Positions 1 to 64,000 of a stretch of DNA of 64,000 nt are shown one piece after another; position 1 is the first letter of the stretch; each line of letters starts with the position of its first letter. The position numbers and the translations under genes were made by a program. The DNA lies in the IMG/VR virus record IMGVR_UViG_3300038722_000002, positions 1 to 64,000 of that record; one strand, given 5' to 3'. Source of the DNA: a virus. The notes under the pieces were generated by a model. It searched no databases, was not told the DNA's origin, and saw only the letters and a list, made by a program, of their open reading frames with translations.

Positions 1-170
1 GCATTATATTAGGTGCAGGCTACCCACACGATGAAGGCTATAAGGGTTATACTGGGAACAAGCATTTCAGAGGAATGGCTATGTTGCATCAAGTGAAGAA
101 TGGTAGTTTTAATCCCAGCTTTATTGATTTGGAGTACCTAGAGAAGCGTTATGCCGAAATAGTTTTATAA
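1..170 (+). CDS. C-terminal end of an unknown protein (partial)
   Basis: This is the last 55 or so codons of a gene that begins before the window; the frame is open from base 3 to the TAA at 168-170. The tail contains GYTGNKHFRGMAMLHQVKNG and then FIDLEYLEKRY. The histidine followed by a strand-like MAMLHQVKNG segment recalls the C-terminal end of phage calcineurin-like metallophosphoesterases, but the metal-binding N-terminal part is not in the window, so this is only a guess. An AGAGGAG ribosome binding site for the next gene follows directly, so both are probably in one transcript. Confidence 0.5.
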   Translation, partial: IILGAGYPHDEGYKGYTGNKHFRGMAMLHQVKNGSFNPSFIDLEYLEKRYAEIVL

Positions 171-196
171 TCAACACAACTAAAGAGGAGAGTATT

Positions 197-373
197 ATGA
201 GCAACACCAATAATTTACCCAAAGAGATGATGGCACTTCTGGAAAAGTATTCTAAGACGGAGGGTTACATTAACCCACACTTCCTAATGGAGGTTACAGG
301 GCCGTTATACATGTATTATGAATTGGAGTCTGATGCGGTAGATACTTGGGTGCAAGAGATGTTTGGTCTGTAG
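197..373 (+). CDS. Small hypothetical protein, 58 aa
   Basis: The ATG at 197 has an AGAGGAGAG ribosome binding site 6 bases upstream and an uninterrupted frame to TAG at 371-373. The product is a small acidic protein (start MSNTNNLPKEMMALLEKYSK) with no signal peptide or membrane segment and no family I recognise. It is the last gene before a hairpin terminator at 410-437, so it ends the transcript entering from the left. Confidence 0.6.
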   Translation: MSNTNNLPKEMMALLEKYSKTEGYINPHFLMEVTGPLYMYYELESDAVDTWVQEMFGL

Positions 374-409
374 TTGTATGAGTAGTTTGTATGGTTTATA
401 ATGGAGGCT

Positions 410-437
410 CCTACTGGCGAGAGCTGGTAGGGTTTTT
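410..437 (+). terminator. Rho-independent terminator
   Basis: Bases 410-418 pair with 423-431 to form a 9-bp stem (two G-U pairs) closed by a GAGA tetraloop, followed by TTTTT at 433-437. It separates the gene ending at 373 from the one starting at 459. Confidence 0.75.
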
Positions 438-458
438 GTTTATTTAAGGAGAAATGAT

Positions 459-746
459 ATGACAGATTTTGATGTATACGCAGACACATCCCCCGACAAG
501 AAGGGTGTGGTATTTGGCACAGGTTACCTAGTAGAAGGCATGAAGGAGCTACTTACCAAGGCAATCGGTGAAGCCACCTCTACGGAAGATATCCGTGAAA
601 TGCTTAATGACGAGTGTATGCAATTCTGCATCCTTGGCTTCTTCTATGGTAAGGGGTTGGATTCGGATGAGTTCAATCAGATGTTCGCCCCATTTGTCGA
701 GGGTGATATGGAAGATTTAGTACGGTTGATTGCGAAGGAGAAATAA
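459..746 (+). CDS. Hypothetical acidic protein, 95 aa
   Basis: The ATG at 459 follows an AAGGAG ribosome binding site. The protein is acidic and predicted soluble, with a helical middle (GMKELLTKAIGEATSTEDIR) and no motif I recognise. It lies directly downstream of a terminator and upstream of a sigma70-like promoter, so it may be transcribed alone. No function is proposed. Confidence 0.6.
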   Translation: MTDFDVYADTSPDKKGVVFGTGYLVEGMKELLTKAIGEATSTEDIREMLNDECMQFCILGFFYGKGLDSDEFNQMFAPFVEGDMEDLVRLIAKEK

Positions 747-771
747 TATCATAACTACACTATTATTAGTA

Positions 772-800
772 TTGCTAACAGCATCGTAGATATGTATACT
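772..800 (+). promoter_or_regulatory. Candidate sigma70-type promoter
   Basis: TTGCTA at 772-777 and TATACT at 795-800 are separated by 17 bases. The -10 context (ATGTATACTAC) is nearly the same as that of the promoter at 4962-4989, which drives the paralogue of the gene downstream here (828). The promoter similarity between paralogues supports the call. Confidence 0.5.
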
Positions 801-827
801 ACCTCCAACTAACAACAGGAGAGAAGA

Positions 828-1745
828 ATGACAGTCAAACCATTTTACATTAGATCAGGAGTGTTGACGGACAATCAAATTAATGGAGTTTTAGATAAAG
901 CTGTAGCTTGTGGGGCTATGGCTTATGAATGTAAAGAAAGGGCTTCTTTACATGGGTACTCTGATGTGTATTCCTCCAACTATTTATACTTTGGGGTAGA
1001 TGATGACAACCATACATACATTACTAACAATATGAACATATACGGAGTAGGAGCAGTAGAGCTGACTATCGATCAGGTGGATGAACATCTAGGAATTACT
1101 ACACCTAAATCAAATACCACAAAAGAGTATGTCCGTGAACGTGTAATCACCACATTAAGGAAGTTCAGTTGCGAGAACTATGTTGGCGACACACTAGCTG
1201 AATATGGACTTGACAGTCTTGACGAAGTGGAGCTTTGCTTTGAATTAGAGGAGGAGTTTGGCACCGAAGTAACAGATGCTACGGCTACGGCTTTCACTAC
1301 AGTTACTCAGGTGGTGGATTACATCCTAAACCATGTGGATTTTAATTTAAAGTTTAATTTAAAGCAGAAGGAGGCACAGGTGGAACCAGAACAAGAGGAC
1401 ACTATTTTTAATAAAGAATATGATGTCGTAATAGAGCAGACGGGGGCCTCTACGCCTTCGCAGTATCGACGAAGTATTACTGTTCCAGAGACAGGTAATC
1501 GTGGTGTGCATCATACTGTGGACATTGAGGTGTTTGATGTTGACCATGCTTACGGGTTAGGGCCAACGGGTCATAATATCCTCAAAGCTCTATGTCGGGA
1601 GGGTAAGAAAGAGGGGAACGTAGAGGATTATGATTATAATAAAATTATGTTTAATTCCTTGCTAATATGGAAGAACAATGGTAAAATCACACCTAAGCGG
1701 TTCTGGGAGCTTGCTGTGGAACTTGGTGTGGCTAAGGAGATATAA
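828..1745 (+). CDS. Three-part protein with a central acyl-carrier-protein domain
   Basis: The ATG at 828 follows CAGGAGAGAAG. Residues 1-90 form a domain repeated almost intact in the protein at 5019 (both contain YLYFGVDD and YGVGAVELT). Residues 98-168 look like an acyl/peptidyl carrier protein: YGLDSLDEVEL carries the DSL motif, whose Ser130 would receive 4'-phosphopantetheine, followed by an acidic helix (FELEEEFG). Residues from about 215 form a third unknown domain (HTVDIEVFD, ITPKRFWELA). Carrier proteins hold acyl groups as thioesters; no partner synthase is visible here. The carrier call rests on the DSL motif and helix pattern; the outer domains are unknown. Confidence 0.75.
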   Translation: MTVKPFYIRSGVLTDNQINGVLDKAVACGAMAYECKERASLHGYSDVYSSNYLYFGVDDDNHTYITNNMNIYGVGAVELTIDQVDEHLGITTPKSNTTKEYVRERVITTLRKFSCENYVGDTLAEYGLDSLDEVELCFELEEEFGTEVTDATATAFTTVTQVVDYILNHVDFNLKFNLKQKEAQVEPEQEDTIFNKEYDVVIEQTGASTPSQYRRSITVPETGNRGVHHTVDIEVFDVDHAYGLGPTGHNILKALCREGKKEGNVEDYDYNKIMFNSLLIWKNNGKITPKRFWELAVELGVAKEI

Positions 1746-1747
1746 TA

Positions 1748-2035
1748 ATGGAAGTTATAATTATACCTGATAAATGGAAAGTGGTTGTTGACAATTACAA
1801 TCACTCTCTGTATAAATGGAATACTGAATACGTTAATAGGAAAAAAGAGGTTGTCCCTGCTAAATGGAAACCTGAATATATATACTTCCCAACACTACCT
1901 CAGTGTGTCCGTTACATCTTGAAACAGGAGATGTTACATGATACATACGATAGTTTAGAAGCTTGTCTATTAGCACAGGAAGAAAAACTACAAGGAATAT
2001 TACAGGAGTTTAAATGTCAACAGATTGGTTCTTGA
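1748..2035 (+). CDS. Hypothetical protein, DUF5405-like
   Basis: It starts two bases after the previous stop and shares 22 bases with the next gene, so the three genes are probably translated together. The protein begins MEVIIIPDKWKVVVDNYNHS and has a central aromatic stretch ending YFPTLPQCVRYIL. The layout (short beta-rich start, then a helix beginning at a leucine-rich QCVRYILKQ) resembles the small phage family DUF5405, of unknown role; this is a judgement by eye. Confidence 0.55.
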   Translation: MEVIIIPDKWKVVVDNYNHSLYKWNTEYVNRKKEVVPAKWKPEYIYFPTLPQCVRYILKQEMLHDTYDSLEACLLAQEEKLQGILQEFKCQQIGS

Positions 2036-2619
2036 AGAAGAGTAAATTTAATCGTTATGCTGAAGCGGTTGTACTGTTCAATGAAATTGCTCGTAAGGAG
2101 CCTCCCACACTCTCACAACAACGAGCGTTAGGGGTAGAGGAGTTCACTGAGACTTACAAGGCATGGGAGGAGAGGGATAAAGTTGAATACTTAGATGGAC
2201 TTATTGATTCATTTGTAGTGTCAAGTTACTTCCATTACATGCAATCGGGTAGTACAGATGTAGAGCAATTCAAAGGCGACCCTACTGTCTATATGGGGGA
2301 GGTGTTGGATAATGTCAAGTACAACTTCGACATGTGGAAACTACTGCACGTCTCTATGTTACTATTACAATCTATTGATGTAGATTATGAGGGAGCTATA
2401 CAAGAAGTGTTGTATAGTAATATGAGTAAGTTTACACTATACCACAGTAGTGACGAAGGTGCCTACGACAGGGAACGTGATTGGATTATGGAGAACACGG
2501 AATATGTAGGAGTTACATGGGAAGTCAATAAAGACTATGTTGTCTTTAAAGATGAGAACAATAAGGTGATGAAGCCTTCTTACTATGTAGCGCCTGTATT
2601 AGAACCATATATTAATTGA
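2014..2619 (+). CDS. MazG-like nucleotide pyrophosphohydrolase
   Basis: The protein (201 aa) has the all-alpha NTP pyrophosphohydrolase signature: VEEFTETYKAWE (Glu42, Glu43, Glu46) followed by EYLDGLIDSFVV (Asp61, Asp65), the acidic residues that hold Mg2+. The C-terminal FKDENNKVMKPSYYVAP is also typical of phage members, which hydrolyse (d)NTPs to NMPs and pyrophosphate. It overlaps the upstream gene by 22 bases and precedes thyX, fitting a role in dUTP/dNTP handling and dUMP supply. The exact substrate cannot be read from the sequence. Confidence 0.75.
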   Translation: MSTDWFLKKSKFNRYAEAVVLFNEIARKEPPTLSQQRALGVEEFTETYKAWEERDKVEYLDGLIDSFVVSSYFHYMQSGSTDVEQFKGDPTVYMGEVLDNVKYNFDMWKLLHVSMLLLQSIDVDYEGAIQEVLYSNMSKFTLYHSSDEGAYDRERDWIMENTEYVGVTWEVNKDYVVFKDENNKVMKPSYYVAPVLEPYIN

Positions 2620-2629
2620 GGAGAGAAGA

Positions 2630-3502
2630 ATGACAACACAACCAAGCGCTAAAGTTATTTGTGATAGTGTTAGCCCTAACGGTGACAGACTGATAACGAT
2701 GGAAATAGAACTACACAGGTTCATACTTCCTGAATGGAACACACATAGAAGTATCTCACGTAACTTCCAAAGTAGTCGTGCTATTCCTATTCTACGTCAG
2801 TTACAACAGATTATGGATGACCCTGCTCTCCCTGTGTACTGGGGTAAGAATCAGGCAGGTATGACCGCCAAGGAGGAGCTATCGTTAGAAGCTATTGAAG
2901 AGTGTAAAGATGACATTTTGATGCTTCGCGACATGGCTGTAGCTGTGGCTAAACGTCTTCACAAGCGAGGACTGCACAAGCAAACAGTGAATCGTTATGT
3001 AGAACCGTGGATGTGGACTAAAGGTGTTGTAACAGCCACCTGTGAAGCATGGCGAGGACTGTTAGACTTACGCAATCATCCAGACGCTCAACCAGAGTTC
3101 AAAGCCTTGGCTGTGGAGATCGAACGTAATATCCGTAACTCCAATCCCACACAACTCGAATGGGGTGAGTATCACATGCCTTATGTGAATAAGACAGTCG
3201 ATATGAGTGTGGTGAATCAGGTTAAGTTGTCCACCAGCTGTAACGCACAAGTATCTTATCGTGTGCTAGACGAGACGTTAGATAAGGCTATTAAGATTTA
3301 CGATATGCTCAACTTACCTGTGGCTGCAATATACGGAGAAGATCCTCCACATTTCAGCCCTACAGAGCATGTTGCATTGTGTTATGATGGTTTGTGGGTA
3401 GGTGATAGTGGTAATTTCCACTCAGATGATTGGTGGCAATATCGTAAAGCATTAGAGACAGGGCAAGAAGATTTATTTATTAAACTAGGAGAGGGGAAGT
3501 AA
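2630..3502 (+). CDS. thyX: Flavin-dependent thymidylate synthase
   Basis: ThyX makes dTMP from dUMP with methylene-tetrahydrofolate, FAD and NADPH. The signature RHR-x7-S is present as THRSISRNFQS (residues 38-48), with the first arginine replaced by threonine, followed by SRAIP. The length (290 aa) fits the longer phage members. The ATG at 2630 has a GAGGAGAGAAG site. It sits right after the pyrophosphohydrolase and shares its last base with the next gene's ATG, so these form one operon. The altered signature residue is worth noting; otherwise the fit is strong. Confidence 0.88.
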   Translation: MTTQPSAKVICDSVSPNGDRLITMEIELHRFILPEWNTHRSISRNFQSSRAIPILRQLQQIMDDPALPVYWGKNQAGMTAKEELSLEAIEECKDDILMLRDMAVAVAKRLHKRGLHKQTVNRYVEPWMWTKGVVTATCEAWRGLLDLRNHPDAQPEFKALAVEIERNIRNSNPTQLEWGEYHMPYVNKTVDMSVVNQVKLSTSCNAQVSYRVLDETLDKAIKIYDMLNLPVAAIYGEDPPHFSPTEHVALCYDGLWVGDSGNFHSDDWWQYRKALETGQEDLFIKLGEGK

Positions 3503-3798
3503 TGAAAACTATTACGAAGAAATTCACAGTAGAGGCATCTATCGGTATGGAGATTAGCCTAGAGGAGCTTATCGAACGAACGGGCGGGGTATGTTGTAAT
3601 GCAGGTCATAGTCATTTTGTTAATGAGCTTACAGAAGTACTTGTTAAAGGTAAGCCTGTCAACTTATCTGACATCAAGGTACGTCTGTTTGCAGAGGAGG
3701 ATGAGGCTACTGACATCGTAAGCGATGCTGTACGTATGCAAGAGTTCACTATTGCTACACCTAAGAAGGTAGCTCCGAAGAAGAAAGGAAACAAGTAA
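3502..3798 (+). CDS. Hypothetical protein with lysine-rich tail, 98 aa
   Basis: The ATG overlaps the thyX stop by one base (TAATG). The protein starts MKTITKKFTVEASIGMEISL, contains a GGVCCNAGHSHF segment with two cysteines and two histidines that could hold a metal, and ends in a lysine-rich tail (KKVAPKKKGNK) that could bind nucleic acid. I recognise no family. Confidence 0.55.
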   Translation: MKTITKKFTVEASIGMEISLEELIERTGGVCCNAGHSHFVNELTEVLVKGKPVNLSDIKVRLFAEEDEATDIVSDAVRMQEFTIATPKKVAPKKKGNK

Positions 3799-4151
3799 TG
3801 TACGTTTTACTACACGTAGTATATGATGATAACGGCGCTCGGTATGAGGAGTTTGTAGGTGTGTTGCAGGAGGACGATCCGTATGGTGCGCCAATTAAGA
3901 GACTTATGACAGAAACCAACGACATTTATTGTACTGACCGTAAGACGAGTAAGGCTCTCGATGGTAGTGAGACAGATCATTACTTGTTACTCCCCATACA
4001 GGAGGATGGAACTGTAACACCAGCCCCACACCCGTTACAGAACATACACGACCTATTAAGCGAAGTTGATAGACACGAAATAGTAATTTCACCTGAAGTT
4101 ACACGTGAATGGATTAATATTTTAAAAGAGGAAATTAATAAAGATGACTAA
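3798..4151 (+). CDS. Hypothetical protein, 117 aa
   Basis: Translation is coupled to the upstream gene (TAATG overlap) and the end overlaps the next start by 8 bases. The protein begins with a beta-rich segment (MYVLLHVVYDDNGARYEEFV) and ends with a helix (REWINILKEEINKDD). It shows no membrane segment or known motif. It belongs to the thyX operon by position only. Confidence 0.55.
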   Translation: MYVLLHVVYDDNGARYEEFVGVLQEDDPYGAPIKRLMTETNDIYCTDRKTSKALDGSETDHYLLLPIQEDGTVTPAPHPLQNIHDLLSEVDRHEIVISPEVTREWINILKEEINKDD

Positions 4152-4401
4152 AGAACTAACTAAACAGAAAGAAGGTGAGTTGATTAACGAGGCAATTAAC
4201 CTCATCGTTGCTCGTGAGTCAGCTAAAGAGTCCCTAGCTGGTAATTTAACTATCAGTAAAGACACCTATGGTGACGCTGCGGCTAACATCAATAAAGATG
4301 CAGAAGCGATCTACAAGGCTACTCAAGACCGTGAGAAGTATGAGAAGAATAAAGAAATCAAACAGCGTGAGTTTGATGTCGTAGAAGAAGCACTGAGCTA
4401 A
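4144..4401 (+). CDS. Hypothetical helical protein, 85 aa
   Basis: A mostly charged, strongly helical protein (for example AIYKATQDREKYEKNKEIKQ) that probably forms a coiled coil. It overlaps the upstream gene by 8 bases and is followed 7 bases after its stop by a strong terminator, so it closes the operon that begins near 828. No family is recognised. Confidence 0.6.
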   Translation: MTKELTKQKEGELINEAINLIVARESAKESLAGNLTISKDTYGDAAANINKDAEAIYKATQDREKYEKNKEIKQREFDVVEEALS

Positions 4402-4408
4402 TCGAATG

Positions 4409-4439
4409 GGACACATGACTTCGGTTGTGTGTCCTTTTT
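4409..4439 (+). terminator. Rho-independent terminator
   Basis: An 11-bp stem (4409-4419 with 4424-4434) closed by a TTCG tetraloop is followed by TTTTT at 4435-4439. It ends the operon containing thyX. Confidence 0.85.
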
Positions 4440-4479
4440 GTTATCTGGAATAAAATAAATATACATATATGGAGTATTA

Positions 4480-4965
4480 ATGGAATACGAAGAGAACTAC
4501 GACGAACTAACCACAGATGATTTACAAAACAACCTGTTTCTTGCTTTGCTTGATGCGGGATATACAGGAACACAAGCCGAGATGTTGGCTGAGAAGCGAT
4601 ACAGTGGTGCATACAGCACACAAGAAGCAGAGGCTAGCATTTACCCTATCCGTAAGCTAATCGCTCTCCATCGGCTACCTGAGCAGTTTCATGGGCTATC
4701 TGACAAACAGAAGGATAAGTTTCTATGGGAACTAGGATTTGACACTAAACTATATAAGTACCAAGTACGTTTAGATTGGATGCGCGACTCAGAGGATAGC
4801 CCTAAGCAACAATATGGTGAGTTCATCGTCTGTACTGAGAGGGTTGATAAAGGCTGGACTGTAGGTAATCCACATGCTAGTATAGAAGCACGTTATTTCT
4901 ATGACCAAGAGGAAATGCGGGACATAATCTCATGCCGAGGGAAGGCGGTGAGAAAAAAGGTATGA
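4480..4965 (+). CDS. Hypothetical protein, 161 aa
   Basis: The ATG at 4480 has a GGAG ribosome binding site (ATGGAGTATTA). The N-terminal part is acidic and helical (YDELTTDDLQNNLFLALLDA), the middle has FHGLSDKQKDKFLWELGFD, and the C-terminal end is basic (GKAVRKKV). No family is recognised. It lies alone after a terminator, and the promoter of the next gene overlaps its last codons. Confidence 0.55.
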   Translation: MEYEENYDELTTDDLQNNLFLALLDAGYTGTQAEMLAEKRYSGAYSTQEAEASIYPIRKLIALHRLPEQFHGLSDKQKDKFLWELGFDTKLYKYQVRLDWMRDSEDSPKQQYGEFIVCTERVDKGWTVGNPHASIEARYFYDQEEMRDIISCRGKAVRKKV

Positions 4966-4989
4966 CATTTGGTATTAAAGATGTATAAT
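4962..4989 (+). promoter_or_regulatory. Sigma70-type promoter
   Basis: ATGACA at 4962-4967 and a perfect TATAAT at 4984-4989 are 16 bases apart. The -35 box lies in the last codons of the gene ending at 4965, and the promoter drives the gene at 5019. Confidence 0.6.
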
Positions 4990-5018
4990 ACACATACTTT
5001 ATTGACTAGGAGAGAATA

Positions 5019-5423
5019 ATGACAGTTAAGCCATTTTATATTAAATCAGAAGGGTTGACGGACGACCGAATTAATGAAGTTTTAGATAAAGCTGTAGACT
5101 GTGGAGCTAGGGTTTATGAAAGTAAAGAAGGGGCTTCTCGGTATACGTACCCGCATACGCTCGTCGAGAGATACTTATACTTTGGAGTGGATGATGAGAA
5201 CGATACATATGTTTCTGACGAGATTGACATGTACGGAGTAGGAGCAGTAGAGTTGACTGTAGATCAAGTGGATGAACATTTACTAGGGAACACCCATGCA
5301 GTGCCCGTTGTAGACGACATTGATGAAACTCACGAGGCGTTGTGTGTTGCGATAGACCGTATCCTAACGACAGATATTACACCTAAGATCAAGACCATTT
5401 TAATCAAGAAGTTACTACAGTAG
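5019..5423 (+). CDS. Paralogue of the N-terminal domain of the ACP-domain protein
   Basis: The first 90 or so residues match the start of the protein at 828 closely (both begin MTVKPFYI and share YLYFGVDDxN and GVGAVELT), but the carrier domain and third domain are missing; about 45 unrelated residues follow. It has its own promoter and an AGGAGAGAATA ribosome binding site like that at 828. It probably arose by duplication and then loss or gain of the fused domains. Its function is unknown. Confidence 0.65.
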   Translation: MTVKPFYIKSEGLTDDRINEVLDKAVDCGARVYESKEGASRYTYPHTLVERYLYFGVDDENDTYVSDEIDMYGVGAVELTVDQVDEHLLGNTHAVPVVDDIDETHEALCVAIDRILTTDITPKIKTILIKKLLQ

Positions 5424-5441
5424 TAATCATCAGACGTAAAA

Positions 5442-5471
5442 AAGCCCCGAACCAATAAAGGAACGGGGCTT
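5442..5471 (-). terminator. Terminator of the late operon
   Basis: AAGCCCCG at 5442-5449 pairs with CGGGGCTT at 5464-5471. Read on the minus strand the stem is followed by a run of T (the A run at 5438-5443), so it ends the minus-strand late transcript just after the last lysis-cassette gene. It may also slow plus-strand transcripts coming from 5423. Confidence 0.8.
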
Positions 5472-5505
5472 ACTTCAATCATCGAAGTCAATCTCACAGG
5501 AGGAA

Positions 5506-5973
5506 CTATTTAGGAGGTGTTATATTATGTAGGGATTTTAAATACTGAGTTGACCTGTACAAGTCGTCATTAGACCTCTGTAACAACCGTACACTCTCCT
5601 TGTTCTCAGTAACGTCCTCTTTTAACCTCTCTATATCCGTCAAGTATGTCCTGATGTTTTGTGATAACTCTCTGTTATCGTCTTCCAATTCTCTATAGTT
5701 CTCTGTGAACCTATCCTGTAATTTAGCCATTTCTTGTGAAAACTCTCTTTGGAGTTCTAACTTGGCTTTGTCCGTACTATCGTTCCACTTCTGTGTCTGG
5801 ATTCCTGTGAAAAATATCGCCCCTATTATTGTTATGATTATAGGTAGGGCGTTAATGAACTTCCCTGTTGCATCTACAGGAGGTCTTGTGGGACGGTCAC
5901 TCTGAGCAGGTTGCTTTGCAGCTTCCAACATTTTACTTACTTCCAATATACGAGCTAACTCTTCATTATCCAC
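5506..5973 (-). CDS. Membrane-anchored coiled-coil protein
   Basis: The 155-aa protein has a soluble proline-rich start, one membrane segment (about residues 40-58, INALPIIITIIGAIFFTGI) and a long charged coiled coil after it. This layout is shared with i-spanins and with other phage envelope proteins. It is the last gene of the late operon, beside the holin and spanin candidates, so a part in lysis or lysis timing is plausible. I recognise no exact family. Confidence 0.6.
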   Translation of the reverse strand: MDNEELARILEVSKMLEAAKQPAQSDRPTRPPVDATGKFINALPIIITIIGAIFFTGIQTQKWNDSTDKAKLELQREFSQEMAKLQDRFTENYRELEDDNRELSQNIRTYLTDIERLKEDVTENKESVRLLQRSNDDLYRSTQYLKSLHNITPPK

Positions 5974-5987
5974 AACGCCTCCATAGG

Positions 5988-6209
5988 CTAATCTTTCTTC
6001 TTCTCAGCCCATCGTATTGCTGTACGTACATCGTCCAATGTATGTTCTAGGTTATTAATACGAATATGTGTGTGTTCTTTGTGATCATCAAAGTCTTGCT
6101 TATGATCATCGAGTGAAGACTTCTGCTCGAAGAACTGGTGTGTCAAAGTGGTTAGCCAGATAGTTATTAGGATCACCAACGACCAGAATAATATAAAATC
6201 AACGCCCAT
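5988..6209 (-). CDS. Small membrane protein with coiled coil
   Basis: The start chosen is the ATG at 6209, with a GGTGGA site about 8 bases upstream; an in-frame start at 6242 would lie deeper in the previous gene and lacks a site. The 73-aa product has an N-terminal membrane segment (DFILFWSLVILITIWLTTL) and a charged helix (DDHKQDFDDHKEHTHIRINN). It overlaps the lipoprotein gene by 11 bases. It may be an accessory lysis or inner-membrane protein. Confidence 0.55.
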   Translation of the reverse strand: MGVDFILFWSLVILITIWLTTLTHQFFEQKSSLDDHKQDFDDHKEHTHIRINNLEHTLDDVRTAIRWAEKKKD

Positions 6210-6504
6210 TGTATTCATCCACCCAACTGTTATGACGAACAAAACATGGTTCGTATTTGGTCATTATCTCTTGTATCTGATATAGACTATCCTGCTCTGT
6301 CTTTATCTCCCCCAACCATCTAGGCCATTCGCACTTAGTAGTGTAGAATGAATCATACTTAGTGTTAATATCATTGACTGCCCCTACAAGAGCCTCTGTG
6401 GCCTCTTGTTGAGGTTTAGCTACGACACTAGGCTTAGTATTAGTTAGGGTAGAACATGCGCTCACAGACAGCACAAGGAGTCCTACGGCTATCTTACTCC
6501 ACAT
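6199..6504 (-). CDS. Lipoprotein, candidate outer-membrane spanin (o-spanin)
   Basis: The ATG at 6504 gives MWSKIAVGLLVLSVSAC, a signal peptide ending in a lipobox (VSAC, Cys17), so the mature protein would be lipid-anchored in the outer membrane. GGAG lies 8 bases upstream; the longer start at 6531 has no site. In phages of Gram-negative hosts such a lipoprotein next to an Rz-like protein acts in the last step of lysis, joining the inner and outer membranes. The 101-aa length is on the long side for Rz1-type proteins, so the call is by context. Confidence 0.6.
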   Translation of the reverse strand: MWSKIAVGLLVLSVSACSTLTNTKPSVVAKPQQEATEALVGAVNDINTKYDSFYTTKCEWPRWLGEIKTEQDSLYQIQEIMTKYEPCFVRHNSWVDEYNGR

Positions 6505-6784
6505 TATCATCTCTCCATTTGATGTCGGCATCGGGTTGGTGTTTATTAATCATCATCTCTATGAGTTTATATAGCCCTGTAATGATTCCTGTGACGATAC
6601 CCGCCCAAGCCATACCTTGCCATTCGTCATATGTTGACATAGCCACCATGAGGTGTGTTATGATACGGTTAAATTCGTAGACAAGGAATAAGGTGAATCC
6701 CAGAGGTGCTACACGGTAAGTCTTTAGGAGGCGGTGTAAGTCATAGTAAATGAAGTGTTTAATATTATTAACTATTTCATTCAT
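6494..6784 (-). CDS. Two-segment membrane protein, candidate holin
   Basis: The ATG at 6784 has a GGAGG site 5 bases upstream and lies within the last codons of the Rz-like gene. The 96-aa protein has two membrane segments (about residues 26-46 and 56-76) and a charged, hydrophilic tail (DADIKWRDDNVE), the usual layout of class II holins, which open the inner membrane for endolysin release. Its position between the two spanin candidates supports this. I do not recognise the specific holin family. Confidence 0.55.
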   Translation of the reverse strand: MNEIVNNIKHFIYYDLHRLLKTYRVAPLGFTLFLVYEFNRIITHLMVAMSTYDEWQGMAWAGIVTGIITGLYKLIEMMINKHQPDADIKWRDDNVE

Positions 6785-7190
6785 TACGCCTCCCTGAAAC
6801 CAACTGTTTGACAACTTCGTTATAATCCTCACTTAGTTCACATTGAGATTGTATTGTGCCAATCCTACGTGTAATCTCAATGATGGGTCTATCGTCCAAT
6901 TCCTGTTGTAACTCAGCAGCCCTATTAGAGCTGGATGTAGAAGCCTCCTGAGAGACCGTCAGTTGCGTTGTAAGCTCGTTTATCCGTTCACTATACTCAT
7001 TGTATATCTCTTCCCTTAGAGCCTTCTCTTGTGCCATGTAGGACGCCTGAGAGGCATTGAATCCCGCAGTGTAGTTCTGTGCATCACGTTTATTAACATA
7101 ACTTATGATTGCAGCCAGAATAGCTAGGATTAAAGCGAGTTTAGCAATGCCTGAATCAAATAAACCTAAGAAGTCTTTAATTAATGACAT
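6777..7190 (-). CDS. Rz-like inner-membrane spanin (i-spanin) candidate
   Basis: The 137-aa protein has an N-terminal membrane anchor (about residues 15-33, AKLALILAILAAIISYVNK), then a long periplasmic coiled coil (EIYNEYSERINELTTQLTVS) and a C-terminal end with one cysteine, as in lambda Rz. i-Spanins pair with a lipoprotein in the outer membrane; the lipoprotein gene lies two genes downstream. It shares 8 bases with the holin candidate. Confidence 0.65.
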   Translation of the reverse strand: MSLIKDFLGLFDSGIAKLALILAILAAIISYVNKRDAQNYTAGFNASQASYMAQEKALREEIYNEYSERINELTTQLTVSQEASTSSSNRAAELQQELDDRPIIEITRRIGTIQSQCELSEDYNEVVKQLVSGRRNE

Positions 7191-7200
7191 TGCTATCTCT

Positions 7201-7437
7201 TTAAGCTATAGGACGATAGTTAGTTTCATAACCAGCAGCACCAGTTACAAGGAGACGTATCTCAGCGTTGAAGCCTCGCCATTCTGTAGGACTATCTTGT
7301 GTAGCAGTAACCTGCGTTACATATGCACCATTAATCTTCTGTTGCAACTCAACAGTACCACCACCTGAGAGGTCGTAAGCTGCATAGAAGTCTTGTCTAC
7401 CTATGACGAACTCTTTTGTTTCACTGTAGTAATTCAT
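7201..7437 (-). CDS. Hypothetical small protein, 78 aa
   Basis: A short beta-rich protein (YAAYDLSGGGTVELQQKING, then EWRGFNAEIRLLVTG). The second half reads like a small beta-sandwich found in virion decoration or tail proteins. It sits between the tail-fibre genes and the lysis genes. No family is recognised. Confidence 0.5.
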   Translation of the reverse strand: MNYYSETKEFVIGRQDFYAAYDLSGGGTVELQQKINGAYVTQVTATQDSPTEWRGFNAEIRLLVTGAAGYETNYRPIA

Positions 7438-7468
7438 GTGTTTCCTATTATTTATATGTAGATTACAT

Positions 7469-7507
7469 AAGAAACTGGGTCAGCTTATTAATGACATACA
7501 GTTTCTT
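7469..7507. repeat. 9-bp inverted repeat between late genes
   Basis: AAGAAACTG at 7469-7477 pairs with CAGTTTCTT at 7499-7507 with 21 bases between. No T run follows on either strand, so it is not a clear terminator; it could act in RNA stability or processing of the late transcript. Confidence 0.4.
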
Positions 7508-7556
7508 CGTTTTGGTTCTTGTTGTTTTAACCTGAGTGGGATTAGGGGACAACCTC

Positions 7557-7919
7557 TTATCCCCTGATAAAGTCCTGCATCACCCGTATGGTAGAGTCAT
7601 TTAGGCAGACCTCAACGAAACGTACTGATGAGCTGACTTTATAACCGACACCAAACTTGTAATTACCCCCAATTACTAACCCGCCAACACCCCAAGCATC
7701 GCTAGGGATGGTAGCTAGTATTTTAGTGTTTGTGTCATCCCAAGATAGGCCAGCACCCAAGGTAAGTGTTACCAAAGAGTCGGGGTCACTATCAGTAGCC
7801 GCGGTTTTTACTAGCAAGATTGCTTCTACTATATCAGCACTGGTAATTTCTTCAGAGGCTAGGATAGAGGAGAAATCCAGTACTATCTCTTCCTGTGTCT
7901 CATAAAACAATTCCATCAT
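7557..7919 (-). CDS. Virion-associated beta-rich protein, 120 aa
   Basis: The start has two adjacent ATG codons (7919 and 7916) overlapping the stop of the 54-aa gene upstream, with AGGAGG nearby. The protein is acidic and beta-rich (VTLTLGAGLSWDDTNTKILA, then GNYKFGVGYKVSSSVRFVEV). The composition fits a tail-fibre or tip subunit. No family is recognised. Confidence 0.5.
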   Translation of the reverse strand: MMELFYETQEEIVLDFSSILASEEITSADIVEAILLVKTAATDSDPDSLVTLTLGAGLSWDDTNTKILATIPSDAWGVGGLVIGGNYKFGVGYKVSSSVRFVEVCLNDSTIRVMQDFIRG

Positions 7920-8080
7920 TTACCTCCTAATACTGTAACTGTTTTTGTTTTAATAGAGACTTCTACTTCTTTGGGTAGCATGGCGGCAGAGACTTCCTTC
8001 TTAGGTAGCTCTGCAAAAACATTATTCGTCTGTACTGCGACAACCTTGGGAGGTTGTGAAAAACCATAAGTGTAAAACAC
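7916..8080 (-). CDS. Small protein, 54 aa, GTG start
   Basis: The GTG at 8080 overlaps the TAG of the previous gene by one base and has AAGGAG 8 bases upstream. The frame is open to TGA at 7916-7918, which overlaps the next ATG. The product has a proline/lysine-rich middle (AELPKKEVSAAMLPKEVEVS) and a beta-like tail. The tight coupling on both sides argues that it is real. Function unknown. Confidence 0.55.
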   Translation of the reverse strand: MFYTYGFSQPPKVVAVQTNNVFAELPKKEVSAAMLPKEVEVSIKTKTVTVLGGK

Positions 8081-8682
8081 TAGGGAGACTCCTTCGGTGC
8101 TATTTCATCTGCATCATACAGTGTTGAGGGTATGCCATTCTTATATGATTGATTTACATGTCTAGGTGTTATGTTGTCTTGATCGTATATAGTAACCTCA
8201 CCAGAAGCAATATCCTGTACACGCCTACCTAACAAGGAGAGATAAACCGACTGTAGTTCTGCGGCTTGCTCAACAGATAGACCAGACCCAGAACTGATTG
8301 TAATGACCTCTACTTGTGGCGGTATATAGTTGATGTCTATAGACGTTGTGGGGCTTAGTCCACTTTTATCAAAGCAATCAACACCCTCTTGTCCATCGTC
8401 CGTGATTATTGTACCAGTGACGGTAATTACATGACTATCATCGTATGGTACTATTTTAGTGCCGTGCTCACACCTAACATAACGTTCAGTAGCTTTACCG
8501 CCACCCTTATCGACATTACCAAACGCTTTTAAAAACACTTTGTATTTACGCAGGCTCTCATCGGTTTTACGAAGCGCCCTCATTTCCTTATAAATGTCTA
8601 TCGGGTGTACATCATTTCCTTGAGTGCTTGCGCTTAAATATATTCTTCTATTAACTCCATCTATGCTATCAATCACTGCCAT
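8080..8682 (-). CDS. Virion structural protein, 200 aa
   Basis: The protein begins MAVIDSIDGVNRRIYLSAST and contains HPIDIYKEMRALRKTDESLR, GTKIVPYDDSHVITVTGTII and SIDINYIPPQVEVITI. I recognise this arrangement from structural proteins found near tail-fibre genes in diverse tailed phages, where the N-terminal part resembles that of neighbouring tip proteins. Its residues DxYKxMRxLRxxDESLRKYxxF are also echoed in the next two upstream proteins. The exact place in the virion is unknown. Confidence 0.6.
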   Translation of the reverse strand: MAVIDSIDGVNRRIYLSASTQGNDVHPIDIYKEMRALRKTDESLRKYKVFLKAFGNVDKGGGKATERYVRCEHGTKIVPYDDSHVITVTGTIITDDGQEGVDCFDKSGLSPTTSIDINYIPPQVEVITISSGSGLSVEQAAELQSVYLSLLGRRVQDIASGEVTIYDQDNITPRHVNQSYKNGIPSTLYDADEIAPKESP

Positions 8683-8737
8683 GCTTTACACCCCGATATA
8701 CTTTGAAACAAGGGCACCTGTGGTGCCCTGAAAACAT

Positions 8738-10189
8738 CTACACGTTTGTCTCTACTGTGGGGATACATGATTGTGATACTGCCGAGTCAGTAATGGTGAA
8801 GGCTGTTAATGCCTGCGTAACACCACCATCACCTTCACACAAGAACACGACATTCGTACTACCGTCAGTTGTGTAGTCGTGAGAGAATGAAACATAGGTG
8901 TTTGCACCAGAGATAAACGGTGAGGTATTATCTGCAACACCTTTAACCTCAGCACTATTTGCATCTTCATAAGTTGCTGCTGCTGCTGTATCGTAGTTGG
9001 CAGCTAAGAAGCAGTGGAACCAAGCCTCTGTATCAGCTATAGCGCCTGAACCAAGCTCTACTTGAACTGGAGTAAATACTGGATATACAGCAGTCAAACC
9101 ATTATCATCTAGGAACTCAACCTGAGTTAAGTCACTGACTGGCAAGTCTTCAATAAACACACCAAGACCATCGCCAGCACCAGTGATAGGACGAACCTTA
9201 CCTGATGGGGTATACGTATACCAAGTATCATAATCTTTACCGTTTAAAGACGCTGTACCATCTGTGACAATAGCATCAGCTTGTGCTATTGCATCTAGGT
9301 AAGCAACACATTGTGCTAAAGAGCCTCCACCTGTGTTATGTAGTATCCACGAGAAATCAGCATCAGGGCCAGCAAAACCTGTTTCGGTCTGTGGTGTAGC
9401 TAGTTTCTCTAAACTCATACCGTCCCAAGGTGATATTGGCGTAGTGTAAACATCTGCCAGATTATAGTCACCAGAGGTTAGGTGGTTGCTTTCGTTCAAA
9501 GCGGCACCAGTAGAGTACCCACCAAGCTCAGCAATACCTAGAGTTCCCGCAGTATCAATACGGTCATAGTTCTGACCATATGTACGAATACTCATGTACA
9601 TTGCTGCGGCAGTATTATCTAGTGTTGGTGTACCTGTAGCTGCATCATCTTGATATACAAGTACGGCTTCATCAATGTTACCACCCTTAGCGAAATCAAT
9701 AGAAGAAGCATATTGTGAAGGTTGCCAGTATGGTGTAGATGTTGGTAAGATTGCACCAAGACCTTTAGGGCCGAAATACTTACGTGTAATAACACCAGCA
9801 GCGTTAATCTCATCCCAACCAGAGCCTCGATGAAGCGCTCTTGTAGCATCATTAGCTGGCTTACGTCCATTAACAAATTTGTATGAACCACCGAACTTAA
9901 ACGTACCTTGTGTCCAGCGTTTATACTTACGAAGGTCTTCATCAACTTTACGCTCTTGGTTTTCAAAAGCATAAGTAGCTTCCATCTTAACACCATCAAG
10001 ACGGATAAGTGGGTTTGGGTCAGTGGCACCACCACCATGCGAGGTTAAATCTAAGGTTGGATAATCTGTAGCATCACCATACTCAAGTGTGCCTGCTGCC
10101 TTGTCAAAGAATACGTTACCATCTGTAAAGGAATTACTTGAGGCTTGAAACAAGCTTGTAGCGTAGTTGGATAGATCAATAGTAGCCAT
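8738..10189 (-). CDS. Virion protein, probable tail tip or fibre subunit
   Basis: The 483-aa protein is rich in Thr, Ala, Gly and Asp and beta-rich throughout. Its N-terminal 110 residues (MATIDLSNYATSLFQASSNS, DGNVFFDKAAGTLEYG, YPTLDLTSHGG, ATYAFENQERKVDEDLRKY) are echoed in the next upstream gene product (10204-10554). The DEDLRKYKRW segment also resembles DESLRKYKVF in the protein at 8080. It is probably a multimeric tail or capsid-surface component. No enzymatic motif is seen. Confidence 0.6.
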   Translation of the reverse strand: MATIDLSNYATSLFQASSNSFTDGNVFFDKAAGTLEYGDATDYPTLDLTSHGGGATDPNPLIRLDGVKMEATYAFENQERKVDEDLRKYKRWTQGTFKFGGSYKFVNGRKPANDATRALHRGSGWDEINAAGVITRKYFGPKGLGAILPTSTPYWQPSQYASSIDFAKGGNIDEAVLVYQDDAATGTPTLDNTAAAMYMSIRTYGQNYDRIDTAGTLGIAELGGYSTGAALNESNHLTSGDYNLADVYTTPISPWDGMSLEKLATPQTETGFAGPDADFSWILHNTGGGSLAQCVAYLDAIAQADAIVTDGTASLNGKDYDTWYTYTPSGKVRPITGAGDGLGVFIEDLPVSDLTQVEFLDDNGLTAVYPVFTPVQVELGSGAIADTEAWFHCFLAANYDTAAAATYEDANSAEVKGVADNTSPFISGANTYVSFSHDYTTDGSTNVVFLCEGDGGVTQALTAFTITDSAVSQSCIPTVETNV

Positions 10190-10203
10190 TGTTTAGTTCA
10201 TTC

Positions 10204-10554
10204 CTATTTTATAATTAATGTTGTTTCATTGGTGGTTGGAATATCAAACTTTAACCCTACTGGGCTGCAATTAGTCCATCTAAGATGACGACGTAAAAGC
10301 TCGCCCTCATCAGAGCGTCTAATGCTAATTTCAAATGCGTACAATGCTTGCGCAGTGACACCTCCTATATTAGATAAGGAGTTTTCGTGGGTTGAACTAA
10401 GCCCCTTGCGCGATAGGTCTAGTGTAGGATGCAGTTCTTTTGTACCTAGCTCGACAGTTTTATTTTCAGTGTTAAAGAATACATTACCATCCAAGAATTG
10501 ATCTGTTGAAGATAAGAACAGATTTTCCCTATAGTTATTAATATCAATAATCAT
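10204..10554 (-). CDS. Short paralogue of the N-terminal domain of the 483-aa virion protein
   Basis: The 116-aa protein aligns with the first 115 residues of the protein at 8738-10189: both have DGNVFF, TLDLS or TLDLT, YAFE and RRHLRW or RKYKRW at matching places. It ends after the shared domain, so it is either a duplicated free-standing copy that caps or competes with the longer protein, or a remnant of a full-length copy. The reading frame is intact. Confidence 0.6.
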   Translation of the reverse strand: MIIDINNYRENLFLSSTDQFLDGNVFFNTENKTVELGTKELHPTLDLSRKGLSSTHENSLSNIGGVTAQALYAFEISIRRSDEGELLRRHLRWTNCSPVGLKFDIPTTNETTLIIK

Positions 10555-10555
10555 C

Positions 10556-10864
10556 TTAGTTTTCCTCAGAGATGATATGTTGCTCTAGTGCGTTTGCTAG
10601 TCTTAGGTTTTCCTGTTGTAGCAGCTCAAAAGATTTTCTTGCACCCTTCTCAGCAGCCAGTAGTTTCTGCTCGAACTCACCTTCTGCGCGTCTCTTACCT
10701 TCAGAGTAAGCTTGTTCAAGTAGCTTGCTTACCTGATCCCTTATTGCAAAAGTTTCTTGTGCTGTTGTTGCTGGATGTAGGGAGTAAAGAACCTCCCCCT
10801 CTAAGCTGACAACCCAAGGGCCATCCCCTTGCTTATTGGCTGACGCTTTGGTCATATCAATCAT
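10556..10864 (-). CDS. Coiled-coil protein, 102 aa
   Basis: After a short start containing PWVVSLEGEVLYSLHPATTA, the protein is a continuous charged helix (SKLLEQAYSEGKRRAEGEFE and on), most likely a coiled-coil trimer or dimer. It overlaps the upstream gene by 8 bases and ends one base before the next. A tail-fibre chaperone or a short fibre segment are both possible. Confidence 0.5.
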   Translation of the reverse strand: MIDMTKASANKQGDGPWVVSLEGEVLYSLHPATTAQETFAIRDQVSKLLEQAYSEGKRRAEGEFEQKLLAAEKGARKSFELLQQENLRLANALEQHIISEEN

Positions 10865-12143
10865 TATTATCTACCTGTAGGTTTGGAATTACTGTTTGGT
10901 TTTCACTTCCTAGTATGATCGGCTGGGCCAATTCAACGTAGGTAGGGTGCATTATTTGTAAAGTAGTATTAGTGTCTGTAACGTATTCATAAGAGTATAT
11001 GTAGGTATCTGATACAGCATCCTCTATACCTGTTAGCTCAACACGAGAGGCTAATGGGTCTGGGTCTGTGACATACAACCTAAGCTCTGCCCCTATTGGG
11101 ACGTTTACGATAGTCAGTGTGGACTGTTGTGTTACTGTCTCAACAGTACCAGCACTAGCAAACGAACTTGTACTATTATAATTATTCCATCTAGTTTGAA
11201 TAACATCTACAGGAGTAAGTACTGGAGTATTTCTTGTGAAACGTAGGCTACTTATTGAACAGTTTGTGTTGGGGTACTGTACAGGCTTTGCGGGAGTATC
11301 TGCACCAGACAACCACTTCAATCGCTCTATGTCTGAAGAAAAAGCTCCGCTACTATGCAATACACCATCTAGGTAATAGTACACCGTACCGCTTTCCCTA
11401 TAGAAAGCAACATGGTGCCAAATACTCCAATCCAGCCACTGAGCGCCACCAATACTGGTGTCTCGTAAAACAAGAGCACCATAGTTGATACCTATGCCAA
11501 CAGAACCTACCCCAGAGAAGTAGTCCACTGGCGAGAAGACATTCTGAGTACCTGCGGTTGGTGCTGTCCCGTTGAAATTAACAAGAAACTCAAAATAGAA
11601 GTCACCAGATATATTCATCTCTTCTTCTAAGATTGCGTAGTTGTCTTGAAGTATGTTCCAAGCCTTCTGCCCAGCCACCTTACCATTGACATGTACTGGC
11701 GTACCTTTCTCTGATAGGGCGTTGTATGTTCCAGCTGAGTCTTTTGCAGTCTTAAAACCATCACCTACTGTAGCTTCTTGGAAGTGTATAGCTGCGTAAT
11801 ACTCAGACCAAACTGTACTTAACGGAAGCTGTGCCGAAGGATTGCCCCAGAACAAATAGACTATAGTATCAACAGACCCAGACAATGCTGTCTTTACATG
11901 CACTACGATCTCATCAGCCGATTTATCAATCATTTGAATATCAAAATCCAAAAGATTATTGCCGTTGACATCTGTAGCGAATCTAATGTCAGAACCATCT
12001 AAATTACAACCACCTACGTCAGCTAAAAGTTCTGCTGGGACATTAGAGGCGTTCAGCAATACTTGTGCAGCGGCTATATCGCCTGTTACTAGAGAATTAG
12101 TAATAGTAATAGGGCACTTCTTTGACCATCCATTAAGTGCCAT
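10857..12143 (-). CDS. Tail fibre protein with DUF2341 and LamG-like domain
   Basis: The 428-aa protein begins with a DUF2341-type segment (SKKCPITITNSLVTGDIAAA, then LDFDIQMIDKSADEIVVHVK and DTIVYLFWGNPSA) and continues into a concanavalin A-like (LamG) jelly roll (WLDWSIWHHVAFYRESGTVY, YYLDGVLHSSGAF, SSLRFTRNTPVL). Such domains bind sugars, and in a tail cluster they suggest recognition of surface polysaccharide. Its ATG overlaps the upstream stop. The C-terminal 90 residues form a further beta domain. Confidence 0.7.
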   Translation of the reverse strand: MALNGWSKKCPITITNSLVTGDIAAAQVLLNASNVPAELLADVGGCNLDGSDIRFATDVNGNNLLDFDIQMIDKSADEIVVHVKTALSGSVDTIVYLFWGNPSAQLPLSTVWSEYYAAIHFQEATVGDGFKTAKDSAGTYNALSEKGTPVHVNGKVAGQKAWNILQDNYAILEEEMNISGDFYFEFLVNFNGTAPTAGTQNVFSPVDYFSGVGSVGIGINYGALVLRDTSIGGAQWLDWSIWHHVAFYRESGTVYYYLDGVLHSSGAFSSDIERLKWLSGADTPAKPVQYPNTNCSISSLRFTRNTPVLTPVDVIQTRWNNYNSTSSFASAGTVETVTQQSTLTIVNVPIGAELRLYVTDPDPLASRVELTGIEDAVSDTYIYSYEYVTDTNTTLQIMHPTYVELAQPIILGSENQTVIPNLQVDNND

Positions 12144-12391
12144 TAGACCTCTCCTACCATTGGTATGAACTCGGTTTGTACTGGCCCCTTAACAACGTAA
12201 GTGGATGAGCCAAACTCTAACCTTCCATTACTATCAATAGAGAACCGCCATTCGTCAGGGAAAGTTGTTTCTAGGAAGCCTATATTCTCTAGGTGGATGT
12301 AGTCAAAAGATACTCCATTGAAATCCAAAGTCCACACATCACCTATCCACAAGCCATCACTTGTTTCATCTGCAATCACTTGTATTAACAT
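12143..12391 (-). CDS. Hypothetical tail-fibre-associated protein, 82 aa
   Basis: A small acidic beta-rich protein (LDFNGVSFDYIHLENIGFLE, DSNGRLEFGSSTYVVKGPVQ) that reads like a single beta-sandwich. Its stop overlaps the ATG of the LamG fibre gene, so the two are made together; it could be a fibre-associated or adaptor protein. No family is recognised. Confidence 0.5.
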   Translation of the reverse strand: MLIQVIADETSDGLWIGDVWTLDFNGVSFDYIHLENIGFLETTFPDEWRFSIDSNGRLEFGSSTYVVKGPVQTEFIPMVGEV

Positions 12392-12417
12392 AAACGCCTC
12401 TTTTATTGTTTCTACTA

Positions 12418-14214
12418 TTATACAGCCAACTTTCGACCCTCAGCAGTGATCGACCCGATAGCAGGGGCAAAAGTGTTGCCTGTTACTTCATCGAGATCCC
12501 ATGCGTGCGTCGTGCCCGTTGGGTATGTAACACCGTCATCATCTGTAGCCACTACAGTACCGTTAGCAATCCATAGTCGCTCAATCTGACCCTGCCAACC
12601 AGTGTTGTCATAGCTGTAGCTAGTTAGGTGGACGTCTCGATTCACTGGGTTAGAGAATTGCAGATCTAGGGTATTGGCGAACGTAGAGTCCCAATAGCTT
12701 GAGATGCTGTACTCGTAGTATTTAACACCATCAACATAAAAGCTCAGTGTAGTTCCCGACACCGTTACACGAACAACAGCGCCAGCAGGGAAGCCATTAG
12801 CTGGCAATGTGGTAACTTCTGTGCTGTCATACGTTCGACTTGCGCCATTACCAACAATCATCTCTGAGTAGGTAGCATCATGGCCTATAGCAACCGCCAT
12901 CCAGTTGCGGCCTTCACGGCTGAACATCCCGCGGCCCATGCCGTCTTTTGGCCAAGCGTCAACGAGAGTGAAGCCAAAACTATGATGACCAGCTTTGGTC
13001 AATACGTTGTCTAGTGAAGCATCATTGCCAAAATGAATGTACTGGAAGCCAGTCCCCCAATGAACGTCTGTTCGGTCGCTTGGGTAATAGGTTGCTCCTA
13101 CCGTGTAGTTAAATTCACTTGATTCAGTAGGCTGTTCTATAGAATTTTCGTAAGCTGTTGAACCTATAAATAATGTAGATAAAGAATCTACGAAACCTAA
13201 ATTACTATTGTTAGTGGGGCTATTCACAAAATCATAGCCAGTCTTCGTTATTAATTGCCATTGTGAACTAAATTCTGAATAGACTAAAGCTGTATCTGAT
13301 GCTCCATCCTTAACAAACATATAGTGACCTCCACCTGATTTCCATACTGCATTTCCTGAGAAGGTGTCTTCTGTTACTAAGGTATAAGAAGGCAATGTTT
13401 TTCTAGTGTACGTACCATCAAAACCAAAGTAACCTGAAATCTCTAACACTGAATAGTCAGTAGCTCCGCCCTCAGCTATGTCTTGACTTGTAGGTGCAAC
13501 TAAGTCGTATGTTAGTGATGTTGTAATATCAGTTGACAGCCCATCAACCAAAGTAGAAGGATCGGTTGATGAACCAATAAACACTGCCCAGTAGTTGTAG
13601 CCTGTAGGGGATATCAGATAGTTCCAAGTACCGTCGCCGTTATCTTTTACATAGATGGGCCATGCAGCATCCTCAATCAACGTACCGTTACTTGCGCCCG
13701 CTGTTCTGCCGTGAAAAGCAGTCTTAATGTAATACTCGGTATTATCAGTATTTGACGTGCTAATACGCATGAACGGATACGGGTTCAAGGCATTGGTGAA
13801 CTCAAGAACCCCTTGTGATGCTCGAATCTCCCAATCAATCTGATATGCAGCCGATGTTCCAGCAGGGTTTGAAGCTGTCACAAAGAAAGTGCCAGAACCA
13901 GTTGCCGCAGTAGTCGTATAAGTAATCACACCGCTAGAAGTGTCAAAACTAAACTCGGCAGGCAGAGTTCCGCTAGACACCGACCATAGAGTGAAAGGTT
14001 GAGACCCAGACAAAATAATTGGGGCAATTGTGCCTGAGCTGTCAACATTAACCTCTACTGATGGATATGCAAAGGTGGGCGCAGTAAAAACGTCACCTTC
14101 AAGCATCCAATCAACAACGTCAAAGGCATCATTTACCTTTTCCCAAGCAACCCTGTTCACATCGCCAGTGCCGTCATTTGGGGCAGCGCCTACATTGATT
14201 TTTTCAAGTGTCAT
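12418..14214 (-). CDS. Large tail fibre, candidate receptor-binding protein
   Basis: The 598-aa protein begins with KINVGAAPNDGTGD, a motif common at the start of phage tail and tip proteins. Residues about 48-130 look like an Ig- or cadherin-like fold (GSQPFTLWSVSSGTLPAEFS). From about residue 380 it has a concanavalin/LamG-like lectin region (YIHFGNDASLDNVLTKAGHH, VVRVTVSGTTLSFYVDGVKY). The last 30 residues (TTHAWDLDEVTGNTFAP) close the fold. It is a strong candidate for host binding. Confidence 0.7.
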   Translation of the reverse strand: MTLEKINVGAAPNDGTGDVNRVAWEKVNDAFDVVDWMLEGDVFTAPTFAYPSVEVNVDSSGTIAPIILSGSQPFTLWSVSSGTLPAEFSFDTSSGVITYTTTAATGSGTFFVTASNPAGTSAAYQIDWEIRASQGVLEFTNALNPYPFMRISTSNTDNTEYYIKTAFHGRTAGASNGTLIEDAAWPIYVKDNGDGTWNYLISPTGYNYWAVFIGSSTDPSTLVDGLSTDITTSLTYDLVAPTSQDIAEGGATDYSVLEISGYFGFDGTYTRKTLPSYTLVTEDTFSGNAVWKSGGGHYMFVKDGASDTALVYSEFSSQWQLITKTGYDFVNSPTNNSNLGFVDSLSTLFIGSTAYENSIEQPTESSEFNYTVGATYYPSDRTDVHWGTGFQYIHFGNDASLDNVLTKAGHHSFGFTLVDAWPKDGMGRGMFSREGRNWMAVAIGHDATYSEMIVGNGASRTYDSTEVTTLPANGFPAGAVVRVTVSGTTLSFYVDGVKYYEYSISSYWDSTFANTLDLQFSNPVNRDVHLTSYSYDNTGWQGQIERLWIANGTVVATDDDGVTYPTGTTHAWDLDEVTGNTFAPAIGSITAEGRKLAV

Positions 14215-14226
14215 TGTAAATTCCTA

Positions 14227-15459
14227 TTAAGTTTGATCAGCGGTGTATGCTGTTGTATCTACCGTTATGTCGGTGGCATCAGTAGTCGGTGCTGATGAAG
14301 GTGTGATCGGGGTTGTAATTTCTAACCTATGCGCGTATGCCTTTCGCTGTTCCTCATTAAACACTGAGATCAGCACCGAGCCTGTAACAGACTCCAAATC
14401 ACCGCCTATATAGTTAGGCATTGGGTGGTCTACATCACCAAGGTCTAGCGTTAATGTACCCTCAGTCACCGTTACAGTCTTCGGCAATACCAGCGCGTCA
14501 TTCTCGCCAGCGTATTGCTGTACACCTGTTAGCAGCGAGTTGTCCGCTATGTATTGCGATTTAGCGAACGGAACTGATTCGTGAGTGCTTACAACCTGAT
14601 TGGTAAACTCAAGCGTCAAATCATCATCATCGGCAGCATTGCGCGTAATCCAGCGAGTTTTCCAGCCCGTATTGGTTAGCGGCATTGCGTCAAACGCATT
14701 ATTAACGTCCGTTAGTGATTCCTCGTAACCCTGCTTAACATCAATGTCGAATGTAGTAGCTGTGCGATTACTCACCCAACTGGTTACATCAACATCGAAC
14801 GGAATTGTTGCGAAGTCGTCCAAAGATGCCTGAAATCTGAACGGTGCCGTGGTCGATAGATCAGTACCCGTGCCAGACTTTATGCCGTCTGAATCTATTA
14901 GGCTTGGCTCTGTTAGTGCTGGCCCGCCAGCCTGTACTGTGAACTGTGAGTGAGTGATAGCCGCATAGGCATTGGAACCCCCCGTACCTTTTGAAAATGT
15001 TAGGGATATTTCGCCATTAGCGGGTGCAACAACCTGCAAGCCAGAATAAGGCTCTGCTGGCGCATCTATGGCGCTCCCCGTGTAGTCAAACACCACTGGA
15101 GCGCCGTCACCCTGTATTGTTACTAAAGTTCCTGCGTCACTACCAAGGTAGTTAGACCCGCCAAATGTAACAATATCACCAGCGGTAAAGCCTGTGTAGG
15201 TGATTGTTGTGGAAACCCCAAGCGCAGAGCGGACAGAGTATTGCCACATTTGCTGGTCAAGCCCCCAGTGAGGTTGAGTAGCCCACGCCAATGCCTGCAC
15301 ATACGATCCCAGATCGGTATCAAGCCGAACGGAGTAAGGACTAGGGAGTCCATCATCTGTTAAAGCTTGGGTCTGACCTGATGTTAGGAGGCTGCAATTC
15401 TGCCACCCCGACTGGGCAGCTGGGGCTGCGGAGTTACCATATCTTATTTTAACCGCCAT
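14227..15459 (-). CDS. Tail fibre / virion protein, 410 aa
   Basis: The protein is beta-rich with several Ig-like stretches (VSTTITYTGFTAGDIVTFGG, GLQVVAPANGEISLTFSKGT) and no enzymatic motif. Its ATG overlaps the stop of the upstream gene. It sits among fibre genes and probably forms part of the same adhesion apparatus. GC-rich codons appear more often here than in the neighbouring baseplate genes, which hints at exchange of fibre modules, but I have not measured this. Confidence 0.6.
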   Translation of the reverse strand: MAVKIRYGNSAAPAAQSGWQNCSLLTSGQTQALTDDGLPSPYSVRLDTDLGSYVQALAWATQPHWGLDQQMWQYSVRSALGVSTTITYTGFTAGDIVTFGGSNYLGSDAGTLVTIQGDGAPVVFDYTGSAIDAPAEPYSGLQVVAPANGEISLTFSKGTGGSNAYAAITHSQFTVQAGGPALTEPSLIDSDGIKSGTGTDLSTTAPFRFQASLDDFATIPFDVDVTSWVSNRTATTFDIDVKQGYEESLTDVNNAFDAMPLTNTGWKTRWITRNAADDDDLTLEFTNQVVSTHESVPFAKSQYIADNSLLTGVQQYAGENDALVLPKTVTVTEGTLTLDLGDVDHPMPNYIGGDLESVTGSVLISVFNEEQRKAYAHRLEITTPITPSSAPTTDATDITVDTTAYTADQT

Positions 15460-17117
15460 TATGCATCACCTACTTGAACCGATGTAATCTGAACACCATC
15501 AGCCCCAATTATATTTAGGAATCTTGAAGAAATGTCGACTTCATTATAGAAGAAACCCATCTCGACACTATCAACCACAATTTGCCCAGAAGCCCATGAC
15601 CCGATAGTTAGTGGCGTGAATTTTTTAGCTAATGTTATGTCAGCGTTATCTGAAATCACAACTCTTGCTCTAGCGCCTTCACCACCAGTTATATATGTGT
15701 GCGAGGAAATCGCATAACAATCACCAGCTCTGCTCATGCCTCGAACAAAGGCAGGGAACTTAACTCTATCGACAAAAAACTTATCTGCTACATCAGCAGG
15801 AGGTGTTGCAGTCTTGAGGTCGTAATCGGCAGCAACACCAATATTGTTACAGAAGTTGCCTCGCTCGGTATCAGTCAGACGGTAATCAAGCAAACCATCC
15901 TTTGCACCATACGCCGTACCCAGATAATCGTATTTCTCGACAACATATTGCTCTCGCTGACTCTCAGCTATTGCTGGTGCAACATTAGTGCTTGTAAAAT
16001 TCTCACCCGATGGGAAAGTCGCATCAATACTTTGTAATCCGTTTGAGCTTAACGAAAGAGTTGTCCCTAGCCACGCATCAAAAGAATCCACATATCCTGC
16101 TACTGTCCCGCCGAACATATCGATGTGACTTGCTTTATCTCCATCGTCCGACTCCATTAACCACATCGATTTAACGCCTGATCGATACCCGATACCTTTG
16201 ACTGCAAATACATCTGCATTAGCTTGATTCGCATCTGGGTAAGTAACAACTTGGTAGCAATATGTATTCTTATAATCCGCACCAAAAACCGCATCAATCT
16301 TTTTAAATTGAAGACCATCGATATTTAATACAAAGTAGCAACTGGCGTTAATCGCAATTGCTGATGGATCATTGACCGTACCATTTATGGCTAGAGTGTA
16401 ATAACTGCCCGAATCTATGACGCTAGTTATTTTCTCAGCTATCGCTGGCGCTGTCTGCCCAACAACCTCTCTTGAGGTCATTTGGTAAGCACCTATAAAC
16501 TCTGCCGTTCTATCAGTCGAGTTTTCGTCCGTTTTACTGATTAGAATGCTTGTGCTGTCGGTTGACACACTAAAGAATCCTGCCGCTGGTGCGGAATCGC
16601 TGACCCCTGCATACTGGTAATTCATTAGTGCAGCCGCAGCCCCCTCCGCCCCAACAATTATGCCCTTGCCTGCTGGTAAATTCGCTGCGGACGTTACTAC
16701 AGGTGAACCGTAAAAACTTGGGGAAACTGTACTTGTGCCGTCAAAACTTCCTACAGGTACATCGACATCATCTGTAAGTCCTTCGTAGGTGTTAATTAAT
16801 AAATTAACAGGCCCGACAGCGCCGAAATCATAGGTGCCATCCGTAGTGATTGTGATTGATTCCCCCTGCGCAATATTGCCAGTAACAACCAACGCGCCTG
16901 CTGGTATTGATGTGTCTTTAGTCCCACCACTACCATTACCATCACTATACCAAAATAAGGCAGTCGATGACGGAAGCGAGGGAAGCAGACCACCGCCACC
17001 TCCTCCAGCACCTCCATGACCTATTGCACCACGTATCGCGCACCGTATAGCTTTCGTCAGTGCTTTTCTTATCATATCAACCTTCTTATTTATTTCACCA
17101 GTAGTAGAGAGCGCCAA
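15459..17117 (-). CDS. Tail fibre protein with glycine-rich hinge
   Basis: The 552-aa protein starts with a short helical segment (KKVDMIRKALTKAIRCAIRG) followed by a glycine hinge (GHGGAGGGGGG) and a long beta-rich body. The N-terminal helix plus Gly hinge is a usual way of attaching a flexible fibre to the baseplate. The body has no motif that I can assign to an enzyme. Its stop overlaps the next gene's ATG. Confidence 0.6.
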   Translation of the reverse strand: MALSTTGEINKKVDMIRKALTKAIRCAIRGAIGHGGAGGGGGGLLPSLPSSTALFWYSDGNGSGGTKDTSIPAGALVVTGNIAQGESITITTDGTYDFGAVGPVNLLINTYEGLTDDVDVPVGSFDGTSTVSPSFYGSPVVTSAANLPAGKGIIVGAEGAAAALMNYQYAGVSDSAPAAGFFSVSTDSTSILISKTDENSTDRTAEFIGAYQMTSREVVGQTAPAIAEKITSVIDSGSYYTLAINGTVNDPSAIAINASCYFVLNIDGLQFKKIDAVFGADYKNTYCYQVVTYPDANQANADVFAVKGIGYRSGVKSMWLMESDDGDKASHIDMFGGTVAGYVDSFDAWLGTTLSLSSNGLQSIDATFPSGENFTSTNVAPAIAESQREQYVVEKYDYLGTAYGAKDGLLDYRLTDTERGNFCNNIGVAADYDLKTATPPADVADKFFVDRVKFPAFVRGMSRAGDCYAISSHTYITGGEGARARVVISDNADITLAKKFTPLTIGSWASGQIVVDSVEMGFFYNEVDISSRFLNIIGADGVQITSVQVGDA

Positions 17118-17156
17118 GCTTATCTGATTTCAGCCGTTAAAAATCCGTAGTTAGGT

Positions 17157-17579
17157 TCATAGCGACTCCACCTCATAGACTACCTCGTTGTAGCCACCCT
17201 TGATCTCAGCCAACCCATTCTTACCCGTGGCTGTAGTTGAAGCAGATCGAGCCTGAAGCGCCACAGTATAGGTTCCCGCCTGAAGCTCTACATTAGCGTG
17301 GACTGGCATGATTCCATAATGCTGTTCAGTACCAACGATATTACAACCAGTCACTGACCCCCTAATCTGGGAGCCGTTAAGTAGGAGCCTCATGGCTACC
17401 ATTACCGCCTTATCCTTTGTGCCATAAACTCCGCGATGATGACAATCAATATGCCCAGAGGCTCGGAAAATACTCGGCTCATCAATAGTGAACTCCCAGT
17501 TGAATTGAGAGATGGTTGTCATTGCCTCTGGGAGATCGGGCGACCACCCTTCAACTGATAATGCTTTACGCTGCTTCAT
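17157..17579 (-). CDS. Hypothetical fibre-tip-like protein, 140 aa
   Basis: The ATG at 17579 has GAGG about 10 bases upstream; an in-frame TTG at 17603 is possible but lacks a site. The protein is beta-rich (QFNWEFTIDEPSIFRASGHI, NVELQAGTYTVALQARSAST), like a C1q/TNF-type or fibre knob sandwich. It overlaps the end of the phospholipase-like gene. Role inferred from position only. Confidence 0.5.
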   Translation of the reverse strand: MKQRKALSVEGWSPDLPEAMTTISQFNWEFTIDEPSIFRASGHIDCHHRGVYGTKDKAVMVAMRLLLNGSQIRGSVTGCNIVGTEQHYGIMPVHANVELQAGTYTVALQARSASTTATGKNGLAEIKGGYNEVVYEVESL

Positions 17580-17859
17580 GGTAATTGAACCTCGTCCAGC
17601 CAAATAACCGAACTATTAGAAAAAAGAGAATTGCTTGAGTAAATCGGATTAGGCGTCGACCACCTTTATGTCGTAAGGTGTCTCGTTTCATTGCTAACCA
17701 AAACTTCCAGTCGCACTCAAAGCGATATAGCTCATCACCACCTTTAACATAACCTTCATCGTGTTTATTGCACGATGCCTCAAAGAACCAGTCAAACAAA
17801 AAAGACTTGATCCACCGAGGCATCCAAGCAGGGCCGCAACCATTAGGCTGCTGGGTCAT
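17566..17859 (-). CDS. Small protein with phospholipase A2-like active-site motif
   Basis: The 97-aa protein carries CNKHDEGY (Cys30, His33, Asp34, Tyr37), which matches the C-x2-HD-x2-Y core of the phospholipase A2 fold, where the His-Asp pair activates water. Further cysteines at 8 and 49 could pair with it. A hydrophobic segment follows at about 72-87 (RFTQAILFFLIVRLFGW). Such proteins are known in a few phages near tail genes, with unproven roles. It overlaps both neighbours. The Ca2+-binding loop cannot be recognised clearly, so enzymatic activity is an inference. Confidence 0.6.
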   Translation of the reverse strand: MTQQPNGCGPAWMPRWIKSFLFDWFFEASCNKHDEGYVKGGDELYRFECDWKFWLAMKRDTLRHKGGRRLIRFTQAILFFLIVRLFGWTRFNYHEAA

Positions 17860-18286
17860 AGGTATCCCATATCTGCATTGCTGCCAACTGTCCAGCCGAA
17901 AGTGCTGTTTTTAGCTCTCCAAGGGTAACAGGATGCTTCACATTATCAACCATAACCCAGCCAATGAATGGAATACCTTGGGCCTCCATCACCTCGATTG
18001 CGTTTCGGATATTGCTCTCATCCCTCTGTCGAACCTGCATAACTCGACCATCACCAAAATCATGGACTAACGCATCTAAATCTTGATCGCGTTTTTTCTT
18101 GGCTTCTATGTTGGCAAGATAGGACGCAAGTGATGAATCAGTCATGTAAGGTAAAATACCCTCGATGGTTTCATCTGCTAAATTTAGCTTCTCCATTTCA
18201 TCTAAAGTGTATTCAACACCACTAATTTCAACGCTTGTATTTTCAGGGTTTAACCATCTGTCAATTAACGCACTCATTATTTCCAT
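17843..18286 (-). CDS. DUF4376-like tail fibre assembly/accessory protein
   Basis: The C-terminal half (FGDGRVMQVRQRDESNIRNA, then GIPFIGWVMVDNVKHPVTLG and LKTALSAGQLAAMQIWD) closely matches the DUF4376 pattern, found in proteins encoded beside tail-fibre genes. The N-terminal 50 residues are acidic and may contact the fibre. It overlaps the upstream fibre gene by 10 bases, as expected for a fibre and its helper protein. Confidence 0.7.
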   Translation of the reverse strand: MEIMSALIDRWLNPENTSVEISGVEYTLDEMEKLNLADETIEGILPYMTDSSLASYLANIEAKKKRDQDLDALVHDFGDGRVMQVRQRDESNIRNAIEVMEAQGIPFIGWVMVDNVKHPVTLGELKTALSAGQLAAMQIWDTYDPAA

Positions 18287-18903
18287 CTCCCCTCAGCTAC
18301 AATGGAAGTCCAACAGCTACCACCAGTACCCGTCGCTGTTGTTACATAACGAATAGCAACTTCATCCTTGCTCGCTGCGGTTCCGCCATTCACCGTAAAC
18401 GCATAACCATTGCGATTGCCAGTGATATTATTAGCTGTAACATTTACCGAATGGGGTTCAGTCGCGACAGCTATAAAGCTGGTCGGATATTGCAATGTTA
18501 CATTAGTTGTTGTGGCAGTTGTAACAGGGACATTTCCTGCGAAAACTAATCTAAGCCGACCGCTAGGGTACTTATACTGAGTCCATGTATAAGAGCCTTC
18601 CGTCTCACGAGTTACAACAGGGTTGTCAATTGCTAGTTGCCATGTCCCTGTTAAGTCACCAACAGGATTGACGTTTGTGTTCGTTATATTGCAGACATAT
18701 AAGTTAGTGTCCGATTTGACTATACTAAGACCACCTGTATACTCCAAGGTGTTATCCCATTCAGTTACCACGTCCTGCGAATGAGTGAAGTCGTTTACAG
18801 TTATTTTCTTATCAGATCCCCCTTGTCTTAAATGTAAAAGGTCTGTCTTGTTAGTCGTAACTGTTGGGGGTAAATCAGGTAACTGTTTATCTAAATCTGC
18901 CAT
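18277..18903 (-). CDS. Tail fibre protein, 208 aa
   Basis: The N-terminal part (TTNKTDLLHLRQGGSDKKIT followed by VNDF) is a typical phage fibre start that binds the baseplate. The rest is beta-rich and ends with a knob-like region (YTWTQYKYPSGRLRLVFAGN, then TATGTGGSCWTSIVAEGRW). It is the first fibre gene after the baseplate genes, and the DUF4376-like protein follows it. Confidence 0.65.
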   Translation of the reverse strand: MADLDKQLPDLPPTVTTNKTDLLHLRQGGSDKKITVNDFTHSQDVVTEWDNTLEYTGGLSIVKSDTNLYVCNITNTNVNPVGDLTGTWQLAIDNPVVTRETEGSYTWTQYKYPSGRLRLVFAGNVPVTTATTTNVTLQYPTSFIAVATEPHSVNVTANNITGNRNGYAFTVNGGTAASKDEVAIRYVTTATGTGGSCWTSIVAEGRWK

Positions 18904-18905
18904 TA

Positions 18906-19265
18906 TTAATTAACCTTCTTAAAGTATTTAACTGTTTCTGCGCCTAGAACCTGAGAGTGAAACTCTTCCCAATCACCACCTAATCTTGCACTCACCGATG
19001 CGTCATCCTCTGTTGCCAATATCGTTGTGTAGACTGAACCTACTACATATAATTCATCTAGGTAACGCACCCATAGTCCTATTAGGTTAAGGGTTTGGTT
19101 TAAGAATTGACGGAAGGGGTTTTGTCTGTATAGGATTCCTGATAGTCGATATTCAGGAGGGACAACTGCCTTGTTGGTATAGGAAGTCTCCACCCCCTCA
19201 GAGTTAAGTTTGACTTCTACGACATCCTCTGTTGCAAAGTCAGGATAATCTGTGGGTTTACTCAT
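18906..19265 (-). CDS. Baseplate-fibre adaptor-like protein, 119 aa
   Basis: The start MSKPTDYPDFATEDVVEVKL and the later NPFRQFLNQTLNLIGLWVRY match a family of short proteins encoded between baseplate and fibre genes in many phages, which probably help attach fibres. Its ATG shares ATGA with the stop of the DUF2612-like gene. No enzymatic motif is present. Confidence 0.6.
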   Translation of the reverse strand: MSKPTDYPDFATEDVVEVKLNSEGVETSYTNKAVVPPEYRLSGILYRQNPFRQFLNQTLNLIGLWVRYLDELYVVGSVYTTILATEDDASVSARLGGDWEEFHSQVLGAETVKYFKKVN

Positions 19266-20041
19266 TGTGTGATCTCCTCAAGCACTTGGTATCGCAGTCT
19301 GCCACCATTATCCAGTGCTATATAATCGTCTTCGTTTGTTTTTATATACCCTAAGTAGATTCGGTACTGGGTATCAGATACTATATCGGCAAAGTAGTTT
19401 ATACTCACAGGATCGTCTTGTTCAGGGAGGAAGTAACTTGTATCTTCAAATTCACCTGTGACACCACTTATGGCTATATGGGCAGGCTCATCTGTAACCA
19501 GAAAATCGTCACCATCCACCTTCAGACGTGAGGTGGCCGCTGATGCCTCCCCGAACACCATAGAGCCGCCTTGATCGTCTACAGCTAGTAATCCCCTCAC
19601 CCCTACGGGGTTAAGTAGTTCTACTGTGGTTGCGGTTGTGTTATCAACAACACCTCCTGTTAAGGTGATCGACATAGCAGGCTGATGTTCCCATAGCTTT
19701 ACTGCGTCATATCCTGAGATAACTGATACTGCGCTCATAACACCATCAGGTGTACCGTCACAGGAATCTATGACAGATCTGGCTAATATCGCAGCCCTAT
19801 ACTTATCATCATCTCTCCCTTCTCTCAGCTCCCCTACAAGACGACCTAAGATGTCAAGTTGCTCGCCTACGGCTTCATATATGCCACGTTCGGTTAGGAG
19901 TTGCCACCGTTGGTCTTCCGATACCTGAATTGTCTCCAATATCGATTGTATGACACCTATTACTTTCTCTTTATCCTTCCATTGGTATAAGAGGTTTGCT
20001 AATCCTTGAGCAATTAAATCTTTCTTTAAAGGCTCGGACAT
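19262..20041 (-). CDS. Baseplate protein, DUF2612-like
   Basis: The 259-aa protein has GEQLDILGRLVGELREGRDD followed by KYRAAILARSVI, typical of DUF2612 and related baseplate proteins, which sit next to J-like wedge proteins in contractile-tail phages. A later VRGLLAVDDQGGSMVFG segment fits the same family. It starts two bases after the J-like gene ends. Confidence 0.7.
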   Translation of the reverse strand: MSEPLKKDLIAQGLANLLYQWKDKEKVIGVIQSILETIQVSEDQRWQLLTERGIYEAVGEQLDILGRLVGELREGRDDDKYRAAILARSVIDSCDGTPDGVMSAVSVISGYDAVKLWEHQPAMSITLTGGVVDNTTATTVELLNPVGVRGLLAVDDQGGSMVFGEASAATSRLKVDGDDFLVTDEPAHIAISGVTGEFEDTSYFLPEQDDPVSINYFADIVSDTQYRIYLGYIKTNEDDYIALDNGGRLRYQVLEEITQ

Positions 20042-20042
20042 A

Positions 20043-21491
20043 TTACGGCCCCACTGGATAAACGTCTTGGGTTGACCCTGAAGCTATCTCTGTAGAGCTA
20101 ATCTCTATGACATCCCCTGACCACATTCCTCCGTCAGGAGCATCACCTGAATTAGCCAAGGTTTGCATCTCTATGATAATATCCTCTAGCCCCGCTACAT
20201 TACTGTAAATAGGGCCAATCATACGTTTAGGGATAACATCTACACCTACACCTAACGAGTTCAAATGATCAGCAACAACTTGTTTGATAGTTACCTCTCC
20301 ACCACTTAGGTCGAAGCTCTCTTCGTCGTAGTATGTGTATGTGACCTGTACCGCTACATTGACACTCGTTGGACGTGTGAAGTAGACTGTCCGTTGCTGC
20401 CCATTGGGACGAGTTATGATGACCATAGTGTTACCTACAATCTTGATACCCGTTGGTTTGGTTTCCCATAGAACCGTAGCAATCTCTGTGTTGTCACCAC
20501 CTGATACGATAGGCTCATAGGACTTAGGAGGACGACCATCCACTTCAACACTCTCATCGTTCTCTACAAGGAAGGAGTCTGTGACACCTGCTATAGCTGA
20601 TAAAGCTGCTTCAATAGACTCAACGGTAGCTGTACCCGACAATGCGCGTGTGTTGATGATGCGGTTACGGAAGACTTCATCTGACTCTGTAAGATTGCCT
20701 GTGGTGAGAACTAATGGGTTAGTCACAGCAACTACAGTAGAAGGGACACCGACAACGATTTGTGTAATCGTATTAGCAGGTGCTAGTATGACACCAGCCT
20801 CTTCTGCCTCTATGTATATCTCCGCATCTACACTATCTACGCCAATGTATGTGATACTTGACACAGCTATTGTATTTACGGTAGAGGTTTCGATAACTAA
20901 TTCAATGTCGTCTACAATAGTTGCCGTATAAGGAACACCACTGTCAGCATCTATCTCCGCCTTCAAACCTGTGATGATTTCTAACGCTGTAGCATCTACA
21001 TCAGAGGTATACTCATATACCGTCCCGTTGACATCGATAGTGTACAGCTCAGAGTTATACAGGTTCTTAACTGTCATTACAGCTTTAAGACACGTTAAGG
21101 ATGAGAGTGTGTTATTGGTAACACTAAGATACCGATCAGAAGTGATAGGGTTAGCGAATATAGCCCCCGATGGAACTACAACACCGTTGCCTGCTGTAAC
21201 ACGTAAAAACCCCTGTGTCTTTCTTTCTTCAATCCTACGGTAGCCTAGTAGCGCACCTAAGTCATCTAGGTTCTTACCTTCTGCTTTCAGTAGGTTGAAA
21301 GCATCGTATACTGCCTGATCTAATTCTTCTCCGTCAGCAATAGCTTCTGCTATGATCTGAATAAACTGACCAAGGAGTGTATCATCAGATGTGTCAATCG
21401 AAGCGTCTACGTTAGCTTTTAAGTTGTTAATTAAGTCTTCAAGTATTTCTGGGTAGCGTCTAATGACCAACCCGTCAGCCGTTAAAGCCAT
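20043..21491 (-). CDS. Baseplate J-like wedge protein
   Basis: The 482-aa protein has the N-terminal DTSDDTLLGQFIQIIAEAIA and helical segment GKNLDDLGALLGYRRIEERK, then PSGAIF, all characteristic of the baseplate J (gpJ/gp6) family, the wedge subunits that form the ring of a contractile tail's baseplate. The length is usual for the family. It lies between the gp25-like and DUF2612-like genes, the standard order. Confidence 0.85.
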   Translation of the reverse strand: MALTADGLVIRRYPEILEDLINNLKANVDASIDTSDDTLLGQFIQIIAEAIADGEELDQAVYDAFNLLKAEGKNLDDLGALLGYRRIEERKTQGFLRVTAGNGVVVPSGAIFANPITSDRYLSVTNNTLSSLTCLKAVMTVKNLYNSELYTIDVNGTVYEYTSDVDATALEIITGLKAEIDADSGVPYTATIVDDIELVIETSTVNTIAVSSITYIGVDSVDAEIYIEAEEAGVILAPANTITQIVVGVPSTVVAVTNPLVLTTGNLTESDEVFRNRIINTRALSGTATVESIEAALSAIAGVTDSFLVENDESVEVDGRPPKSYEPIVSGGDNTEIATVLWETKPTGIKIVGNTMVIITRPNGQQRTVYFTRPTSVNVAVQVTYTYYDEESFDLSGGEVTIKQVVADHLNSLGVGVDVIPKRMIGPIYSNVAGLEDIIIEMQTLANSGDAPDGGMWSGDVIEISSTEIASGSTQDVYPVGP

Positions 21492-21502
21492 GCTCTCTCC
21501 TG

Positions 21503-21892
21503 TTAAAATTCAATAGGTAGGTCTTGGAAGGGGATAATCTCACCACTCTCTGTACTCGCTGTAAACGAGATTGAGAGCTGACGTGTGTTCATATCTAAGG
21601 TTGAGGTGTAATCTAAGAGTTTGACAATATGCTCTCTGCCGACTATCACACTCTTTATCTCAGCATCTACGATACGCTTATCAACTTTACCTAGTATCTG
21701 AAGACCGTTATTATCATTCTTCAAGTAAGGTGTTCCGAACAGGATATTAAACTTCCATTCGCCCCTGAAAGCCCGTAGAGCTATCTCTACTTGTTGCCTA
21801 CATAACTCTTCTATTGATTGTGTCTTTCGTATAATATTGTTAGTTAAATCTAAATCCCCTGTTTTGGGATCTATATAAAAGTCCAAGGACAT
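21503..21892 (-). CDS. Baseplate protein, gp25/W-like (DUF2634-type)
   Basis: The ATG at 21892 has AGGTG upstream; a GTG two codons earlier is possible. The 129-aa protein contains LDFYIDPKTGDLDLTNNIIR, EELCRQQVEIALRAFRGEWK and KSVIVGREHIVKLLDYTSTL, the pattern of small baseplate wedge proteins related to T4 gp25 and P2 W. It precedes the J-like gene, as usual. Confidence 0.75.
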   Translation of the reverse strand: MSLDFYIDPKTGDLDLTNNIIRKTQSIEELCRQQVEIALRAFRGEWKFNILFGTPYLKNDNNGLQILGKVDKRIVDAEIKSVIVGREHIVKLLDYTSTLDMNTRQLSISFTASTESGEIIPFQDLPIEF

Positions 21893-21990
21893 ATTCACCT
21901 AATGCCTCTGAGGGCGTCTGTATGCCCCGTAGAGGGCGTTTAAGAGTTGAGTAGTACAATGACCTTAGTTTACAATAGGAGCGCTTGTAG

Positions 21991-22263
21991 CTACCCTGAC
22001 GTGGCGTTAGAGCTACCTGATGATATACTATGTCCACAAGAGGTAGCGTCACCTTGTCTAGCCACTGCTATGCCGCCTGCAAAGACTGTAGAGGACGCTC
22101 CTGTAATCTTTGAGGATGCGTGAGGGCCAGAACCGTGTGCGGCTATGCTATCCCCCTTAACCGCTACATTGGAACCATTACACTTGACAGTGGATTGTCC
22201 TGCGCCTGTGATTACACCACCACCTGCTTTATCCACTCCAACTCTAGCCAGTGCATTTCCCAT
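21991..22263 (-). CDS. PAAR-domain spike tip
   Basis: The 90-aa protein has the PAAR repeat arrangement: GKALARVGVDK-type start (here MGNALARVGVDKAGGGVITG), then VAVKGDSIAAHG and ARQGDATSCGHS. PAAR proteins form the sharp conical tip on the baseplate spike and bind a metal ion through His and Cys residues. It follows directly after the spike gene (22273). About 90 bases without an obvious gene separate it from the gp25-like gene. Confidence 0.8.
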   Translation of the reverse strand: MGNALARVGVDKAGGGVITGAGQSTVKCNGSNVAVKGDSIAAHGSGPHASSKITGASSTVFAGGIAVARQGDATSCGHSISSGSSNATSG

Positions 22264-22272
22264 ACAACACCT

Positions 22273-22902
22273 CTAGTTTAAGTTGACTGTGGAGCCTGTA
22301 ATGTTAACAGCACCTACCGCAGCTATATTAATATCACCAGCAGAGTTTAGATTGAGGTTGCCGTTAGAATTGATAGTGGTTGTGCCCGTAACCGTTAAGT
22401 TGGCATCACCAGCTACCTGTCCCTCGATGTCCCCGTTATTTTTAAATTGATAACTAGACCCTGCGAATTTAAGTTCTACGTGATCTGGGTTAGGTGTTGC
22501 GTTGTTTTTATCTGTCCCAAACCCTGTTATGACAAAGGCATCAGTAATATTATGTGAGCGTGAAGTATTAGGTATGTTGCTCGTTTTACCGTCACTAGAA
22601 GCCCACTTATCTATATCCCGTTGTGAGAAAATGGCTAACACCACATCATCCTTTGCTACAGGCATTGTGAGCCATGCACCACCACCACCTAACATGTGAA
22701 CTGGGACTTCGAATACGCTTTGTGCAGGAAGGGATTTACCATCCTCGTACAACCTGTCAATTGTCACAGATATATCCACCACCTGTCTTGTCTCATAATT
22801 CTCCGTAGATGTTATGACTGCTGGGAGGGCGGTGTAGATTGAGTCCCTTGCGAATGCTTTAGCAATCCGTTGAACACTCTCTTGGAAATTAAAATCAAGC
22901 AT
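22273..22902 (-). CDS. Baseplate spike (gpV/Gp138-like)
   Basis: The 209-aa protein has an N-terminal OB-fold-like half (SIYTALPAVITSTENYETRQ, VFEVPVHMLGGGGAWLTMPV, DDVVLAIFSQRDIDKW), as in the Gp138 N-terminal family, and a C-terminal repetitive region (TVTGTTTINSNGNLNLNSAG) that reads as a beta-helix. This is the membrane-piercing spike below the hub; the PAAR gene follows. It overlaps the hub gene by 8 bases. Confidence 0.8.
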   Translation of the reverse strand: MLDFNFQESVQRIAKAFARDSIYTALPAVITSTENYETRQVVDISVTIDRLYEDGKSLPAQSVFEVPVHMLGGGGAWLTMPVAKDDVVLAIFSQRDIDKWASSDGKTSNIPNTSRSHNITDAFVITGFGTDKNNATPNPDHVELKFAGSSYQFKNNGDIEGQVAGDANLTVTGTTTINSNGNLNLNSAGDINIAAVGAVNITGSTVNLN

Positions 22903-23851
22903 TGAGGTTATGTCTCCTGAGAGAGATCTCAGTGTCCCAAGTATCTCCTTCCGTATCTAATCTATGTGTTATACCGAAGGGCTGGTATGTGCCGTTGTAA
23001 TCTATTCTATCCACCACTTCGATGAACCTGTCCAGATTGATACGTCCGTCTAGGAACGTAACCAATGTAACACCCTCTGTAGCTGCCGTATCTTGATCAG
23101 GAGTGCTGTTATTGTCACTAACTGGTTGCAACTGGCCTTTTATATTATCTGGGCCTATGCGTACCACACTGGCAAACGAAGGTGCTTCTTTAGGTTCTAT
23201 GTGTATCGTACCTAAACTGAGGTAAACTCTGTAATCTACTGCTACAGCAACTTCAGATAGTTTAGGTAAGAGAAACCCTTCGTATGTATGTCCTTTAGGG
23301 AGTTGTTGTTGAAGCCTTTTAGCCCCCTCTAAGGATGTATCTATAGGCTTGACAGGGATCTTAAACTCTTTCGCGGTATCAATAATCTGATTAAATACTT
23401 GCAGGTATGTGCTCTTAGGAGGAAGAGAACCCCCTATCCTTAAATTAATAGTCGAATGAGCTGAGTCTGCACAAACTATCTCAGTTATCAGGTCAGCCCC
23501 ATCTCTGCGGGTAAAGGTATTCCCTACTTGTCCCGTGAAGATTAAACTCAAGCTTTCCTGTGTGGCATACCCTGCGTACAAGAAGACACTAAACCCTTGT
23601 TGTATCTTAGCCTTAGTGTCTTTAGATAGATTATATAAAGATATCGTACAAGGACTTGAGGCACCACTTCCATTCTCCTTAGAGGAAGTAATGGTTGCTG
23701 CCATTCGCACACTATTTATCTTAATTGCAGACTGTGTAACCTCACTAGGGTTGGCTACAAGAGGGTTGGTTGTGTTGTAGACTTTCGTCTCTAAAGGTTC
23801 TCTTGAGTCCCCTATCAGGAGTTCATACTTTCTACCGAATAGTGTTGTCAA
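22895..23851 (-). CDS. Baseplate hub protein (gpD-like)
   Basis: The 318-aa protein has features of hub proteins that join tube and spike: SSPCTISLYNLSKDTKAKIQ, VFLYAGYATQESLSLIFTGQ and EIVCADSAHSTINLRIGG. The order sheath-tube-tape-hub-spike-PAAR supports the call. It is 318 aa, within the usual range, and shares ATGA with the upstream gene. Confidence 0.7.
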   Translation of the reverse strand: MTTLFGRKYELLIGDSREPLETKVYNTTNPLVANPSEVTQSAIKINSVRMAATITSSKENGSGASSPCTISLYNLSKDTKAKIQQGFSVFLYAGYATQESLSLIFTGQVGNTFTRRDGADLITEIVCADSAHSTINLRIGGSLPPKSTYLQVFNQIIDTAKEFKIPVKPIDTSLEGAKRLQQQLPKGHTYEGFLLPKLSEVAVAVDYRVYLSLGTIHIEPKEAPSFASVVRIGPDNIKGQLQPVSDNNSTPDQDTAATEGVTLVTFLDGRINLDRFIEVVDRIDYNGTYQPFGITHRLDTEGDTWDTEISLRRHNLNA

Positions 23852-24201
23852 GTCACACCTCTTTCCTCAAGCTCCTGTTTACTCCAATAGAGTAAGGAAT
23901 AATCTTTGTCTATACCGAAGTTATCGAACCCCAAAGGTCTATTACTGTTATTGTTACGGACAACTTCTAATTCACCCTCAAAGCCATCCAAGATGTAACC
24001 CTCTAGCAACCTCTGCGGTTCAAATATCTTGATACCACCTATAATCAATACTCCGAAAGCATTGTACAGGGAGATACGCCACCGTCCTTCACCTGCGTTA
24101 TCCCTTTGGTTATAGGAGTAGTCTATCTTGTAAGGCGTCTGGGCTAATGGCACAGAGTCTAGCTGGCTCGCTACCAAAGGGATGTTTAATTGAACTGGCA
24201 T
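23848..24201 (-). CDS. Baseplate protein, DUF6983-like
   Basis: The 117-aa protein has the layout IPLVASQLDSVPLAQTPYKI, RWRISLYNAFGVLIIGG and FEGELEVVRNNNSNRPLGFD, ending YSLLYW. This matches small baseplate proteins of the DUF6983 type, which lie at the tail-tube/hub interface. It overlaps the hub gene by four bases. Confidence 0.65.
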   Translation of the reverse strand: MPVQLNIPLVASQLDSVPLAQTPYKIDYSYNQRDNAGEGRWRISLYNAFGVLIIGGIKIFEPQRLLEGYILDGFEGELEVVRNNNSNRPLGFDNFGIDKDYSLLYWSKQELEERGVT

Positions 24202-24211
24202 TTCTATTCGC

Positions 24212-24922
24212 CTATGTGAGAGGTACTTGACTACTAATACTACTAGATATTGAATCCCTATCTATGACAGGGAACTTCCTATCTATGGGAGTATACCCGC
24301 CTTGCGAATCAGGGGGCGCTGGTTGAGACGAGCGACTAAGCGTAGTGTTTTCACGTTCTTGTTTTTCCTGAGCCGTCTTCTTGAAAGTAGCACCAGCAAC
24401 CTTGACAGTTGCCTCTGTAGCCTCCGTACCGAACCTAACTTGCTTGGCTTGGAAAGAAACCTTGTAGGCTTTAACTGTCCTATCTCTAGCAGTCATAACA
24501 CCGTGTGTGCTGTCCTGTGTGACAGAGAATCTTTCAAATAAGCAATTCTCCATTACATTGAACGAACCTAACGCACCGCTATCATCTACACCTACATCAC
24601 CTGTGATTAATGTTATAGGTTGTCCGACTTCCCACAACTTCTGAAGAATGTATAAGTATTCTCCTGTCGTTTTAATGGAACCAGACCCCGCACCTACATC
24701 TGTGATTACACCATCAAAGGTGGCTGTCTGGTTTCCTGTGAAGTAATGATCAGCTAGTGACTTATTATTAACACTAGAACCTTCAACTATATTATCAGTT
24801 ATGGTTGCTGGTGCTGTGCGGGTAATATTCCTTGTAGCGTTCATTACGAGGGTTTCTCTTGGCGCGCCCTCGCTCGTCTCCCTAAAAGGGTCTGTATACG
24901 ATATAAAAAATAAATTAGCCAT
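24212..24922 (-). CDS. Tail tube-hub connector / baseplate protein
   Basis: The 236-aa protein has TATFDGVITDVGAGSGSIKT, LQKLWEVGQPITLITGD and FERFSVTQDSTHGVMTARDR, a pattern known from proteins encoded just after the tape measure in phages with Dit- or LysM-like connectors. The C-terminal end is low in complexity (Ser, Pro, Gln). The role is inferred from position. Confidence 0.6.
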   Translation of the reverse strand: MANLFFISYTDPFRETSEGAPRETLVMNATRNITRTAPATITDNIVEGSSVNNKSLADHYFTGNQTATFDGVITDVGAGSGSIKTTGEYLYILQKLWEVGQPITLITGDVGVDDSGALGSFNVMENCLFERFSVTQDSTHGVMTARDRTVKAYKVSFQAKQVRFGTEATEATVKVAGATFKKTAQEKQERENTTLSRSSQPAPPDSQGGYTPIDRKFPVIDRDSISSSISSQVPLT

Positions 24923-24933
24923 AAAGATCCATA

Positions 24934-26646
24934 TTAAGAAGAAGGTATGAACTGTGCCTGCGACGATAGATAACCTCCAACAGCCTGAGCAGCTTCTTGT
25001 GAGTTACTTGCCTTAACAGTGATGGGAGCTTGTATATTGTTGATCACAGTTGTCTTATTGCTCGTTGTAGAGGCATTGTTAGATTGTTGAGTGGCTTTAT
25101 TAGCACCACCACTTGATGACAACCCTATCGCTGCTGAACCTGCAACACCTACAGCCGCCAAAGCCCAACCTAACGGGCCTGCTGCTGCGAGGAAAGACAA
25201 CATTGCCACCCTAGCTGCGAGGAACGCAGAACGTAACCCTGTCACCATTGTAGTAGCGAAGCCTGCTTTGGCTCCTATTCCCATCAACCCTGTAACTACA
25301 GACAATTGAGCAGCGGCAAATTTACCTAACCATAGAGTTGCGAGTAACGTGGTTATTAACCCCAACCCTCCTCCTGTAAACCCTAGTTTTTCTAATACAG
25401 GGTCAAGTATACCAACAAGTGTGAGGAACGCTTTGACTATCGCTCCGATAGTACCTACAACTAAAATCAACGGAGGAAGTAGTCCTTGGATTATCTGAGA
25501 CAAGGCGTTAAATAAATCTGTAACTACTGTATTACCACCTAACTTCTTAAAGAGAATAGCGATGTCCAAGAAGGAGTTCTGGAACCTAGACTGTTCGGCT
25601 CCGAGAGTTTTCATACCCTCTTCAAGTGCTCCACCAGCTCTCGCTGCTATCTTAAGTTGCTTGGCGAATTTAGGTAAGAAGTCCTTAGAACCAACCTCAC
25701 CTTTCTTCAACATTTTACCTAATTCATCAGTGGTGACACCCATAGCTTCGGCTGCGTTTACGAATGCACCGTAGAGTCTATCACCTAACTGACCACGTAA
25801 TTCTTCAGCCTGTACTGAACCTTTAGACGCTATCTGACTAAATGCTCGCATAACACCATCTGTGTCTTCCACAGATAGACCAAACGCAGTAGATGCCTCC
25901 ATAGCAGCACTAAAGACTTCTTTGATTTCATTAGCCTCAAATCCTGCTGCGCGCATCGACGTACCTATTTGTTGGAAACCTTTAGCTGACGCTAGAGCAT
26001 TCCTACCTAATTCATCCGACATATCCCTAACATACTGGAAATCTATCGCAGCTTGTTCAGCACTACCTGATGCAGCCAACATCGAAGCGTTAACACTATC
26101 TAACTTCTTAGACATGTTAAAGAACGAACGTCCAGCTTCAATGACAGCGAACACTGAGACATAACTTCTGGCTAGATTGTTAATCGAAGATGAGAGTCCT
26201 TTAGCAACCAACCCTTGTTCTTTAAACTTCTTAGTGAGTTGTGAAGTACTCTCCCTTGCTCTTACCATACCTCTTCGTAATTCTGCGAAGTGGTGGGGAG
26301 ATGTCGCCTTCTCCACTGCCGATTTAAGCTGATTAACTTTTGCAATTTGTGCCTGATATTCAGCAGTTGTCTTAGGGAGAGACGATTCAATCTTGCGTTG
26401 AATAACACCTATGTTTGTTAGTGTATTGTATCGCTTGGTCTCTAAAGTAGCTAGTTTCCTAACTTGTTGTTCTTCTTTACTTCCCCCTGTAGATTTAGGG
26501 CCAACAGGAGAGTTACCTCCTGCCCCCATTCCCATCCCATATTTCCCTAGTTTCTTCAGCCTACGTTCTATCTTATTGATAGCCTTTTCAGCTTTAGATG
26601 TATCTAGTCCGAGGTCTAACGTAAAGTCATTACTATTCTCAGCCAT
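24934..26646 (-). CDS. Tail tape measure protein
   Basis: The 570-aa protein starts with DLGLDTSKAEKAINKIERRL and contains the conserved tape-measure N-terminal domain (about residues 160-330: SVNASMLAASGSAEQAAIDF, ELRGQLGDRLYGAFVNAAEA, GKMLKKGEVGSKDFLPKFAK). Hydrophobic helices follow at about 385-415 and 480-505. It sets the length of the tail. By the usual rule of about 0.15 nm per residue the tail would be roughly 85 nm, short for a myovirus. Confidence 0.9.
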   Translation of the reverse strand: MAENSNDFTLDLGLDTSKAEKAINKIERRLKKLGKYGMGMGAGGNSPVGPKSTGGSKEEQQVRKLATLETKRYNTLTNIGVIQRKIESSLPKTTAEYQAQIAKVNQLKSAVEKATSPHHFAELRRGMVRARESTSQLTKKFKEQGLVAKGLSSSINNLARSYVSVFAVIEAGRSFFNMSKKLDSVNASMLAASGSAEQAAIDFQYVRDMSDELGRNALASAKGFQQIGTSMRAAGFEANEIKEVFSAAMEASTAFGLSVEDTDGVMRAFSQIASKGSVQAEELRGQLGDRLYGAFVNAAEAMGVTTDELGKMLKKGEVGSKDFLPKFAKQLKIAARAGGALEEGMKTLGAEQSRFQNSFLDIAILFKKLGGNTVVTDLFNALSQIIQGLLPPLILVVGTIGAIVKAFLTLVGILDPVLEKLGFTGGGLGLITTLLATLWLGKFAAAQLSVVTGLMGIGAKAGFATTMVTGLRSAFLAARVAMLSFLAAAGPLGWALAAVGVAGSAAIGLSSSGGANKATQQSNNASTTSNKTTVINNIQAPITVKASNSQEAAQAVGGYLSSQAQFIPSS

Positions 26647-26647
26647 T

Positions 26648-26941
26648 CTATGCCCCAGATGTAAGCTGTTTTAATTTATCATCCATATTACGTGCAACAT
26701 CTATAGCTTCTAATGCGTCTACGTAAGACTTAATTGCCATAACTCCTTCAAAGGAGTAATCGTACATTAATGCTTGCATATTCTTCTCAGGACAATGAGG
26801 AGAGGATATTAAGTTTAAGAAGAACCAATCAAAACTACCTAGAGGACATTTCTGTTCTATTAAGCTTTTTGTTCTAAGGACGTGGTGTCCTGTGTCTCCG
26901 TCTCCATAGTCGAGTGACCCAGAGTACGGAGATTCAAACCC
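26648..26941 (-). CDS. Tail assembly chaperone extension (T part), made by -1 frameshift
   Basis: This frame lies -1 relative to the upstream chaperone gene and has no ribosome binding site at its own ATG (26956), which lies inside that gene. It is most likely read only after a -1 slip at the heptamer 26935-26941, giving a fusion of about 236 residues when the upstream TTG start (27357) is used. The extension (FESPYSGSLDYGDGDTGHHV, then SFDWFFLNLISSPHC) resembles the T-type tails of G/GT chaperone pairs that coat the tape measure, and the tape measure gene follows 2 bases later. Confidence 0.7.
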   Translation of the reverse strand, partial: GFESPYSGSLDYGDGDTGHHVLRTKSLIEQKCPLGSFDWFFLNLISSPHCPEKNMQALMYDYSFEGVMAIKSYVDALEAIDVARNMDDKLKQLTSGA

Positions 26942-27357
26942 TTGTCCTTGAGCCACTTCGTAAAAGACTTCTGGTATGTCTCTTGAAGGACAAACACCAA
27001 CACCTCAATAAACTCATCAAACTCACGAAAATCTTCTGTTAAGTTTACAGGCTCACCATCTAATGTAGCTGTCTCGAATAACGAATTGATGATCTCAGGT
27101 AAGTCTTCTTCTTTAATTCGATTACACAAAAGTACAACTGCTTCTGTGATAACCATTTTATCTTCAAAGCTGGTTTCTGGGTCATTATCAAACACAGATG
27201 CGATAGTTGGCCCCACAATTGAGATCAACTTAGAGAAGGACATTAACGTAGGTAACGCTCCCATTTTACGGAACTTAAACTCTACCTCTTTTCCTTCTTC
27301 ACCGATATACATTTTACGATAACCACGGCGGTATTCTACTGCTTCTTCTTTACTCAA
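26860..27357 (-). CDS. Tail assembly chaperone (G part)
   Basis: The protein (165 aa from the TTG at 27357) has KMGALPTLMSFSKLISIVGP and VVLLCNRIKEEDLPEIINSL, a helical pattern common to such chaperones. The TTG start is preferred because GGAG lies 8 bases upstream; the longer ATG start at 27402 lies inside a terminator hairpin. It sits between tail tube and tape measure genes, the standard place. A fraction of ribosomes shift into the T frame at 26935-26941. Confidence 0.75.
   Translation of the reverse strand: MSKEEAVEYRRGYRKMYIGEEGKEVEFKFRKMGALPTLMSFSKLISIVGPTIASVFDNDPETSFEDKMVITEAVVLLCNRIKEEDLPEIINSLFETATLDGEPVNLTEDFREFDEFIEVLVFVLQETYQKSFTKWLKDKGLNLRTLGHSTMETETQDTTSLEQKA
26935..26941 (-). 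other. Programmed -1 ribosomal frameshift site (GGGTTTG)
   Basis: Read on the minus strand the bases are G GGT TTG in the zero frame, a perfect X XXY YYZ heptamer. Slipping back one base pairs GGG and TTT and enters the overlapping frame. It is in the last 26 codons of the upstream gene, as in lambda G/GT (GGGAAAG). A second, weaker candidate is CAAAAAG at 26865-26871, two codons before the zero-frame stop. Confidence 0.65.
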
Positions 27358-27371
27358 AATCTTGTCTCCTG

Positions 27372-27406
27372 AAACAAAAATGGAGGACAGGTCATAGCCC
27401 ATCCTC
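27372..27406 (-). terminator. Terminator or attenuator after the tail tube gene
   Basis: Read on the minus strand, GAGGA at 27402-27406 pairs with TCCTC at 27383-27387 around a loop that may pair further, followed by ATTTTTGTTT at 27372-27381. It would lower expression of the chaperone and tape genes relative to sheath and tube. Confidence 0.55.
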
Positions 27407-27421
27407 TCAATTATATTTTAA

Positions 27422-27940
27422 TTAAAAGCTAGGTAAGCCTATCTGATCTAAGATCGTTGATACGGCAGAACTAACCTGTGCTAGAGCTGTAGCATCCTCG
27501 CTACTGAACTCATCAACACCAAGGAACGGCATATAATCAACGTGGAAAACCCATACTCGTGTACTACCAGTGGCAGAGCTACCCAAGCCTTGTTCTGGTG
27601 TTACTTTAATTGAACACTTCTTAGCGAGACACACAATAGAACCTGAAGGGTCTGCCACAGCCATAGAGAACTCAGCTAAGATGCCTGATGCGTCCTGTGC
27701 CTGTAGAATTGCAGATAACACTTTATGTGTCTGTGAGTTCTGTTGCAACGAGAGTGTCGCCAAACCTGTTTTATCAGGGATGATAGACTTAGCAATGTCG
27801 CTTGTGTGTGCGCCAACTTCAACGTCCAACACATCTGAGTTACGTTGCAGAGTAATGAAGTTATCAGGAGCTAATCCTGTTACATTCTGTCCAGCAATCG
27901 CAATCGAAACATTATTGGAGCTATATGTACTTAAAGCCAT
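27422..27940 (-). CDS. Tail tube protein
   Basis: The 172-aa protein has MALSTYSSNNVSIAIAGQNV, ITLQRNSDVLDVEVGAHTSD and TLSLQQNSQTHKVLSAILQA, matching the DUF3277-type tail tube family; the beta-barrel subunits stack into the inner tube of a contractile tail. It follows the sheath gene and precedes a terminator. Confidence 0.8.
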   Translation of the reverse strand: MALSTYSSNNVSIAIAGQNVTGLAPDNFITLQRNSDVLDVEVGAHTSDIAKSIIPDKTGLATLSLQQNSQTHKVLSAILQAQDASGILAEFSMAVADPSGSIVCLAKKCSIKVTPEQGLGSSATGSTRVWVFHVDYMPFLGVDEFSSEDATALAQVSSAVSTILDQIGLPSF

Positions 27941-27971
27941 TTTATTTATATACCTTTATATTGTGTTACGA

Positions 27972-29330
27972 TTAAGCGTCTGGAGCGTCAAGAGTTAGAC
28001 GACCACTTGTAACAACCGATTCGATTGCACCAGCAAGATAACCTGTGAACTCGATGTACAGAATACGAGATGCTTTAGTAGCAAACGCAATCTCATTTGA
28101 GTCAGGAGCTTTGATAATGTAAGGCTTATCAGCTTGTAGAATATTAGGAGAACCTTCCACTGTTACATACTGATCTAATGTGTTCTGCAACACGCTAACC
28201 ATCTCATTGATACCTACGCGGTCGTAGGAAACTTTCAAAGAATTGATTAGTTTATTCTGATACGCTTCGGTGATACGAGCTTCTAGGAAATCCTTAGAGC
28301 GAATCACATCAATGTATTCACCGCCAGCAGTCTTACATACACGAGTGATGGTCATACCACCAACATCTTCAGTGTAAGTTGCGTTACGGTCAGCTACATA
28401 ACCTTTCTGCGTAGTACTCAGGCTCTTACCTGTTGCAGGATCTTTAGCGTCTGTGAAACCAACAACACGTTGGTTAGCCCAAGTGATTGTACCTGCCTGA
28501 TATGGAGCACCTTTGGCAACAAAACCACACTCAAACAATGCATCGTTGTCGTGATAGAATGCACCAGCCGTTTGAATATAACCAAGGTCTTGTAGTTTAG
28601 CTAGAGTGTCTGTCGCTTCAATAGGGTCTGAGATTGCTGTAAGAGCATCGGCTTCTTGTACGGCAACAAAGTATAACTTCTTACGGGCTTCAACATCAGC
28701 CGCCATGTCAAGAATGAACTCTTGAGTTTTGTCGTGTGCTGTAACCAAATAGAAGTCGTTGTTCTCTTCTGTGATCTCTTGCATTACGGTGGCGGCATTC
28801 TCTGTCGCAGTAACAACAACAGGAATATTCTCACTTACATTACTAACAACATAGTCATCTGTAGCTGTAGCAGGAGCCACTGAGAAGCTACCTGTGTCGT
28901 CAGAGATCAATACACCAGTAACACTGCCTAATGCGGCTACAAGAGCCGTAGCAAGCTCTGCTGACGTTTCTGTACCAGTTGCAGTGATAACTTCAGCATC
29001 TACTTTAACGAGGTCTGTGCCTGTGATAGAGATGGTGTAGGTTTGTCCGATTGCTGTAGCAGCATCAGGAGTATATGAAGCGGTATCAACCTTGCGGCGA
29101 CCAATCATTACTGTTGCAGGTTGTGGGTTCTGTCCGAACATCGCTTCGACAGCGGTACGTTCTGGACTACCTACAGGTAGATCGCCTTGTGCGCCTTCTA
29201 AGTCCACATACGAACGTACACGTTCAGGGAAATGACGGTGAGCGCCGATGAAAATAGGGATACCAAAACCAGCTTGTTTTACAGCTTGGGTTTGGAGAGT
29301 AATTGTTGTTCGTGCTAGAGGGGTATACAT
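27972..29330 (-). CDS. Tail sheath protein
   Basis: The 452-aa protein has FGIPIFIGAHRHFPERVRSY near the start and a sheath-like C-terminal part (KSLSTTQKGYVADRNATYTE, GEYIDVIRSKDFLEARITEA, VSYDRVGINEMVSVLQNTLD). This fits DUF3383-type sheath proteins, which contract to drive the tube into the host. It makes the phage a myovirus. The gene upstream is a homing endonuclease. Confidence 0.85.
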   Translation of the reverse strand: MYTPLARTTITLQTQAVKQAGFGIPIFIGAHRHFPERVRSYVDLEGAQGDLPVGSPERTAVEAMFGQNPQPATVMIGRRKVDTASYTPDAATAIGQTYTISITGTDLVKVDAEVITATGTETSAELATALVAALGSVTGVLISDDTGSFSVAPATATDDYVVSNVSENIPVVVTATENAATVMQEITEENNDFYLVTAHDKTQEFILDMAADVEARKKLYFVAVQEADALTAISDPIEATDTLAKLQDLGYIQTAGAFYHDNDALFECGFVAKGAPYQAGTITWANQRVVGFTDAKDPATGKSLSTTQKGYVADRNATYTEDVGGMTITRVCKTAGGEYIDVIRSKDFLEARITEAYQNKLINSLKVSYDRVGINEMVSVLQNTLDQYVTVEGSPNILQADKPYIIKAPDSNEIAFATKASRILYIEFTGYLAGAIESVVTSGRLTLDAPDA

Positions 29331-29347
29331 TTCTGGTGTATTCTCCG

Positions 29348-30307
29348 TTAGTTAAATAGCATATTGATAAATAAATTTAAATCTTCTTCTTTGAATGTTT
29401 CCGTAAACCCATCTGGAAACACCTCCTTGCTCACGTAAGAACCTATCCGTTTCTTAATGTAAGACTCTTTAGTGCTGCACTCAGATCCTCTTGGAAAATA
29501 CAAAGTCATAAGTAATTCACTATTTCCAGAAAAACTCTTCAGTTGATGTTCAATCCTGTCCTTAGGTTGATTATTGGTGATTCCATACTTATAAAATACA
29601 TCACCTTCATTCGGGGATAATCTATGAAGGTAGAGATGTGCGGGTTCTTCTGGTCTAAACCCTCTTTTACTGCAAGATGAACATCTTTGTTTTTCTTTAT
29701 TTCTAAGATGATGTAACAATTCGGTGGTTATCTCACCACAGTGTTCGTGCTTAGATTCCACGACCACGCGGTTAGTATCATTGCGCCAATAAGATATGAG
29801 AGTCCTGTCTTTGCTTTCCAACACCTCAATGATTTGCGACTCAGTGTAAGTCCCTATATATCCCGAGCATTCCGTACATCCAGAGGAACCACTAAGTATG
29901 TTACCTACGTTAGCTGATATTCGATGTCCTTGTGGACACCTTAAACGCCACTTACTAGAAGTCGGTGTCGTCTTAGGTGCCTCTATAACCTGAAACCCTT
30001 TCTGTGCTAACCTGTCAGTTAATTGTTTTGTTTTGAATTTTGCACAACCACAAGACTTAGTATTACCTGAAGTTAACGATCTACTCATTACTACAAAATA
30101 ATTTCCAGCACACAATCCCTGACATCTAACTAGAACGTAATTACGCTTATCACGTCTTGATCTTCCTTCAGAAGATATGACATCCAGTGTCCCGTATCGC
30201 AAACCCTGTACATCATTTTGCTTCTTGGATATATCTAGATTGTAATAGGATGAGTAATAATTCCTCGCCTCTTCCTCCGTAGAAAAGCATTCTCTTCTAG
30301 CCTTCAT
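29348..30307 (-). CDS. GIY-YIG-type homing endonuclease
   Basis: The 319-aa protein has an N-terminal zinc-finger-like segment (YGTLDVISSEGRSRRDKRNY, SLTSGNTKSCGC, residues 38-88), a second zinc finger (RCPQGHRISANVG, CTEC), a third C-x2-C (about 209-212), and a GIY-YIG-like nuclease near the C-terminal end (HLYLHRL and VFYKYGITNNQPKDRIEHQ, residues about 224-255). It belongs to the group of free-standing mobile endonucleases. It is inserted between the neck and sheath genes of the late operon. The neighbours are intact. Confidence 0.75.
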   Translation of the reverse strand: MKARRECFSTEEEARNYYSSYYNLDISKKQNDVQGLRYGTLDVISSEGRSRRDKRNYVLVRCQGLCAGNYFVVMSRSLTSGNTKSCGCAKFKTKQLTDRLAQKGFQVIEAPKTTPTSSKWRLRCPQGHRISANVGNILSGSSGCTECSGYIGTYTESQIIEVLESKDRTLISYWRNDTNRVVVESKHEHCGEITTELLHHLRNKEKQRCSSCSKRGFRPEEPAHLYLHRLSPNEGDVFYKYGITNNQPKDRIEHQLKSFSGNSELLMTLYFPRGSECSTKESYIKKRIGSYVSKEVFPDGFTETFKEEDLNLFINMLFN

Positions 30308-30321
30308 GCTTTTATTATCCT

Positions 30322-30900
30322 CTAAGGAGTTGTTACAACTATATCAATGGGAATAGGATTAGGGTCATCCTCCCCTTCTTTCAATTCACCATCTATATCT
30401 ACGGTATCAATGAAGCCATCTGACTCCACATCCACGTAACGGTCATTTACATTAACCACTAAGCTGAATGAACTTGATTCTACCCATTTATCAGCCAACT
30501 TCTGAGGGAGGCTGATAACAGGGTTTGTATTAACTATTAAAACTTCTACTTCTGTTTCAATAGAATTTCTTACACGTTCTAATCTGAAATACGTTTCTAA
30601 GTCGTGTGCTATCTTTACAGCATCGTTGTATCCATACACAGTATAATTAAGCAGAAGCTCATAATGTGTTTCGTACATCTTGTTGCCGTTTAGGTCTATT
30701 CCTTCATTGAACAACCAACCTGCTTCCTGACGTGTCTGTAATAAATCTAAGACCACGTAAGGGTAATCTGGTTTAGCAGGTTTCTGCCTTGCTCGTATGA
30801 CCGAAGGATGTGTCCCATCGATGAGAGATAGTTGATCTCCTACCCCGTCTGCTGCCACACGAATAAACTTACCAAGGATTGCATCGTAATCTATTGCCAC
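30322..30900 (-). CDS. Neck / tail terminator protein
   Basis: The 192-aa protein has VIRARQKPAKPDYPYVVLDL and VYGYNDAVKIAHDLETYFRL, a pattern seen in tail terminator and completion proteins of myoviruses, encoded just before the sheath. The long acidic C-terminal end is unusual. It shares its first base with the end of the previous gene. Confidence 0.65.
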   Translation of the reverse strand: MAIDYDAILGKFIRVAADGVGDQLSLIDGTHPSVIRARQKPAKPDYPYVVLDLLQTRQEAGWLFNEGIDLNGNKMYETHYELLLNYTVYGYNDAVKIAHDLETYFRLERVRNSIETEVEVLIVNTNPVISLPQKLADKWVESSSFSLVVNVNDRYVDVESDGFIDTVDIDGELKEGEDDPNPIPIDIVVTTP

Positions 30901-31286
30901 TACACAACCTCCTGATCTCGTCTAATGAAGATGGCTTTGACGTTATCCGTAATTAGTCCATATCCACCCCAATACTCAACGTAAAAACACTCATAGACTC
31001 TTCCACGGTACTCTGTGGTATCAGCCCTTCCCTTACCGAACTGATCGGCAGTCTGTAGGATGTTAGCCTCATCTGTGTATATAACGATTGTATCGTTGGA
31101 CGTTACACCTTCAGGAAGTTCTATCTGATTCTTACCGTTCCTAAAAGGTTGAACACTACATTTAATATCAAAGGTCGTTCCCACAACTTCAACTGAATAC
31201 TGACCAGTATTAGGGTCGTACTGTGAGTCACTTGAATCGTATCGTGTGATAGTCTGTGTGTGTGTTTGCATTAACAATAATGACAT
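30900..31286 (-). CDS. Head-tail connector / head closure protein
   Basis: The 128-aa protein (RYDSSDSQYDPNTGQYSVEV, FDIKCSVQPFRNGKNQIEL, EYRGRVYECFYVEYWGGYGL) is beta-rich like head-completion proteins that close the portal after packaging. The ATG overlaps the previous stop. The call rests on fold-like pattern and position. Confidence 0.6.
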   Translation of the reverse strand: MSLLLMQTHTQTITRYDSSDSQYDPNTGQYSVEVVGTTFDIKCSVQPFRNGKNQIELPEGVTSNDTIVIYTDEANILQTADQFGKGRADTTEYRGRVYECFYVEYWGGYGLITDNVKAIFIRRDQEVV

Positions 31287-31780
31287 TAAGGTTTCACCAC
31301 ATTATCTACACTTGTTTTATATGCGTAAGCTGCTTTCAATGCACCTGTATCTTCAAGAGGAGCATCAAACCCCTTCTCTTTGATTGTACTTCTGGCGTTA
31401 GGAGTTAAGGCTGAACTATTACCGAACAACTCTTTACCACTATCTCTCACTGCCTGCCCTATCTTATCCAAGAACATTCCCATAGCTCCCACACGTTGTT
31501 GACTCTGTTTCCAGTTGACCAACTCTTTACGTACATCCAATGTATTGATTGAACGCTTGGCGTTGTGAGCAACGATGGTATTAACTGGACGGGGTGGAAT
31601 GTTTCTTTCAGGGTTTCCGAAGTGGTGATAAGCTAATAATTCAGGGAAGCTCATACCACTGTAGTGTGTACCTTGTGACGCAAAACAGCCTACTTCTACT
31701 TTCTGTTCATCTAACTGCTTAAGATCGTTAAGAAGTTGCTGTAACTTCTGACTTCTCTTTTTTAGGCTTACTTTTAACAT
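31286..31780 (-). CDS. Tail completion / virion morphogenesis protein
   Basis: The 164-aa protein has VEVGCFASQGTHYSGMSFPE, LAYHHFGNPERNIPPRPVN and FLDKIGQAVRDSGKELF, which is the pattern of Mu gpG/HK97 gp10-like tail completion proteins. Its start lies within the end of a possible small basic gene. It precedes the head-closure gene. Confidence 0.7.
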   Translation of the reverse strand: MLKVSLKKRSQKLQQLLNDLKQLDEQKVEVGCFASQGTHYSGMSFPELLAYHHFGNPERNIPPRPVNTIVAHNAKRSINTLDVRKELVNWKQSQQRVGAMGMFLDKIGQAVRDSGKELFGNSSALTPNARSTIKEKGFDAPLEDTGALKAAYAYKTSVDNVVKP

Positions 31781-31862
31781 TACGTTTAGCCTTTGGTTTT
31801 ACTTTACTTTCTTCTTGCTCCAAGACAACTCCGTCTTTGGATACTTTACGTTTGATAATCAA
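31728..31862 (-). CDS. Small lysine-rich protein, 44 aa, TTG start
   Basis: A TTG at 31862, overlapping the stop of the previous gene, has GGAG 7 bases upstream and opens a frame to TAA at 31728-31730. The product (MIIKRKVSKDGVVLEQEESK, then a lysine-rich tail) is basic. Its last 53 bases overlap the start of the tail completion gene in another frame. Both the good site and its coding-like sequence argue that it is real. Confidence 0.45.
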   Translation of the reverse strand: MIIKRKVSKDGVVLEQEESKVKPKAKRNVKSKPKKEKSEVTATS

Positions 31863-32272
31863 TATTCATCTCCGCAGCAAGGGTTAATATCAGGAGGACA
31901 AGAAGTTGTAATCTTAATACCACCTTTAGCCTTCAATCCGTAATATCCAAAGATAGGACAAATATCACGTAATGAATCTATGTAGTCATCCCACCCTTGT
32001 TTAGCTGAACTACCATCGAAGTACGATACTTCAACTTCATCGGTGCGTTGTTTTTGGATACCACCTGTTGCTGCGCCTACATTAGCAGCATTTACACCAG
32101 CAAGACTTCGTAATGATTTACAAAGCACTTCTGCGTAATTAGAGTCATCGTCACCTACGTCAGCAATAATGTACTCATTAATATTTAACATCTGTGCGTC
32201 GGATAAACTATTACTTGGCGGGAGCCAGAGTTTATCGTCAGCTAATAGTTTATCTCTATCTATTGCTGCCAT
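31859..32272 (-). CDS. Head-tail adaptor protein
   Basis: The 137-aa protein has LPPSNSLSDAQMLNINEYII and ENYAEVLCKSLRSLAG-type helices (here NYAEVLCKSLRSLAGVNAAN), then EVEVSYFDGSSAKQGWDDYI, the pattern of Gp6-like head-tail adaptors. Its C-terminal end has a cluster of cysteines (SCPPDINPCCGDEY), unusual for the family. It is the first neck gene after the major capsid gene. Confidence 0.65.
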   Translation of the reverse strand: MAAIDRDKLLADDKLWLPPSNSLSDAQMLNINEYIIADVGDDDSNYAEVLCKSLRSLAGVNAANVGAATGGIQKQRTDEVEVSYFDGSSAKQGWDDYIDSLRDICPIFGYYGLKAKGGIKITTSCPPDINPCCGDEY

Positions 32273-32327
32273 TTATGTTTTACCTAATGTTATCCTTTAT
32301 TATTAACGTCTAAGTTATCCACCTAAA

Positions 32328-32360
32328 AGTTAATAATAAAGGAGCTGCGTTAACAGCTCC
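32328..32360 (-). terminator. Candidate terminator after the major capsid gene
   Basis: GGAGCTG at 32341-32347 pairs with CAGCTCC at 32354-32360; on the minus strand the stem is followed by TTTATTATTAAC. It lies just after the capsid stop (32374) and would give more capsid than neck transcript. The T run is broken, so termination may be partial. Confidence 0.55.
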
Positions 32361-32373
32361 TAAACAACTAATA

Positions 32374-33477
32374 TTAGTCTGAGGTAGTCAGAGCAATAAT
32401 TAGTTTAGGGTTGATGTTCATAAAGAGCTTATTAGACTCTTGTGCAACATGAACACCAGTACGGTTAGAGACTTTACTCTGAGTGTACATAGGCAATGCA
32501 GTGGTGTTTACATTCTCACGGTCTTGAGCAGGAGCAAAAGCACGTTTAAACAATACATCACAACCTACAGGTACAACGTAAGCATCTGCGTCTGCAATCA
32601 ACTTAGTGCCTTTGATTGAGGCGGTGTAACGGATGTAACGGAAACCGTCATGTGAATCGAAGTATTGATACTGGAAGATACCAGAACCGCTACCGAAGTT
32701 GTCACGCGGAACTTCCATAGATGCTAGATCCAATGGGCCACGAATGTCACGTGCCAAGCCTTCTTGCTTCTCAATATCGAAACGAGAATTATAGAAGTCT
32801 TTACCACACAAGATAACAGGACGGGTCATAGAACCACCTACGTTATCCAACTCTTCGTGTAGCTGGTCGTAGATTGCCGCGAACTCACTAATGTGATCGT
32901 TAGCTGAACCCAAAGTCATATCGATCTTAGCGGGACGAGTTGTACCGTAGATGTCATTGTAGTAGTCGTAAGTTGCGTTAGGGCCACCAGCTTCATAGTT
33001 AGTGTCACCAGTAAGCAAACTAGCGAAACCTAGCTCGTCATCCAAGTCCCAAGCCTTACGAGATTTCTTCAACATCTGAGCAATTACATACTCTTCTGTC
33101 ATCAATTCGTTTGTGCCAGCCTGACGCTTGTTTGCGTAATCTTTAGGAGCTACATTGTAGCTAAGACCACGTGAACCTACGGTGTAGATCAACTGGCGAC
33201 CTTTGTCTTTACTTAGACGATCACCATAGGCTTCAAAAGTTTTACCGTTAGGAAGCTGTAGAGTTTCCTGTAGGTCATCATACTTGATGGTGTTGGTTTC
33301 TAGGTAAACGTCATCAGTTGAGTTACCGAACAAGGCAGTCAACAGCATAGGTTTAGATTCGAAACGCTCAACTACACTTAGTTCAACATTCTCCATCTCG
33401 AAAGCATTATCAAGAGAAGCCGACAGTGCTTTGTTCATACCAGCTAGGGATTGTTCTTCATTAATCTTAATAGTCAT
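32374..33477 (-). CDS. Major capsid protein (lambda gpE-like)
   Basis: The 367-aa protein has FESKPMLLTALFGNSTDDVY, KDYANKRQAGTNELMTEEYV and the C-terminal AYVVPVGCDVLFKRAFAPAQ, which matches the major capsid protein E family (HK97 fold). It has a decoration-type gene and a scaffold gene upstream and a terminator downstream, the standard layout for a highly expressed capsid protein. Confidence 0.88.
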   Translation of the reverse strand: MTIKINEEQSLAGMNKALSASLDNAFEMENVELSVVERFESKPMLLTALFGNSTDDVYLETNTIKYDDLQETLQLPNGKTFEAYGDRLSKDKGRQLIYTVGSRGLSYNVAPKDYANKRQAGTNELMTEEYVIAQMLKKSRKAWDLDDELGFASLLTGDTNYEAGGPNATYDYYNDIYGTTRPAKIDMTLGSANDHISEFAAIYDQLHEELDNVGGSMTRPVILCGKDFYNSRFDIEKQEGLARDIRGPLDLASMEVPRDNFGSGSGIFQYQYFDSHDGFRYIRYTASIKGTKLIADADAYVVPVGCDVLFKRAFAPAQDRENVNTTALPMYTQSKVSNRTGVHVAQESNKLFMNINPKLIIALTTSD

Positions 33478-33496
33478 TTTATTATTAAATCCTTAT

Positions 33497-33979
33497 TTAC
33501 AGGTAAGAGGCTTCAGCAGCTACGGCATCAGCGGTAGTGGTGATACGTTGTTCTTCAAGCTGAGTCAAGAACAGAGCTTGTGCAGGTGCAGCGGCGCTAC
33601 CCCAAACCATACCCTCATTTTTAATGATTGCATCACCACGATATAGAACAGTCATGGTTACGTCACCAGCAGAAAGATCAGTATCGGCTTTATTGAAACC
33701 TAGACCATTGGCTGTACCAACTACGATAGCGATAGCAGCATCACCTTTCAGTGGTGAAGTACCAGTAGCCATAGCAGCACCGATATCTTGTGCAACGTAA
33801 ACCTCGAAACGAGAGTTCGCATTAGACCAGATAACAGGAACACCGATTGCTGGGATAGTTGCACTACCACCTACTGTTACAGATGCGTAGTTGAAATTAG
33901 TTTTAGTGTCTTCTTCAAAAGACATCACGCCAGCAATTAGGTCTGACAAGTAAGCGCGTTCAGTAGCGTTAACAGGCAT
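33497..33979 (-). CDS. Head decoration / stabilisation protein
   Basis: The 160-aa protein ends with YRGDAIIKNEGMVWGSAAAP and AQALFLTQLEEQRI, typical of phage head decoration proteins that sit on the capsid surface. It has an alanine-rich composition and precedes the major capsid gene, the usual place. Confidence 0.75.
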   Translation of the reverse strand: MPVNATERAYLSDLIAGVMSFEEDTKTNFNYASVTVGGSATIPAIGVPVIWSNANSRFEVYVAQDIGAAMATGTSPLKGDAAIAIVVGTANGLGFNKADTDLSAGDVTMTVLYRGDAIIKNEGMVWGSAAAPAQALFLTQLEEQRITTTADAVAAEASYL

Positions 33980-33994
33980 TATGTATAACTCCGA

Positions 33995-34693
33995 TTATTT
34001 AGATTGTGGGGCGAAGGCAGCAATGCGATCACTTAGAGATTTCTCAATCTCCACTTCTGCTTCTACTGATTCACCAGCTTCTTCAGATAATTCTTTAACT
34101 AGGGGATTCTCAGGAGATACACTCTTCTGTGCTTTCTCTAGTTCAGCAGCAGCAACTTCACCAGCTTCAGCTAGGGCTACTTCGCCTTGTGCGATCAAAG
34201 CATCAAAGGCTTTTAGTAGAACGTCTTGTCCTTCTTCAACAGAAGCTAGAACAACACTAAGCTCAGTCTCAAGTTCTTTCTCAAAAGAATACGCTGAAAG
34301 AGTTGCAGCAGCGTTAGCGGTTTTTAGTTGCTTCTCAAGGGCAACAATACGAGCCTCTTGTGCAGCCATGATTTCATCAGACATGTTTTTGTCATTTCCT
34401 TTAGTAATAGTAGGGGTTTCTACCTCAGCAGCCTCGTCAGTATTAACATCTGAGGTAGAGGATTTAGTACATTCTTCCATAGATTTATCTACTTCAGAAA
34501 TATCGTAACCAACGCTCTCTAACAGGGAACGCTGTTTTAATGAAAGAGTTTTACCTTCCTCTAACGACTTCAGGAGGATAGGGTTATTCATAAGCGAACA
34601 TGCCCCACCTGCACTAACGTCTGTCAAAGCTAAATGCGCTTTGTCGAAGTCAAAACTAATCTTTGTTAGCTTTCTTTTCACTGTCTTACTCAT
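33995..34693 (-). CDS. Capsid scaffold protein
   Basis: The protein (232 aa from the ATG at 34693; a TTG one codon earlier is possible) is acidic and helical, with a coiled-coil stretch (KQLKTANAAATLSAYSFEKE) and an Ala/Glu-rich C-terminal half. It lies between the XkdF-like protease and decoration genes, where scaffolds are encoded; the protease would remove it during head maturation. Confidence 0.65.
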   Translation of the reverse strand: MSKTVKRKLTKISFDFDKAHLALTDVSAGGACSLMNNPILLKSLEEGKTLSLKQRSLLESVGYDISEVDKSMEECTKSSTSDVNTDEAAEVETPTITKGNDKNMSDEIMAAQEARIVALEKQLKTANAAATLSAYSFEKELETELSVVLASVEEGQDVLLKAFDALIAQGEVALAEAGEVAAAELEKAQKSVSPENPLVKELSEEAGESVEAEVEIEKSLSDRIAAFAPQSK

Positions 34694-35393
34694 CAACTTC
34701 TTCCCAAGTAGCTACAGCACCAATTGATACACCCATAAATTCTCCTTGCTTACGGAGATCCCATGCGTCTTTATTAACGTATTGAACTTCTACCAAAGGC
34801 ATACCTTTCTTGACTTCAGTTTCTCCTATCATGCAATCACACTCGTTAACCCAAGCGCGAACAGGAGTAAAATCTTCCGTCATTACCTTATGGAAATAAT
34901 TACCTGACATGGTGCCTTCTTCACAAGCCTTGTTGAAGCTCTTAACCATGTCATAACACACTTCAGGAGACGCATACGTATCTCCAACCCCATCTACATC
35001 ACCTATTGCAATGTATAGAGGTTCAATGGCAATCATTTTCTCATCTTCAAACTGCTTAACGATAGGCATCAAAGCCTCGCCTTTCTCACTGTCACCGAAC
35101 TTAGATACGATTGATTCCAGAGCTTTAACTAATGTAGAAGTAGTTTGATACTCAGTGGTCGATACTACAACCTCAGCTTCATCACCTAGCTCTACATCTA
35201 CACCATTCATTGTGTAAGACGTTCGGAACATTTCATAATGCCCGTCTCCTACACTACCATCCCAGTAGACATAACTTTCATCGTAATCTGTTAGGTAGGG
35301 GTATCCGTGAGAGTTACTAAACTTCTTAGAGATTGCACGATTGAGTAATCGGTGCTTATCCTTCTCAGTAGCCTTGTTCAAAATTGCTGTCAT
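34686..35393 (-). CDS. Prohead protease, XkdF-like
   Basis: The 235-aa protein has GTMSGNYFHKVMTEDFTPVR, NECDCMIGETEVKKGMPLVE and VNKDAWDLRKQGEFMGVSIG, the signature of the XkdF family of putative phage serine proteases. His in GNYFHK and Ser in MGVSIG would be catalytic. It processes scaffold and capsid proteins. It lies between portal and scaffold genes and overlaps the scaffold start by 8 bases. Confidence 0.8.
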   Translation of the reverse strand: MTAILNKATEKDKHRLLNRAISKKFSNSHGYPYLTDYDESYVYWDGSVGDGHYEMFRTSYTMNGVDVELGDEAEVVVSTTEYQTTSTLVKALESIVSKFGDSEKGEALMPIVKQFEDEKMIAIEPLYIAIGDVDGVGDTYASPEVCYDMVKSFNKACEEGTMSGNYFHKVMTEDFTPVRAWVNECDCMIGETEVKKGMPLVEVQYVNKDAWDLRKQGEFMGVSIGAVATWEEVDE

Positions 35394-35402
35394 ATAACCT
35401 TC

Positions 35403-37007
35403 TTATAAGTTCTTCTTAATAAACATTGGAGCACCTGTTGTTGTATTAACCACTACAAGCTCATCTTCGGTTTCATAATCCACCTCGAATGACTCCATTG
35501 ATTTATTCTCAGAGTTTGTACTTGAGGCTGCACCACCTGACTGTGTATCACCTGTACCACTAGAGCCTTTGGATTCCCCAGCGCGTGACTGAATATTCAT
35601 CTCTTTACGTTCAACTAGGTGTTCTTCTAAACCGTCTAAAGACCATCCAGCCGATGTGTACAGATCAGCTATTGCGGCATCCGTAAGCAATTCCACAGAA
35701 CCACCACGTTGCAATACCTTAGATAATGTATCGTGGTCTGGTTTACTAGGGTCATCTGGAACAAATACTGGCATCTGATCGTAAGGGAGGTAAATATCAT
35801 TGGCAGCTAAGAGACGAGGAATGAGTTGTGTGTTAATCACATCAACTTTCCAGTCGATACAGCGTCTAATGAAGTAATCATGTGTGGTCATCTGACTACC
35901 AGCTAAGGCGTTAGACCCATGACCATTCTGTCCGAGCAGCAAGAACCCTGTACCAAAAACATTGTAAATAGATTTACGTTTCTGGTTAATAATATCCTCT
36001 GTACGATACTGTGTACCGCCACCTTGAATACCTTTTAGTTCCAAGTCGTATAAATACTTCTTACTATATTCATCTACATCTGAAGTTAGAACTATGTGAG
36101 TTGACTTACCTGCCTGCAATCGACTTGCATCTGACTGTAGAGCGGCATACTCTTTAGCTTCTTCAGGATAACGTGTTGGATCGTTAGCTCGTTCTATCAG
36201 CTCCGAAGGAACCCTAACAACAACTAAACCACCGAAATCTTTACTGACACCAACCACTTCATAATGCTCAACCAACTTCTTCTCTGTCAATGCGTCATAA
36301 CACATGTTCAACGGAGAGTTACCTTGAGGGTTATTAAATGTTGGGTTGTGCCTGAAATGCAACATCTGTTGTGTACTAATAAAAGGATACTTATTATTAT
36401 CTAAATAAGATGAACCCGATATATCAGTCAGCGGTATGTTGCTGCTGAAATCTGAGTACCCTTTTTCTCTTGCTTGTACAAGATTAGGTTTCTGTACGAA
36501 GCCCTTCAGGTCACGATTATGTTTATCCCACACCCAACCGTATAATGATTTAGGATCACGTGGAGCCAGTTTCTTGAGAGTGTAAGCACCTTTATATTCA
36601 CCGTACTTAGCTTTCTCTAAAACTATATTCTCTATGGCAAACCCATAAGTCAAATCAGTGGCAGCGTTATTCATCGCCTCCATCCAAGTGCCGTAGCCCA
36701 TGTTCCTAATACAATAGTTTAAGAACTTAGCCATTTGCTTACTTAGATTGGAATCTTTAGCAACTACCTGTCCTCCGTTCAACGCTGCTACCACTTGAAT
36801 ATTGGTAGTATCAACACTGTTACCAACAGCATCGTCTAACATCATATTCTCATACGTGCAGAAGCGTCGAGGGAGCTTTAAGTCATCCTTTTTTAAATCT
36901 TGGATGAACCTAGAAGAAGTTACGATACCTGATTGACCTTTCTCGTTTGTTAGAGGCCGTGTCACCGTCTTAGGTGTACTTTCAGCCTTATCTAAACTTT
37001 CGGTCAT
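35403..37007 (-). CDS. Portal protein
   Basis: The 534-aa protein has DAVGNSVDTTNIQVVAALNG, WMEAMNNAATDLTYGFAIEN and LAPRDPKSLYGWVWDKHNRD, typical of portal proteins of the DUF935-related type. The C-terminal 80 residues are low in complexity (Gly, Ser, Thr). It forms the 12-fold channel for DNA packaging and follows the terminase genes. Confidence 0.82.
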   Translation of the reverse strand: MTESLDKAESTPKTVTRPLTNEKGQSGIVTSSRFIQDLKKDDLKLPRRFCTYENMMLDDAVGNSVDTTNIQVVAALNGGQVVAKDSNLSKQMAKFLNYCIRNMGYGTWMEAMNNAATDLTYGFAIENIVLEKAKYGEYKGAYTLKKLAPRDPKSLYGWVWDKHNRDLKGFVQKPNLVQAREKGYSDFSSNIPLTDISGSSYLDNNKYPFISTQQMLHFRHNPTFNNPQGNSPLNMCYDALTEKKLVEHYEVVGVSKDFGGLVVVRVPSELIERANDPTRYPEEAKEYAALQSDASRLQAGKSTHIVLTSDVDEYSKKYLYDLELKGIQGGGTQYRTEDIINQKRKSIYNVFGTGFLLLGQNGHGSNALAGSQMTTHDYFIRRCIDWKVDVINTQLIPRLLAANDIYLPYDQMPVFVPDDPSKPDHDTLSKVLQRGGSVELLTDAAIADLYTSAGWSLDGLEEHLVERKEMNIQSRAGESKGSSGTGDTQSGGAASSTNSENKSMESFEVDYETEDELVVVNTTTGAPMFIKKNL

Positions 37008-37015
37008 GTATCACC

Positions 37016-37339
37016 TTATTTCTTTGTGGTGGTCTTCTTAGAGGACTTAGGTTTATCTTTCTTCTTAGGAGTCTCTTTAACTTCCACCTCTTCAGTAGGA
37101 ACAGGAGCCTCTTTCTCTTTAACAAACGTCAGGGTGTCTTCTAGCTCTCGGTACAATACTGCACGACCAGAATTACCTTTGAAGTTACGCATAGACGCAT
37201 CAGCACGTTTGTTGTTATCAGCTATACGCCAACCATCAACAATAGCCTCTTGTAAGCGTAGGAAGAACTCTTTCTCCCACTTCATACCTGTACCTTTGGT
37301 GTTGATCACCTTACGTTCTAGTTCTTTTTCTACGGTCAC
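37016..37339 (-). CDS. Small basic protein between terminase and portal
   Basis: The start is GTG at 37339, one base before the terminase stop, with AGGAG 6 bases upstream inside the terminase gene. The product (107 aa) has EKEFFLRLQEAIVDGWRIAD, FKGNSGRAVLYRELEDTLTF and a lysine-rich tail (KKKDKPKSSKKTTTKK). It may bind DNA or a packaging component. No family is recognised. Confidence 0.6.
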   Translation of the reverse strand: MTVEKELERKVINTKGTGMKWEKEFFLRLQEAIVDGWRIADNNKRADASMRNFKGNSGRAVLYRELEDTLTFVKEKEAPVPTEEVEVKETPKKKDKPKSSKKTTTKK

Positions 37340-38962
37340 TTAGGACTCCTTGTATTTAGGTGTTTCTTGTAAGGTGGCTGTGTAACTGTCTATGACGTTA
37401 GCCGCTCTTGATTCGTTTTGTTGTTGATTTCTTGTTACTATGTTTACTGTCCTACCTGAACACGCTGCGGCAAACGCCATACTCATAGCATCCACCCAAT
37501 CATCTTTACGTGCGCTATTACTTTTCTTTTCAGGGTCAAAGGCTTCAAGTTCAGAATACAGGGCGTTCAGGGTAGGTTTATCAAACGTACTTTCAACTAT
37601 GTGTACTAAACCTAATGAACACGCCTGACAGAAGGGTTGGAATGCAACCAACTTCTTATTAGGTGTATTATGTGCAGACTTATCTTCCTTAACCTTCAGT
37701 CCTTCCTCTTGGAAACGACCTAACGTATAGTAATGATCTGTCGCAGCACCACCTGTATCTTTTGTAAATACCCAAGTGGTGTCGTCGCCGTCATGGTGGG
37801 CTTGTCGGATAAGCATGGAGTCTCTAGCCCCTGCTAATTTCCGCATCCTCCCATGAACCCTTTCCTTAGCATCTAATTTAAGCTGCTGAACGTCTGTATA
37901 GTCGTCTAGGTAGTCACCTATTAACCAATACTCTCCATTCCTATCCTTAGCTATCTTAGGGGATGTGGCTGTGAAGTCTGGTTGGGCGTAAACCTCACTA
38001 GGTTCACTATACCCCTTATCCGTTCCTCTGTACCACTTGAGATCAGGAGGTATATCTGCCAAGGAGCTAACCTTCTCTCCTGCTTCTCCTCTTAACCAAT
38101 GTCGTTGCCATAACGACTGACTACGTGGACGAGAGTACCAGTTACCCCACAATTGAGTATCACGTTCATGGTCTGGTAGGTTATTCAACTCCGATAGGTA
38201 CACAGGGTTCGCTTTCAAACCTAATGGGTTATCGAATATATTAAAGAAGAAGTATGTGAACTTCTTCGGACGTATGTAAATCGTTTCATCCGAGTTAGGT
38301 ATATCAACCCACAAACACTCAGGGTAGTTCTCTTGAAACCACTCTTCCGATGGGCCGAAGATGAACTCACCTTCTTTTACTATGAACCACCTAATGTCCC
38401 CTCGTTTGTCGGGGTCTGGTGAACCATCCTCTTTCAAGTAGTATTCTACTAGAGGTAGGCACCAGCTATCAGGGTTAGGGTTGAGTGTCCCGACACAAAA
38501 GGAGTTCATATCTGCCTCTGAACGCAGACATGTCATCAAGAAGGTTACTTGGCTCTTAGAGAACTGATCGATTTCATCGAATCCTATAAGTGAGTAGCCT
38601 TTACCTCGGTGTGAACTCTTGTCGTCCTCGTAGAACATGTGACGATAGAATTGCTTTGCTCCCGAAGGCCACACCCAAGCCTTATCTGAAATCTTAGGTT
38701 GTGCGCCGAAGAGGGGATATTGGTTTTCACCTTTCTCCCACAGGCCGTTAGCACCCATAATTTCATCGTATTGTCTTCGGAAGAATATCCCCCTGAAACT
38801 CTTATCCTCTGCAAAGCAGCAGGGGATCATACTAAGTATTTCTGACTTGCCACCGAATCGTGCGCCACCCCATAACATGAAGTCCACATCACCGATCATA
38901 CTGAAAGCTAACTCTTGATTACCTTCTTGGGGGCGTACATCTTGCCACGTCTCATATCCCAT
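37340..38962 (-). CDS. terL: Terminase large subunit
   Basis: The 540-aa protein has a Walker A-like GGARFGGKS (residues 32-40), Walker B LIGFDEID, then a motif LMTCLRSEAD-like helix, and a nuclease half with YRGTDKGYSEPSEVYA (first catalytic Asp) and NSARKDDWVDAMSMA (last catalytic Asp). It cuts and pumps the DNA into the head. The ATG at 38962 has a weak ribosome binding site. A 378-base gap with a possible small gene separates it from the small subunit candidate. Confidence 0.9.
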   Translation of the reverse strand: MGYETWQDVRPQEGNQELAFSMIGDVDFMLWGGARFGGKSEILSMIPCCFAEDKSFRGIFFRRQYDEIMGANGLWEKGENQYPLFGAQPKISDKAWVWPSGAKQFYRHMFYEDDKSSHRGKGYSLIGFDEIDQFSKSQVTFLMTCLRSEADMNSFCVGTLNPNPDSWCLPLVEYYLKEDGSPDPDKRGDIRWFIVKEGEFIFGPSEEWFQENYPECLWVDIPNSDETIYIRPKKFTYFFFNIFDNPLGLKANPVYLSELNNLPDHERDTQLWGNWYSRPRSQSLWQRHWLRGEAGEKVSSLADIPPDLKWYRGTDKGYSEPSEVYAQPDFTATSPKIAKDRNGEYWLIGDYLDDYTDVQQLKLDAKERVHGRMRKLAGARDSMLIRQAHHDGDDTTWVFTKDTGGAATDHYYTLGRFQEEGLKVKEDKSAHNTPNKKLVAFQPFCQACSLGLVHIVESTFDKPTLNALYSELEAFDPEKKSNSARKDDWVDAMSMAFAAACSGRTVNIVTRNQQQNESRAANVIDSYTATLQETPKYKES

Positions 38963-39340
38963 GCTTTAAACCAACAGGACAATAACCTCTCACAGTACTG
39001 TCTATCTCAAAATGTTAATAGATATAGGACACTGCTTAGGTGAGAGATAGGCCATACAATATGACAACTAAACAGTGTTACAGCAGAAGATGATGAACTC
39101 ATCTCCACCACCATTCCAAGCTAAGGAGTGTGGATGATCAAGACCACGGTTACTTAGAACGCCTATAAGGAGGTTGTTACACATGATGTATAACGAATTT
39201 GTGTCAACGCTGCCACTTCGCCTGCACGTTGAAATCTCTGTCTCTCATCACTGTACACCACCTTGCTAGGAGAGGGAGCAGGGGGTGGTGTAGGGAGTAG
39301 TTTAGACAGCCTCGTCTCTGAACTGAGGGTGTTTAGTCCT
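38963..39340. other. Gap between terminase genes
   Basis: This 378-base gap between the two terminase genes is unusually long for this operon. It holds one short coding-like frame (39068-39184, minus) and no clear terminator or tRNA. It could contain a packaging (cos/pac) signal or the remains of a lost gene; neither can be shown from sequence alone. Confidence 0.4.
39068..39184 (-). CDS. Possible small protein, 38 aa
   Basis: The frame from ATG at 39184 to TAG at 39068-39070 encodes a coding-like sequence (NRGLDHPHSLAWNGGGDEFI) and stays open 26 codons further upstream without a start. There is no ribosome binding site. It may be the remaining end of a decayed gene or an expressed short peptide. 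Confidence 0.35.
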   Translation of the reverse strand: MCNNLLIGVLSNRGLDHPHSLAWNGGGDEFIIFCCNTV

Positions 39341-39925
39341 CTACTTCACGTCTGCCTTGGCTTTAGCCTTGGAAGCAGATTTGAAATCTAAGTTCTTATG
39401 TAATTGTTTATCTGTAAGAGGAGCTTTAGGCTTCATCTTCTTACCAGCAAAACTAGCTAGGCTCAACACGGGAGCTGATTGAGTATCACTGGTCTTCTTA
39501 TTTTCCAACTCCTTCTCTTTCTGGTCTATCTTAGCCAGTGTGTTAGAGTTGAAGAATCTGACTACTTCGAGTTTTGAAGTCTCTTTAACTTCTTTACTGT
39601 TGAGGAACCAGACCAGTGTATCAAGCGCCTCTGCCGAGTGGCGTAGAATCTTCGCTTTATACGCATCAGGAGCCTCCACCTTGCCCTCTAGGATCTTTCT
39701 ATGTGTCTCTAGTAGTTGTATAGCTATTTTACGCTTAGCTGACTCTGAGCCTTTCCTGAGCAACGTCACCATGACATCAGCAGCCTTTAGGCTATACTTG
39801 TCCGTCACAGCGTCCCAGTTGTTAATAGCCCTACTCTTGTTCTTTGAACCTTTCTTACGTCCCGCTGAGATACGGGGGTCTCCTTTTACAAAGCGTCCAT
39901 TGTTAGGAGCTTTCTTCTTAGTCAT
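39341..39925 (-). CDS. Candidate terminase small subunit
   Basis: Two adjacent ATG codons (39928, 39925) follow AGGAG; the second has better spacing and is used here. The protein (194 aa) begins with a basic NNGRFVKGDPRISAGRKKGS segment found at the start of many small terminase-like proteins, has a helical middle and a lysine-rich C-terminal end (KSASKAKAKADVK). It would recognise the DNA packaging site. The call rests on position before terL and the basic N-terminal motif. Confidence 0.55.
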   Translation of the reverse strand: MTKKKAPNNGRFVKGDPRISAGRKKGSKNKSRAINNWDAVTDKYSLKAADVMVTLLRKGSESAKRKIAIQLLETHRKILEGKVEAPDAYKAKILRHSAEALDTLVWFLNSKEVKETSKLEVVRFFNSNTLAKIDQKEKELENKKTSDTQSAPVLSLASFAGKKMKPKAPLTDKQLHKNLDFKSASKAKAKADVK

Positions 39926-39943
39926 CATTGCTCCTATTAGGAT

Positions 39944-40099
39944 CTACTCTTCTGAATCTAAGTTAATATCATCAGGAAATTCTTCTGCACCCAAGACAGC
40001 GATATGACATTCTTCACAAACTTCGTCGTCTATCTGGACAACTTGCTTAAATGGTAATCTAATATCCAAGGAGCATTCACGACAATGTTTGTGTGACAT
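39944..40099 (-). CDS. Small zinc-ribbon protein, 51 aa
   Basis: The ATG at 40099 follows GAGGTG. The product has two cysteine pairs, CREC (residues 6-9) and CEEC (28-31), the usual four ligands of a zinc ribbon, and an acidic tail. It is the first gene of the late operon, so a role in late transcription or packaging is possible but unproven. Confidence 0.6.
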   Translation of the reverse strand: MSHKHCRECSLDIRLPFKQVVQIDDEVCEECHIAVLGAEEFPDDINLDSEE

Positions 40100-40134
40100 T
40101 ATCACCTCTGTGAGTGTTAGTTGTTATTTAGGGG

Positions 40135-40163
40135 TTGACACGTCCGAAAGGACATGAGATACT
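40135..40163 (+). promoter_or_regulatory. Candidate plus-strand promoter with hairpin in the spacer
   Basis: TTGACA at 40135-40140 and GATACT at 40158-40163 are 17 bases apart. The spacer contains GTCC-GAAA-GGAC, a small hairpin at 40142-40153. It would drive the gene at 40272. The -35 box is perfect, the -10 box weak. Confidence 0.45.
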
Positions 40164-40204
40164 TCTGTTTACTGGGGAGTTTATTTCCTCCCTCTATAAT
40201 ATGT

Positions 40205-40234
40205 ATTCTGCTACTAACTTTTGCCATTTGTCAA
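40205..40234 (-). promoter_or_regulatory. Candidate late-operon promoter
   Basis: On the minus strand TTGACA (40229-40234) is followed after 18 bases by CAGAAT (40205-40210). It is the only decent hexamer pair seen upstream of the first late gene (40099). Late phage promoters are often activator-dependent, so a poor -10 box is not surprising. Confidence 0.3.
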
Positions 40235-40271
40235 GTAATTTTTAACATTTTTTACAAAAAAAGGGAAATTA

Positions 40272-40583
40272 ATGAAAAATATGAAGAATTTACCTCCTAT
40301 TCCACATGAATCTGAGGTCAAACAGGCGTTTTATGGACACATCCAAGAGACTCTATCCAGTGGGTCGTTGAATATTCCTGATGTTGGACTGCAAGAAATC
40401 ACATCATTTAGCGGAGGACACATCGGTTATAACAGCCCTATTAGCATCCTAAAGAGTGAAAATACAGACCTTCTCCTCTATTCTGTCGGGGGTATCGGCA
40501 CACTAGATGTCTATAATAACTACTCTGAAAGGCAAGAAATGAATGTATTTGTCCGTAAAGCTAAGAAAGTGCTTGACAAATAG
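40272..40583 (+). CDS. Hypothetical protein, 103 aa
   Basis: The ATG at 40272 follows AAAGGG. The protein has SEVKQAFYGHIQETLSSGSL and FVRKAKKVLDK at the end. No family or membrane segment is recognised. It is the first plus-strand gene after the divergent promoter region at 40.1-40.26 kb. Confidence 0.55.
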   Translation: MKNMKNLPPIPHESEVKQAFYGHIQETLSSGSLNIPDVGLQEITSFSGGHIGYNSPISILKSENTDLLLYSVGGIGTLDVYNNYSERQEMNVFVRKAKKVLDK

Positions 40584-41193
40584 ATTAAATTAGTAGCAGA
40601 ATAGGAATTAGAGTAATACAGAAGGTGTGGTTGTAAGACTACACCTGTACAAAATACATCACAATATACATTCCACCTGAGTGTGTATTCTAATGTATTT
40701 ATACATAGAGGCGTTTCGGCAAGGTTTCCCTCGCGTGGTAGCAAAAGCAAAACCCGACATATTGGTATATATGGAGCTGTAATGGATGACAGCGTTGAAG
40801 TGTAGTATCAAGAGTATACAATAACAAATCCTAGCTCTGACGTCCTCTGTCAACTGGGTAGGTGGAAATGGAACAAGGCCCGATCACTAAACATACCGAA
40901 TACCCTAAGATAGTCGTAGGTATGTTTACTCACTAGGGTTAAGTAGTGGGAGAATGCGTGTACCAAGGGGCAGGTCACGATAACGCAGAACCGATGACGT
41001 TATAGAGTAAACTCTTTATTTGGAATAAGTAATAATGAAAGTGACCAGTTAGGTCATATTACTTATATTGTACTTTACTAGGTACAATGGTTATATCTTT
41101 CAAGCAGTTATATATTATTAGAATATAATTGTTAGGATAGACCACCGAATAGAGAGGGCCTAGTTGCATCTGAAACTTGAGAATGGAGAGAAT
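40584..41193 (+). other. Non-coding stretch with hairpins before an HNH gene
   Basis: About 600 bases hold no convincing gene. Inverted repeats include 9-bp AGGTGTGGT/ACTACACCT (near 40640) and ACATACC/GGTATGT (around 40895-40930), and an ATTGTAC/GTACAAT pair near 41070-41090. A motif AAGATAGTCG near 40910 resembles the group I intron S element (AAGATATAGTCC), but I cannot find the matching R element and P3/P8 pairings, so an intron is not shown. The HNH gene follows directly. A structured RNA or mobile-element leader is possible. Confidence 0.4.
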
Positions 41194-41997
41194 ATGGGTG
41201 ATTTACTACTGAAATTTAATGTACTAAAAGAGATAGAAGGGAGTGATGAAAACTCCTTCCAGCAGTTCGCTAATGATATGGCTTTGAAATACGGTATATT
41301 AGGAACTACTAATACAGTGATAGATTCGCTGTGGACTAAGAAGCGGCTGAACGTGAAAGACTACTTGCCTCCTAAGAAGAAGAAACGTAAGAAGCAGGAG
41401 AGACGTGGCTACCACTACAGTCCTAACGCAGACCTAGAGTGGTTATCCTTGAGACGTGATGTGATTAAGGTATTAGGAACTCGGTGTCTTTGCTGTAGAA
41501 AGAAACCAAAGAAGACTAAAGACCTACACGTTGACCACGTTCTACCAAGGAGTAGACATCCACACCTAACGTATGACATAATGAACCTTCAAGTGTTGTG
41601 TAAGACGTGTAACTACGATAAGTCAGATATACACGCAACGGATTACAGGACAGACGAACAACGAGAGAGGTTATTGATTATGAAGGGTGTTAGAGGTAAT
41701 TGTGTTGTGAGTGAGGATATGGTAGATGATGTGTATGATGTACTAGGGGATATCCCCACTGAATACCTACAGGAGCTACACAGCTTACTTGAGAAGACGA
41801 AGAACAGTAAAGTAATGCTAGAGGTAGAGAATGATAAACTATGCTCTGTAGTGTACCTGATAAGCTCTAAGGGCAGACATGTCGCCCACTGTAGTAAGAA
41901 TAAGATAGTTGTCCGTGAGTATCGCAACTGGAGCAACGACAACCGAGAGTTTAAGAATATAACCAAGGAGTTGTTGATTAAATGCAGGAAAGATTAG
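41194..41997 (+). CDS. HNH endonuclease
   Basis: The ATG at 41194 follows GGAGAG; a TTG ten codons earlier has no site. The 267-aa protein has a basic linker (KKKKRKKQERRG) and an HNH core at residues 98-144: CLCC, DLHVDHVLPRSRHPHLTYDI, NLQVLCKTCN. His, Asn and the cysteine pairs that bind zinc are present. It is a likely homing endonuclease beside a non-coding stretch, though restriction-like roles are possible. Confidence 0.75.
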   Translation: MGDLLLKFNVLKEIEGSDENSFQQFANDMALKYGILGTTNTVIDSLWTKKRLNVKDYLPPKKKKRKKQERRGYHYSPNADLEWLSLRRDVIKVLGTRCLCCRKKPKKTKDLHVDHVLPRSRHPHLTYDIMNLQVLCKTCNYDKSDIHATDYRTDEQRERLLIMKGVRGNCVVSEDMVDDVYDVLGDIPTEYLQELHSLLEKTKNSKVMLEVENDKLCSVVYLISSKGRHVAHCSKNKIVVREYRNWSNDNREFKNITKELLIKCRKD

Positions 41998-42200
41998 AAG
42001 AGTTTATAAATAAGTTAAAAGAAAGGTTGACGGCAGAATGGGGAGACACTATAATCGTCACCAAGATACAGGCAAGAGGATATGGCCCTACAATGAATGT
42101 GATACAAATTAAGAATAAAGGACTTGCAGAAACATACGGAGTGTGGGAGACTAGAACAACTGGAGGGGGTAGCTTAGTGCAGTGGTGCTACTTCACATAA
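41982..42200 (+). CDS. Hypothetical protein, 72 aa
   Basis: It overlaps the HNH gene's end by 16 bases and has GGAG about 10 bases upstream. The protein (IIVTKIQARGYGPTMNVIQI, TTGGGSLVQWCYF) is small and mixed alpha/beta. No family is recognised. Confidence 0.5.
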   Translation: MQERLEEFINKLKERLTAEWGDTIIVTKIQARGYGPTMNVIQIKNKGLAETYGVWETRTTGGGSLVQWCYFT

Positions 42201-42449
42201 GATTAACGGGTAGCTAGGAATTTGGAGGTTAAAATCCTCCCTGCCCTAACCTACGAGCTGTGTGACTACAGCTAGTACAGCCCTGTACGATGAGAAGTAA
42301 GTTGTGGTGACTTGCATGGGAGGCCGCGTAAGGTGGGCTGAAAACACCTCAGTCTTGTACAATGACTTAAAACTTAGGGGTGGAGCTTCGGTGTAGAAAT
42401 CTTTGAGAGGTGTATCCAGTTGCTAGTCTGGTTAAAATTAGCACGAATT
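42201..42449 (+). other. Non-coding structured stretch
   Basis: No gene is seen here. Hairpins include AGCTGT/ACAGCT (42256-42261 with 42268-42273) and GTACA/TGTAC (42275-42279 with 42284-42288). A tRNA-like fold sits at its start (42208-42246), and a larger one follows at 42450-42571. The stretch reads as structured RNA rather than coding DNA. Confidence 0.4.
42208..42246 (+). ncRNA. Mini tRNA-like fold (acceptor plus T arm only)
   Basis: GGGTAG at 42208-42213 pairs with CTGCCC at 42241-42246, and GGAGG/CCTCC (42224-42228 with 42236-42240) forms a 5-bp stem with a 7-base loop TTAAAAT. The T stem directly abuts the acceptor stem, as in a tRNA, but only 10 bases lie where the D and anticodon arms should be. 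It could be a deleted tRNA remnant or a small structured RNA. Confidence 0.35.
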
Positions 42450-42571
42450 ACGGGGTGTAGCTTAAAAGGTAGAGCAGTTGGGCCAGCCGCCGCTAACTAG
42501 TATCGCGCAAAGGCGTTGACTAGTATCGGAAAGGGCGCTAATCAGTACGGTCTCGATAACCGTCACCCCGT
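42450..42571 (+). ncRNA. tRNA-like element with expanded anticodon region
   Basis: An 8-bp acceptor-like stem pairs 42450-42457 with 42564-42571. The D arm (GCTT...GAGC with GG in the loop) and T arm (ACGGT/ACCGT, loop CTCGATA, 42547-42563) look tRNA-like. Between them lie about 70 bases instead of the usual 23, containing three imperfect repeats of about 22 bases with CTAACTAGTATCG, TTGACTAGTATCG and CTAATCAGTACG. No normal anticodon stem is seen. A degenerate tRNA, an interrupted tRNA, or a regulatory tRNA mimic are possible. Confidence 0.45.
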
Positions 42572-42590
42572 CTTAGTTAAGGAGAGATGT

Positions 42591-42866
42591 GTGTATTTTA
42601 AAAAGAAACCAGACAGGCGTGTAGGGGATCTGTATTGGGAACAGTTATCTATGTGGGATAGATCACCTACTGATGCAGTTGACATGTACAGCGAAGATGG
42701 GTTTCACTTCGAGCTTAGGTTAATTACAGAGGTGAGGAGTGCTACGGGTTGGAGTAATAGGTTTGTGATGTGGGATGAGTTAACATCTGAGCAGATAGAG
42801 GGGCTTGTACCTCAAGAAGGACACAACTGGTCACGGATAATGGGGAACGTAGAGGACTTTAGTTAA
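42591..42866 (+). CDS. Hypothetical protein, 91 aa, GTG start
   Basis: The GTG at 42591 follows AAGGAG by 6 bases; an in-frame TTG at 42516 lies inside the tRNA-like element and is unlikely. The protein (GDLYWEQLSMWDRSPTDAVD, VMWDELTSEQIEGLVPQEGH) is acidic with several tryptophans. No family is recognised. Confidence 0.55.
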   Translation: MYFKKKPDRRVGDLYWEQLSMWDRSPTDAVDMYSEDGFHFELRLITEVRSATGWSNRFVMWDELTSEQIEGLVPQEGHNWSRIMGNVEDFS

Positions 42867-43091
42867 ATGACAAAACTGATAAAACCACACGAGGCGTGGA
42901 AAGAGGTTGTCCACACCGCTAGGGATAATATCGATAACCTTAACGACTTCAAGGAAGATACAGCAATCGTATGGGCTGACAAGGAGTTGCAGAACTATAA
43001 GAGGGCTATGATGGCCTTGGCTACAAGGAGTAACTCACAGGATGATCTATCCTTGATAGACACAATGGTAAGACGGGCGGAGGCACAATGA
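42867..43091 (+). CDS. Hypothetical helical protein, 74 aa
   Basis: It starts immediately after the previous stop and overlaps the next start (ATGA). The protein (KPHEAWKEVVHTARDNIDNL) is mostly helical and charged. No family is recognised. Confidence 0.55.
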   Translation: MTKLIKPHEAWKEVVHTARDNIDNLNDFKEDTAIVWADKELQNYKRAMMALATRSNSQDDLSLIDTMVRRAEAQ

Positions 43092-43264
43092 GCGCACTAA
43101 GAACTAAAGAAGTAGTCCCCCTAGTAGAAGAAGCTCACAACCGAGGACTATCACTATCAAGGTCTAATGACCTAGATACACATTCCTACTTACTAATTGG
43201 ACTCTTTGAAATAATCTCTGAGATGAGGGATGAGATCGATTTACTACAGGAGAAATCAAAATGA
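43088..43264 (+). CDS. Small protein, 58 aa
   Basis: The ATG at 43088 is in ATGA with the upstream stop, and the end overlaps the next ATG. The product (VVPLVEEAHNRGLSLSRSND, then LLIGLFEIISEMRDEIDLLQ) is helical. The coupling on both sides supports it. No family is recognised. Confidence 0.55.
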   Translation: MSALRTKEVVPLVEEAHNRGLSLSRSNDLDTHSYLLIGLFEIISEMRDEIDLLQEKSK

Positions 43265-43455
43265 CATATTTCACAATGAGCACATTCAGATCGAAGGAAG
43301 ACCTGTACAAAGCCAAGGCAGAGTACCTAGAGAGCGCCCTCAAGCAGATCGTTGATGCACACCAGCTTGATGACTCCGTGTGGAAGGAGGATGATTTGTG
43401 GTGTACTGATCAATCGGAAGGGGAGTATCCCTTAGTGTGGGGTGAGTTGAAATGA
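43261..43455 (+). CDS. Small helical protein, 64 aa
   Basis: It has GGAGAAATC before the ATG and overlaps both neighbours by four bases. The sequence (SKEDLYKAKAEYLESALKQI) is helical, with an acidic tryptophan-rich end. No family is recognised. Confidence 0.55.
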   Translation: MTYFTMSTFRSKEDLYKAKAEYLESALKQIVDAHQLDDSVWKEDDLWCTDQSEGEYPLVWGELK

Positions 43456-43535
43456 GTAGTGACAATACACATAAGGTGCTTGCAAGAGAGACACCAACTA
43501 TGTATAATGACCCCTTGGGTTGTTTAACTAAATGA
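43452..43535 (+). CDS. Very small protein, 27 aa
   Basis: The ATG at 43452 overlaps the previous stop and the frame ends at TGA 43533-43535. Coupled translation makes it plausible, but the peptide is too short to judge by content. Confidence 0.35.
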   Translation: MSSDNTHKVLARETPTMYNDPLGCLTK

Positions 43536-43536
43536 C

Positions 43537-43573
43537 GGCAAAGTAAAAAGTTTCCGAGGCTTCCCTCTTTGCC
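43537..43573 (+). repeat. Hairpin in an intergenic leader
   Basis: GGCAAAG at 43537-43543 pairs with CTTTGCC at 43567-43573. The loop contains GTTTCCGAGGCTTCCCTC, which resembles GTTTCGGCAAGGTTTCCCTC at 40712-40731 in the other non-coding stretch. It lies in the leader of the gene at 43599 and has no T run. Confidence 0.4.
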
Positions 43574-43598
43574 AGAAGACTACACATAAGGAGAACAA

Positions 43599-43754
43599 AT
43601 GATATCAGAAGTAACAATCTCAACTGAGAAACTAGAATATTTATATCAACGAGATCAATTACTATCAGCACTAGAAGCAGCAGGTGTAGATAATTGGGAA
43701 GGATATGACTGTGTAATAGAATCACTACTACAACAATGGAGAGAAGAAGTTTGA
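43599..43754 (+). CDS. Small acidic helical protein, 51 aa
   Basis: The ATG at 43599 follows AAGGAGAAC. The product (EKLEYLYQRDQLLSALEAAG, VDNWEGYDCVIESLLQQW) resembles small phage proteins of this type, in which VDNWEGY is a common piece. Its end precedes the redoxin gene. Function unknown. Confidence 0.65.
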   Translation: MISEVTISTEKLEYLYQRDQLLSALEAAGVDNWEGYDCVIESLLQQWREEV

Positions 43755-43771
43755 TTGAAGAACAACAAGAT

Positions 43772-44026
43772 ATGTTTAAGAAAGAAGTAACAGTGTTCAC
43801 AAGTGGTTGGTGTACTAACTGTAAGCCCGTCAAGCACTATCTAAGCCTCTTAGAACAAGAAGGGGTGGTAAGTGTAGAGTATGCCGATGTAGACGCTCTA
43901 ACGGCCTCTCAGCAGTCTCTAAAAGAACAACACAATATACTGAGTATTCCAGTAGTCGTCTATGGAGATAAGACACTGATTGGAAGTAAGACTAAGCAAG
44001 AGATTATGACTTTTCTGGAGGTTTAA
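43772..44026 (+). CDS. Thioredoxin/glutaredoxin-like protein
   Basis: The protein has VTVFTSGWCTNCKPVKHYLS with a CTNC active site and cis-proline SIPVVVYG, the marks of the thioredoxin fold. It lies just before nrdA, so it probably supplies electrons to ribonucleotide reductase. The start is uncertain: ATG at 43772 keeps the domain intact, and ATG at 43736 would overlap the previous gene; neither has a good ribosome binding site. The end overlaps the nrdA start by one base. Confidence 0.82.
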   Translation: MFKKEVTVFTSGWCTNCKPVKHYLSLLEQEGVVSVEYADVDALTASQQSLKEQHNILSIPVVVYGDKTLIGSKTKQEIMTFLEV

Positions 44027-45819
44027 TGACTATAGAAGAATATAACGGTATCACTATTGATTATTCAAGAGATGCCGACCTTCCCGAACAAGGCAAGGTG
44101 ATGTTGACAAAGAAAGGGTTTTACAAGAAAGACTATGAGGACTCCCCACAACAGGGATTCGCCAGAGCAGCTAACTGTTTCAGCTTCGGGGATAAAGCAT
44201 TTGCACAACGAATGTACGATTACATGAGTAAGTTGTGGTTTACCAACGCTAGTCCCGTACTATCTAACGCAATAGACTTCACATGGCCTGAGAATCTAAG
44301 CTTTGACGAGGCTGCTGAGTGGTTGGAAGGTAATATTACACCTGATGGACTACCTATCTCCTGCTTCCTTCCAGATATTCCTGACACTAAGGAGGGGCTT
44401 GTATCGACGGCAGCGGAGGTTAAGTGGTTATCTATGATGGGTGGTGGTGTAGGTGTGTATGCAGGAATGCGCTCACCTGACGAGAAGTCCACTGGTGTAA
44501 TGGCACACATGAAAGAATATGATGCTATCGCCTTAGCCTATAAGCAGACTGAATCACGGCGGGGGAGTATCGCAGCATATTTAGATATAGATCATCCTGA
44601 GATCATATCCTTCCTAGAGATGCGTAATCCTGTAGGAGGGGAGATTAATAAGAAATGCTTCAACCTTAACAATGGTGTCAATATTCCAGACTCCTTCATG
44701 GAAGCCGTAATAGCAGGAGATACTTACCCACTTATTGATCCTAAACATGGGGACACAGGTCGTGAGTTAGATGCGCGTGAAGTATGGGAGAAGCTGCTGG
44801 AGCTGCGTAAGGAGACAGGTGAGCCGTATATCATGTGGAAGGATACAGTTAACCGTATGCTACCTGAGTGGATCACACGTCCTTTGTATAAGGTTAAGCA
44901 AAGTAATTTATGTAGTGAAATAACCTTAATGACATCTAAGAAGCGAACAGCGGTATGTTGCCTTAGTTCTCTGAATCTTGAGAAATATGAAGAGTGGAAA
45001 GACACAACTATCGTGGAAGACTTGATTCGTTACTTAGATAATGTTTTAGAGTATTTTATCCGCTTGGCACCACCTGAACTACATAGGGCTGTGAACTCAG
45101 CTAAGAAAGAGAGAGCTATAGGACTAGGTACACTAGGGTTTCATGCTTATTTACAAAGCAAGATGATCTCGTATCAGTCGGGTGGATTGAACAGTGCATC
45201 GCATGAGAATCACAGGTTATTTAACCTTATCAAGACGCGAGCAATTGCAGGGTCTAGGCAGTTAGCCAAGGAACGCGGAGAGGCAAGGGACGTAGAGGGT
45301 TCAGGTATGCGTAATAGTCATCTATTAGCCGTAGCACCTAACGCAAGCTCTAGTAGTATTGCAGGGACAAGTCCGAGTATCGAGCTATGGTCAGCCAACG
45401 CATTTAATGCTCAAGGACGTGCGGGTAGTTTCCTGATCAAGAATAAGTATCTTGAAAAATACCTAGAAGGTGTAGGTAAGAACACCAAGGAGGTATGGAG
45501 TAGCATTATCGCCAATGAAGGAAGTGTGTACCACTTAGATTTCATCCCAGATGATGTTAAAGAAGTGTTTGCTACGTCCAAAGAAGTTGATCCTATGTGG
45601 GTTATCGAACACGCAGGTATACGGGCACCATTAGTATGCCAAGCTGTTAGTAATAATTTAACGGTGCCTTCTAATATCACCAAACAACGGATGTCGGACA
45701 TCCATATGAAGGCTTGGCGTAAAGGGGTTAAGACGTTATATTATTGCCGTAGTGAAGAAGCAATGAAGGCTTCCGTAGGTAGTAGTTATGAAAGTGAATG
45801 TTTAAGTTGTGAAGGGTAA
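44026..45819 (+). CDS. nrdA: Ribonucleoside-diphosphate reductase large subunit (class Ia)
   Basis: NrdA reduces ribonucleotides to deoxyribonucleotides. The 597-aa protein has Cys113 in PISCFL, NLCSEITL (active-site Asn, Cys, Glu), AVCCLSSLNL with the second redox cysteine, and a C-terminal CLSCEG that hands electrons in from the redoxin. At under 600 residues it lacks the N-terminal ATP cone that gives overall allosteric control in host enzymes. The ATG follows GGAGG. nrdB follows 10 bases downstream. Confidence 0.93.
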   Translation: MTIEEYNGITIDYSRDADLPEQGKVMLTKKGFYKKDYEDSPQQGFARAANCFSFGDKAFAQRMYDYMSKLWFTNASPVLSNAIDFTWPENLSFDEAAEWLEGNITPDGLPISCFLPDIPDTKEGLVSTAAEVKWLSMMGGGVGVYAGMRSPDEKSTGVMAHMKEYDAIALAYKQTESRRGSIAAYLDIDHPEIISFLEMRNPVGGEINKKCFNLNNGVNIPDSFMEAVIAGDTYPLIDPKHGDTGRELDAREVWEKLLELRKETGEPYIMWKDTVNRMLPEWITRPLYKVKQSNLCSEITLMTSKKRTAVCCLSSLNLEKYEEWKDTTIVEDLIRYLDNVLEYFIRLAPPELHRAVNSAKKERAIGLGTLGFHAYLQSKMISYQSGGLNSASHENHRLFNLIKTRAIAGSRQLAKERGEARDVEGSGMRNSHLLAVAPNASSSSIAGTSPSIELWSANAFNAQGRAGSFLIKNKYLEKYLEGVGKNTKEVWSSIIANEGSVYHLDFIPDDVKEVFATSKEVDPMWVIEHAGIRAPLVCQAVSNNLTVPSNITKQRMSDIHMKAWRKGVKTLYYCRSEEAMKASVGSSYESECLSCEG

Positions 45820-45829
45820 GGAGAATTAA

Positions 45830-46840
45830 TTGTCAGTATTTGAAAGATCGAAGGCGTATAAGCCTTTTAAATTCCCTAAGTTGGTTGAAGAGGAGAAGAA
45901 GCATAGGATTGATATGTATTGGCATGAGAATCAGACAGACTTATCTGATGATTTACGTCAATATCACAGCAAAGAGGGTTTGAAGACGGAGAATGTCAGC
46001 CATGAGCGACACAAACTCCTACTAGAAAAACTACTCCCCTTGTTTACAGCATCCGATACAAGCGTCTCGGAGGGGTATGCAAAACTACTACCTCACGCAA
46101 ATAATAATGAGATACGTGGGTTACTATTCACGCAAGGCGCAAGAGAGGTGACACATTATCGTGGGTACGCTCTAGCTAATGAGACTTTCGGGTTTCCTGA
46201 GTCTAGCTGGGAAGAGTTCCATGAGTACAAGGAGATGCAAGATAAAGTGGATCTCATGTTAGCCGACGTGGGGGATTTATCTAACAAGCTTAACTGGTGT
46301 AAGCAATTGGCGGTTGTATTACTAGGTGAAGGTATATCACTGTTTGGTAGCTTCTGTCCTCTCTTGAACCTGAAACGATCAGGGCTATGTGTAGGTTTTA
46401 ATGATATTAACCAGTGGAGCCTCATAGATGAAGCTCACCACATCAGTAATAATATCTACATTCTACGACAAGCATGGTTGGAGTTATCTAACGAGGAAAG
46501 AGATGAACTATGTACTTTCATTCTTGAATGTTCTCAAAGGTATGTTGATGCAGAACACCGTTTCATTGAGTTGATCTTTGAAGATGGGCCACTGGAAGAC
46601 TTAACTGAGGCGCAACTGAAAGGGTACATTACGTATTTAGGTAAGCATTGGTTACGTGAGCTAGGGTTGATCGGATCGTTGGATGTCCCTGAGAATACGA
46701 TTGAATGGATGGACTGGATGCTATCAGGTGTTAAGCATGATAACTTCTTTGAGAAGAAGGTTACATCCTACTCTCATAATGGACTACAAGGCGATGTCGA
46801 TTATACAAAGTATCTAGGAGATGAACTAAATGACTATTAA
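45830..46840 (+). CDS. nrdB: Ribonucleoside-diphosphate reductase small subunit
   Basis: The start is TTG at 45830, with AAGGAG upstream. The di-iron ligands are Asp76 (TASDTSV), Glu106 and His109 (REVTHYRGY), Glu in LLGEGISLFG and Glu/His in DEAHH; Tyr113, seven residues after Glu106, matches the radical tyrosine (E. coli Tyr122). It makes the radical used by NrdA. It shares 11 bases with the next gene. Confidence 0.93.
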   Translation: MSVFERSKAYKPFKFPKLVEEEKKHRIDMYWHENQTDLSDDLRQYHSKEGLKTENVSHERHKLLLEKLLPLFTASDTSVSEGYAKLLPHANNNEIRGLLFTQGAREVTHYRGYALANETFGFPESSWEEFHEYKEMQDKVDLMLADVGDLSNKLNWCKQLAVVLLGEGISLFGSFCPLLNLKRSGLCVGFNDINQWSLIDEAHHISNNIYILRQAWLELSNEERDELCTFILECSQRYVDAEHRFIELIFEDGPLEDLTEAQLKGYITYLGKHWLRELGLIGSLDVPENTIEWMDWMLSGVKHDNFFEKKVTSYSHNGLQGDVDYTKYLGDELNDY

Positions 46841-47075
46841 GATTACACAGAAAGGCTCTACTGTTTCCTTATCAGGAGACATTAAAGTTATGAAACAAGT
46901 GATAGCTGCTTCAAGTCACATTCAAGGTGATGTATTTAACGGGTGTGAGCTGCATTATGACGATCCACTACACCCTGATAATTGTTGCGGAACATTGGAG
47001 CAAATAATCTCAGATGTAGATGTGTCAGATAACAAAGTGGTTGTACATTGCGACTTTAAACCTACAGGGGAGTAA
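46830..47075 (+). CDS. Hypothetical protein, 81 aa
   Basis: The ATG lies in the end of nrdB with AGGAG upstream. The protein (KGSTVSLSGDIKVMKQVIAA) is a small alpha/beta protein with DNCCGTLEQIISDVDV in the middle. No family is recognised. Confidence 0.55.
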   Translation: MTIKITQKGSTVSLSGDIKVMKQVIAASSHIQGDVFNGCELHYDDPLHPDNCCGTLEQIISDVDVSDNKVVVHCDFKPTGE

Positions 47076-47084
47076 CGAACAAGG

Positions 47085-47561
47085 ATGACATATAAGTGCT
47101 TTAACTTTGAGATCGAAGAATTAGTAAGTCAAGCAACTTACAATTCATTTATTGACATGTTTGGTGTTGATATAGGGGAAGAGTTCATGTGGAGGTTGTT
47201 TGATGACAACTTCCTTGAAGCACTCGACGCCTTACGGGATAAATATGGCCCTATTACAATCAACGATTGGTGTTGGGGAGGAAGTTATGACCAATCAGGA
47301 CTAAGGACAACTTTCTCGCAGTATTACAGCAAAGGGAGTATGCACAGTTGGGCATGTGCTGTGGATATGAAGTTTGGTAATTTCACAGCACCAGACATAC
47401 AAAAACTATTAGAGGAGTTGACGGTAGACGATGAATATGGCGATATTATCCTTGAAGGTATTACAAGGGTGGAACGTGGCACACCTACATGGACTCATGT
47501 TGACAATAAAGATGTGTCTAAGGATACATTAGAAGAAGGTTTGTATTTCTTTAATCCATAA
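47085..47561 (+). CDS. M15-like peptidase, candidate endolysin
   Basis: The 158-aa protein has SGLRTTFSQYYSKGSMHSWA and CAVDMKFG: this fits the M15/VanY motif SxHxxGxAxD (Ser85, His87, Asp94), with the Gly replaced by Ala90. The later WTHVD (His138, Asp140) supplies the last zinc ligand. Such peptidases cut peptidoglycan cross-links and serve as endolysins in some phages. It lies far from the lysis cassette at 5.5-7.2 kb, so it may have another role. The Gly to Ala change could affect activity. Confidence 0.65.
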   Translation: MTYKCFNFEIEELVSQATYNSFIDMFGVDIGEEFMWRLFDDNFLEALDALRDKYGPITINDWCWGGSYDQSGLRTTFSQYYSKGSMHSWACAVDMKFGNFTAPDIQKLLEELTVDDEYGDIILEGITRVERGTPTWTHVDNKDVSKDTLEEGLYFFNP

Positions 47562-47572
47562 GGAGAAGTAGT

Positions 47573-48328
47573 TTGGGAAAGCAAGATAAGCATTGTAATC
47601 AACGATCTAATAAACGTAAAGATAAACAGCGCAAAGGTGAACGTGAGATACGCGAGAAGTTTGTAGAGGAGAGGGTACATCGTGCGCCACCAATATTGGC
47701 GAAGACACAGAACCAACGTAAGTATATGCAGGTACTTCGTACAGAGAAGTTAATTGTATGTCGTGGAAGTGCGGGTGTGGGCAAGAGCTTTCTAAGTAGT
47801 GCTTTAGCAGGGGACGCCCTATTGCGCGGCGACATTAGTAAAGTGATTGTTTGCCGTCCCAATGTAGCTATGGGGGAGAGTATTGGGTATAGAAAGGGTT
47901 CTGACGAAGACAAATTATTTCCTTTTGTCCGCCCAATGCTAGATACGCTCAAGAAACGTATGGGTTCGGGTAGTTATGAAGTCGCTATAGCTAGTAAGCA
48001 GATCGAGATCCAAGCACTAGACGCCATACGAGGGATGTCTTTTGATGGTAACGTGGTAATACTGTGTGATGAGATGTCTAACTCAACACCTGCGGAAATC
48101 CGTAGTGTAGTAACTCGCCTCGGTGAGCAAGCCCAGATGGTCATTATGGGCGACCCCACACAGACAGATATACGAGGAGAGAATGGACTGGACTATATCT
48201 GTGGTCTAATAGAGAAATACGACATCCCCGATTCAGCTATTGTAGAGTTCACTTCTGCAGATATTGTACGTTCAGGTATTGCTAAGGCGTTTGTTACAGC
48301 CTTCGAGAAGGAGGGTGTTAATGGCTAA
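47573..48328 (+). CDS. phoH: PhoH-like ATPase
   Basis: The start is TTG at 47573 after AGGAGAAG. A basic N-terminal region (NQRSNKRKDKQRKG) precedes the ATPase domain: Walker A GSAGVGKS (residues 65-72), SKVIVCRPNVAMGESIGYRK, Walker B VVILCDE and GDPTQTD. PhoH family proteins are ATP-dependent, RNA-binding proteins common in lytic phages. The downstream HNH gene starts within its end. Confidence 0.9.
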   Translation: MGKQDKHCNQRSNKRKDKQRKGEREIREKFVEERVHRAPPILAKTQNQRKYMQVLRTEKLIVCRGSAGVGKSFLSSALAGDALLRGDISKVIVCRPNVAMGESIGYRKGSDEDKLFPFVRPMLDTLKKRMGSGSYEVAIASKQIEIQALDAIRGMSFDGNVVILCDEMSNSTPAEIRSVVTRLGEQAQMVIMGDPTQTDIRGENGLDYICGLIEKYDIPDSAIVEFTSADIVRSGIAKAFVTAFEKEGVNG

Positions 48329-49085
48329 GAAACTAGACATACGTTCTGGGGATGTATTTGGGGATTATACCGTAGTCACTGAAGTACCCAAAACCCAACA
48401 GAACCAGAGGAGGTTTCTACTTCGTTGTGTTTGCGGTACAGAGAAAGAATTGGATCTCCCCTCTTTTAAGTACAATAATAGTGGGTGTGGGTGCCGTAGC
48501 ACAGATAAGATGGTAGCGTCAAAACTGAAGAGGGAGGATTTTCATGGTATGACAGGAAGCCCCGAATACAGGTCTTGGGCACGAATCAAGAGTCGGTGCT
48601 TCAATCCTAATAGTGCTGATTTTCCTGACTACGGGGGCAGGGGTATCACTATGTCCCAAGAGTGGCGGGATAGTTTCCCCAAGTTCTACGAACACATCGG
48701 CCCCAAGCCTTCCGATGGTAAGAGATACAGTGTAGACAGGGTAGACAACACCAAAGGATATGTACCTGATAATGTCAGGTGGGCTACGGACGCACAGCAG
48801 GCACGAAACCAGAACGGGAGGTCGAAAGCAAACACTACAGGGGTTACAGGTGTTTACTGGGACACTAAAGTACACCCGACTGGCAGGGATTCTACTCGGT
48901 ACGCCGTAGCGCAATGGGTATCTCTGGAGGGAGTCCGTAAGAAGAAATGCTTCTCGGTCAAAAAACTCGGAGAAGAACTAGCCTTCTTAGCAGCCTGCGA
49001 ATGCCGAGATAAGCAAATGACCTTGCTAAACTTACAAGGGGCAGGTTATACTGACCAGCACCTTAACAATAGGAGTTATACATGA
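48321..49085 (+). CDS. HNH/AP2-type homing endonuclease
   Basis: The ATG at 48321 overlaps the phoH stop and follows GGAGG. The 254-aa protein has a zinc finger (RCVCGTEKELDLPSF, CGC, residues 35-58), an HNH core (RYSVDRVDNTKGYVPDNVRW, residues 135-155) and an AP2-like DNA-binding domain (TGVTGVYWD and on, about 172-225). This matches free-standing homing endonucleases. It sits at the 3' end of phoH without breaking it. Confidence 0.8.
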   Translation: MAKKLDIRSGDVFGDYTVVTEVPKTQQNQRRFLLRCVCGTEKELDLPSFKYNNSGCGCRSTDKMVASKLKREDFHGMTGSPEYRSWARIKSRCFNPNSADFPDYGGRGITMSQEWRDSFPKFYEHIGPKPSDGKRYSVDRVDNTKGYVPDNVRWATDAQQARNQNGRSKANTTGVTGVYWDTKVHPTGRDSTRYAVAQWVSLEGVRKKKCFSVKKLGEELAFLAACECRDKQMTLLNLQGAGYTDQHLNNRSYT

Positions 49086-49369
49086 CAGGTGAAGTTGTAG
49101 GATTGAACGGTAAGACTTTCTCCCCAGAGGAGCAAATTAAACCTAACGAAAACTTAATCAATGTGTTAGAGTCCTACCTAGAAGATGCTAAATCGGGTAA
49201 ACTACAAGGATTCATAGGTGTAGGGAGGTGGCCTGATTCACAAAGCTACCCTCTCATCTTAGCAGGAGCGTTTGACGGAAACTCTCCGTACATCCTACTG
49301 GAAGCACTTAACGACCTAAAAGAACAAGTTAGGTTTCAGATGCTATACCCAGAGGAGATAGGTGAATGA
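49082..49369 (+). CDS. Hypothetical protein, 95 aa
   Basis: It overlaps the HNH gene by four bases. The protein has PNENLINVLESYLEDAKSGK and LQGFIGVGRWPDSQSYPLIL followed by AGAFDGN, a pattern found in small phage proteins of unknown role. No motif is seen. Confidence 0.6.
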   Translation: MTGEVVGLNGKTFSPEEQIKPNENLINVLESYLEDAKSGKLQGFIGVGRWPDSQSYPLILAGAFDGNSPYILLEALNDLKEQVRFQMLYPEEIGE

Positions 49370-49403
49370 GTTGTTTATTGAAATGTGAGGAGTAATTAAA
49401 TAA

Positions 49404-49715
49404 ATGCAGTATGTAAGGGGTCAGAAGGTGAGAGTCTTATCTGACGGGAAGATTACACTAGGAGAGATAGCATATCATCAACCCACTTGTCTCACATATA
49501 AAGTGAACATTGATGGTATGCTCGTCTCAGTCAACTACGAGGACATAATGAACGATCAGGATGAATCTGTAGCACTAGGTGTCTTGTGGGCACAAGCAAG
49601 GGACGAAGGGTGGCAAGGAATGATGTGTGATGCACAATTAGCTAAATTATTCCTAGACAAATGCGAAAAGGCTGGTATCATCACGCACACATCAAACAAA
49701 GGAGAAGAGAATTGA
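49404..49715 (+). CDS. Hypothetical protein, 103 aa
   Basis: The ATG follows GAGGAG. The N-terminal 45 residues look like a small beta-barrel (QKVRVLSDGKITLGEIAYHQ), the C-terminal half helical (WAQARDEGWQGMMCDAQLAK). Its stop overlaps the TTG of the membrane protein downstream. Confidence 0.55.
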   Translation: MQYVRGQKVRVLSDGKITLGEIAYHQPTCLTYKVNIDGMLVSVNYEDIMNDQDESVALGVLWAQARDEGWQGMMCDAQLAKLFLDKCEKAGIITHTSNKGEEN

Positions 49716-49918
49716 TCTACATGTTACTAGGAGCTATATACTTCATCTTCAACATCATCTCATTATGTACATTCTACAAAGGTATATGTCAAGGAGATAA
49801 TAAACTCAAGGTCTTAATCTTAACATTCGGTAGTGTGTTCTACGGTGTAGATAAACTCGTATTGGCATATTATGGGATTTCAGATTTCATTAAGAAAAAG
49901 CTTGCAAAGTCAGATTAG
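49712..49918 (+). CDS. Small membrane protein, 68 aa
   Basis: The TTG at 49712 with AAGGAG 7 bases upstream is preferred to ATG codons inside the previous gene. The product has two membrane segments (MLLGAIYFIFNIISLCTFY and VLILTFGSVFYGVDKLVLAY). It might alter the host membrane. A terminator follows. Confidence 0.55.
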   Translation: MIYMLLGAIYFIFNIISLCTFYKGICQGDNKLKVLILTFGSVFYGVDKLVLAYYGISDFIKKKLAKSD

Positions 49919-49928
49919 TCTATATATA

Positions 49929-49974
49929 ATCCCCGCATTGATTGTCGAAAGGCAGTTGTGCGGGGATTTTTATT
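49929..49974 (+). terminator. Rho-independent terminator
   Basis: ATCCCCGCA at 49929-49937 pairs with TGCGGGGAT at 49959-49967, followed by TTTTTATT. It ends the operon running from nrdA to the membrane protein. Confidence 0.85.
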
Positions 49975-49998
49975 GTCTGTAATATGAGGAGAGAATGA

Positions 49999-50340
49999 AT
50001 GGAATATAAGAATACACAACATCTACAAGAGATGGATTTAAAGTGCTTTATGTTGAAATTGGGATATAAGCTATACTATTTCAGAAAATCATTTGAGAAT
50101 GTACATGTGTCACATTCTATGGCACCAGCGTTATCCTATAATACAGCAGTGATGTTATATAATACATGTACTTCGTGGTTGTTCGATGATACACTGCAAG
50201 TCAAATACCCGTTCACCAAGGAGGTGTTTGCAGAAGCTAGGTACGAGCGTGTATTCTCCCGTATTTACTTGCAAGGTTGTAAAAACGGTGAGATCAAATG
50301 CACTAAACACCAACTGAGGTTCAACTATGATCAAGTATGA
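49999..50340 (+). CDS. Hypothetical protein, 113 aa
   Basis: The ATG follows GAGGAGAGAATGA. The protein is rich in tyrosine and hydrophobic residues (MLKLGYKLYYFRKSFENVHV) but without a clear membrane segment. It overlaps the next gene by 14 bases. No family is recognised. Confidence 0.55.
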   Translation: MEYKNTQHLQEMDLKCFMLKLGYKLYYFRKSFENVHVSHSMAPALSYNTAVMLYNTCTSWLFDDTLQVKYPFTKEVFAEARYERVFSRIYLQGCKNGEIKCTKHQLRFNYDQV

Positions 50341-50521
50341 CCCTGTAGGCATAGAAACAGTCCGTCAATGTGCGGTGGACAGTTTAAATGAGTTCCACAT
50401 GTACCGAGAAAACTACACAGAAGATACCATGTGTTCTGAATCGTGGTTGGACTTGGGTGGTAAGTTTGTAGCCGATGGTTACTTCTATTTATTTATGAAA
50501 CAGGATGCTACTTATGAATAA
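50327..50521 (+). CDS. Hypothetical protein, 64 aa
   Basis: The start overlaps the previous gene, and the end overlaps the next. The protein (VRQCAVDSLNEFHMYRENYT, GGKFVADGYFYLFMKQ) is acidic. No family is recognised. Confidence 0.5.
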   Translation: MIKYDPVGIETVRQCAVDSLNEFHMYRENYTEDTMCSESWLDLGGKFVADGYFYLFMKQDATYE

Positions 50522-50696
50522 GAAACAATATGTACTATACCTTATCGACAACGCAGTAACGGATTTATTGTATTATGACCGCGAAGAGGATGCTCAGTTG
50601 GGTGTAGGGGAGATTGAACGTATGGTGAAAGAAGGTGAGATTACTTTAGACGAGATGTACAACGCATTTATTCGCTCACTAGGAGAACAAGTATGA
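50514..50696 (+). CDS. Hypothetical protein, 60 aa
   Basis: The ATG at 50514 has AGGA 7 bases upstream; an earlier ATG at 50505 is possible. The protein (VLYLIDNAVTDLLYYDREED) is helical and acidic. Its end overlaps the ligase ATG by 4 bases. Confidence 0.5.
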   Translation: MNKKQYVLYLIDNAVTDLLYYDREEDAQLGVGEIERMVKEGEITLDEMYNAFIRSLGEQV

Positions 50697-51841
50697 CAGG
50701 TGAAACACCAATTCTATTCGGGCGTGACTCGAAAGGTAAACTCAAGCAATGGTTGATCTATACCGAAGGAGCTGATGTCATCATCCTACACGGTCAAGTA
50801 GGTGGTAAGCAAGCTGAGTCTCGTACCACGAGTGTCGGTAAAAACATTGGACGTTCAAATGAAACATCCCCTGAACAACAAGCAGAGCTAGAAGCAAAGG
50901 CTAAGTGGAATAAACAACTCAAGAAGGACTATGCCCTATCTATAGAGGAAATCCCTGAGTCTACCCTCCCACACCTTGCTACCAAACTACAGGATAAGGC
51001 CCATACGCTGAATTACGATGCTGGTGTTGATGTTCTCTGTAAGAAGGATGGTGTACGCATGTCTGCCTTCCTAAAGGATGGTGTAGTATTCTTCCAGAGT
51101 CGAGGTGGTGAGGAATATCCGATCATACGTGAAATAGTTGATGAATTGTGGAGAGTATATTTCAGTAAGAATGCAAACTATGTGGTCGATGGTGAAATCT
51201 ATTGCCACGGTATGCACCTAGAGGATATTACCTCTGCTGTCAAGAAGCACAATGAGAACACACATAAGCTAGAGTTCCACGTGTTCGATCTTATTGATAA
51301 AACTAAGCCAGAGCAGCCTTGGTGTGAACGGTATGAACAATACATAAGTCTATGGTTGGAAGCCCGACCTTATATATCACGGATAGCTGTCATCGCAGCA
51401 CACCCAGTACGTAACTCGGATGATGTTTACACACTACACGATGAGTTTGTAGATGATGGATATGAAGGCATTGTTCTACGTCCTCATAATGGTGTAAACT
51501 CTTTCGGGAACCGTACAGCAGACTTCATCAAGTATAAGAAGCGTAAGGATGCTGAGTTCCGTGTGGTTAAATTCACAGTCGATAAGAAGAATCGTGCTAT
51601 CCCTCACTGTGAAGTTGATACAGAGGTTGGTGTCAAGACCTTCAAAGCCCCTATGATCGGCTCAGACGAACGTATACAAGCTCTATGGCAGGAATACTTA
51701 GATAACAACTCAACACTTCCAGAACACCGTCAATGGTTGACTTGTGAGTTTGAGAACTACTCTAAATACGGAGTCCCTGTTAAAGTTAAAGGTGCTAGTT
51801 TCCGTGACTGTGACAAAGAGACAGGTGAACCACTTGAGTAA
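50693..51841 (+). CDS. ATP-dependent DNA ligase with N-terminal WGR-like domain
   Basis: The ligase motifs are clear: KKDGVR with Lys117 as the adenylated lysine, NYVVDGEIYC (motif III), EGIVLRPH (motif IV) and DFIKYKKRKDAE (motif V). It seals nicks in replicating DNA. The N-terminal 75 residues (KQWLIYTEGADVIILHGQVG, GKQAESRTTSVGKNIGRSNE) look like a WGR domain, known from PARPs and bacterial DNA-binding proteins, joined by a helix. The ATG follows AGGAG. Confidence 0.88.
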   Translation: MTGETPILFGRDSKGKLKQWLIYTEGADVIILHGQVGGKQAESRTTSVGKNIGRSNETSPEQQAELEAKAKWNKQLKKDYALSIEEIPESTLPHLATKLQDKAHTLNYDAGVDVLCKKDGVRMSAFLKDGVVFFQSRGGEEYPIIREIVDELWRVYFSKNANYVVDGEIYCHGMHLEDITSAVKKHNENTHKLEFHVFDLIDKTKPEQPWCERYEQYISLWLEARPYISRIAVIAAHPVRNSDDVYTLHDEFVDDGYEGIVLRPHNGVNSFGNRTADFIKYKKRKDAEFRVVKFTVDKKNRAIPHCEVDTEVGVKTFKAPMIGSDERIQALWQEYLDNNSTLPEHRQWLTCEFENYSKYGVPVKVKGASFRDCDKETGEPLE

Positions 51842-52013
51842 CCTAATAGAAGTCAAAGGAAGGGGTTGTTATTGTCGTATATGTGACTACATTATCCCAA
51901 TAGGAACAGTAGCTCTTATGGTGGAAGGACGTAAAGAATGTTTGCGTGTATGTAAGGAGTGTGTTACTTTAGCGGCTATTGAAATTTCAAACAACGAGGA
52001 GACGGATGAATGA
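51834..52013 (+). CDS. Small zinc-ribbon protein, 59 aa
   Basis: A TTG at 51834, overlapping the ligase stop and with AGGTG upstream, opens the frame. The product has GCYCRICDYIIPIGTVALMV and RVCKECV: two Cys-x2-Cys pairs of a zinc ribbon. It is translationally coupled to the ligase and the next gene. Confidence 0.55.
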   Translation: MSNLIEVKGRGCYCRICDYIIPIGTVALMVEGRKECLRVCKECVTLAAIEISNNEETDE

Positions 52014-52567
52014 ATAAAACAAAACCACCCAAGGATAGAGAGTTTCTAGGATTAGTTAATCACAACAGTCCGTATTGGGATATATTCTTTTACGGCAGGA
52101 AGGAGGATGGTGTGCCTAAAGCTGAGTTTGTAGATAGGGGGGGTTATTCTCTATGCCCAAGCTTATCGGGTGGGAAGAGTTGCCTGTTATGGAGGATGTC
52201 TGAGGTGATTAAACTAATCATAGCAGGTGGTAGAGATTTCAATCGTGTCTTAACCCTCAAACGTGAAATGTTAAACTACGACACAACATCATTGGAAGTT
52301 GTCTGTGGTGGTGCCAAGGGAGCAGACACCTACGGTGAACGCTGGGCTAAGAAAAATAATGTCCCTATCAAGTACTTCCTTGCAGAATGGGATAAATATG
52401 ACAACGCTGCTGGGTATATCCGTAATCGACAGATGGCTGAATATGGAACACACTTACTAGCCTTCTGGGACGGAGAGAGTAGAGGAACTAAGAATATGAT
52501 TGACACAGCTACAGAATTAGGTTTAAATGTGCAAATCGTAATGTATAACAACAGGAGTTTAGTATGA
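52010..52567 (+). CDS. SLOG-domain (DUF2493, YspA-like) protein with N-terminal extension
   Basis: Residues from about 63 on match the YspA-type SLOG/DUF2493 family: VIKLIIAGGRDFNRVLTLKR, VVCGGAKGADTYGERWAKK, RNRQMAEYGTHLLAFWDGE and GTKNMIDTA. SLOG proteins bind nucleotide-derived ligands and may sense them or act as hydrolases. The first 60 residues (PPKDREFLGLVNHNSPYWDI and on) look like a separate small domain. An internal ATG before VIKLIIAGG has GGAGG too close to be a good site. Confidence 0.75.
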   Translation: MNKTKPPKDREFLGLVNHNSPYWDIFFYGRKEDGVPKAEFVDRGGYSLCPSLSGGKSCLLWRMSEVIKLIIAGGRDFNRVLTLKREMLNYDTTSLEVVCGGAKGADTYGERWAKKNNVPIKYFLAEWDKYDNAAGYIRNRQMAEYGTHLLAFWDGESRGTKNMIDTATELGLNVQIVMYNNRSLV

Positions 52568-53025
52568 GACACACAGGACGTAAAGGGTGGCAAGCGTCAT
52601 ATAAAGACACATGGAGTTTAGATGCTACACTATCTCCTATCATCCTTGCGGGTTTGATTAAGTTTAAGCAGGTTATTACCAGTGATGAGAAAAAGCACTA
52701 TATTGGTGTTCCCAGTGAGCATGTTACATGGGAACCCGACACATATTCAGAAGAGATATGGTATGAAGCATTATCTACGTGGTTAGCCGATATCGACAAG
52801 ATGATATACGCATTCAGGAATATAGAGCCTGAGTATGTTGGAGGATGGAAGGATGGATCAGAACACGAGGATGATGACCTAGAAACAGGATACCGTCTGT
52901 GGCATAGGATACCATGTGATGAAGAAGCACATGCTGCATATCTGAAAGCAAAGACTGAACATGTAGATATGGTAAAAGAAGGACGTGAACTCTTCGCTAA
53001 ACATTATGATTCCCTATGGTGGTGA
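52564..53025 (+). CDS. Hypothetical protein, 153 aa
   Basis: The ATG is in ATGA with the previous stop. The protein has DTWSLDATLSPIILAGLIKF, WYEALSTWLADIDKMIYAF and MVKEGRELFAKHYDSLWW at the end. The pattern WSLDxTLxxxIxxxLxxF is common to a family of phage proteins of unknown function. No catalytic motif is evident. Confidence 0.65.
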   Translation: MRHTGRKGWQASYKDTWSLDATLSPIILAGLIKFKQVITSDEKKHYIGVPSEHVTWEPDTYSEEIWYEALSTWLADIDKMIYAFRNIEPEYVGGWKDGSEHEDDDLETGYRLWHRIPCDEEAHAAYLKAKTEHVDMVKEGRELFAKHYDSLWW

Positions 53026-53026
53026 T

Positions 53027-53236
53027 ATGACACCTGAATGGTACGATAGCATCAAACTAACTATACAAGAAGGCCCTCCCACACAGGAGAAGGTGGTGTA
53101 CAAGGATGTAGATAACCCCACATATGAGGAACTGCTTGAGGAGCTAGAAAGGGCTTGTACCCTAGAGGCGTATGAGCTATTATCTACACATAAGAAGATT
53201 AAGTGGGATGGGAATATATTACAGGAGCGAGATTGA
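53027..53236 (+). CDS. Hypothetical protein, 69 aa
   Basis: The ATG at 53027 directly follows the previous stop, with GGTGG upstream. The protein (YEELLEELERACTLEAYELL) is acidic and helical. The end overlaps the next ATG by one base. Confidence 0.5.
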   Translation: MTPEWYDSIKLTIQEGPPTQEKVVYKDVDNPTYEELLEELERACTLEAYELLSTHKKIKWDGNILQERD

Positions 53237-53577
53237 TGATTGATACAATAGCTAGGCCCAACTATACTAAAATCCGAGAAGAAGCTTTATCTCATACGCC
53301 ACCAGACAGGGAGGCTATCCGTAAATATAGCGGAATCCCCGCAGGCTGGGACAGTTTGATTCCTGAGATACAAGCCTTATGGGGTGATGATCTAATGCAA
53401 GCTAAAGAGAAGTTTGGTCAACTACGAATATCCCCATCTTTAGATGCGTGTCCTGTTACGACTGAACTACAAAACAGAGCTAGGTTTATGTGCATGGAGT
53501 GTGGTAGCCATGCAGAGTACTTCCAACAAACAGGGTGGGTTGGGCCTATATGCAAGAGGTGTATAATCAATGGATGA
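53236..53577 (+). CDS. Zinc-finger-like hypothetical protein, 113 aa
   Basis: The ATG at 53236 has AGGAG 8 bases upstream. The protein has a C-terminal zinc-finger-like part (MCMECGSHAEYFQQTGWVGP, ICKRCI; Cys-x2-Cys twice), preceded by KEKFGQLRISPSLDACPVTT. The arrangement KEKFGxLRI before a C-x2-C finger is frequent in phage proteins of unknown role. Confidence 0.65.
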   Translation: MIDTIARPNYTKIREEALSHTPPDREAIRKYSGIPAGWDSLIPEIQALWGDDLMQAKEKFGQLRISPSLDACPVTTELQNRARFMCMECGSHAEYFQQTGWVGPICKRCIING

Positions 53578-53743
53578 ATTAATTATAACACGGTTCCTGA
53601 GAGAGAACCTAGTTGTCCGTATAAGCAAGGAATATGGGAGTTACAGTGTGCCAGATGCGTTACATATTAACATCTCGATAGGAGATGAAATAATAACAGA
53701 AGATTATATTGACATAGAGGACATAACAACTAGCTATGATTAG
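53570..53743 (+). CDS. Small acidic protein, 57 aa
   Basis: The ATG at 53570 lies in the end of the previous gene. The product (NLVVRISKEYGSYSVPDALH, INISIGDEIITEDYIDIEDI) is acidic and beta-rich. Coupling supports it. No family is recognised. Confidence 0.5.
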   Translation: MDELIITRFLRENLVVRISKEYGSYSVPDALHINISIGDEIITEDYIDIEDITTSYD

Positions 53744-53757
53744 ACGGGAGACTGCAC

Positions 53758-54438
53758 ATGTTTAATTGGGGTAAAACACAGAAGAATGTATCGGAGCCTG
53801 TGGCTGAAATCATACGTCTACTAGAGGAGGAGATATCTACACTTCATGATGTGGGGCCGTCTATCCTACGAAGATGGAACGTCTCTTATGTTGACGAGAG
53901 AAAGAGAGAGTTCTCCGTGGCAGATATTACCAAAGGGTTGTACTATACAAACCACACATCATGGTTAACCTCTCAGGAGGTTGAACAACTATTCTGTGTC
54001 TGTCATAAGTACCATGTGCTAGAACAACTACAACAAGACATCATCAAACGACATGATGAACTCGTAGTACAAGAGACTCTTGAGATACCTGAGATCGAAG
54101 CAGTATTAATCCGTGACATGGAACAGGCTGTGGAGTCACAAAAGGAGAGTGATCTTTATGATTATAGGGAATATCACATTTACCTTCCCTATATAATGAA
54201 AAAGGGCTTTGCTTTTAAGCTGCACCCCGACATCACAACCCACTCACGACACGGTATACCACTGACTCCGTACACCATAGTACATCTCAGCCTAGAGGCT
54301 AGTGGCCGTCTCCTAGAATTGACAAAACGTATGTCACAAAAGGAAGAACGAGCGTATGTTGTAAGACGACAGAAGAGAGCACAAGATGAAAGGCAGTGTA
54401 TTATGGAACGATATTTTGAGGAGATAGAGAATGACTAA
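53758..54438 (+). CDS. Hypothetical protein, 226 aa
   Basis: The ATG follows GGGAG. The protein is helical with an acidic middle (VQETLEIPEIEAVLIRDMEQ) and a basic, helical end (QKEERAYVVRRQKRAQDERQ). No family is recognised. It overlaps the next gene by 8 bases. Confidence 0.55.
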   Translation: MFNWGKTQKNVSEPVAEIIRLLEEEISTLHDVGPSILRRWNVSYVDERKREFSVADITKGLYYTNHTSWLTSQEVEQLFCVCHKYHVLEQLQQDIIKRHDELVVQETLEIPEIEAVLIRDMEQAVESQKESDLYDYREYHIYLPYIMKKGFAFKLHPDITTHSRHGIPLTPYTIVHLSLEASGRLLELTKRMSQKEERAYVVRRQKRAQDERQCIMERYFEEIEND

Positions 54439-54757
54439 AGACGAACAAATATACGACATCATCAACAACTTTGACTTTGACAAAGTACATAAGGTTATGG
54501 TATTCTTAGATTGGAAGTGGTTACAAATGAGGGGACTAGAAACACCGTCTATCCCTCAACTCAAAGATAAGGCTTACGAGTTGCTATCAAGAGTATATGA
54601 CAACACAGACTCCCTAACACCCTATAGCCTACGAACAGGAGGACTATGTGCTAGTGGAGTATACTACGAAGACACAAACGAACTAAGCTTAGAACTCATA
54701 TTTGAACTAACAGGGTGGATGCATAGTGTGATACACGTACCTACCAAAGCCCCATAG
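54431..54757 (+). CDS. Hypothetical protein, 108 aa
   Basis: The ATG follows GAGGAG. The protein begins with a helical segment (DFDKVHKVMVFLDWKWLQMR) and ends ELIFELTGWMHSVIHVPTKA; this start resembles small phage proteins in which such an N-terminal helix pair is common. It is the last plus-strand gene before the large non-coding region. Confidence 0.6.
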   Translation: MTKDEQIYDIINNFDFDKVHKVMVFLDWKWLQMRGLETPSIPQLKDKAYELLSRVYDNTDSLTPYSLRTGGLCASGVYYEDTNELSLELIFELTGWMHSVIHVPTKAP

Positions 54758-54766
54758 CTTAGCAGC

Positions 54767-54786
54767 CCCTACAAGCCGTTTTAAGG
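54767..54786 (-). repeat. Inverted partial copy of the 31-bp dispersed repeat
   Basis: CCCTACAAGCCGTTTTAAGG is the inverse of the last 20 bases of the repeat at 56921 and 60418, apart from two bases. It lies just after the plus-strand operon. Confidence 0.5.
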
Positions 54787-55147
54787 CACATTTCACACCA
54801 CCCTATACAATCACACTAGCAAACCCCTAAACGCTCCCTATGGACGTTCTAGGGCTGCTGTGAGGCATCCTAATATACTCTACTCTCATATATAGTACAG
54901 GAACACCTCCTCCACCTAAAGGGATAACCCCCTTATTCCCTCCCAAATATCCTCACACACAACCTCTTCCCCAATAATAGCAACACATTCCCTGTAAGGA
55001 CACGCCGACACAAACCCCCTCAATATACCCCAAATATCCACATATCTACCACTAAATTATATGTAGCACATTAATTCCCCACCAAAAATCTAATATTCCC
55101 TCCTAAAATATCCTTGACACCTACCATCACATATATGAAAATATCAA

Positions 55148-55194
55148 ATAGCTGAGAGTAGTCTCAGGAGACAACCACACCCCCTGCCTCAAAT
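55148..55194 (+). repeat. 47-bp element shared with 60014-60060 (copy A)
   Basis: The two copies align without gaps: ATAGCTG, then 10 variable bases, then an identical CAGGAGACAA and a C-rich stretch, then AAAT. Conserved blocks at fixed spacing in two gene-free regions suggest a protein-binding site or promoter-like element. Confidence 0.5.
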
Positions 55195-55726
55195 AAAAAT
55201 ATCAACAACAACACAATGAGGGCATCCTCCGTTCGCCCGTTCAGGAATATCATGTTATCAATGATAGAGATAATAAGGACATGTCAGCGGCTAACCTCCC
55301 CAACATACTCCCCCAACTACCTCCTCCCCGCATATATGTGATTGTAAGATGGTAGGAGAATGGCGAAGCATTCTCATAGGTGGGACACAGGGGTAGGGTT
55401 GTACCCCTGTATACAGTATAAGGAGATAATACTCTAGGGGAGCGTATAGGCAGGCAGAATGCGGTGTGTAGACGTGTTGTGTGGTGATATTCCTAGTGCT
55501 CATTTCTAATAATAGATTCAATATTTAGCTGTTTAACACCCTACCACACCTCCTATAGAAAGTCATTATAATTCTAAAATATCCTTAGAACCATTAGCTA
55601 TATCCCCCGACAATATTCCCCCATATACCTTATATACCCCTTTTATGTTCCCCCTTATAACCTTTTGTTATACAGTTCGCATAACATAGATTATGTTAAA
55701 TAGCCTATAACGATATTATTTGATGA

Positions 55727-55764
55727 ACCATATGTTGGTACATATAAACCATAATATGGTACAT
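55727..55764 (+). repeat. Two 17-bp repeats with 21-bp period
   Basis: ACCATATGTTGGTACAT (55727-55743) and ACCATAATATGGTACAT (55748-55764) differ at three inner positions. Each is partly palindromic (ACCA...TGGT), and the period of 21 bp places both on the same face of the helix, as for operators or iterons. Confidence 0.5.
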
Positions 55765-55967
55765 AGATATAACTAATAGTTATAACAACTTCAAGGCGCT
55801 ACTACCATTGTATCATAAGAGGATATTTGAGGTAAAGTGGAGTTTTATACCTATTTGTTATATAAAATGAGGTGTTAAGTGGGAAATGGTATAAGAAAAA
55901 GGGCGATTATTGTTGACTTTGTGGGGTTTGTGGTGTTAAACATATAGGGGGATATAATATTGTTAGG

Positions 55968-56005
55968 ATATTATCAACATATTGGGTATAATATTATCAA
56001 CATAT
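55968..56005 (+). repeat. Two 15-bp direct repeats (ATATTATCAACATAT)
   Basis: Identical copies at 55968-55982 and 55991-56005 are 23 bases apart from start to start. Each contains TTATCAACA, close to a DnaA box (TTATNCACA). A related sequence, ATATTGATAACATAT, lies at 56047-56061. Confidence 0.55.
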
Positions 56006-56124
56006 AGTGTACATATTGGATAGAATATATATACATATCACATAGAATATTGATAACATATACGCACTAGAATATATACCCCCAGCATATGCACCCCTGT
56101 ATATTATCCCCATTACTATTATAT

Positions 56125-56140
56125 GCGTCTATATAGACGC
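56125..56140. repeat. 16-bp perfect palindrome, copy 1
   Basis: GCGTCTATATAGACGC is a perfect palindrome and occurs again at 56238-56253. It could be a dimeric protein's binding site. Confidence 0.6.
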
Positions 56141-56237
56141 CTACCCTCTATACACCTTTTAAGGTGTAACACAACTCACACCCCAGCACTCGCTCCCCCT
56201 AACATTGCTCCCCCTATATGGCAATACCACTATATAA

Positions 56238-56253
56238 GCGTCTATATAGACGC
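56238..56253. repeat. 16-bp perfect palindrome, copy 2
   Basis: Identical to 56125-56140, 113 bases from start to start. Two perfect copies of a 16-bp palindrome in a small region are unlikely by chance. Confidence 0.6.
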
Positions 56254-56332
56254 ATAGTAGGGCAGGCGGCAAGGTTAGCCGCTATCATACCTCTAAACGC
56301 CTATATCTACCTATCATACCTCTCTCACTAAC

Positions 56333-56376
56333 ACAACGCCCCTAGAACGTCCTCTATTGCGTTCTAAGGGCGTTGT
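56333..56376. repeat. 17-bp near-perfect hairpin
   Basis: Bases 56333-56349 pair with 56360-56376 with one mismatch, around a 10-base loop. No T run follows on either strand, so it is not a standard terminator; a cruciform or structured RNA is possible. Confidence 0.5.
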
Positions 56377-56484
56377 AAGGTTGGGCTTTACGTTAGTATT
56401 AGATTGTCCCTAAACGCTCTGAATAGCTATAGGTTATAAGCGTGAGGGTTGTTAGAACTAAATGTTATATTAAATTGTAGGTGT

Positions 56485-56508
56485 TAAAAAGCCGCTTAAT
56501 AGCGGCTT
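56485..56508 (-). terminator. Terminator of the minus-strand operon
   Basis: AAGCCGCT at 56489-56496 pairs with AGCGGCTT at 56501-56508 around TAAT. On the minus strand a TTTTT run follows the stem, 15 bases after the stop of the gene at 56523. Confidence 0.75.
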
Positions 56509-56522
56509 GTGTGTGGGGGGTG

Positions 56523-56756
56523 TCATTTTGTTTTCTTGGCTTCTCTATAGTCTTCTCGCATGTCTTTAATAGTGTGTCCGATAGGGGCGATCATTGTAGC
56601 AGTGTAATAATCATAATTATCCTCTATACAAATCATGTAATACCCCCAGTCATAAAGTGATGCTAGCACGTTGTTTACTGCCGCATTTTCCGACTGCTTA
56701 AAATCTAAGTAGAAGCAACCGCTTGAGTCCAGTGTACTGCTATATCTTGCTTTCAT
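56523..56756 (-). CDS. Hypothetical protein, 77 aa
   Basis: The protein (MKARYSSTLDSSGCFYLDFK, DWGYYMICIEDNYDYYTATM) is a small alpha/beta protein with many tyrosines. It ends right before a terminator and is the last gene of the minus-strand group. No family is recognised. About 280 bases without a gene separate it from the next. Confidence 0.55.
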   Translation of the reverse strand: MKARYSSTLDSSGCFYLDFKQSENAAVNNVLASLYDWGYYMICIEDNYDYYTATMIAPIGHTIKDMREDYREAKKTK

Positions 56757-56920
56757 AATCTTTAGTCCGTTTGGTTTGTTGCTTAACTGGTACCCATTGT
56801 ACAGGAACCAACTAAGGACACAACACCTCTCTTAGAATAAAAAGGAATAGTAACCCTCTCGTTTATAACAAGAGGGTATATAGAGCGTTTAGCCTTAAAG
56901 TAATACCATCGTAAGGGGTA

Positions 56921-56951
56921 GCTCTAAACTCGCTTAAAACGGCTTACAGGG
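56921..56951 (+). repeat. 31-bp dispersed repeat, copy 1
   Basis: Differs from the copy at 60418-60448 in one base; the core is TTAAAACGGCTTACAGGG. A partial inverted copy lies at 54767-54786. All three are in gene-free stretches. Confidence 0.6.
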
Positions 56952-57039
56952 CGTTCTAAGACTATTGGACGCATAGGTTTATAACAGCCCCTAACAATAT
57001 TAACGGTACAATGTAGTTGATCATAAAAACACCCCCTCT

Positions 57040-57279
57040 TTATGCCGCTTGTAACAACTTGCGAACCATGCGCGAATCTAAGACGCGCCCTTGTGCGTTT
57101 CTATACTCAAAGCCGCCCACTATGTCGGGACGGTGGCGCACTGCTAAGCATGGAACACCTTTAGCGTTTACCACGTGGGCTACAGTATGCTTTAGAATGG
57201 CGGTTTTACGTAGCGCGCCCCCTAGACGACAGCGAAAATTAGGTGACGATAGAGCGGCTTTTAATGCTGTATAATTCAT
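57040..57279 (-). CDS. Hypothetical basic protein, 79 aa
   Basis: The ATG at 57279 overlaps the previous stop (TAATG) and AGGA lies upstream, in contrast to the open frame on the other strand, which has no site. The protein is basic (SSPNFRCRLGGALRKTAILK, ARQRVLDSRMVRKLLQAA-like end) and might bind nucleic acid. No family is recognised. Confidence 0.55.
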   Translation of the reverse strand: MNYTALKAALSSPNFRCRLGGALRKTAILKHTVAHVVNAKGVPCLAVRHRPDIVGGFEYRNAQGRVLDSRMVRKLLQAA

Positions 57280-57416
57280 TATTTAGTTCCTACGTTGATA
57301 GATTGTTCTAATTGAGCGGCGCGTCCTTCTAGTACGTTTACGGCGCTTGTGGAAGCTTCAAAAGCGCCAAAAAATTGTGCTGATGCAAGTGCGATAACAG
57401 CGAGAATTGTTTTCAT
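57279..57416 (-). CDS. Small secreted or membrane peptide, 45 aa
   Basis: The ATG at 57416 follows AAGG. The product starts MKTILAVIALASAQFFGAFE, which reads as a signal peptide with possible cleavage after ASA, and ends with a short helical tail. Its stop overlaps the next ATG. It probably acts in the periplasm or inner membrane. Confidence 0.6.
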   Translation of the reverse strand: MKTILAVIALASAQFFGAFEASTSAVNVLEGRAAQLEQSINVGTK

Positions 57417-57469
57417 AATGTTGGCCTTTAAAGTTTGTTTGTTAGGCGTTATTGCCTTCAGTGGTTTCT

Positions 57470-57497
57470 ATTATACATGAGCCGCATCATCATACAA
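57470..57497 (-). promoter_or_regulatory. Sigma70-type promoter
   Basis: On the minus strand TTGTAT (57492-57497) and a perfect TATAAT (57470-57475) are 16 bases apart. It drives the small peptide gene at 57416. Confidence 0.55.
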
Positions 57498-57500
57498 GGG

Positions 57501-57815
57501 TTATTTTGATAAATAACCTACATAATCAGAATTACACACCCACACGCGCCCCACTTCAAGCATACCACTTGCGCCTTCTTCTTTATAAGTAGCAACTTGA
57601 ACCTTATCCTTCTTATCAGGCCATTTAATAACCACACCCTTAGTTTTCCAACCAAACTGTTGATTAATGGTTATATGGCGGTCTAGGCAATATTGGGCTA
57701 CTGCTTTATATATCTTGCTTTCGAGTTTACGCGTAAAATTGCCCTTATAAGGCGTATAAATACGATTTTCGCCTACTATACTAACATATGCTTTATCTAT
57801 AACTTGATTGTACAT
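57501..57815 (-). CDS. Hypothetical protein, 104 aa
   Basis: The protein has KAYVSIVGENRIYTPYKGNF, LDRHITINQQFGWKTKGVVI and EVGRVWVCNSDYVGYLSK. It is mixed alpha/beta and basic in the middle. No family is recognised. The upstream gap has a hairpin with T run on the plus strand. Confidence 0.55.
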   Translation of the reverse strand: MYNQVIDKAYVSIVGENRIYTPYKGNFTRKLESKIYKAVAQYCLDRHITINQQFGWKTKGVVIKWPDKKDKVQVATYKEEGASGMLEVGRVWVCNSDYVGYLSK

Positions 57816-57873
57816 AATAACACTCTATTGTTGGCTTGTGCGTCTTTGCTAAGCCGATGAATAGATAATATAG

Positions 57874-57902
57874 AAGGGCTTTACTATTGTAAAGCCCTTT
57901 TT
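57874..57902 (+). terminator. Hairpin with T run in plus orientation
   Basis: AAGGGCTTTAC at 57874-57884 pairs perfectly with GTAAAGCCCTT at 57889-57899 around TATT, followed by TTTTT on the plus strand. All flanking genes are on the minus strand, so it may stop antisense transcription, or act weakly on the minus strand after the gene at 57914. Confidence 0.6.
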
Positions 57903-57913
57903 GTAATTATTTA

Positions 57914-58483
57914 TCAATAATCTTCTAACAGCTCGCTGATAGTGTCTAGTTGCTGTCGTGTGAACACCTTATTTAGTTTGCTGGCATTGTCACAACAAGC
58001 CTGATACAGTCTAAAGTCTTTCATGCTGTCGTTATCATAACCAAAATTATCACACCAATCGTTGAAGCTCTCGCTTGCTGCTTGCGAATCTAACACTAGA
58101 CAATAAAGTACACTCGCAGGTGTGGGAGTTACGGCGTGAACTGATTTGGAAAAGCCGCCGCCTTTTGGGTAATAACTCTCCCCTGTTGAGTGTAAAAGTT
58201 TCCCCGCGATGCCTGTTTTAATATAAGCCTTTGCAAGGCTTCGCGAGGCATTGACCACTCTATTCCCTATGCCTGTTTTATATTCAAATTGTGAACACTC
58301 TCCAGCTTTACTAATAAAGCCAATAGACCATTTATCGCACTCCCAGTCTGTTTTCACTTGTGGCTTGTGAATTTGGGTGTGTTTAAGGGTGAAATATTGA
58401 ACGCCGATAGACGCTAGAAAAGCACCTACTTCTATATCTTGCGGGTATGGTTTGGCTAGTGCTTTAACAGTTTGGTTTAACAT
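57914..58483 (-). CDS. Hypothetical protein, 189 aa
   Basis: The protein has PYPQDIEVGAFLASIGVQYF near the start, DKWSIGFISKAGECSQFEYK with GIGN and FNDWCDNFGYDNDSMKDF later. The last two segments (DSQAASESFNDWCDNFGYDN) recur in phage and plasmid proteins of unknown role. It has its own strong promoter. No enzymatic motif is recognised. Confidence 0.65.
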   Translation of the reverse strand: MLNQTVKALAKPYPQDIEVGAFLASIGVQYFTLKHTQIHKPQVKTDWECDKWSIGFISKAGECSQFEYKTGIGNRVVNASRSLAKAYIKTGIAGKLLHSTGESYYPKGGGFSKSVHAVTPTPASVLYCLVLDSQAASESFNDWCDNFGYDNDSMKDFRLYQACCDNASKLNKVFTRQQLDTISELLEDY

Positions 58484-58516
58484 GGCTTTTTACCTTATTT
58501 GTTTAGTGTGTGGGCT

Positions 58517-58544
58517 ATTTTACAGTGTTCTGGTTTAGTGTCAA
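58517..58544 (-). promoter_or_regulatory. Strong sigma70-type promoter
   Basis: On the minus strand a perfect TTGACA (58539-58544) and TAAAAT (58517-58522) are 16 bases apart. It drives the gene starting at 58483. Confidence 0.65.
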
Positions 58545-58551
58545 AGGTTAT

Positions 58552-58830
58552 TTAGACTATTTCACCAATAATACGCGCATAGGAGTGAATGCAGAAATAG
58601 GCACTACTAGCAAGGCTATGCTTTACAGGTTTACGGCGTTGTAGTTCGTAACACTCGACAATAGTACCACAAGAACGGCGAACACGGACAGATGCCGCCG
58701 GAACGTAGTAATTCGCCATAGTGTCCCCAAAGAACTTCATGCTTTTACGATCAAAAAAGAAACTGTCGGCGTTACATGCTTCATGGCGGGATTTTAAAAC
58801 AGATGCGGTGATACGTTCAACTTTTGGCAT
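58552..58830 (-). CDS. Hypothetical basic protein, 92 aa
   Basis: The protein (MPKVERITASVLKSRHEACN, VRRSCGTIVECYELQRRKPV) is basic with four cysteines. No family is recognised. TTGAAA and TATAAT hexamers upstream are 19 bases apart, too far for a sure promoter. Confidence 0.55.
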   Translation of the reverse strand: MPKVERITASVLKSRHEACNADSFFFDRKSMKFFGDTMANYYVPAASVRVRRSCGTIVECYELQRRKPVKHSLASSAYFCIHSYARIIGEIV

Positions 58831-58906
58831 GGTCTTTGCTCTTTAATTATAAGGCCGCATTATTGCCGCCTTTCAATAGTTGCTATATTACAGGGTTTAG
58901 AAGTTA

Positions 58907-59092
58907 TTACAAGGCTTTTTTCCACTTTGCGCCAACTTTCTTGGCTAATTCTTGTACATGATACCCGCAATTATAGCGAATACTTACATTATCCAAACCG
59001 TTTCGCGTCGCGTAGTTCTTGGCACCTCGCTCTGTTTTGCTTGTGTCGTAGTGTGTGCCGTTGATAATTGAGCCGTAAGCGTGGTGAGTCAT
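58907..59092 (-). CDS. Hypothetical basic protein, 61 aa
   Basis: The ATG at 59092 is preferred; a GTG at 59131 lies in the promoter. The protein (ERGAKNYATRNGLDNVSIRY, then HVQELAKKVGAKWKKAL) is small and basic. Its promoter contains an inverted repeat. No family is recognised. Confidence 0.55.
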   Translation of the reverse strand: MTHHAYGSIINGTHYDTSKTERGAKNYATRNGLDNVSIRYNCGYHVQELAKKVGAKWKKAL

Positions 59093-59129
59093 AATTTTAT
59101 TACTCTTTGAAGTTTTAGTAGGTTTAAAC

Positions 59130-59184
59130 ACTATAATCGAAAACTTTTATATGATCAATACTAAATTGTTATATAAAAGTTTTC
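59130..59184 (-). promoter_or_regulatory. Promoter overlapped by a 14-bp inverted repeat, likely operator
   Basis: On the minus strand TTGATC (59153-59158) and TATAGT (59130-59135) are 17 bases apart. A perfect 14-bp inverted repeat (GAAAACTTTTATAT at 59139-59152, partner at 59171-59184) fills the spacer with one arm and lies upstream with the other. This arrangement suits control by a dimeric repressor or activator. Confidence 0.55.
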
Positions 59185-59197
59185 TGTTATAACTATT

Positions 59198-59458
59198 TTA
59201 TAAGGTGCTTTCAAGGTAGCTTTCAAAAGCCATATACTTCTCAGCTAGTCGAGCATGGTGGTAATAGGCGGCTGTGTCGTGGCTTTGTTCCAGCGCCTCT
59301 GCTTTACATTCCTCGCTAGTACGTAGCGCCCACAGTAGAGATGCCTCAAAAGCTGCACCGCCTATATGTAGCAACTTCTTTTGGTCGCTAGTATAGCCTG
59401 CGCGTATCTCTTCAAGATCTTTAAAGAAGGTTTCATTGTCTACCTGTGAATAACTCAT
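59198..59458 (-). CDS. Hypothetical helical protein, 86 aa
   Basis: The ATG at 59458 overlaps the previous stop (TAATG). The protein (KDLEEIRAGYTSDQKKLLHI, AYYHHARLAEKYMAFESYLE) is helical and charged, and would form a helical bundle. No family is recognised. Confidence 0.6.
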   Translation of the reverse strand: MSYSQVDNETFFKDLEEIRAGYTSDQKKLLHIGGAAFEASLLWALRTSEECKAEALEQSHDTAAYYHHARLAEKYMAFESYLESTL

Positions 59459-59565
59459 TATGCCACCGCTTGCCACTGTTTACCGCGTCCGTTTTTGCGA
59501 TTGTTACGCGCTTGCTTTGCTTGTTTGCGTTGTGCTTTGTCTAGTCGTTTATTATTGCTTGACAT
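59458..59565 (-). CDS. Small basic protein, 35 aa
   Basis: The ATG at 59565 follows AAGGA. The product (KRLDKAQRKQAKQARNNRKN) is strongly basic and probably binds nucleic acid or ribosomes. The stop overlaps the next ATG, so it belongs to the same transcript. Confidence 0.55.
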   Translation of the reverse strand: MSSNNKRLDKAQRKQAKQARNNRKNGRGKQWQAVA

Positions 59566-59568
59566 AGT

Positions 59569-59829
59569 TTAAAATTCCTTTTCTGTTAGTTTTTTAGTTA
59601 GTTCAATATTACCGTTGTGCAATGTTAGCGTGTATTGTCCACCAATGTCAACACTTGACACACCCTCTTGTGTCATTTCATGCTTTATTAGGTTTAGTTT
59701 GCTAATAATACACGCCGCTTCGACTGGCTCAATACCTAGTGCCTCAAAATCAGCCTTCAAGGTTAAAGAGGTTATCTCACTAGGCTGGGCTAGTTGCGGT
59801 GTTTTCGTTTTGTTGAATAAACCAAACAT
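59569..59829 (-). CDS. Hypothetical protein, 86 aa
   Basis: The ATG at 59829 has AGGA 9 bases upstream and lies about 30 bases downstream of the promoter at 59864-59893; earlier in-frame starts lie in or near that promoter. The protein has MFGLFNKTKTPQLAQPSEIT and a helical middle (FEALGIEPVEAACIISKLNL). No family is recognised. Confidence 0.6.
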   Translation of the reverse strand: MFGLFNKTKTPQLAQPSEITSLTLKADFEALGIEPVEAACIISKLNLIKHEMTQEGVSSVDIGGQYTLTLHNGNIELTKKLTEKEF

Positions 59830-59863
59830 TTTGTTGTTTCCTGTTATTTCCATAAGGTGCCCC

Positions 59864-59893
59864 ATTGTAAAAGCAGGGATAATCAAGAGTCAA
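59864..59893 (-). promoter_or_regulatory. Sigma70-type promoter
   Basis: On the minus strand TTGACT (59888-59893) and TACAAT (59864-59869) are 18 bases apart. It drives the three-gene group from 59829 to 59198. Confidence 0.6.
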
Positions 59894-60013
59894 GAGTTAC
59901 TTTCAAATAATGTAAATTAATTGTCGTATGTCTTGTTTCCTTTATATGCTAATAAATATTCAAATAAATGTAAATAACGCTTGCGTTGGTCGGTGGTTGC
60001 TGTAAAATACTTA

Positions 60014-60060
60014 ATAGCTGGCGGAAACGACAGGAGACAATCACCGCCCCTGCGTGAAAT
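60014..60060 (+). repeat. 47-bp element shared with 55148-55194 (copy B)
   Basis: Aligns without gaps with copy A; ATAGCTG and CAGGAGACAA are identical in both. The 10 bases between the blocks are not conserved, so the conserved parts are likely contact sites. Confidence 0.5.
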
Positions 60061-60150
60061 TTAATATAACCATTTGGAATAAGGCATATAACCAAAGTGA
60101 ATAAGGTTATATCCATTTGGAATATGAGAATCAGCTTCTCTACAGAAAAA

Positions 60151-60320
60151 TCGAGTTTGAAAATGAAAAAGTGCTCAAGACCAGAAATTTAATTCGAGTT
60201 GAGATATGAGATTTCGCTCAAGACCCCCGATTATGATAGAAAAATCGAGTTTGAAAATGAAAATCGTCGCAAGACCTCGGAATAATCGAGTGGGAATATG
60301 AGAATGTTGTCTGGATTTTG
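60151..60320 (+). repeat. Four imperfect tandem repeats starting TCGAGT
   Basis: Units begin at 60151, 60194, 60245 and 60286 (periods 43, 51 and 41). Each has TCGAGT followed by an A-rich stretch resembling GAAAATGAAAA; the first three also share a CAAGACC block. These look like iterons or multiple binding sites. No gene crosses them convincingly. Confidence 0.6.
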
Positions 60321-60417
60321 GGAAAGGTAGTAGGCTCTCCACAGGAATGCCTCTGAGACAGCCTGTAAGCAACGAAGGAGAGCTTTTAAGAATGAGGGAG
60401 TATGTTAGGGTAGGGTT

Positions 60418-60448
60418 GCTCTAAACTCCCTTAAAACGGCTTACAGGG
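60418..60448 (+). repeat. 31-bp dispersed repeat, copy 2
   Basis: Differs from 56921-56951 in one base. It lies just after the stop of the pentapeptide-repeat gene on the minus strand. Confidence 0.6.
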
Positions 60449-60460
60449 GGGGTTGTTAAG

Positions 60461-60958
60461 CTATGGAGCTTCAGCAGGGAACGTATCAATTGTATTTAAT
60501 AACCACTCTTTATGTTGCTCCCATAACTCAGCAGCTTTTTTCCCACCCCTCCATAAGACTCGTTCGAGAGTAATAGTTCTCCAATCTTCTATAGAATGAT
60601 TCGCACAACCTATTTGGAGATGTGTGTGAGTGTAGGTTATATTATATTCTGATGTTATAGATAGGTTTTTGACTTGACGTAAATTACCTACTGTTCCCTC
60701 TAAATCACACTTACTCAAGTTACACTCGCTCAAGTTAGACCCTCTCAAGTCAGACTTACTTAAATCAGACTCACTTAAATCAGACTTACTGAAGTTACAC
60801 CCTATCAAGGTAGACTCACTCAAGTTAGACTCGCTCAAATCAAGCTCACTCAAATCGTACCCGATTAAAAATAACAGCTCTCCTTCGGGATCACCTTCTA
60901 AGTATAGCTTGTGTAATTCTAGTTTCTCTTGTAACTCTTGTTTAGTGATGGTTTTCAT
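60461..60958 (-). CDS. Pentapeptide-repeat protein
   Basis: From about residue 34 of this 165-aa protein the sequence has about 11 A(D/N)LSx-type repeats (YDLSELDLSESNLSES, then CNFSKSDLSESDLSKSDLRG). These fold into a square beta-helix that in Qnr and MfpA mimics DNA and protects or blocks gyrase. The last 55 residues form a separate region (HSIEDWRTITLERVLWRGGK). The ATG at 60958 is chosen; a TTG at 61054 has no site. The phage target is unknown. Confidence 0.75.
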   Translation of the reverse strand: MKTITKQELQEKLELHKLYLEGDPEGELLFLIGYDLSELDLSESNLSESTLIGCNFSKSDLSESDLSKSDLRGSNLSECNLSKCDLEGTVGNLRQVKNLSITSEYNITYTHTHLQIGCANHSIEDWRTITLERVLWRGGKKAAELWEQHKEWLLNTIDTFPAEAP

Positions 60959-61041
60959 TATCTTAACTATAACCCCTTGTTGTGTGTTATTGTATTGAGT
61001 GGTTCCATTATAAGGATATGAAGATAAAGTACAACCTTTAA

Positions 61042-61230
61042 TCAACGAATACAATGTTCGTGGTGTATGTCTATTAACCTATCAGCGGCTTGACCTCTGG
61101 GCCATACATTATACACCTTTCTGGACAAGTTTTTATTCTGCACTTGTACATTTAACCACCAACGACACTGTTGGTTATACTTCCGCTGTATTCCTAGTGC
61201 GTTTTCTCCACACCTTTCAGCCCACTCCAT
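61042..61230 (-). CDS. Hypothetical protein, 62 aa
   Basis: The ATG follows TAGGAGATA, a strong ribosome binding site. The protein (MEWAERCGENALGIQRKYNQ, QCRWWLNVQVQNKNLSRKVY) is small and basic with several tryptophans. No family is recognised. Confidence 0.55.
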   Translation of the reverse strand: MEWAERCGENALGIQRKYNQQCRWWLNVQVQNKNLSRKVYNVWPRGQAADRLIDIHHEHCIR

Positions 61231-61318
61231 ATTATCTCCTACCTATTGATTAATTTGTGTCAGATTATTATATAACCTCACGTTAGTAATATTAGTTCCC
61301 GTTAGTTGATTTAATCAA

Positions 61319-61341
61319 GAGGCCCATTATTTCAGAGCCTC
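61319..61341 (-). terminator. Weak terminator candidate after the NAMPT gene
   Basis: GAGGC at 61319-61323 pairs with GCCTC at 61337-61341 about 15 bases after the stop at 61355. Only a short T-rich stretch (TTGATT) follows on the minus strand. Confidence 0.35.
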
Positions 61342-61354
61342 CCTGTTAAGTCAA

Positions 61355-63532
61355 CTAGATTTGTGAAGCAATCTTAGCTCGAATGTCTCGGAGGGTGGTT
61401 TTATTGTACAACTTACCATCCTTGAACACTGTACGAAGCAAACCTTGCCCTTCTTGCTCAGGTGTCTGCTCCTGATATAGAGTAATAACACCTTCCTCAT
61501 TATGGTCTACACGCAACAAACCTTTAGCTGACTTCTTACCTTGATCAGTCTTAGGGTCTTTACCGAAGTCAATCTGCTCACCTTTGTCGTTCCATGCACA
61601 GGTAGCCTTGATAGCTGACCCGTGAGTGTCACGGGTGACATATTGGTAACTGTAGGAGCCGATGCCAAGCACTACGCTAGGAGCAAACCCCTTAGCCATC
61701 AAACGGGTGTGGATCTCTTTTTGACGCTCTAGGGTGATACTGTCACCGTAGATAGCACCGATATGGGAGTCTAGTAGTTTGTATCCCTCTGAGGTGGTTG
61801 TGCCACCGAAGATGTCCCAGAGGGATTCTACTAGACCTTTGGCTTCTGTAGAGCTAACTTCCTCGTACTCGTTATCATACATAGTATCATAGGTGCCCCC
61901 TGAAGACACGTAGTAGAATTTATCATCAGCTTTGTTCAGGTACAGCCTTTTTCTGCCTCGTATTGTTAAGGTCTGTATGTTATCCACTGTCTCATACTCC
62001 AATCCACACAGCACGCTAACAGGGTCTCCAGAATCTGGACGAATGACCGTGGTACCGTCACGAGCCATGATATCATCTTTCAATAGTGGTAAACCTTCCT
62101 CAACAAACTTCCAGAAGTCATAGCTGTCTGATACATGAGAAACAATCCCACTTGGAACCTCTGTGAACAACTTCTCCCGTACAAAAGCAACCTCAGCATC
62201 AAACTTACTGATGCCCCGCTCCTTCTCTAGTACCGCAATGTAGCTTGTTGCGATTGCATGTTCTGTAGCTGGTACACTGCAACCTACCAACTCAGTCTCG
62301 CAGTCAGCACCGTAGTATATCTCAGCCAAATCAATAGCTGGAACAGTATCAGTGCCAGCAAAACCTGCTGCTAGATGACCAAAACCTGACATTGCAGCTG
62401 CTTGTGGGCCAAAACAACCTCGCATGGAGAAATCGTGACACATAAACGGGACAGTTGCCTCGTCTAAGCCTGTCTTACGGAAGCTCTCTACAGTTTGCTT
62501 CATGTAAGCTGTAGCTGTAGTGGCTGAAGTCTGCATAGGCCATACATACGTGCTGATGATAGTCTCTAGGAAGCCTACGAGCCAAGGGTATCCGTCTACT
62601 GTGTTGGTTACAGTAAAGCACGGTACACCGTAGGGGCAAAAAGTACCCTCTTCCATAGACTTAATCTCAATTGGAAGATAACCTAAGTCATGTAGCTCCT
62701 CAAAATGTTTCACATCGAAGTCACTGCCGAAATAGTTATCTAATCGGCGCTTCAAGCTACGGACAGCACCTTCCTTACTCAGGTTAAAGAATGTATTATT
62801 CCACTCATTTACCATGTAGTGCATCATCATATACTGCAAACCTACGTGGACAACACCGAAGTCCTCTGGGATGTAGGATAGTCGTCCACTCCTAGCAGTG
62901 TAATTTTCATATAGGCGCACAATATTGGTGTGCAGGAACTTCTTGTGTGCAAATTTGTAACCGTCTGCTTTAGTGATAGCTGACATACTATTCTCCTCAT
63001 TGGTTTTATCGTATATTCTATTAATATGCCTCAGGAAACCTCCCTTGGTCATATCTCTCTTCATGTGGTTACAGGCACCACAGCAAGGTAGACAATTACT
63101 ATAGGTATACCCTAAGTTGTTGTCAACCCGATCTACTCCGTTCATCTCTACTTTGAAAATACCCCTAGCTTTCGGTTGGCTTCCACAGTAGTTACAAGAA
63201 TCTGTTATTAGTGAGATGAACTCTTCATCAGTTAATTGGTACTCGTACCCCCTACTTTTAGCGGCTTGCTTATAGCTGTTGATCTCTTTATTGTACGCTC
63301 GGAGATTTTTGGGTATTCTAGGTACACTCCTTGTGCACTTGTTGCAACACTTCTTAGGCCGCTGTCTCCGCCTGAGTTGTGAAGTAGTAATATAGCAGGT
63401 AACCCCACAACTACACAGGCACTTCCACTTTGGTGTACCACCAATTAACTCCCTGTCACTGATCACCTTTAGTTTACCAAACATCTTCCCTGTCAAGGCA
63501 TCATCCGCTAGGTGTGTTGACCCATTCTTCAT
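61355..63532 (-). CDS. HNH endonuclease fused in frame to nicotinamide phosphoribosyltransferase
   Basis: Residues 1-180 are a homing endonuclease: zinc finger (CLCSCGVTCYITTSQLRRRQ, CCNKC), then SCNYCGSQPKARG, GVDRVDNNLGYTYSNC and CCGACNHMKRD. Residues 183-725 are NAMPT: HDFSMRG (366-371; Asp), GTDTV, SVPATEH (419-425; catalytic His), RPDSGDP and IYGDSIT. NAMPT joins nicotinamide to PRPP, or in NARP1 systems to ADP-ribose pyrophosphate. An internal ATG at 62986 has GAGGAG 6 bases upstream, so free NAMPT (543 aa) can also be made. The start at 63532 overlaps the stop of the Prs-like gene. Confidence 0.88.
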   Translation of the reverse strand: MKNGSTHLADDALTGKMFGKLKVISDRELIGGTPKWKCLCSCGVTCYITTSQLRRRQRPKKCCNKCTRSVPRIPKNLRAYNKEINSYKQAAKSRGYEYQLTDEEFISLITDSCNYCGSQPKARGIFKVEMNGVDRVDNNLGYTYSNCLPCCGACNHMKRDMTKGGFLRHINRIYDKTNEENSMSAITKADGYKFAHKKFLHTNIVRLYENYTARSGRLSYIPEDFGVVHVGLQYMMMHYMVNEWNNTFFNLSKEGAVRSLKRRLDNYFGSDFDVKHFEELHDLGYLPIEIKSMEEGTFCPYGVPCFTVTNTVDGYPWLVGFLETIISTYVWPMQTSATTATAYMKQTVESFRKTGLDEATVPFMCHDFSMRGCFGPQAAAMSGFGHLAAGFAGTDTVPAIDLAEIYYGADCETELVGCSVPATEHAIATSYIAVLEKERGISKFDAEVAFVREKLFTEVPSGIVSHVSDSYDFWKFVEEGLPLLKDDIMARDGTTVIRPDSGDPVSVLCGLEYETVDNIQTLTIRGRKRLYLNKADDKFYYVSSGGTYDTMYDNEYEEVSSTEAKGLVESLWDIFGGTTTSEGYKLLDSHIGAIYGDSITLERQKEIHTRLMAKGFAPSVVLGIGSYSYQYVTRDTHGSAIKATCAWNDKGEQIDFGKDPKTDQGKKSAKGLLRVDHNEEGVITLYQEQTPEQEGQGLLRTVFKDGKLYNKTTLRDIRAKIASQI

Positions 63533-64000
63533 AATTCAATTATGTTTAGTTGCTTATCCAACTCTTCATCTCGGATTCGAGAGTCAGTAGTGTATATACG
63601 TGTGATACCTGCGTCAAGTAGTTCTTTCAGGCCATTTGAGAAGATGCCGTGTGTGACGTACAGGGTGATCATGCCAGCACCCTTATTCTTTAAGGCTTTA
63701 GCTAGTTCAATAAACGTACGCCCTCCAATACAAAGGTCATCTGTAATAACACAGTGAGCGCCATTAAGCTCCTCACAGTACACAACAGTCTCTAGGATGG
63801 CCCCAGTTGCCGTACAGCGAATCTTATCAGCTCGGATGACCTCTGATACCCCAAACTCTTTAGCGAGCTTATACGTGGTCTTAAGTGCCCCTGCGTCTGG
63901 TGAGACTAGGGTACATTCAGTGTTACGTAATGTAGTAGCTAACTCACTGTCCTGTAAGATCATGTGTCGTGGTATATTACTACAGCGGTCGATCAAAGCA
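63529..64000 (-). CDS. Ribose-phosphate pyrophosphokinase-like protein (partial)
   Basis: The frame is open to the window edge, so the N-terminal part is missing. The C-terminal 157 residues contain TLVSPDAGALKTTYKLAKEF and CVITDDLCIGGRTFIELAKA, the PRPP-binding loop (DDxxxxGxT) of Prs-type enzymes. Prs makes PRPP from ribose-5-phosphate and ATP; the related NARP1 enzyme Adps instead adds pyrophosphate to ADP-ribose. It overlaps the HNH-NAMPT gene (TATGA), so both work in one NAD+ pathway. Confidence 0.85.
   Translation of the reverse strand, partial: ALIDRCSNIPRHMILQDSELATTLRNTECTLVSPDAGALKTTYKLAKEFGVSEVIRADKIRCTATGAILETVVYCEELNGAHCVITDDLCIGGRTFIELAKALKNKGAGMITLYVTHGIFSNGLKELLDAGITRIYTTDSRIRDEELDKQLNIIEL

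Follow-up and report, generated by a model that had tools for sequence, protein, structure and literature searches.

Why would a phage place an acyl carrier protein (ACP) domain in the interior of a larger protein, and encode that protein beside genes of enzymes that make DNA building blocks? This question is raised by a marine bacterial virus, of which we analysed a window of 64,000 nucleotides (positions 1 to 64,000 of IMG/VR record IMGVR_UViG_3300038722_000002). The full viral record spans 83.5 kb, has base 1 of the window as its first base and probably lacks part of the genome. Its host is likely a gammaproteobacterium; the terminase is related to that of Pseudoalteromonas phage H101 (51%), and the thymidylate synthase ThyX is related to those of Rheinheimera phages and Pseudoalteromonas phage HM1. 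By sequence, the protein in question is a phage-specific mosaic of 305 amino acids, in which an N-terminal phage module and a DUF3310-like segment flank the ACP domain (Table 1). The reading frame and the placement of Ser130 in the DSL motif of a carrier helix, both part of the original prediction, were confirmed by the list of open reading frames and by alignment.

Table 1 Features of the ACP-protein locus and its paralogue (window coordinates)
Feature	Position	Strand	Basis or remark
Promoter-like hexamers TTGCTA-17-TATACT, weak (9/12)	772..800	+	Placed like the near-consensus site upstream of the paralogue
Ribosome-binding site GGAGAG, good	818..823	+	Upstream of ATG 828
Tripartite protein, 305 aa: phage N-terminal module, ACP domain, DUF3310-like C terminus	828..1745	+	Open reading frame list, family searches, structure models
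N-terminal module, residues 1-92	828..1103	+	Common to paralogue and to Vibrio and Shewanella phage proteins; confidently folded
ACP (PP-binding) domain, residues ~97-172, four helices	1116..1343	+	Family searches, AcpP comparison, structure model
Ser130 codon, predicted 4'-phosphopantetheine attachment site in GLDSLDEVEL	1215..1217	+	
Linker region, residues 173-224	1344..1499	+	Low model confidence; no family match
Divergent DUF3310-like segment, residues ~232-273	1521..1646	+	hhalign versus shuffles; PF11753 below cut-off
Next gene in cluster, 95 aa	1748..2035	+	Start 2 bases past the ACP-protein stop
MazG-like nucleotide pyrophosphohydrolase	2014..2619	+	phrog_671, E 3e-21
ThyX thymidylate synthase	2630..3502	+	PF02511, E 6e-9; phrog_85, E 5e-53
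Near-consensus sigma-70-like site (11/12)	4962-4989	+	Directly upstream of paralogue 5019
Paralogue, 134 aa: N-terminal module and a different short C terminus, without ACP	5019..5423	+	

An ACP domain in the middle of the protein had been proposed from the DSL motif, and family searches agree with this assignment. The domain scores 34.7 bits with PF00550 (E 2e-8), well above the curated cut-off of 20.8, and is the single PF00550 match in the 83.5-kb record, and also matches phrog_5934, annotated ‘acyl carrier protein’ in PHROGs (E 3e-11), and solved ACPs in the PDB by sequence (E 5e-9). Several NCBIfam ACP models match as well, the best being TIGR00517 (E 3e-13), every one of them below its own cut-off. 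Failure of structure prediction to give the four-helix carrier fold would have counted against the original prediction, but this fold was indeed obtained. A model of residues 95–175, built from an input alignment with 33 viral ACPs, shows helices at 2–17, 36–50, 56–61 and 65–75 (model numbering) with a mean pLDDT of 81, and the fold was obtained even though the input alignment was partly wrong at helix I. The best PDB matches of this model are ACPs (TM about 0.70–0.75), including E. coli AcpP crosslinked to FabB (9mlw, TM 0.70/0.75) and mitochondrial complex I ACPs. In a first full-length model the ACP region was poor, because the alignment comprised N-terminal relatives only.

Ser130, at the D-S-L start of helix II, aligns with Ser36 of E. 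coli AcpP, and the DSLDxVEL motif is intact. Further residues of AcpP are kept (D35, S36, L37, D38, V40, E41, L42, L46, E47, E48, F50, E53, D56 and A59), and its acidic partner-contact residues are retained. As far as can be told from these comparisons, the domain is a genuine ACP that is competent for modification by host AcpS. Two positions are changed, with Phe138 in place of Met44 and Cys137 in place of Val43. In E. coli AcpP, M44I, M44K and V43E abolish SpoT binding, and M44I and V43E keep fatty-acid function (PMC3340395). Because both residues differ in the phage domain, binding of SpoT is doubtful, and mimicry of AcpP towards SpoT is disfavoured.

Both the ACP similarity and the recognition residues would suit a domain that serves fatty-acid or lipid synthesis as an ACP while the phage infects, the role put forward for free-standing phage ACPs, and phage ACPs have been discussed as metabolic genes (PMC11705849, PMC8224337). 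We regard such a role as distinctly unlikely here. The score against TIGR00517, the equivalog model for ACPs of fatty-acid synthesis, is 49.5 bits and lies below the equivalog cut-off of 70.45, and the domain is embedded in a larger protein. Moreover, the neighbours of known family are nucleotide genes and not fab genes, and no AMP-binding (adenylation) enzyme was found in the 83.5-kb record.

A search of the same 83.5 kb found no AcpS or other phosphopantetheinyl transferase (PPTase), so the protein would have to rely on host AcpS to reach its holo form, provided that no such gene lies in the missing part of the genome. Modification would then consume the host enzyme and CoA, and an abundant phage ACP domain could serve as a decoy that captures phosphopantetheine or acyl chains of the host, slowing or redirecting host lipid synthesis. 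The intact AcpS-recognition motif and the acidic helix II speak for this possibility. However, a decoy must be abundant and free of other domains, whereas the ACP here is flanked by two, and we consider sequestration unlikely.

The N-terminal domain was predicted to be common to a paralogue, and this proved correct: residues 1–88 are 64–65% identical to the paralogue at the amino acid level (E 1e-38). Their DNA is identical at 214 of 275 alignment columns (78%), and the same codon is used at 46 of the 57 residues common to the two, which together point to a recent duplication. The module is also N-terminal in otherwise unlike proteins of Shewanella phage 1/40 and Vibrio phages ValSw3-3 and P23, and weakly of RYC, and it occurs in six IMG/VR loci. 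No ACP was found in the other proteins of this phage and IMG/VR set that bear the module, and the module itself was not found in GTDB contigs. In the full-length model its pLDDT is about 68–92 by block, mostly above 85. A Foldseek search of BFVD with the module returned top matches of 211, 192 and 226 amino acids, lengths that fit ValSw3-3, P23 and 1/40, followed by small phage proteins of 81–98 amino acids (probability 0.99); a PDB fold search gave no convincing match. In ValSw3-3 and P23, the module gene lies near a gene annotated as NAD-asparagine ribosyltransferase (L004:1567-2637 and L005:1568-2638).

A recently duplicated module would also be compatible with a degenerate or neutral mosaic, in which a free-standing ACP gene was recently captured between two fragments and has little selected function. 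Domain mosaicism is common in phages (PMC10684548), and no full-length relative with the same architecture was found in the phages, IMG/VR or GTDB contigs searched. Against neutrality, the frame is open over all 305 codons, neither the modification motif nor the partner residues are disrupted, the ribosome-binding site is good and the genes are tightly packed. On balance, we doubt that the protein is a neutral by-product.

The C-terminal domain had been described as unknown. This holds for the linker, which has no detectable family, but not for the segment that follows it, which resembles DUF3310, the family to which a passage in PMC11797047 assigns the T7 gp1.7 nucleotide kinase. DUF3310 (PF11753) was the sole Pfam match of residues 173–305, at 12.8–13 bits against a cut-off of 24, and PF11753 had no other match in the record at E values up to 10. 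Residues 232–273 align without gaps over 42 columns to a profile of 62 viral DUF3310 sequences, with 36% identity to the first member of the profile. The hhalign score of 27.8 was reached by none of 400 shuffled sequences (mean 10.8, sd 2.3, maximum 20.1), the hmmsearch score of 11.1 bits was exceeded by 1 of 5,000 shuffles and a smaller profile gave P 0.0014, although these shuffle tests and the reading-frame comparison that follows are not fully independent, because DUF3310 was chosen after Pfam's top match had been seen. Among 171 other phage reading frames, the maximum hhalign score was 18.9 and none reached 27.8. Of the family signature, HY ... GN..KY..R, the segment keeps H, N249, K252 and R256, and both Tyr and the Gly are replaced. 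The segment is probably a divergent DUF3310 domain, and we term it DUF3310-like and not a member of the family. Two other candidate relatives were dropped, namely a GIY-YIG endonuclease tail for the last 30 residues (E 8 in a collection search) and a T4-like match to residues 164–252 (E 0.8).

The ACP gene is tightly packed with the MazG-like and ThyX genes. Independent context for the DUF3310-like segment comes from viral contigs with the closest ThyX genes, in which a true DUF3310 gene lies close to ThyX and MazG. Neither the ACP nor the N-terminal module was found near ThyX in 77 related viral loci, and profile searches found neither in phage H101. Promoter-like sites are no more numerous in the region than expected by chance. 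The gene packing and the DUF3310-like segment would be in keeping with a carrier whose Ser130-phosphopantetheine holds an acyl or aminoacyl group for transfer to nucleotides or DNA. We know of no system that transfers carrier-held groups in this way, and the failure to find an adenylation (AMP-binding) or PPTase enzyme in the 83.5 kb argues against it, leaving this a very improbable explanation.

Elsewhere in the window, a 725-amino-acid reading frame (61355-63532, minus strand) combines an HNH/endonuclease VII-like N terminus with a nicotinamide phosphoribosyltransferase, whereas phage H101 encodes an HNH homing endonuclease and the transferase as two adjacent genes. The window also encodes a pentapeptide-repeat protein (60461-61054, minus strand; PF00805, E 8e-27) and a YAcAr/SLOG-family protein (52010-52567, plus strand; PF10686, above cut-off). 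Two further plus-strand genes are probable homing endonucleases: an HNH endonuclease-like reading frame (41164-41997) and a protein whose AP2 domain scores just below cut-off (48264-49085).

The original prediction regarded the fusion as unusual, and it is indeed uncommon but not unique. Among the best 80 viral ACP loci in IMG/VR, about 95% are free-standing and about 4 are clearly fused, some of the long reading frames stemming from ambiguous upstream starts. Three of the IMG/VR proteins resemble the lysis inhibitor RIIB by PHROGs and carry the ACP at residues ~536-612 (L122:1309-3828), ~108-182 (L148:2677-4032) and ~399-471 (L168:1804-3504); in another locus, L133, the ACP is fused with an N-terminal phrog_1273 region. 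Vibrio phages P018-4 (L271:1492-2052) and vB_VibM_10AMN (L272:1492-2055) encode an ACP with an uncharacterised C-terminal region of ~100 amino acids, and gp58 of Pseudomonas phage pf16 (L274:1501-1992; 163 amino acids) has a shorter C-terminal extension. The RIIB protein of Vibrio phage EniLVp02 was rejected as an ACP fusion, as it matched via the ACP region of L148 yet is without an ACP. On these assignments, ACP fusions recur in phages. We found no paper on an ACP within an RIIB protein in the literature searched, and published phage ACPs are small proteins with roles that are unknown or proposed to be metabolic (PMC5463345, PMC10152775, PMC11705849, PMC8224337, PMC3220722).

Taken together, the architecture of the fusion, its gene neighbours and the repeated occurrence of ACPs in non-lipid phage proteins lead us to favour docking or tethering over lipid synthesis; the last of these, seen in RIIB-like and other proteins, agrees better with a tether than with a lipid pathway. 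We tentatively propose, as a reading that still falls short of probable, that the ACP domain is a docking module beside a nucleotide-metabolism domain and not a carrier for fatty-acid synthesis. The protein would be made together with the phage MazG- and ThyX-type genes during host takeover, and host AcpS would attach 4'-phosphopantetheine to Ser130. Helix II, in its holo or acylated form, could then bind host ACP-partner enzymes, which would bring the rest of the protein to these partners or compete with host AcpP, and the protein may have a role in nucleotide or lipid metabolism. We count in favour of docking the PF00550 score above cut-off, the AcpP-like four-helix model and the retained acidic contact residues, together with the lack of detectable AcpS/PPTase and AMP-binding enzymes in the record, the packing with MazG-like and ThyX genes, and a DUF3310-like segment in a region that retains a DUF3310 gene in relatives. 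Counting against it are the lack of a full-length relative in which conservation of Ser130 or of the fusion could be seen, the DUF3310 score below the Pfam cut-off with several signature residues missing, and the changes at Met44 and Val43.

The usual view of phage ACPs is that they are auxiliary fatty-acid genes of unknown effect. Finding the domain fused within other kinds of protein, one by nucleotide genes and three RIIB-like, offers a testable alternative, in which phages exploit host AcpS and the ACP interaction surface for recruitment. It is conceivable, if rather unlikely as a general rule, that phages repeatedly splice ACPs into unrelated takeover proteins (RIIB-like, DUF3310-like and others) as docking handles for the host ACP interaction network, the phosphopantetheinylated proteins steering host enzymes and not making lipids.

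How does the protein compare with known systems? With the free-standing phage ACPs of phrog_5934, such as those of Vibrio phage helene 12B3, Erythrobacter phage R6L, Prochlorococcus phages P-HM1 and P-HM2 and the Vi01-like PhiSH19, it has in common a phage-encoded PP-binding domain with a DS[L] motif that is presumably modified by host AcpS. Those proteins, however, are mostly single-domain and 72–110 amino acids long, whereas here the ACP is internal to 305 amino acids with two further regions. DUF3310 proteins share with it the 42-column gapless similarity and a comparable genomic neighbourhood near ThyX, but the segment scores below the Pfam cut-off and has other residues in place of the Tyr of HY and KY and the Gly of GN, and DUF3310 proteins (the T7 gp1.7 family and the ThyX-linked genes) are without an ACP. 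Like the proteins of P018-4 and vB_VibM_10AMN (186–187 amino acids) and pf16 gp58, it joins a phage ACP to an additional region, although in those proteins the ACP is N-terminal and the C-terminal regions are unrelated. Like it, the RIIB-like proteins are larger phage proteins, other than lipid enzymes, in which an ACP is embedded; there, the ACP stands before or after an RIIB region, whereas the flanking domains of the 305-amino-acid protein are different ones, with no RIIB family among its PHROGs matches.

Follow-up and report, generated by a model that had tools for sequence, protein, structure and literature searches.

We analysed a window of 64,000 nucleotides (positions 1 to 64,000 of IMG/VR virus record IMGVR_UViG_3300038722_000002, an 83,539-base record from a single metagenomic assembly), which is a marine-type phage fragment. 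Near its end, on the minus strand, lies one open reading frame that starts with ATG, encodes 725 aa and contains zero internal stops (Table 1). The original prediction that an HNH endonuclease here runs in a single frame into a complete NAMPT-type transferase was borne out by the frame itself and by PHROG and NCBIfam matches. The PHROG matches split the frame into two parts, with HNH and endonuclease VII-type families aligned to residues ~12–182 and the nicotinamide phosphoribosyl transferase family phrog_448 aligned to residues 181–724. We refer to the transferase as Namat and to the gene upstream of the fusion as adps, for reasons given below.

Table 1 Features of the fused frame and its surroundings in the window.
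Feature	Position	Strand	Basis or remark
Adps-type gene ('prs'), 284 aa	63529..64000, on to record base 64383 (L007:3529-4383)	-	Prs-superfamily
ATGA overlap of the Adps stop TGA and the HNH start ATG	63529..63532	-	
HNH nuclease-Namat fusion, 725 aa	61355..63532	-	Single open frame
PacI-like HNH endonuclease part, residues 1-182	62987..63532	-	PHROG 1035/3322/3118/374; PacI 3ldy profile and fold matches
HNH core, residues 113-158 (CxYC ... GxDR ... N ... CxxCN..K)	63059..63196	-	Most of the invariant columns lie here
Promoter-like TTGACA-17-TATAGT inside the HNH gene (lead only)	63098..63126	-	11/12 matches
Linker NEENS, native Namat leader read in frame	62987..63001	-	Leader alignment with H101, PT11-V22, L017, L018 and others
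Namat Shine-Dalgarno AGGAG, within the fused frame	62993..62997	-	Common to relatives
Namat-type nicotinamide (ADP-)ribosyltransferase, 543 aa from its own ATG	61355..62986	-	phrog_448, NF006629, 9w5w/9w5x
Namat selectivity-clamp signature GSYSYQYVTRD	61628..61660	-	Fits GSX.X.X.TRD

The transition between the two parts coincides with the limits of both families. Among 85 free-standing HNH homologues, 84 ended between −6 and +30 residues from fusion residue 182 (median +2), the lone exception being a frame that ended at +143 (L128); the part first delimited as residues 1–180 is indeed N-terminal, with a family end better placed at ~177–182. The preserved transferase start proposed at ATG 62986 is intact and has its good ribosome-binding site, AGGAG, standing 6 nt ahead. 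The closest Namat relatives have a leader of AGGAGAA, a short spacer and ATG that matches the leader of the fusion at this ATG, and the linker NEENS is therefore the Namat leader read through. Because invariant residues of both HNH and Namat families are kept, and the boundary falls where HNH homologues end and Namat homologues start, we do not regard the open frame as a product of chance.

The endonuclease part

The HNH part resembles the endonuclease PacI in both profile and predicted fold. A profile of 40 relatives matched PacI (3ldy; E = 2e-10), and PacI was the only Foldseek match below 1e-3 (E = 2.7e-4) for the AlphaFold model of this part (mean pLDDT 88.6). All 14 invariant columns of the 40-sequence family alignment are kept, most of them in residues 113–158, and the beta-beta-alpha-metal core with its C..C, DR, N and C..CN residues is present. 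By sequence and predicted structure the fused nuclease is a PacI-like HNH endonuclease, with cleavage as its predicted activity. No close relatives of the HNH part were found by single-sequence scan, and many were found by profile scan. They are free-standing genes of ~180 aa in unrelated phages, including Acinetobacter phage Liucustia, Pseudomonas phage PSA11 and Lactococcus phi93. PacI-like HNH genes have been described in lactococcal phages (PMC12724721); the fused nuclease resembles that type (Phi93_03; PacI 3ldy) in its top profile and fold match and in its relative in Lactococcus phage phi93, but the known members are separate genes, whereas the frame of the fused one stays open into the next gene. 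GC content was uninformative (0.43 in the HNH gene vs. 0.46 in adps and 0.46 in namat). The same phage holds four more HNH or related endonuclease genes (window 29348–30307, 41164–41997 and 48264–49085; L008:2708-3283), that at 48264–49085 overlapping the end of a PhoH-like gene.

The transferase and its operon

The transferase part matched phrog_448 (E = 5e-174) and scored above the cut-off of NCBIfam NF006629, with profile positions 4–462 of 465 covering the transferase nearly end to end. Its best solved match was SPbetaL1 Namat (9w5w/9w5x), at 365 bits for 9w5w compared to 156 for 7yqo and ~141 for NAMPT entries such as 2gvg, so that it is nearer to a solved Namat than to Nampt. The selectivity-clamp motif fits the Namat SCH signature GSX.X.X.TRD, with aromatic X, set out by Lan et al. 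(PMC12774641). Residues of the Namat active site and clamp are kept, as is every residue that is invariant in ten phage homologues. The name NAMPT, under which the transferase was first reported, is thus corrected to Namat of the NARP1 pathway. Given the signature and the best solved match, the 'prs-NAMPT' pair is most likely Adps-Namat, the NAD+-reconstitution operon NARP1, with the upstream gene assigned to Adps rather than Prs solely by its pairing with Namat.

NARP1 rebuilds NAD+ from ADPR and nicotinamide. As in NARP1 operons, a Prs-superfamily gene is followed by a transferase with the Namat signature, both being predicted enzymes here; the two are contiguous in most relatives, whereas in the window an HNH gene, which overlaps the upstream gene by ATGA and is in frame with namat, parts them. 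A homologous pair in phage ICP1, NrsAB, counters NADase defence and carries a fitness cost where that defence is missing, and in most isolates it is turned off by a stop codon (nrsB Y29*; PMC11559045). The earlier description of Namat as a gene the phage needs is therefore too strong, because NARP1 is conditional, and costly in hosts that lack NADase defence (PMC11559045). Downstream of the fusion (window 60461–61054), a pentapeptide-repeat-like protein with repeated SDLSES-type motifs is encoded.

The adps-namat junction in relatives

The original prediction called for a search for relatives that lack the HNH part at the same junction, and empty sites prevailed. A Prs-like gene lay upstream in 59 of 70 distinct viral Namat loci, with a gap of ≤67 nt in 42 of the 59, and in 56 of 80 bacterial loci, with such a gap in 46 of the 56. 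The empty adps-namat junction is thus the usual state. HNH fused to Namat occurred at 0 of 160 other Namat loci, none of which had a genuine Namat extension of HNH size, and no phage record covered 80% of a 259-aa query spanning the HNH-Namat junction. Two loci with long in-frame extensions upstream of Namat (L231 and L235) were discarded, since adps ends 5 nt before Namat in both and the extensions are alternative frames over adps. Near-identical DNA of the fusion junction was not found in IMG/VR. Terminase comparisons gave only two nearest relatives among the viral contigs (37%) and Pseudoalteromonas phage H101 as the nearest phage (51%).

Where an HNH is present at the junction, it is usually encoded by a gene of its own. 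Alteromonas phage PT11-V22, H101 and an IMG/VR locus (L060) all carry I-HmuI-type HNH genes there. Those of H101 and PT11-V22 (63% identical as proteins) resemble the fused nuclease in position, in a start that overlaps prs and in an end within the transferase leader: they begin inside the end of prs and finish ...GAG GAG AAA TAA, with the stop in GAGGAGAAATAA, 2 nt ahead of the transferase ATG. They differ in being I-HmuI-type (NUMOD4/HNH_3) and properly terminated, and the H101 transferase is without the Namat signature. BLAST detected no similarity between the H101 HNH and that of the window; since the two are unrelated, the adps-namat site has been invaded at least twice, independently. 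A separate gene of identical sequence, which the original prediction held would count against a fusion, is not what these phages carry, as their separate genes belong to another HNH family. In Vibrio phage 5P1b, a related HNH frame lies close to this junction, and a gene annotated as phosphatase comes after it.

The window HNH shows intergenic insertion and uninterrupted alleles in relatives, as a homing endonuclease would. We do not file it as a typical free-standing homing gene, because it lacks a stop of its own and reads into Namat. An intein or intron-encoded endonuclease was rejected, as the insert lies between two complete genes with the adps and namat ends intact.

Several other features of these junctions were observed. 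The H101 'NAMPT' (L263:47787-49340) that lacks the Namat signature finishes at its C terminus in strongly Namat-like sequence (KKSAKGLLRVE...QTPEQEQQGELKTVF), which gives it the look of a chimera. Macro-domain genes (Pfam Macro, phrog_335) lie between the Prs-like gene and Namat at L069:2962-3489 and L089:2971-3498, with further macro-domain cargo, annotated as hypothetical or phosphatase, at L010:2600-3079 and L013:2647-3117; ADP-ribose-handling cargo of this kind would suit the pathway. Small phrog_1238 genes ('phosphoheptose isomerase', no Pfam match) occupy the Prs-like/Namat junction at L056:3097-3495, L090:2966-3412 and L092:3065-3481, and may be unrecognised NAD- or ADPR-related cargo.

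Origin of the fusion

The ends of HNH homologues, the Namat leaders and the empty sites together point to insertion of an HNH gene ahead of the Namat ribosome-binding site, followed by loss of the HNH stop, and we consider it probable that the fusion arose in this way, with the Namat start kept and the fusion a tolerated by-product. In the order of events that we infer, a free-standing PacI-like, probably homing, HNH gene would have entered the NARP1 operon between adps and namat, landing just upstream of the Namat ribosome-binding site. The HNH stop, which lies within the Namat leader in comparable insertions, would then have been lost, opening the frame through the leader into Namat. Ribosomes leaving adps may restart at the ATGA overlap and make some 725-aa fusion, while ATG 62986 with its retained AGGAG may yield a free 543-aa Namat that would carry out NAD+ rebuilding from ADPR-PP and nicotinamide. 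Free Namat thus probably persists, and the selfish insertion most likely left the fusion as a tolerated by-product, not as a two-function enzyme under selection. Phi93_03, the only phage HNH of the PacI type with an in vivo test, showed no significant exclusion activity (PMC12724721), which counts against the homing reading.

Two published systems show parts of this arrangement. At T4 nrdA, the HNH gene mobE, like other free-standing homing genes of T-even phages, sits between operon genes with overlapping stop and start (UAAUGA for nrdA-mobE), and translation restart at the overlap has been proposed for it, but in the accessible part of that source no fusion to the downstream gene is reported (PMC2988022). 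The ShiLan domain is an HNH that hides in another frame of a phage methylase gene (PMC11855218). Like the window HNH it leaves its host gene open end to end (PMC11855218), but it lies inside the host gene in another frame, whereas the fusion described here is in frame and upstream of Namat.

The promoter-like site lies 112 nt before the Namat ATG and is treated as a lead only, because such a site appeared in 1.6% of synonymous resamplings of the HNH gene. RNA hairpins at the two starts were not clearly better than shuffles.

The proposal that a mobile endonuclease landed between prs and NAMPT and lost its stop gains from the empty sites, the other junction HNH genes and a loss at the natural end of the HNH; its weak point is a sequencing or assembly error. 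In that case the phage would carry three separate genes, with the HNH gene between adps and namat and its stop within the Namat leader, and the contig would lack one base. Stops in the +2 frame (TAA, TGA and TAG) lie 22, 13 and 4 nt before the Namat ATG, and one extra A in the leader (GAGGAGAAATAG) would end the HNH at ...EEK*, as in H101 and PT11-V22. No second case of the fusion was found among the 160 Namat and 85 HNH loci, and the DNA polymerase of the contig is likewise broken by a frame change (L007:16567-18841, record bases 76567-78841; 562-aa and 198-aa frames with an overlapping ATG). The polymerase is one gene of ~730 aa in Vibrio phage 1.084.O and Barba19A; its C-terminal part here aligns over its whole length with a separate polymerase family, phrog_15833, and a natural split is therefore possible. 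Against an error, the A-runs at the junction are short (2–4 bases), and a single substitution is equally able to remove the stop, since any of codons 172, 174, 176, 179 and 180 would become a stop on changing one base; the fusion could therefore stem from a one-base indel or point change, whether this arose in the phage or during assembly. The 20 further long frames checked in the contig all look complete relative to their families save the two halves of the polymerase, which argues against an error-rich assembly. One metagenomic contig accommodates both a real lost stop and a one-base error, and we regard the artefact as unlikely, with a weight that is still appreciable.

Three further readings appear improbable. 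The fusion could have been selected as one protein, the HNH part localising or regulating Namat through DNA binding or Namat stabilising the nuclease. The intact invariant residues in both halves and a confident AlphaFold helix (residues 163–181) that runs through the linker would suit such a protein, but the conserved independent Namat start and the lack of a second fusion among the Namat loci, HNH homologues and phage records searched make it very doubtful. Just as doubtful is a non-homing role in which the HNH, like other accessory genes at the junction, is cargo of the operon and serves the phage as a nuclease or in cutting host DNA. In favour of cargo, PacI acts as a restriction enzyme, the junction also houses macro-domain genes and other small ones, and RyDEP sits within the NARP1 operon of phage DyoEdafos (PMC13232231); however, the other junction HNH genes are of the I-HmuI homing type, and PacI-like relatives are scattered beside unrelated genes in unrelated phages. 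A scarcely probable last reading, which would parallel the Y29* off-state of ICP1 nrsB (PMC11559045), makes the in-frame HNH a reversible attenuator of a costly anti-defence operon, in which read-through from adps would lock Namat into a weak fusion and leave less of it free, one changed base would bring the separate gene back, and the nuclease would gain persistence because its deletion would put the Namat start at risk.

Implications

Each element has been described or annotated before: NARP1, PacI-like HNH genes, and the presence of HNH genes between prs and NAMPT. An HNH joined in frame to Namat was found nowhere else in the loci or the published literature searched, where the ShiLan insertion (PMC11855218) is its closest parallel. 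If the lost stop is real, the fusion would represent a selfish endonuclease gene caught in the act of merging with its neighbour, with the start of that neighbour kept as a safety line. Unrelated HNH genes and other cargo have repeatedly landed at the adps-namat junction of the NARP1 anti-defence operon, and cultured phages, H101 and PT11-V22 among them, make it possible to test homing into or out of such an operon.
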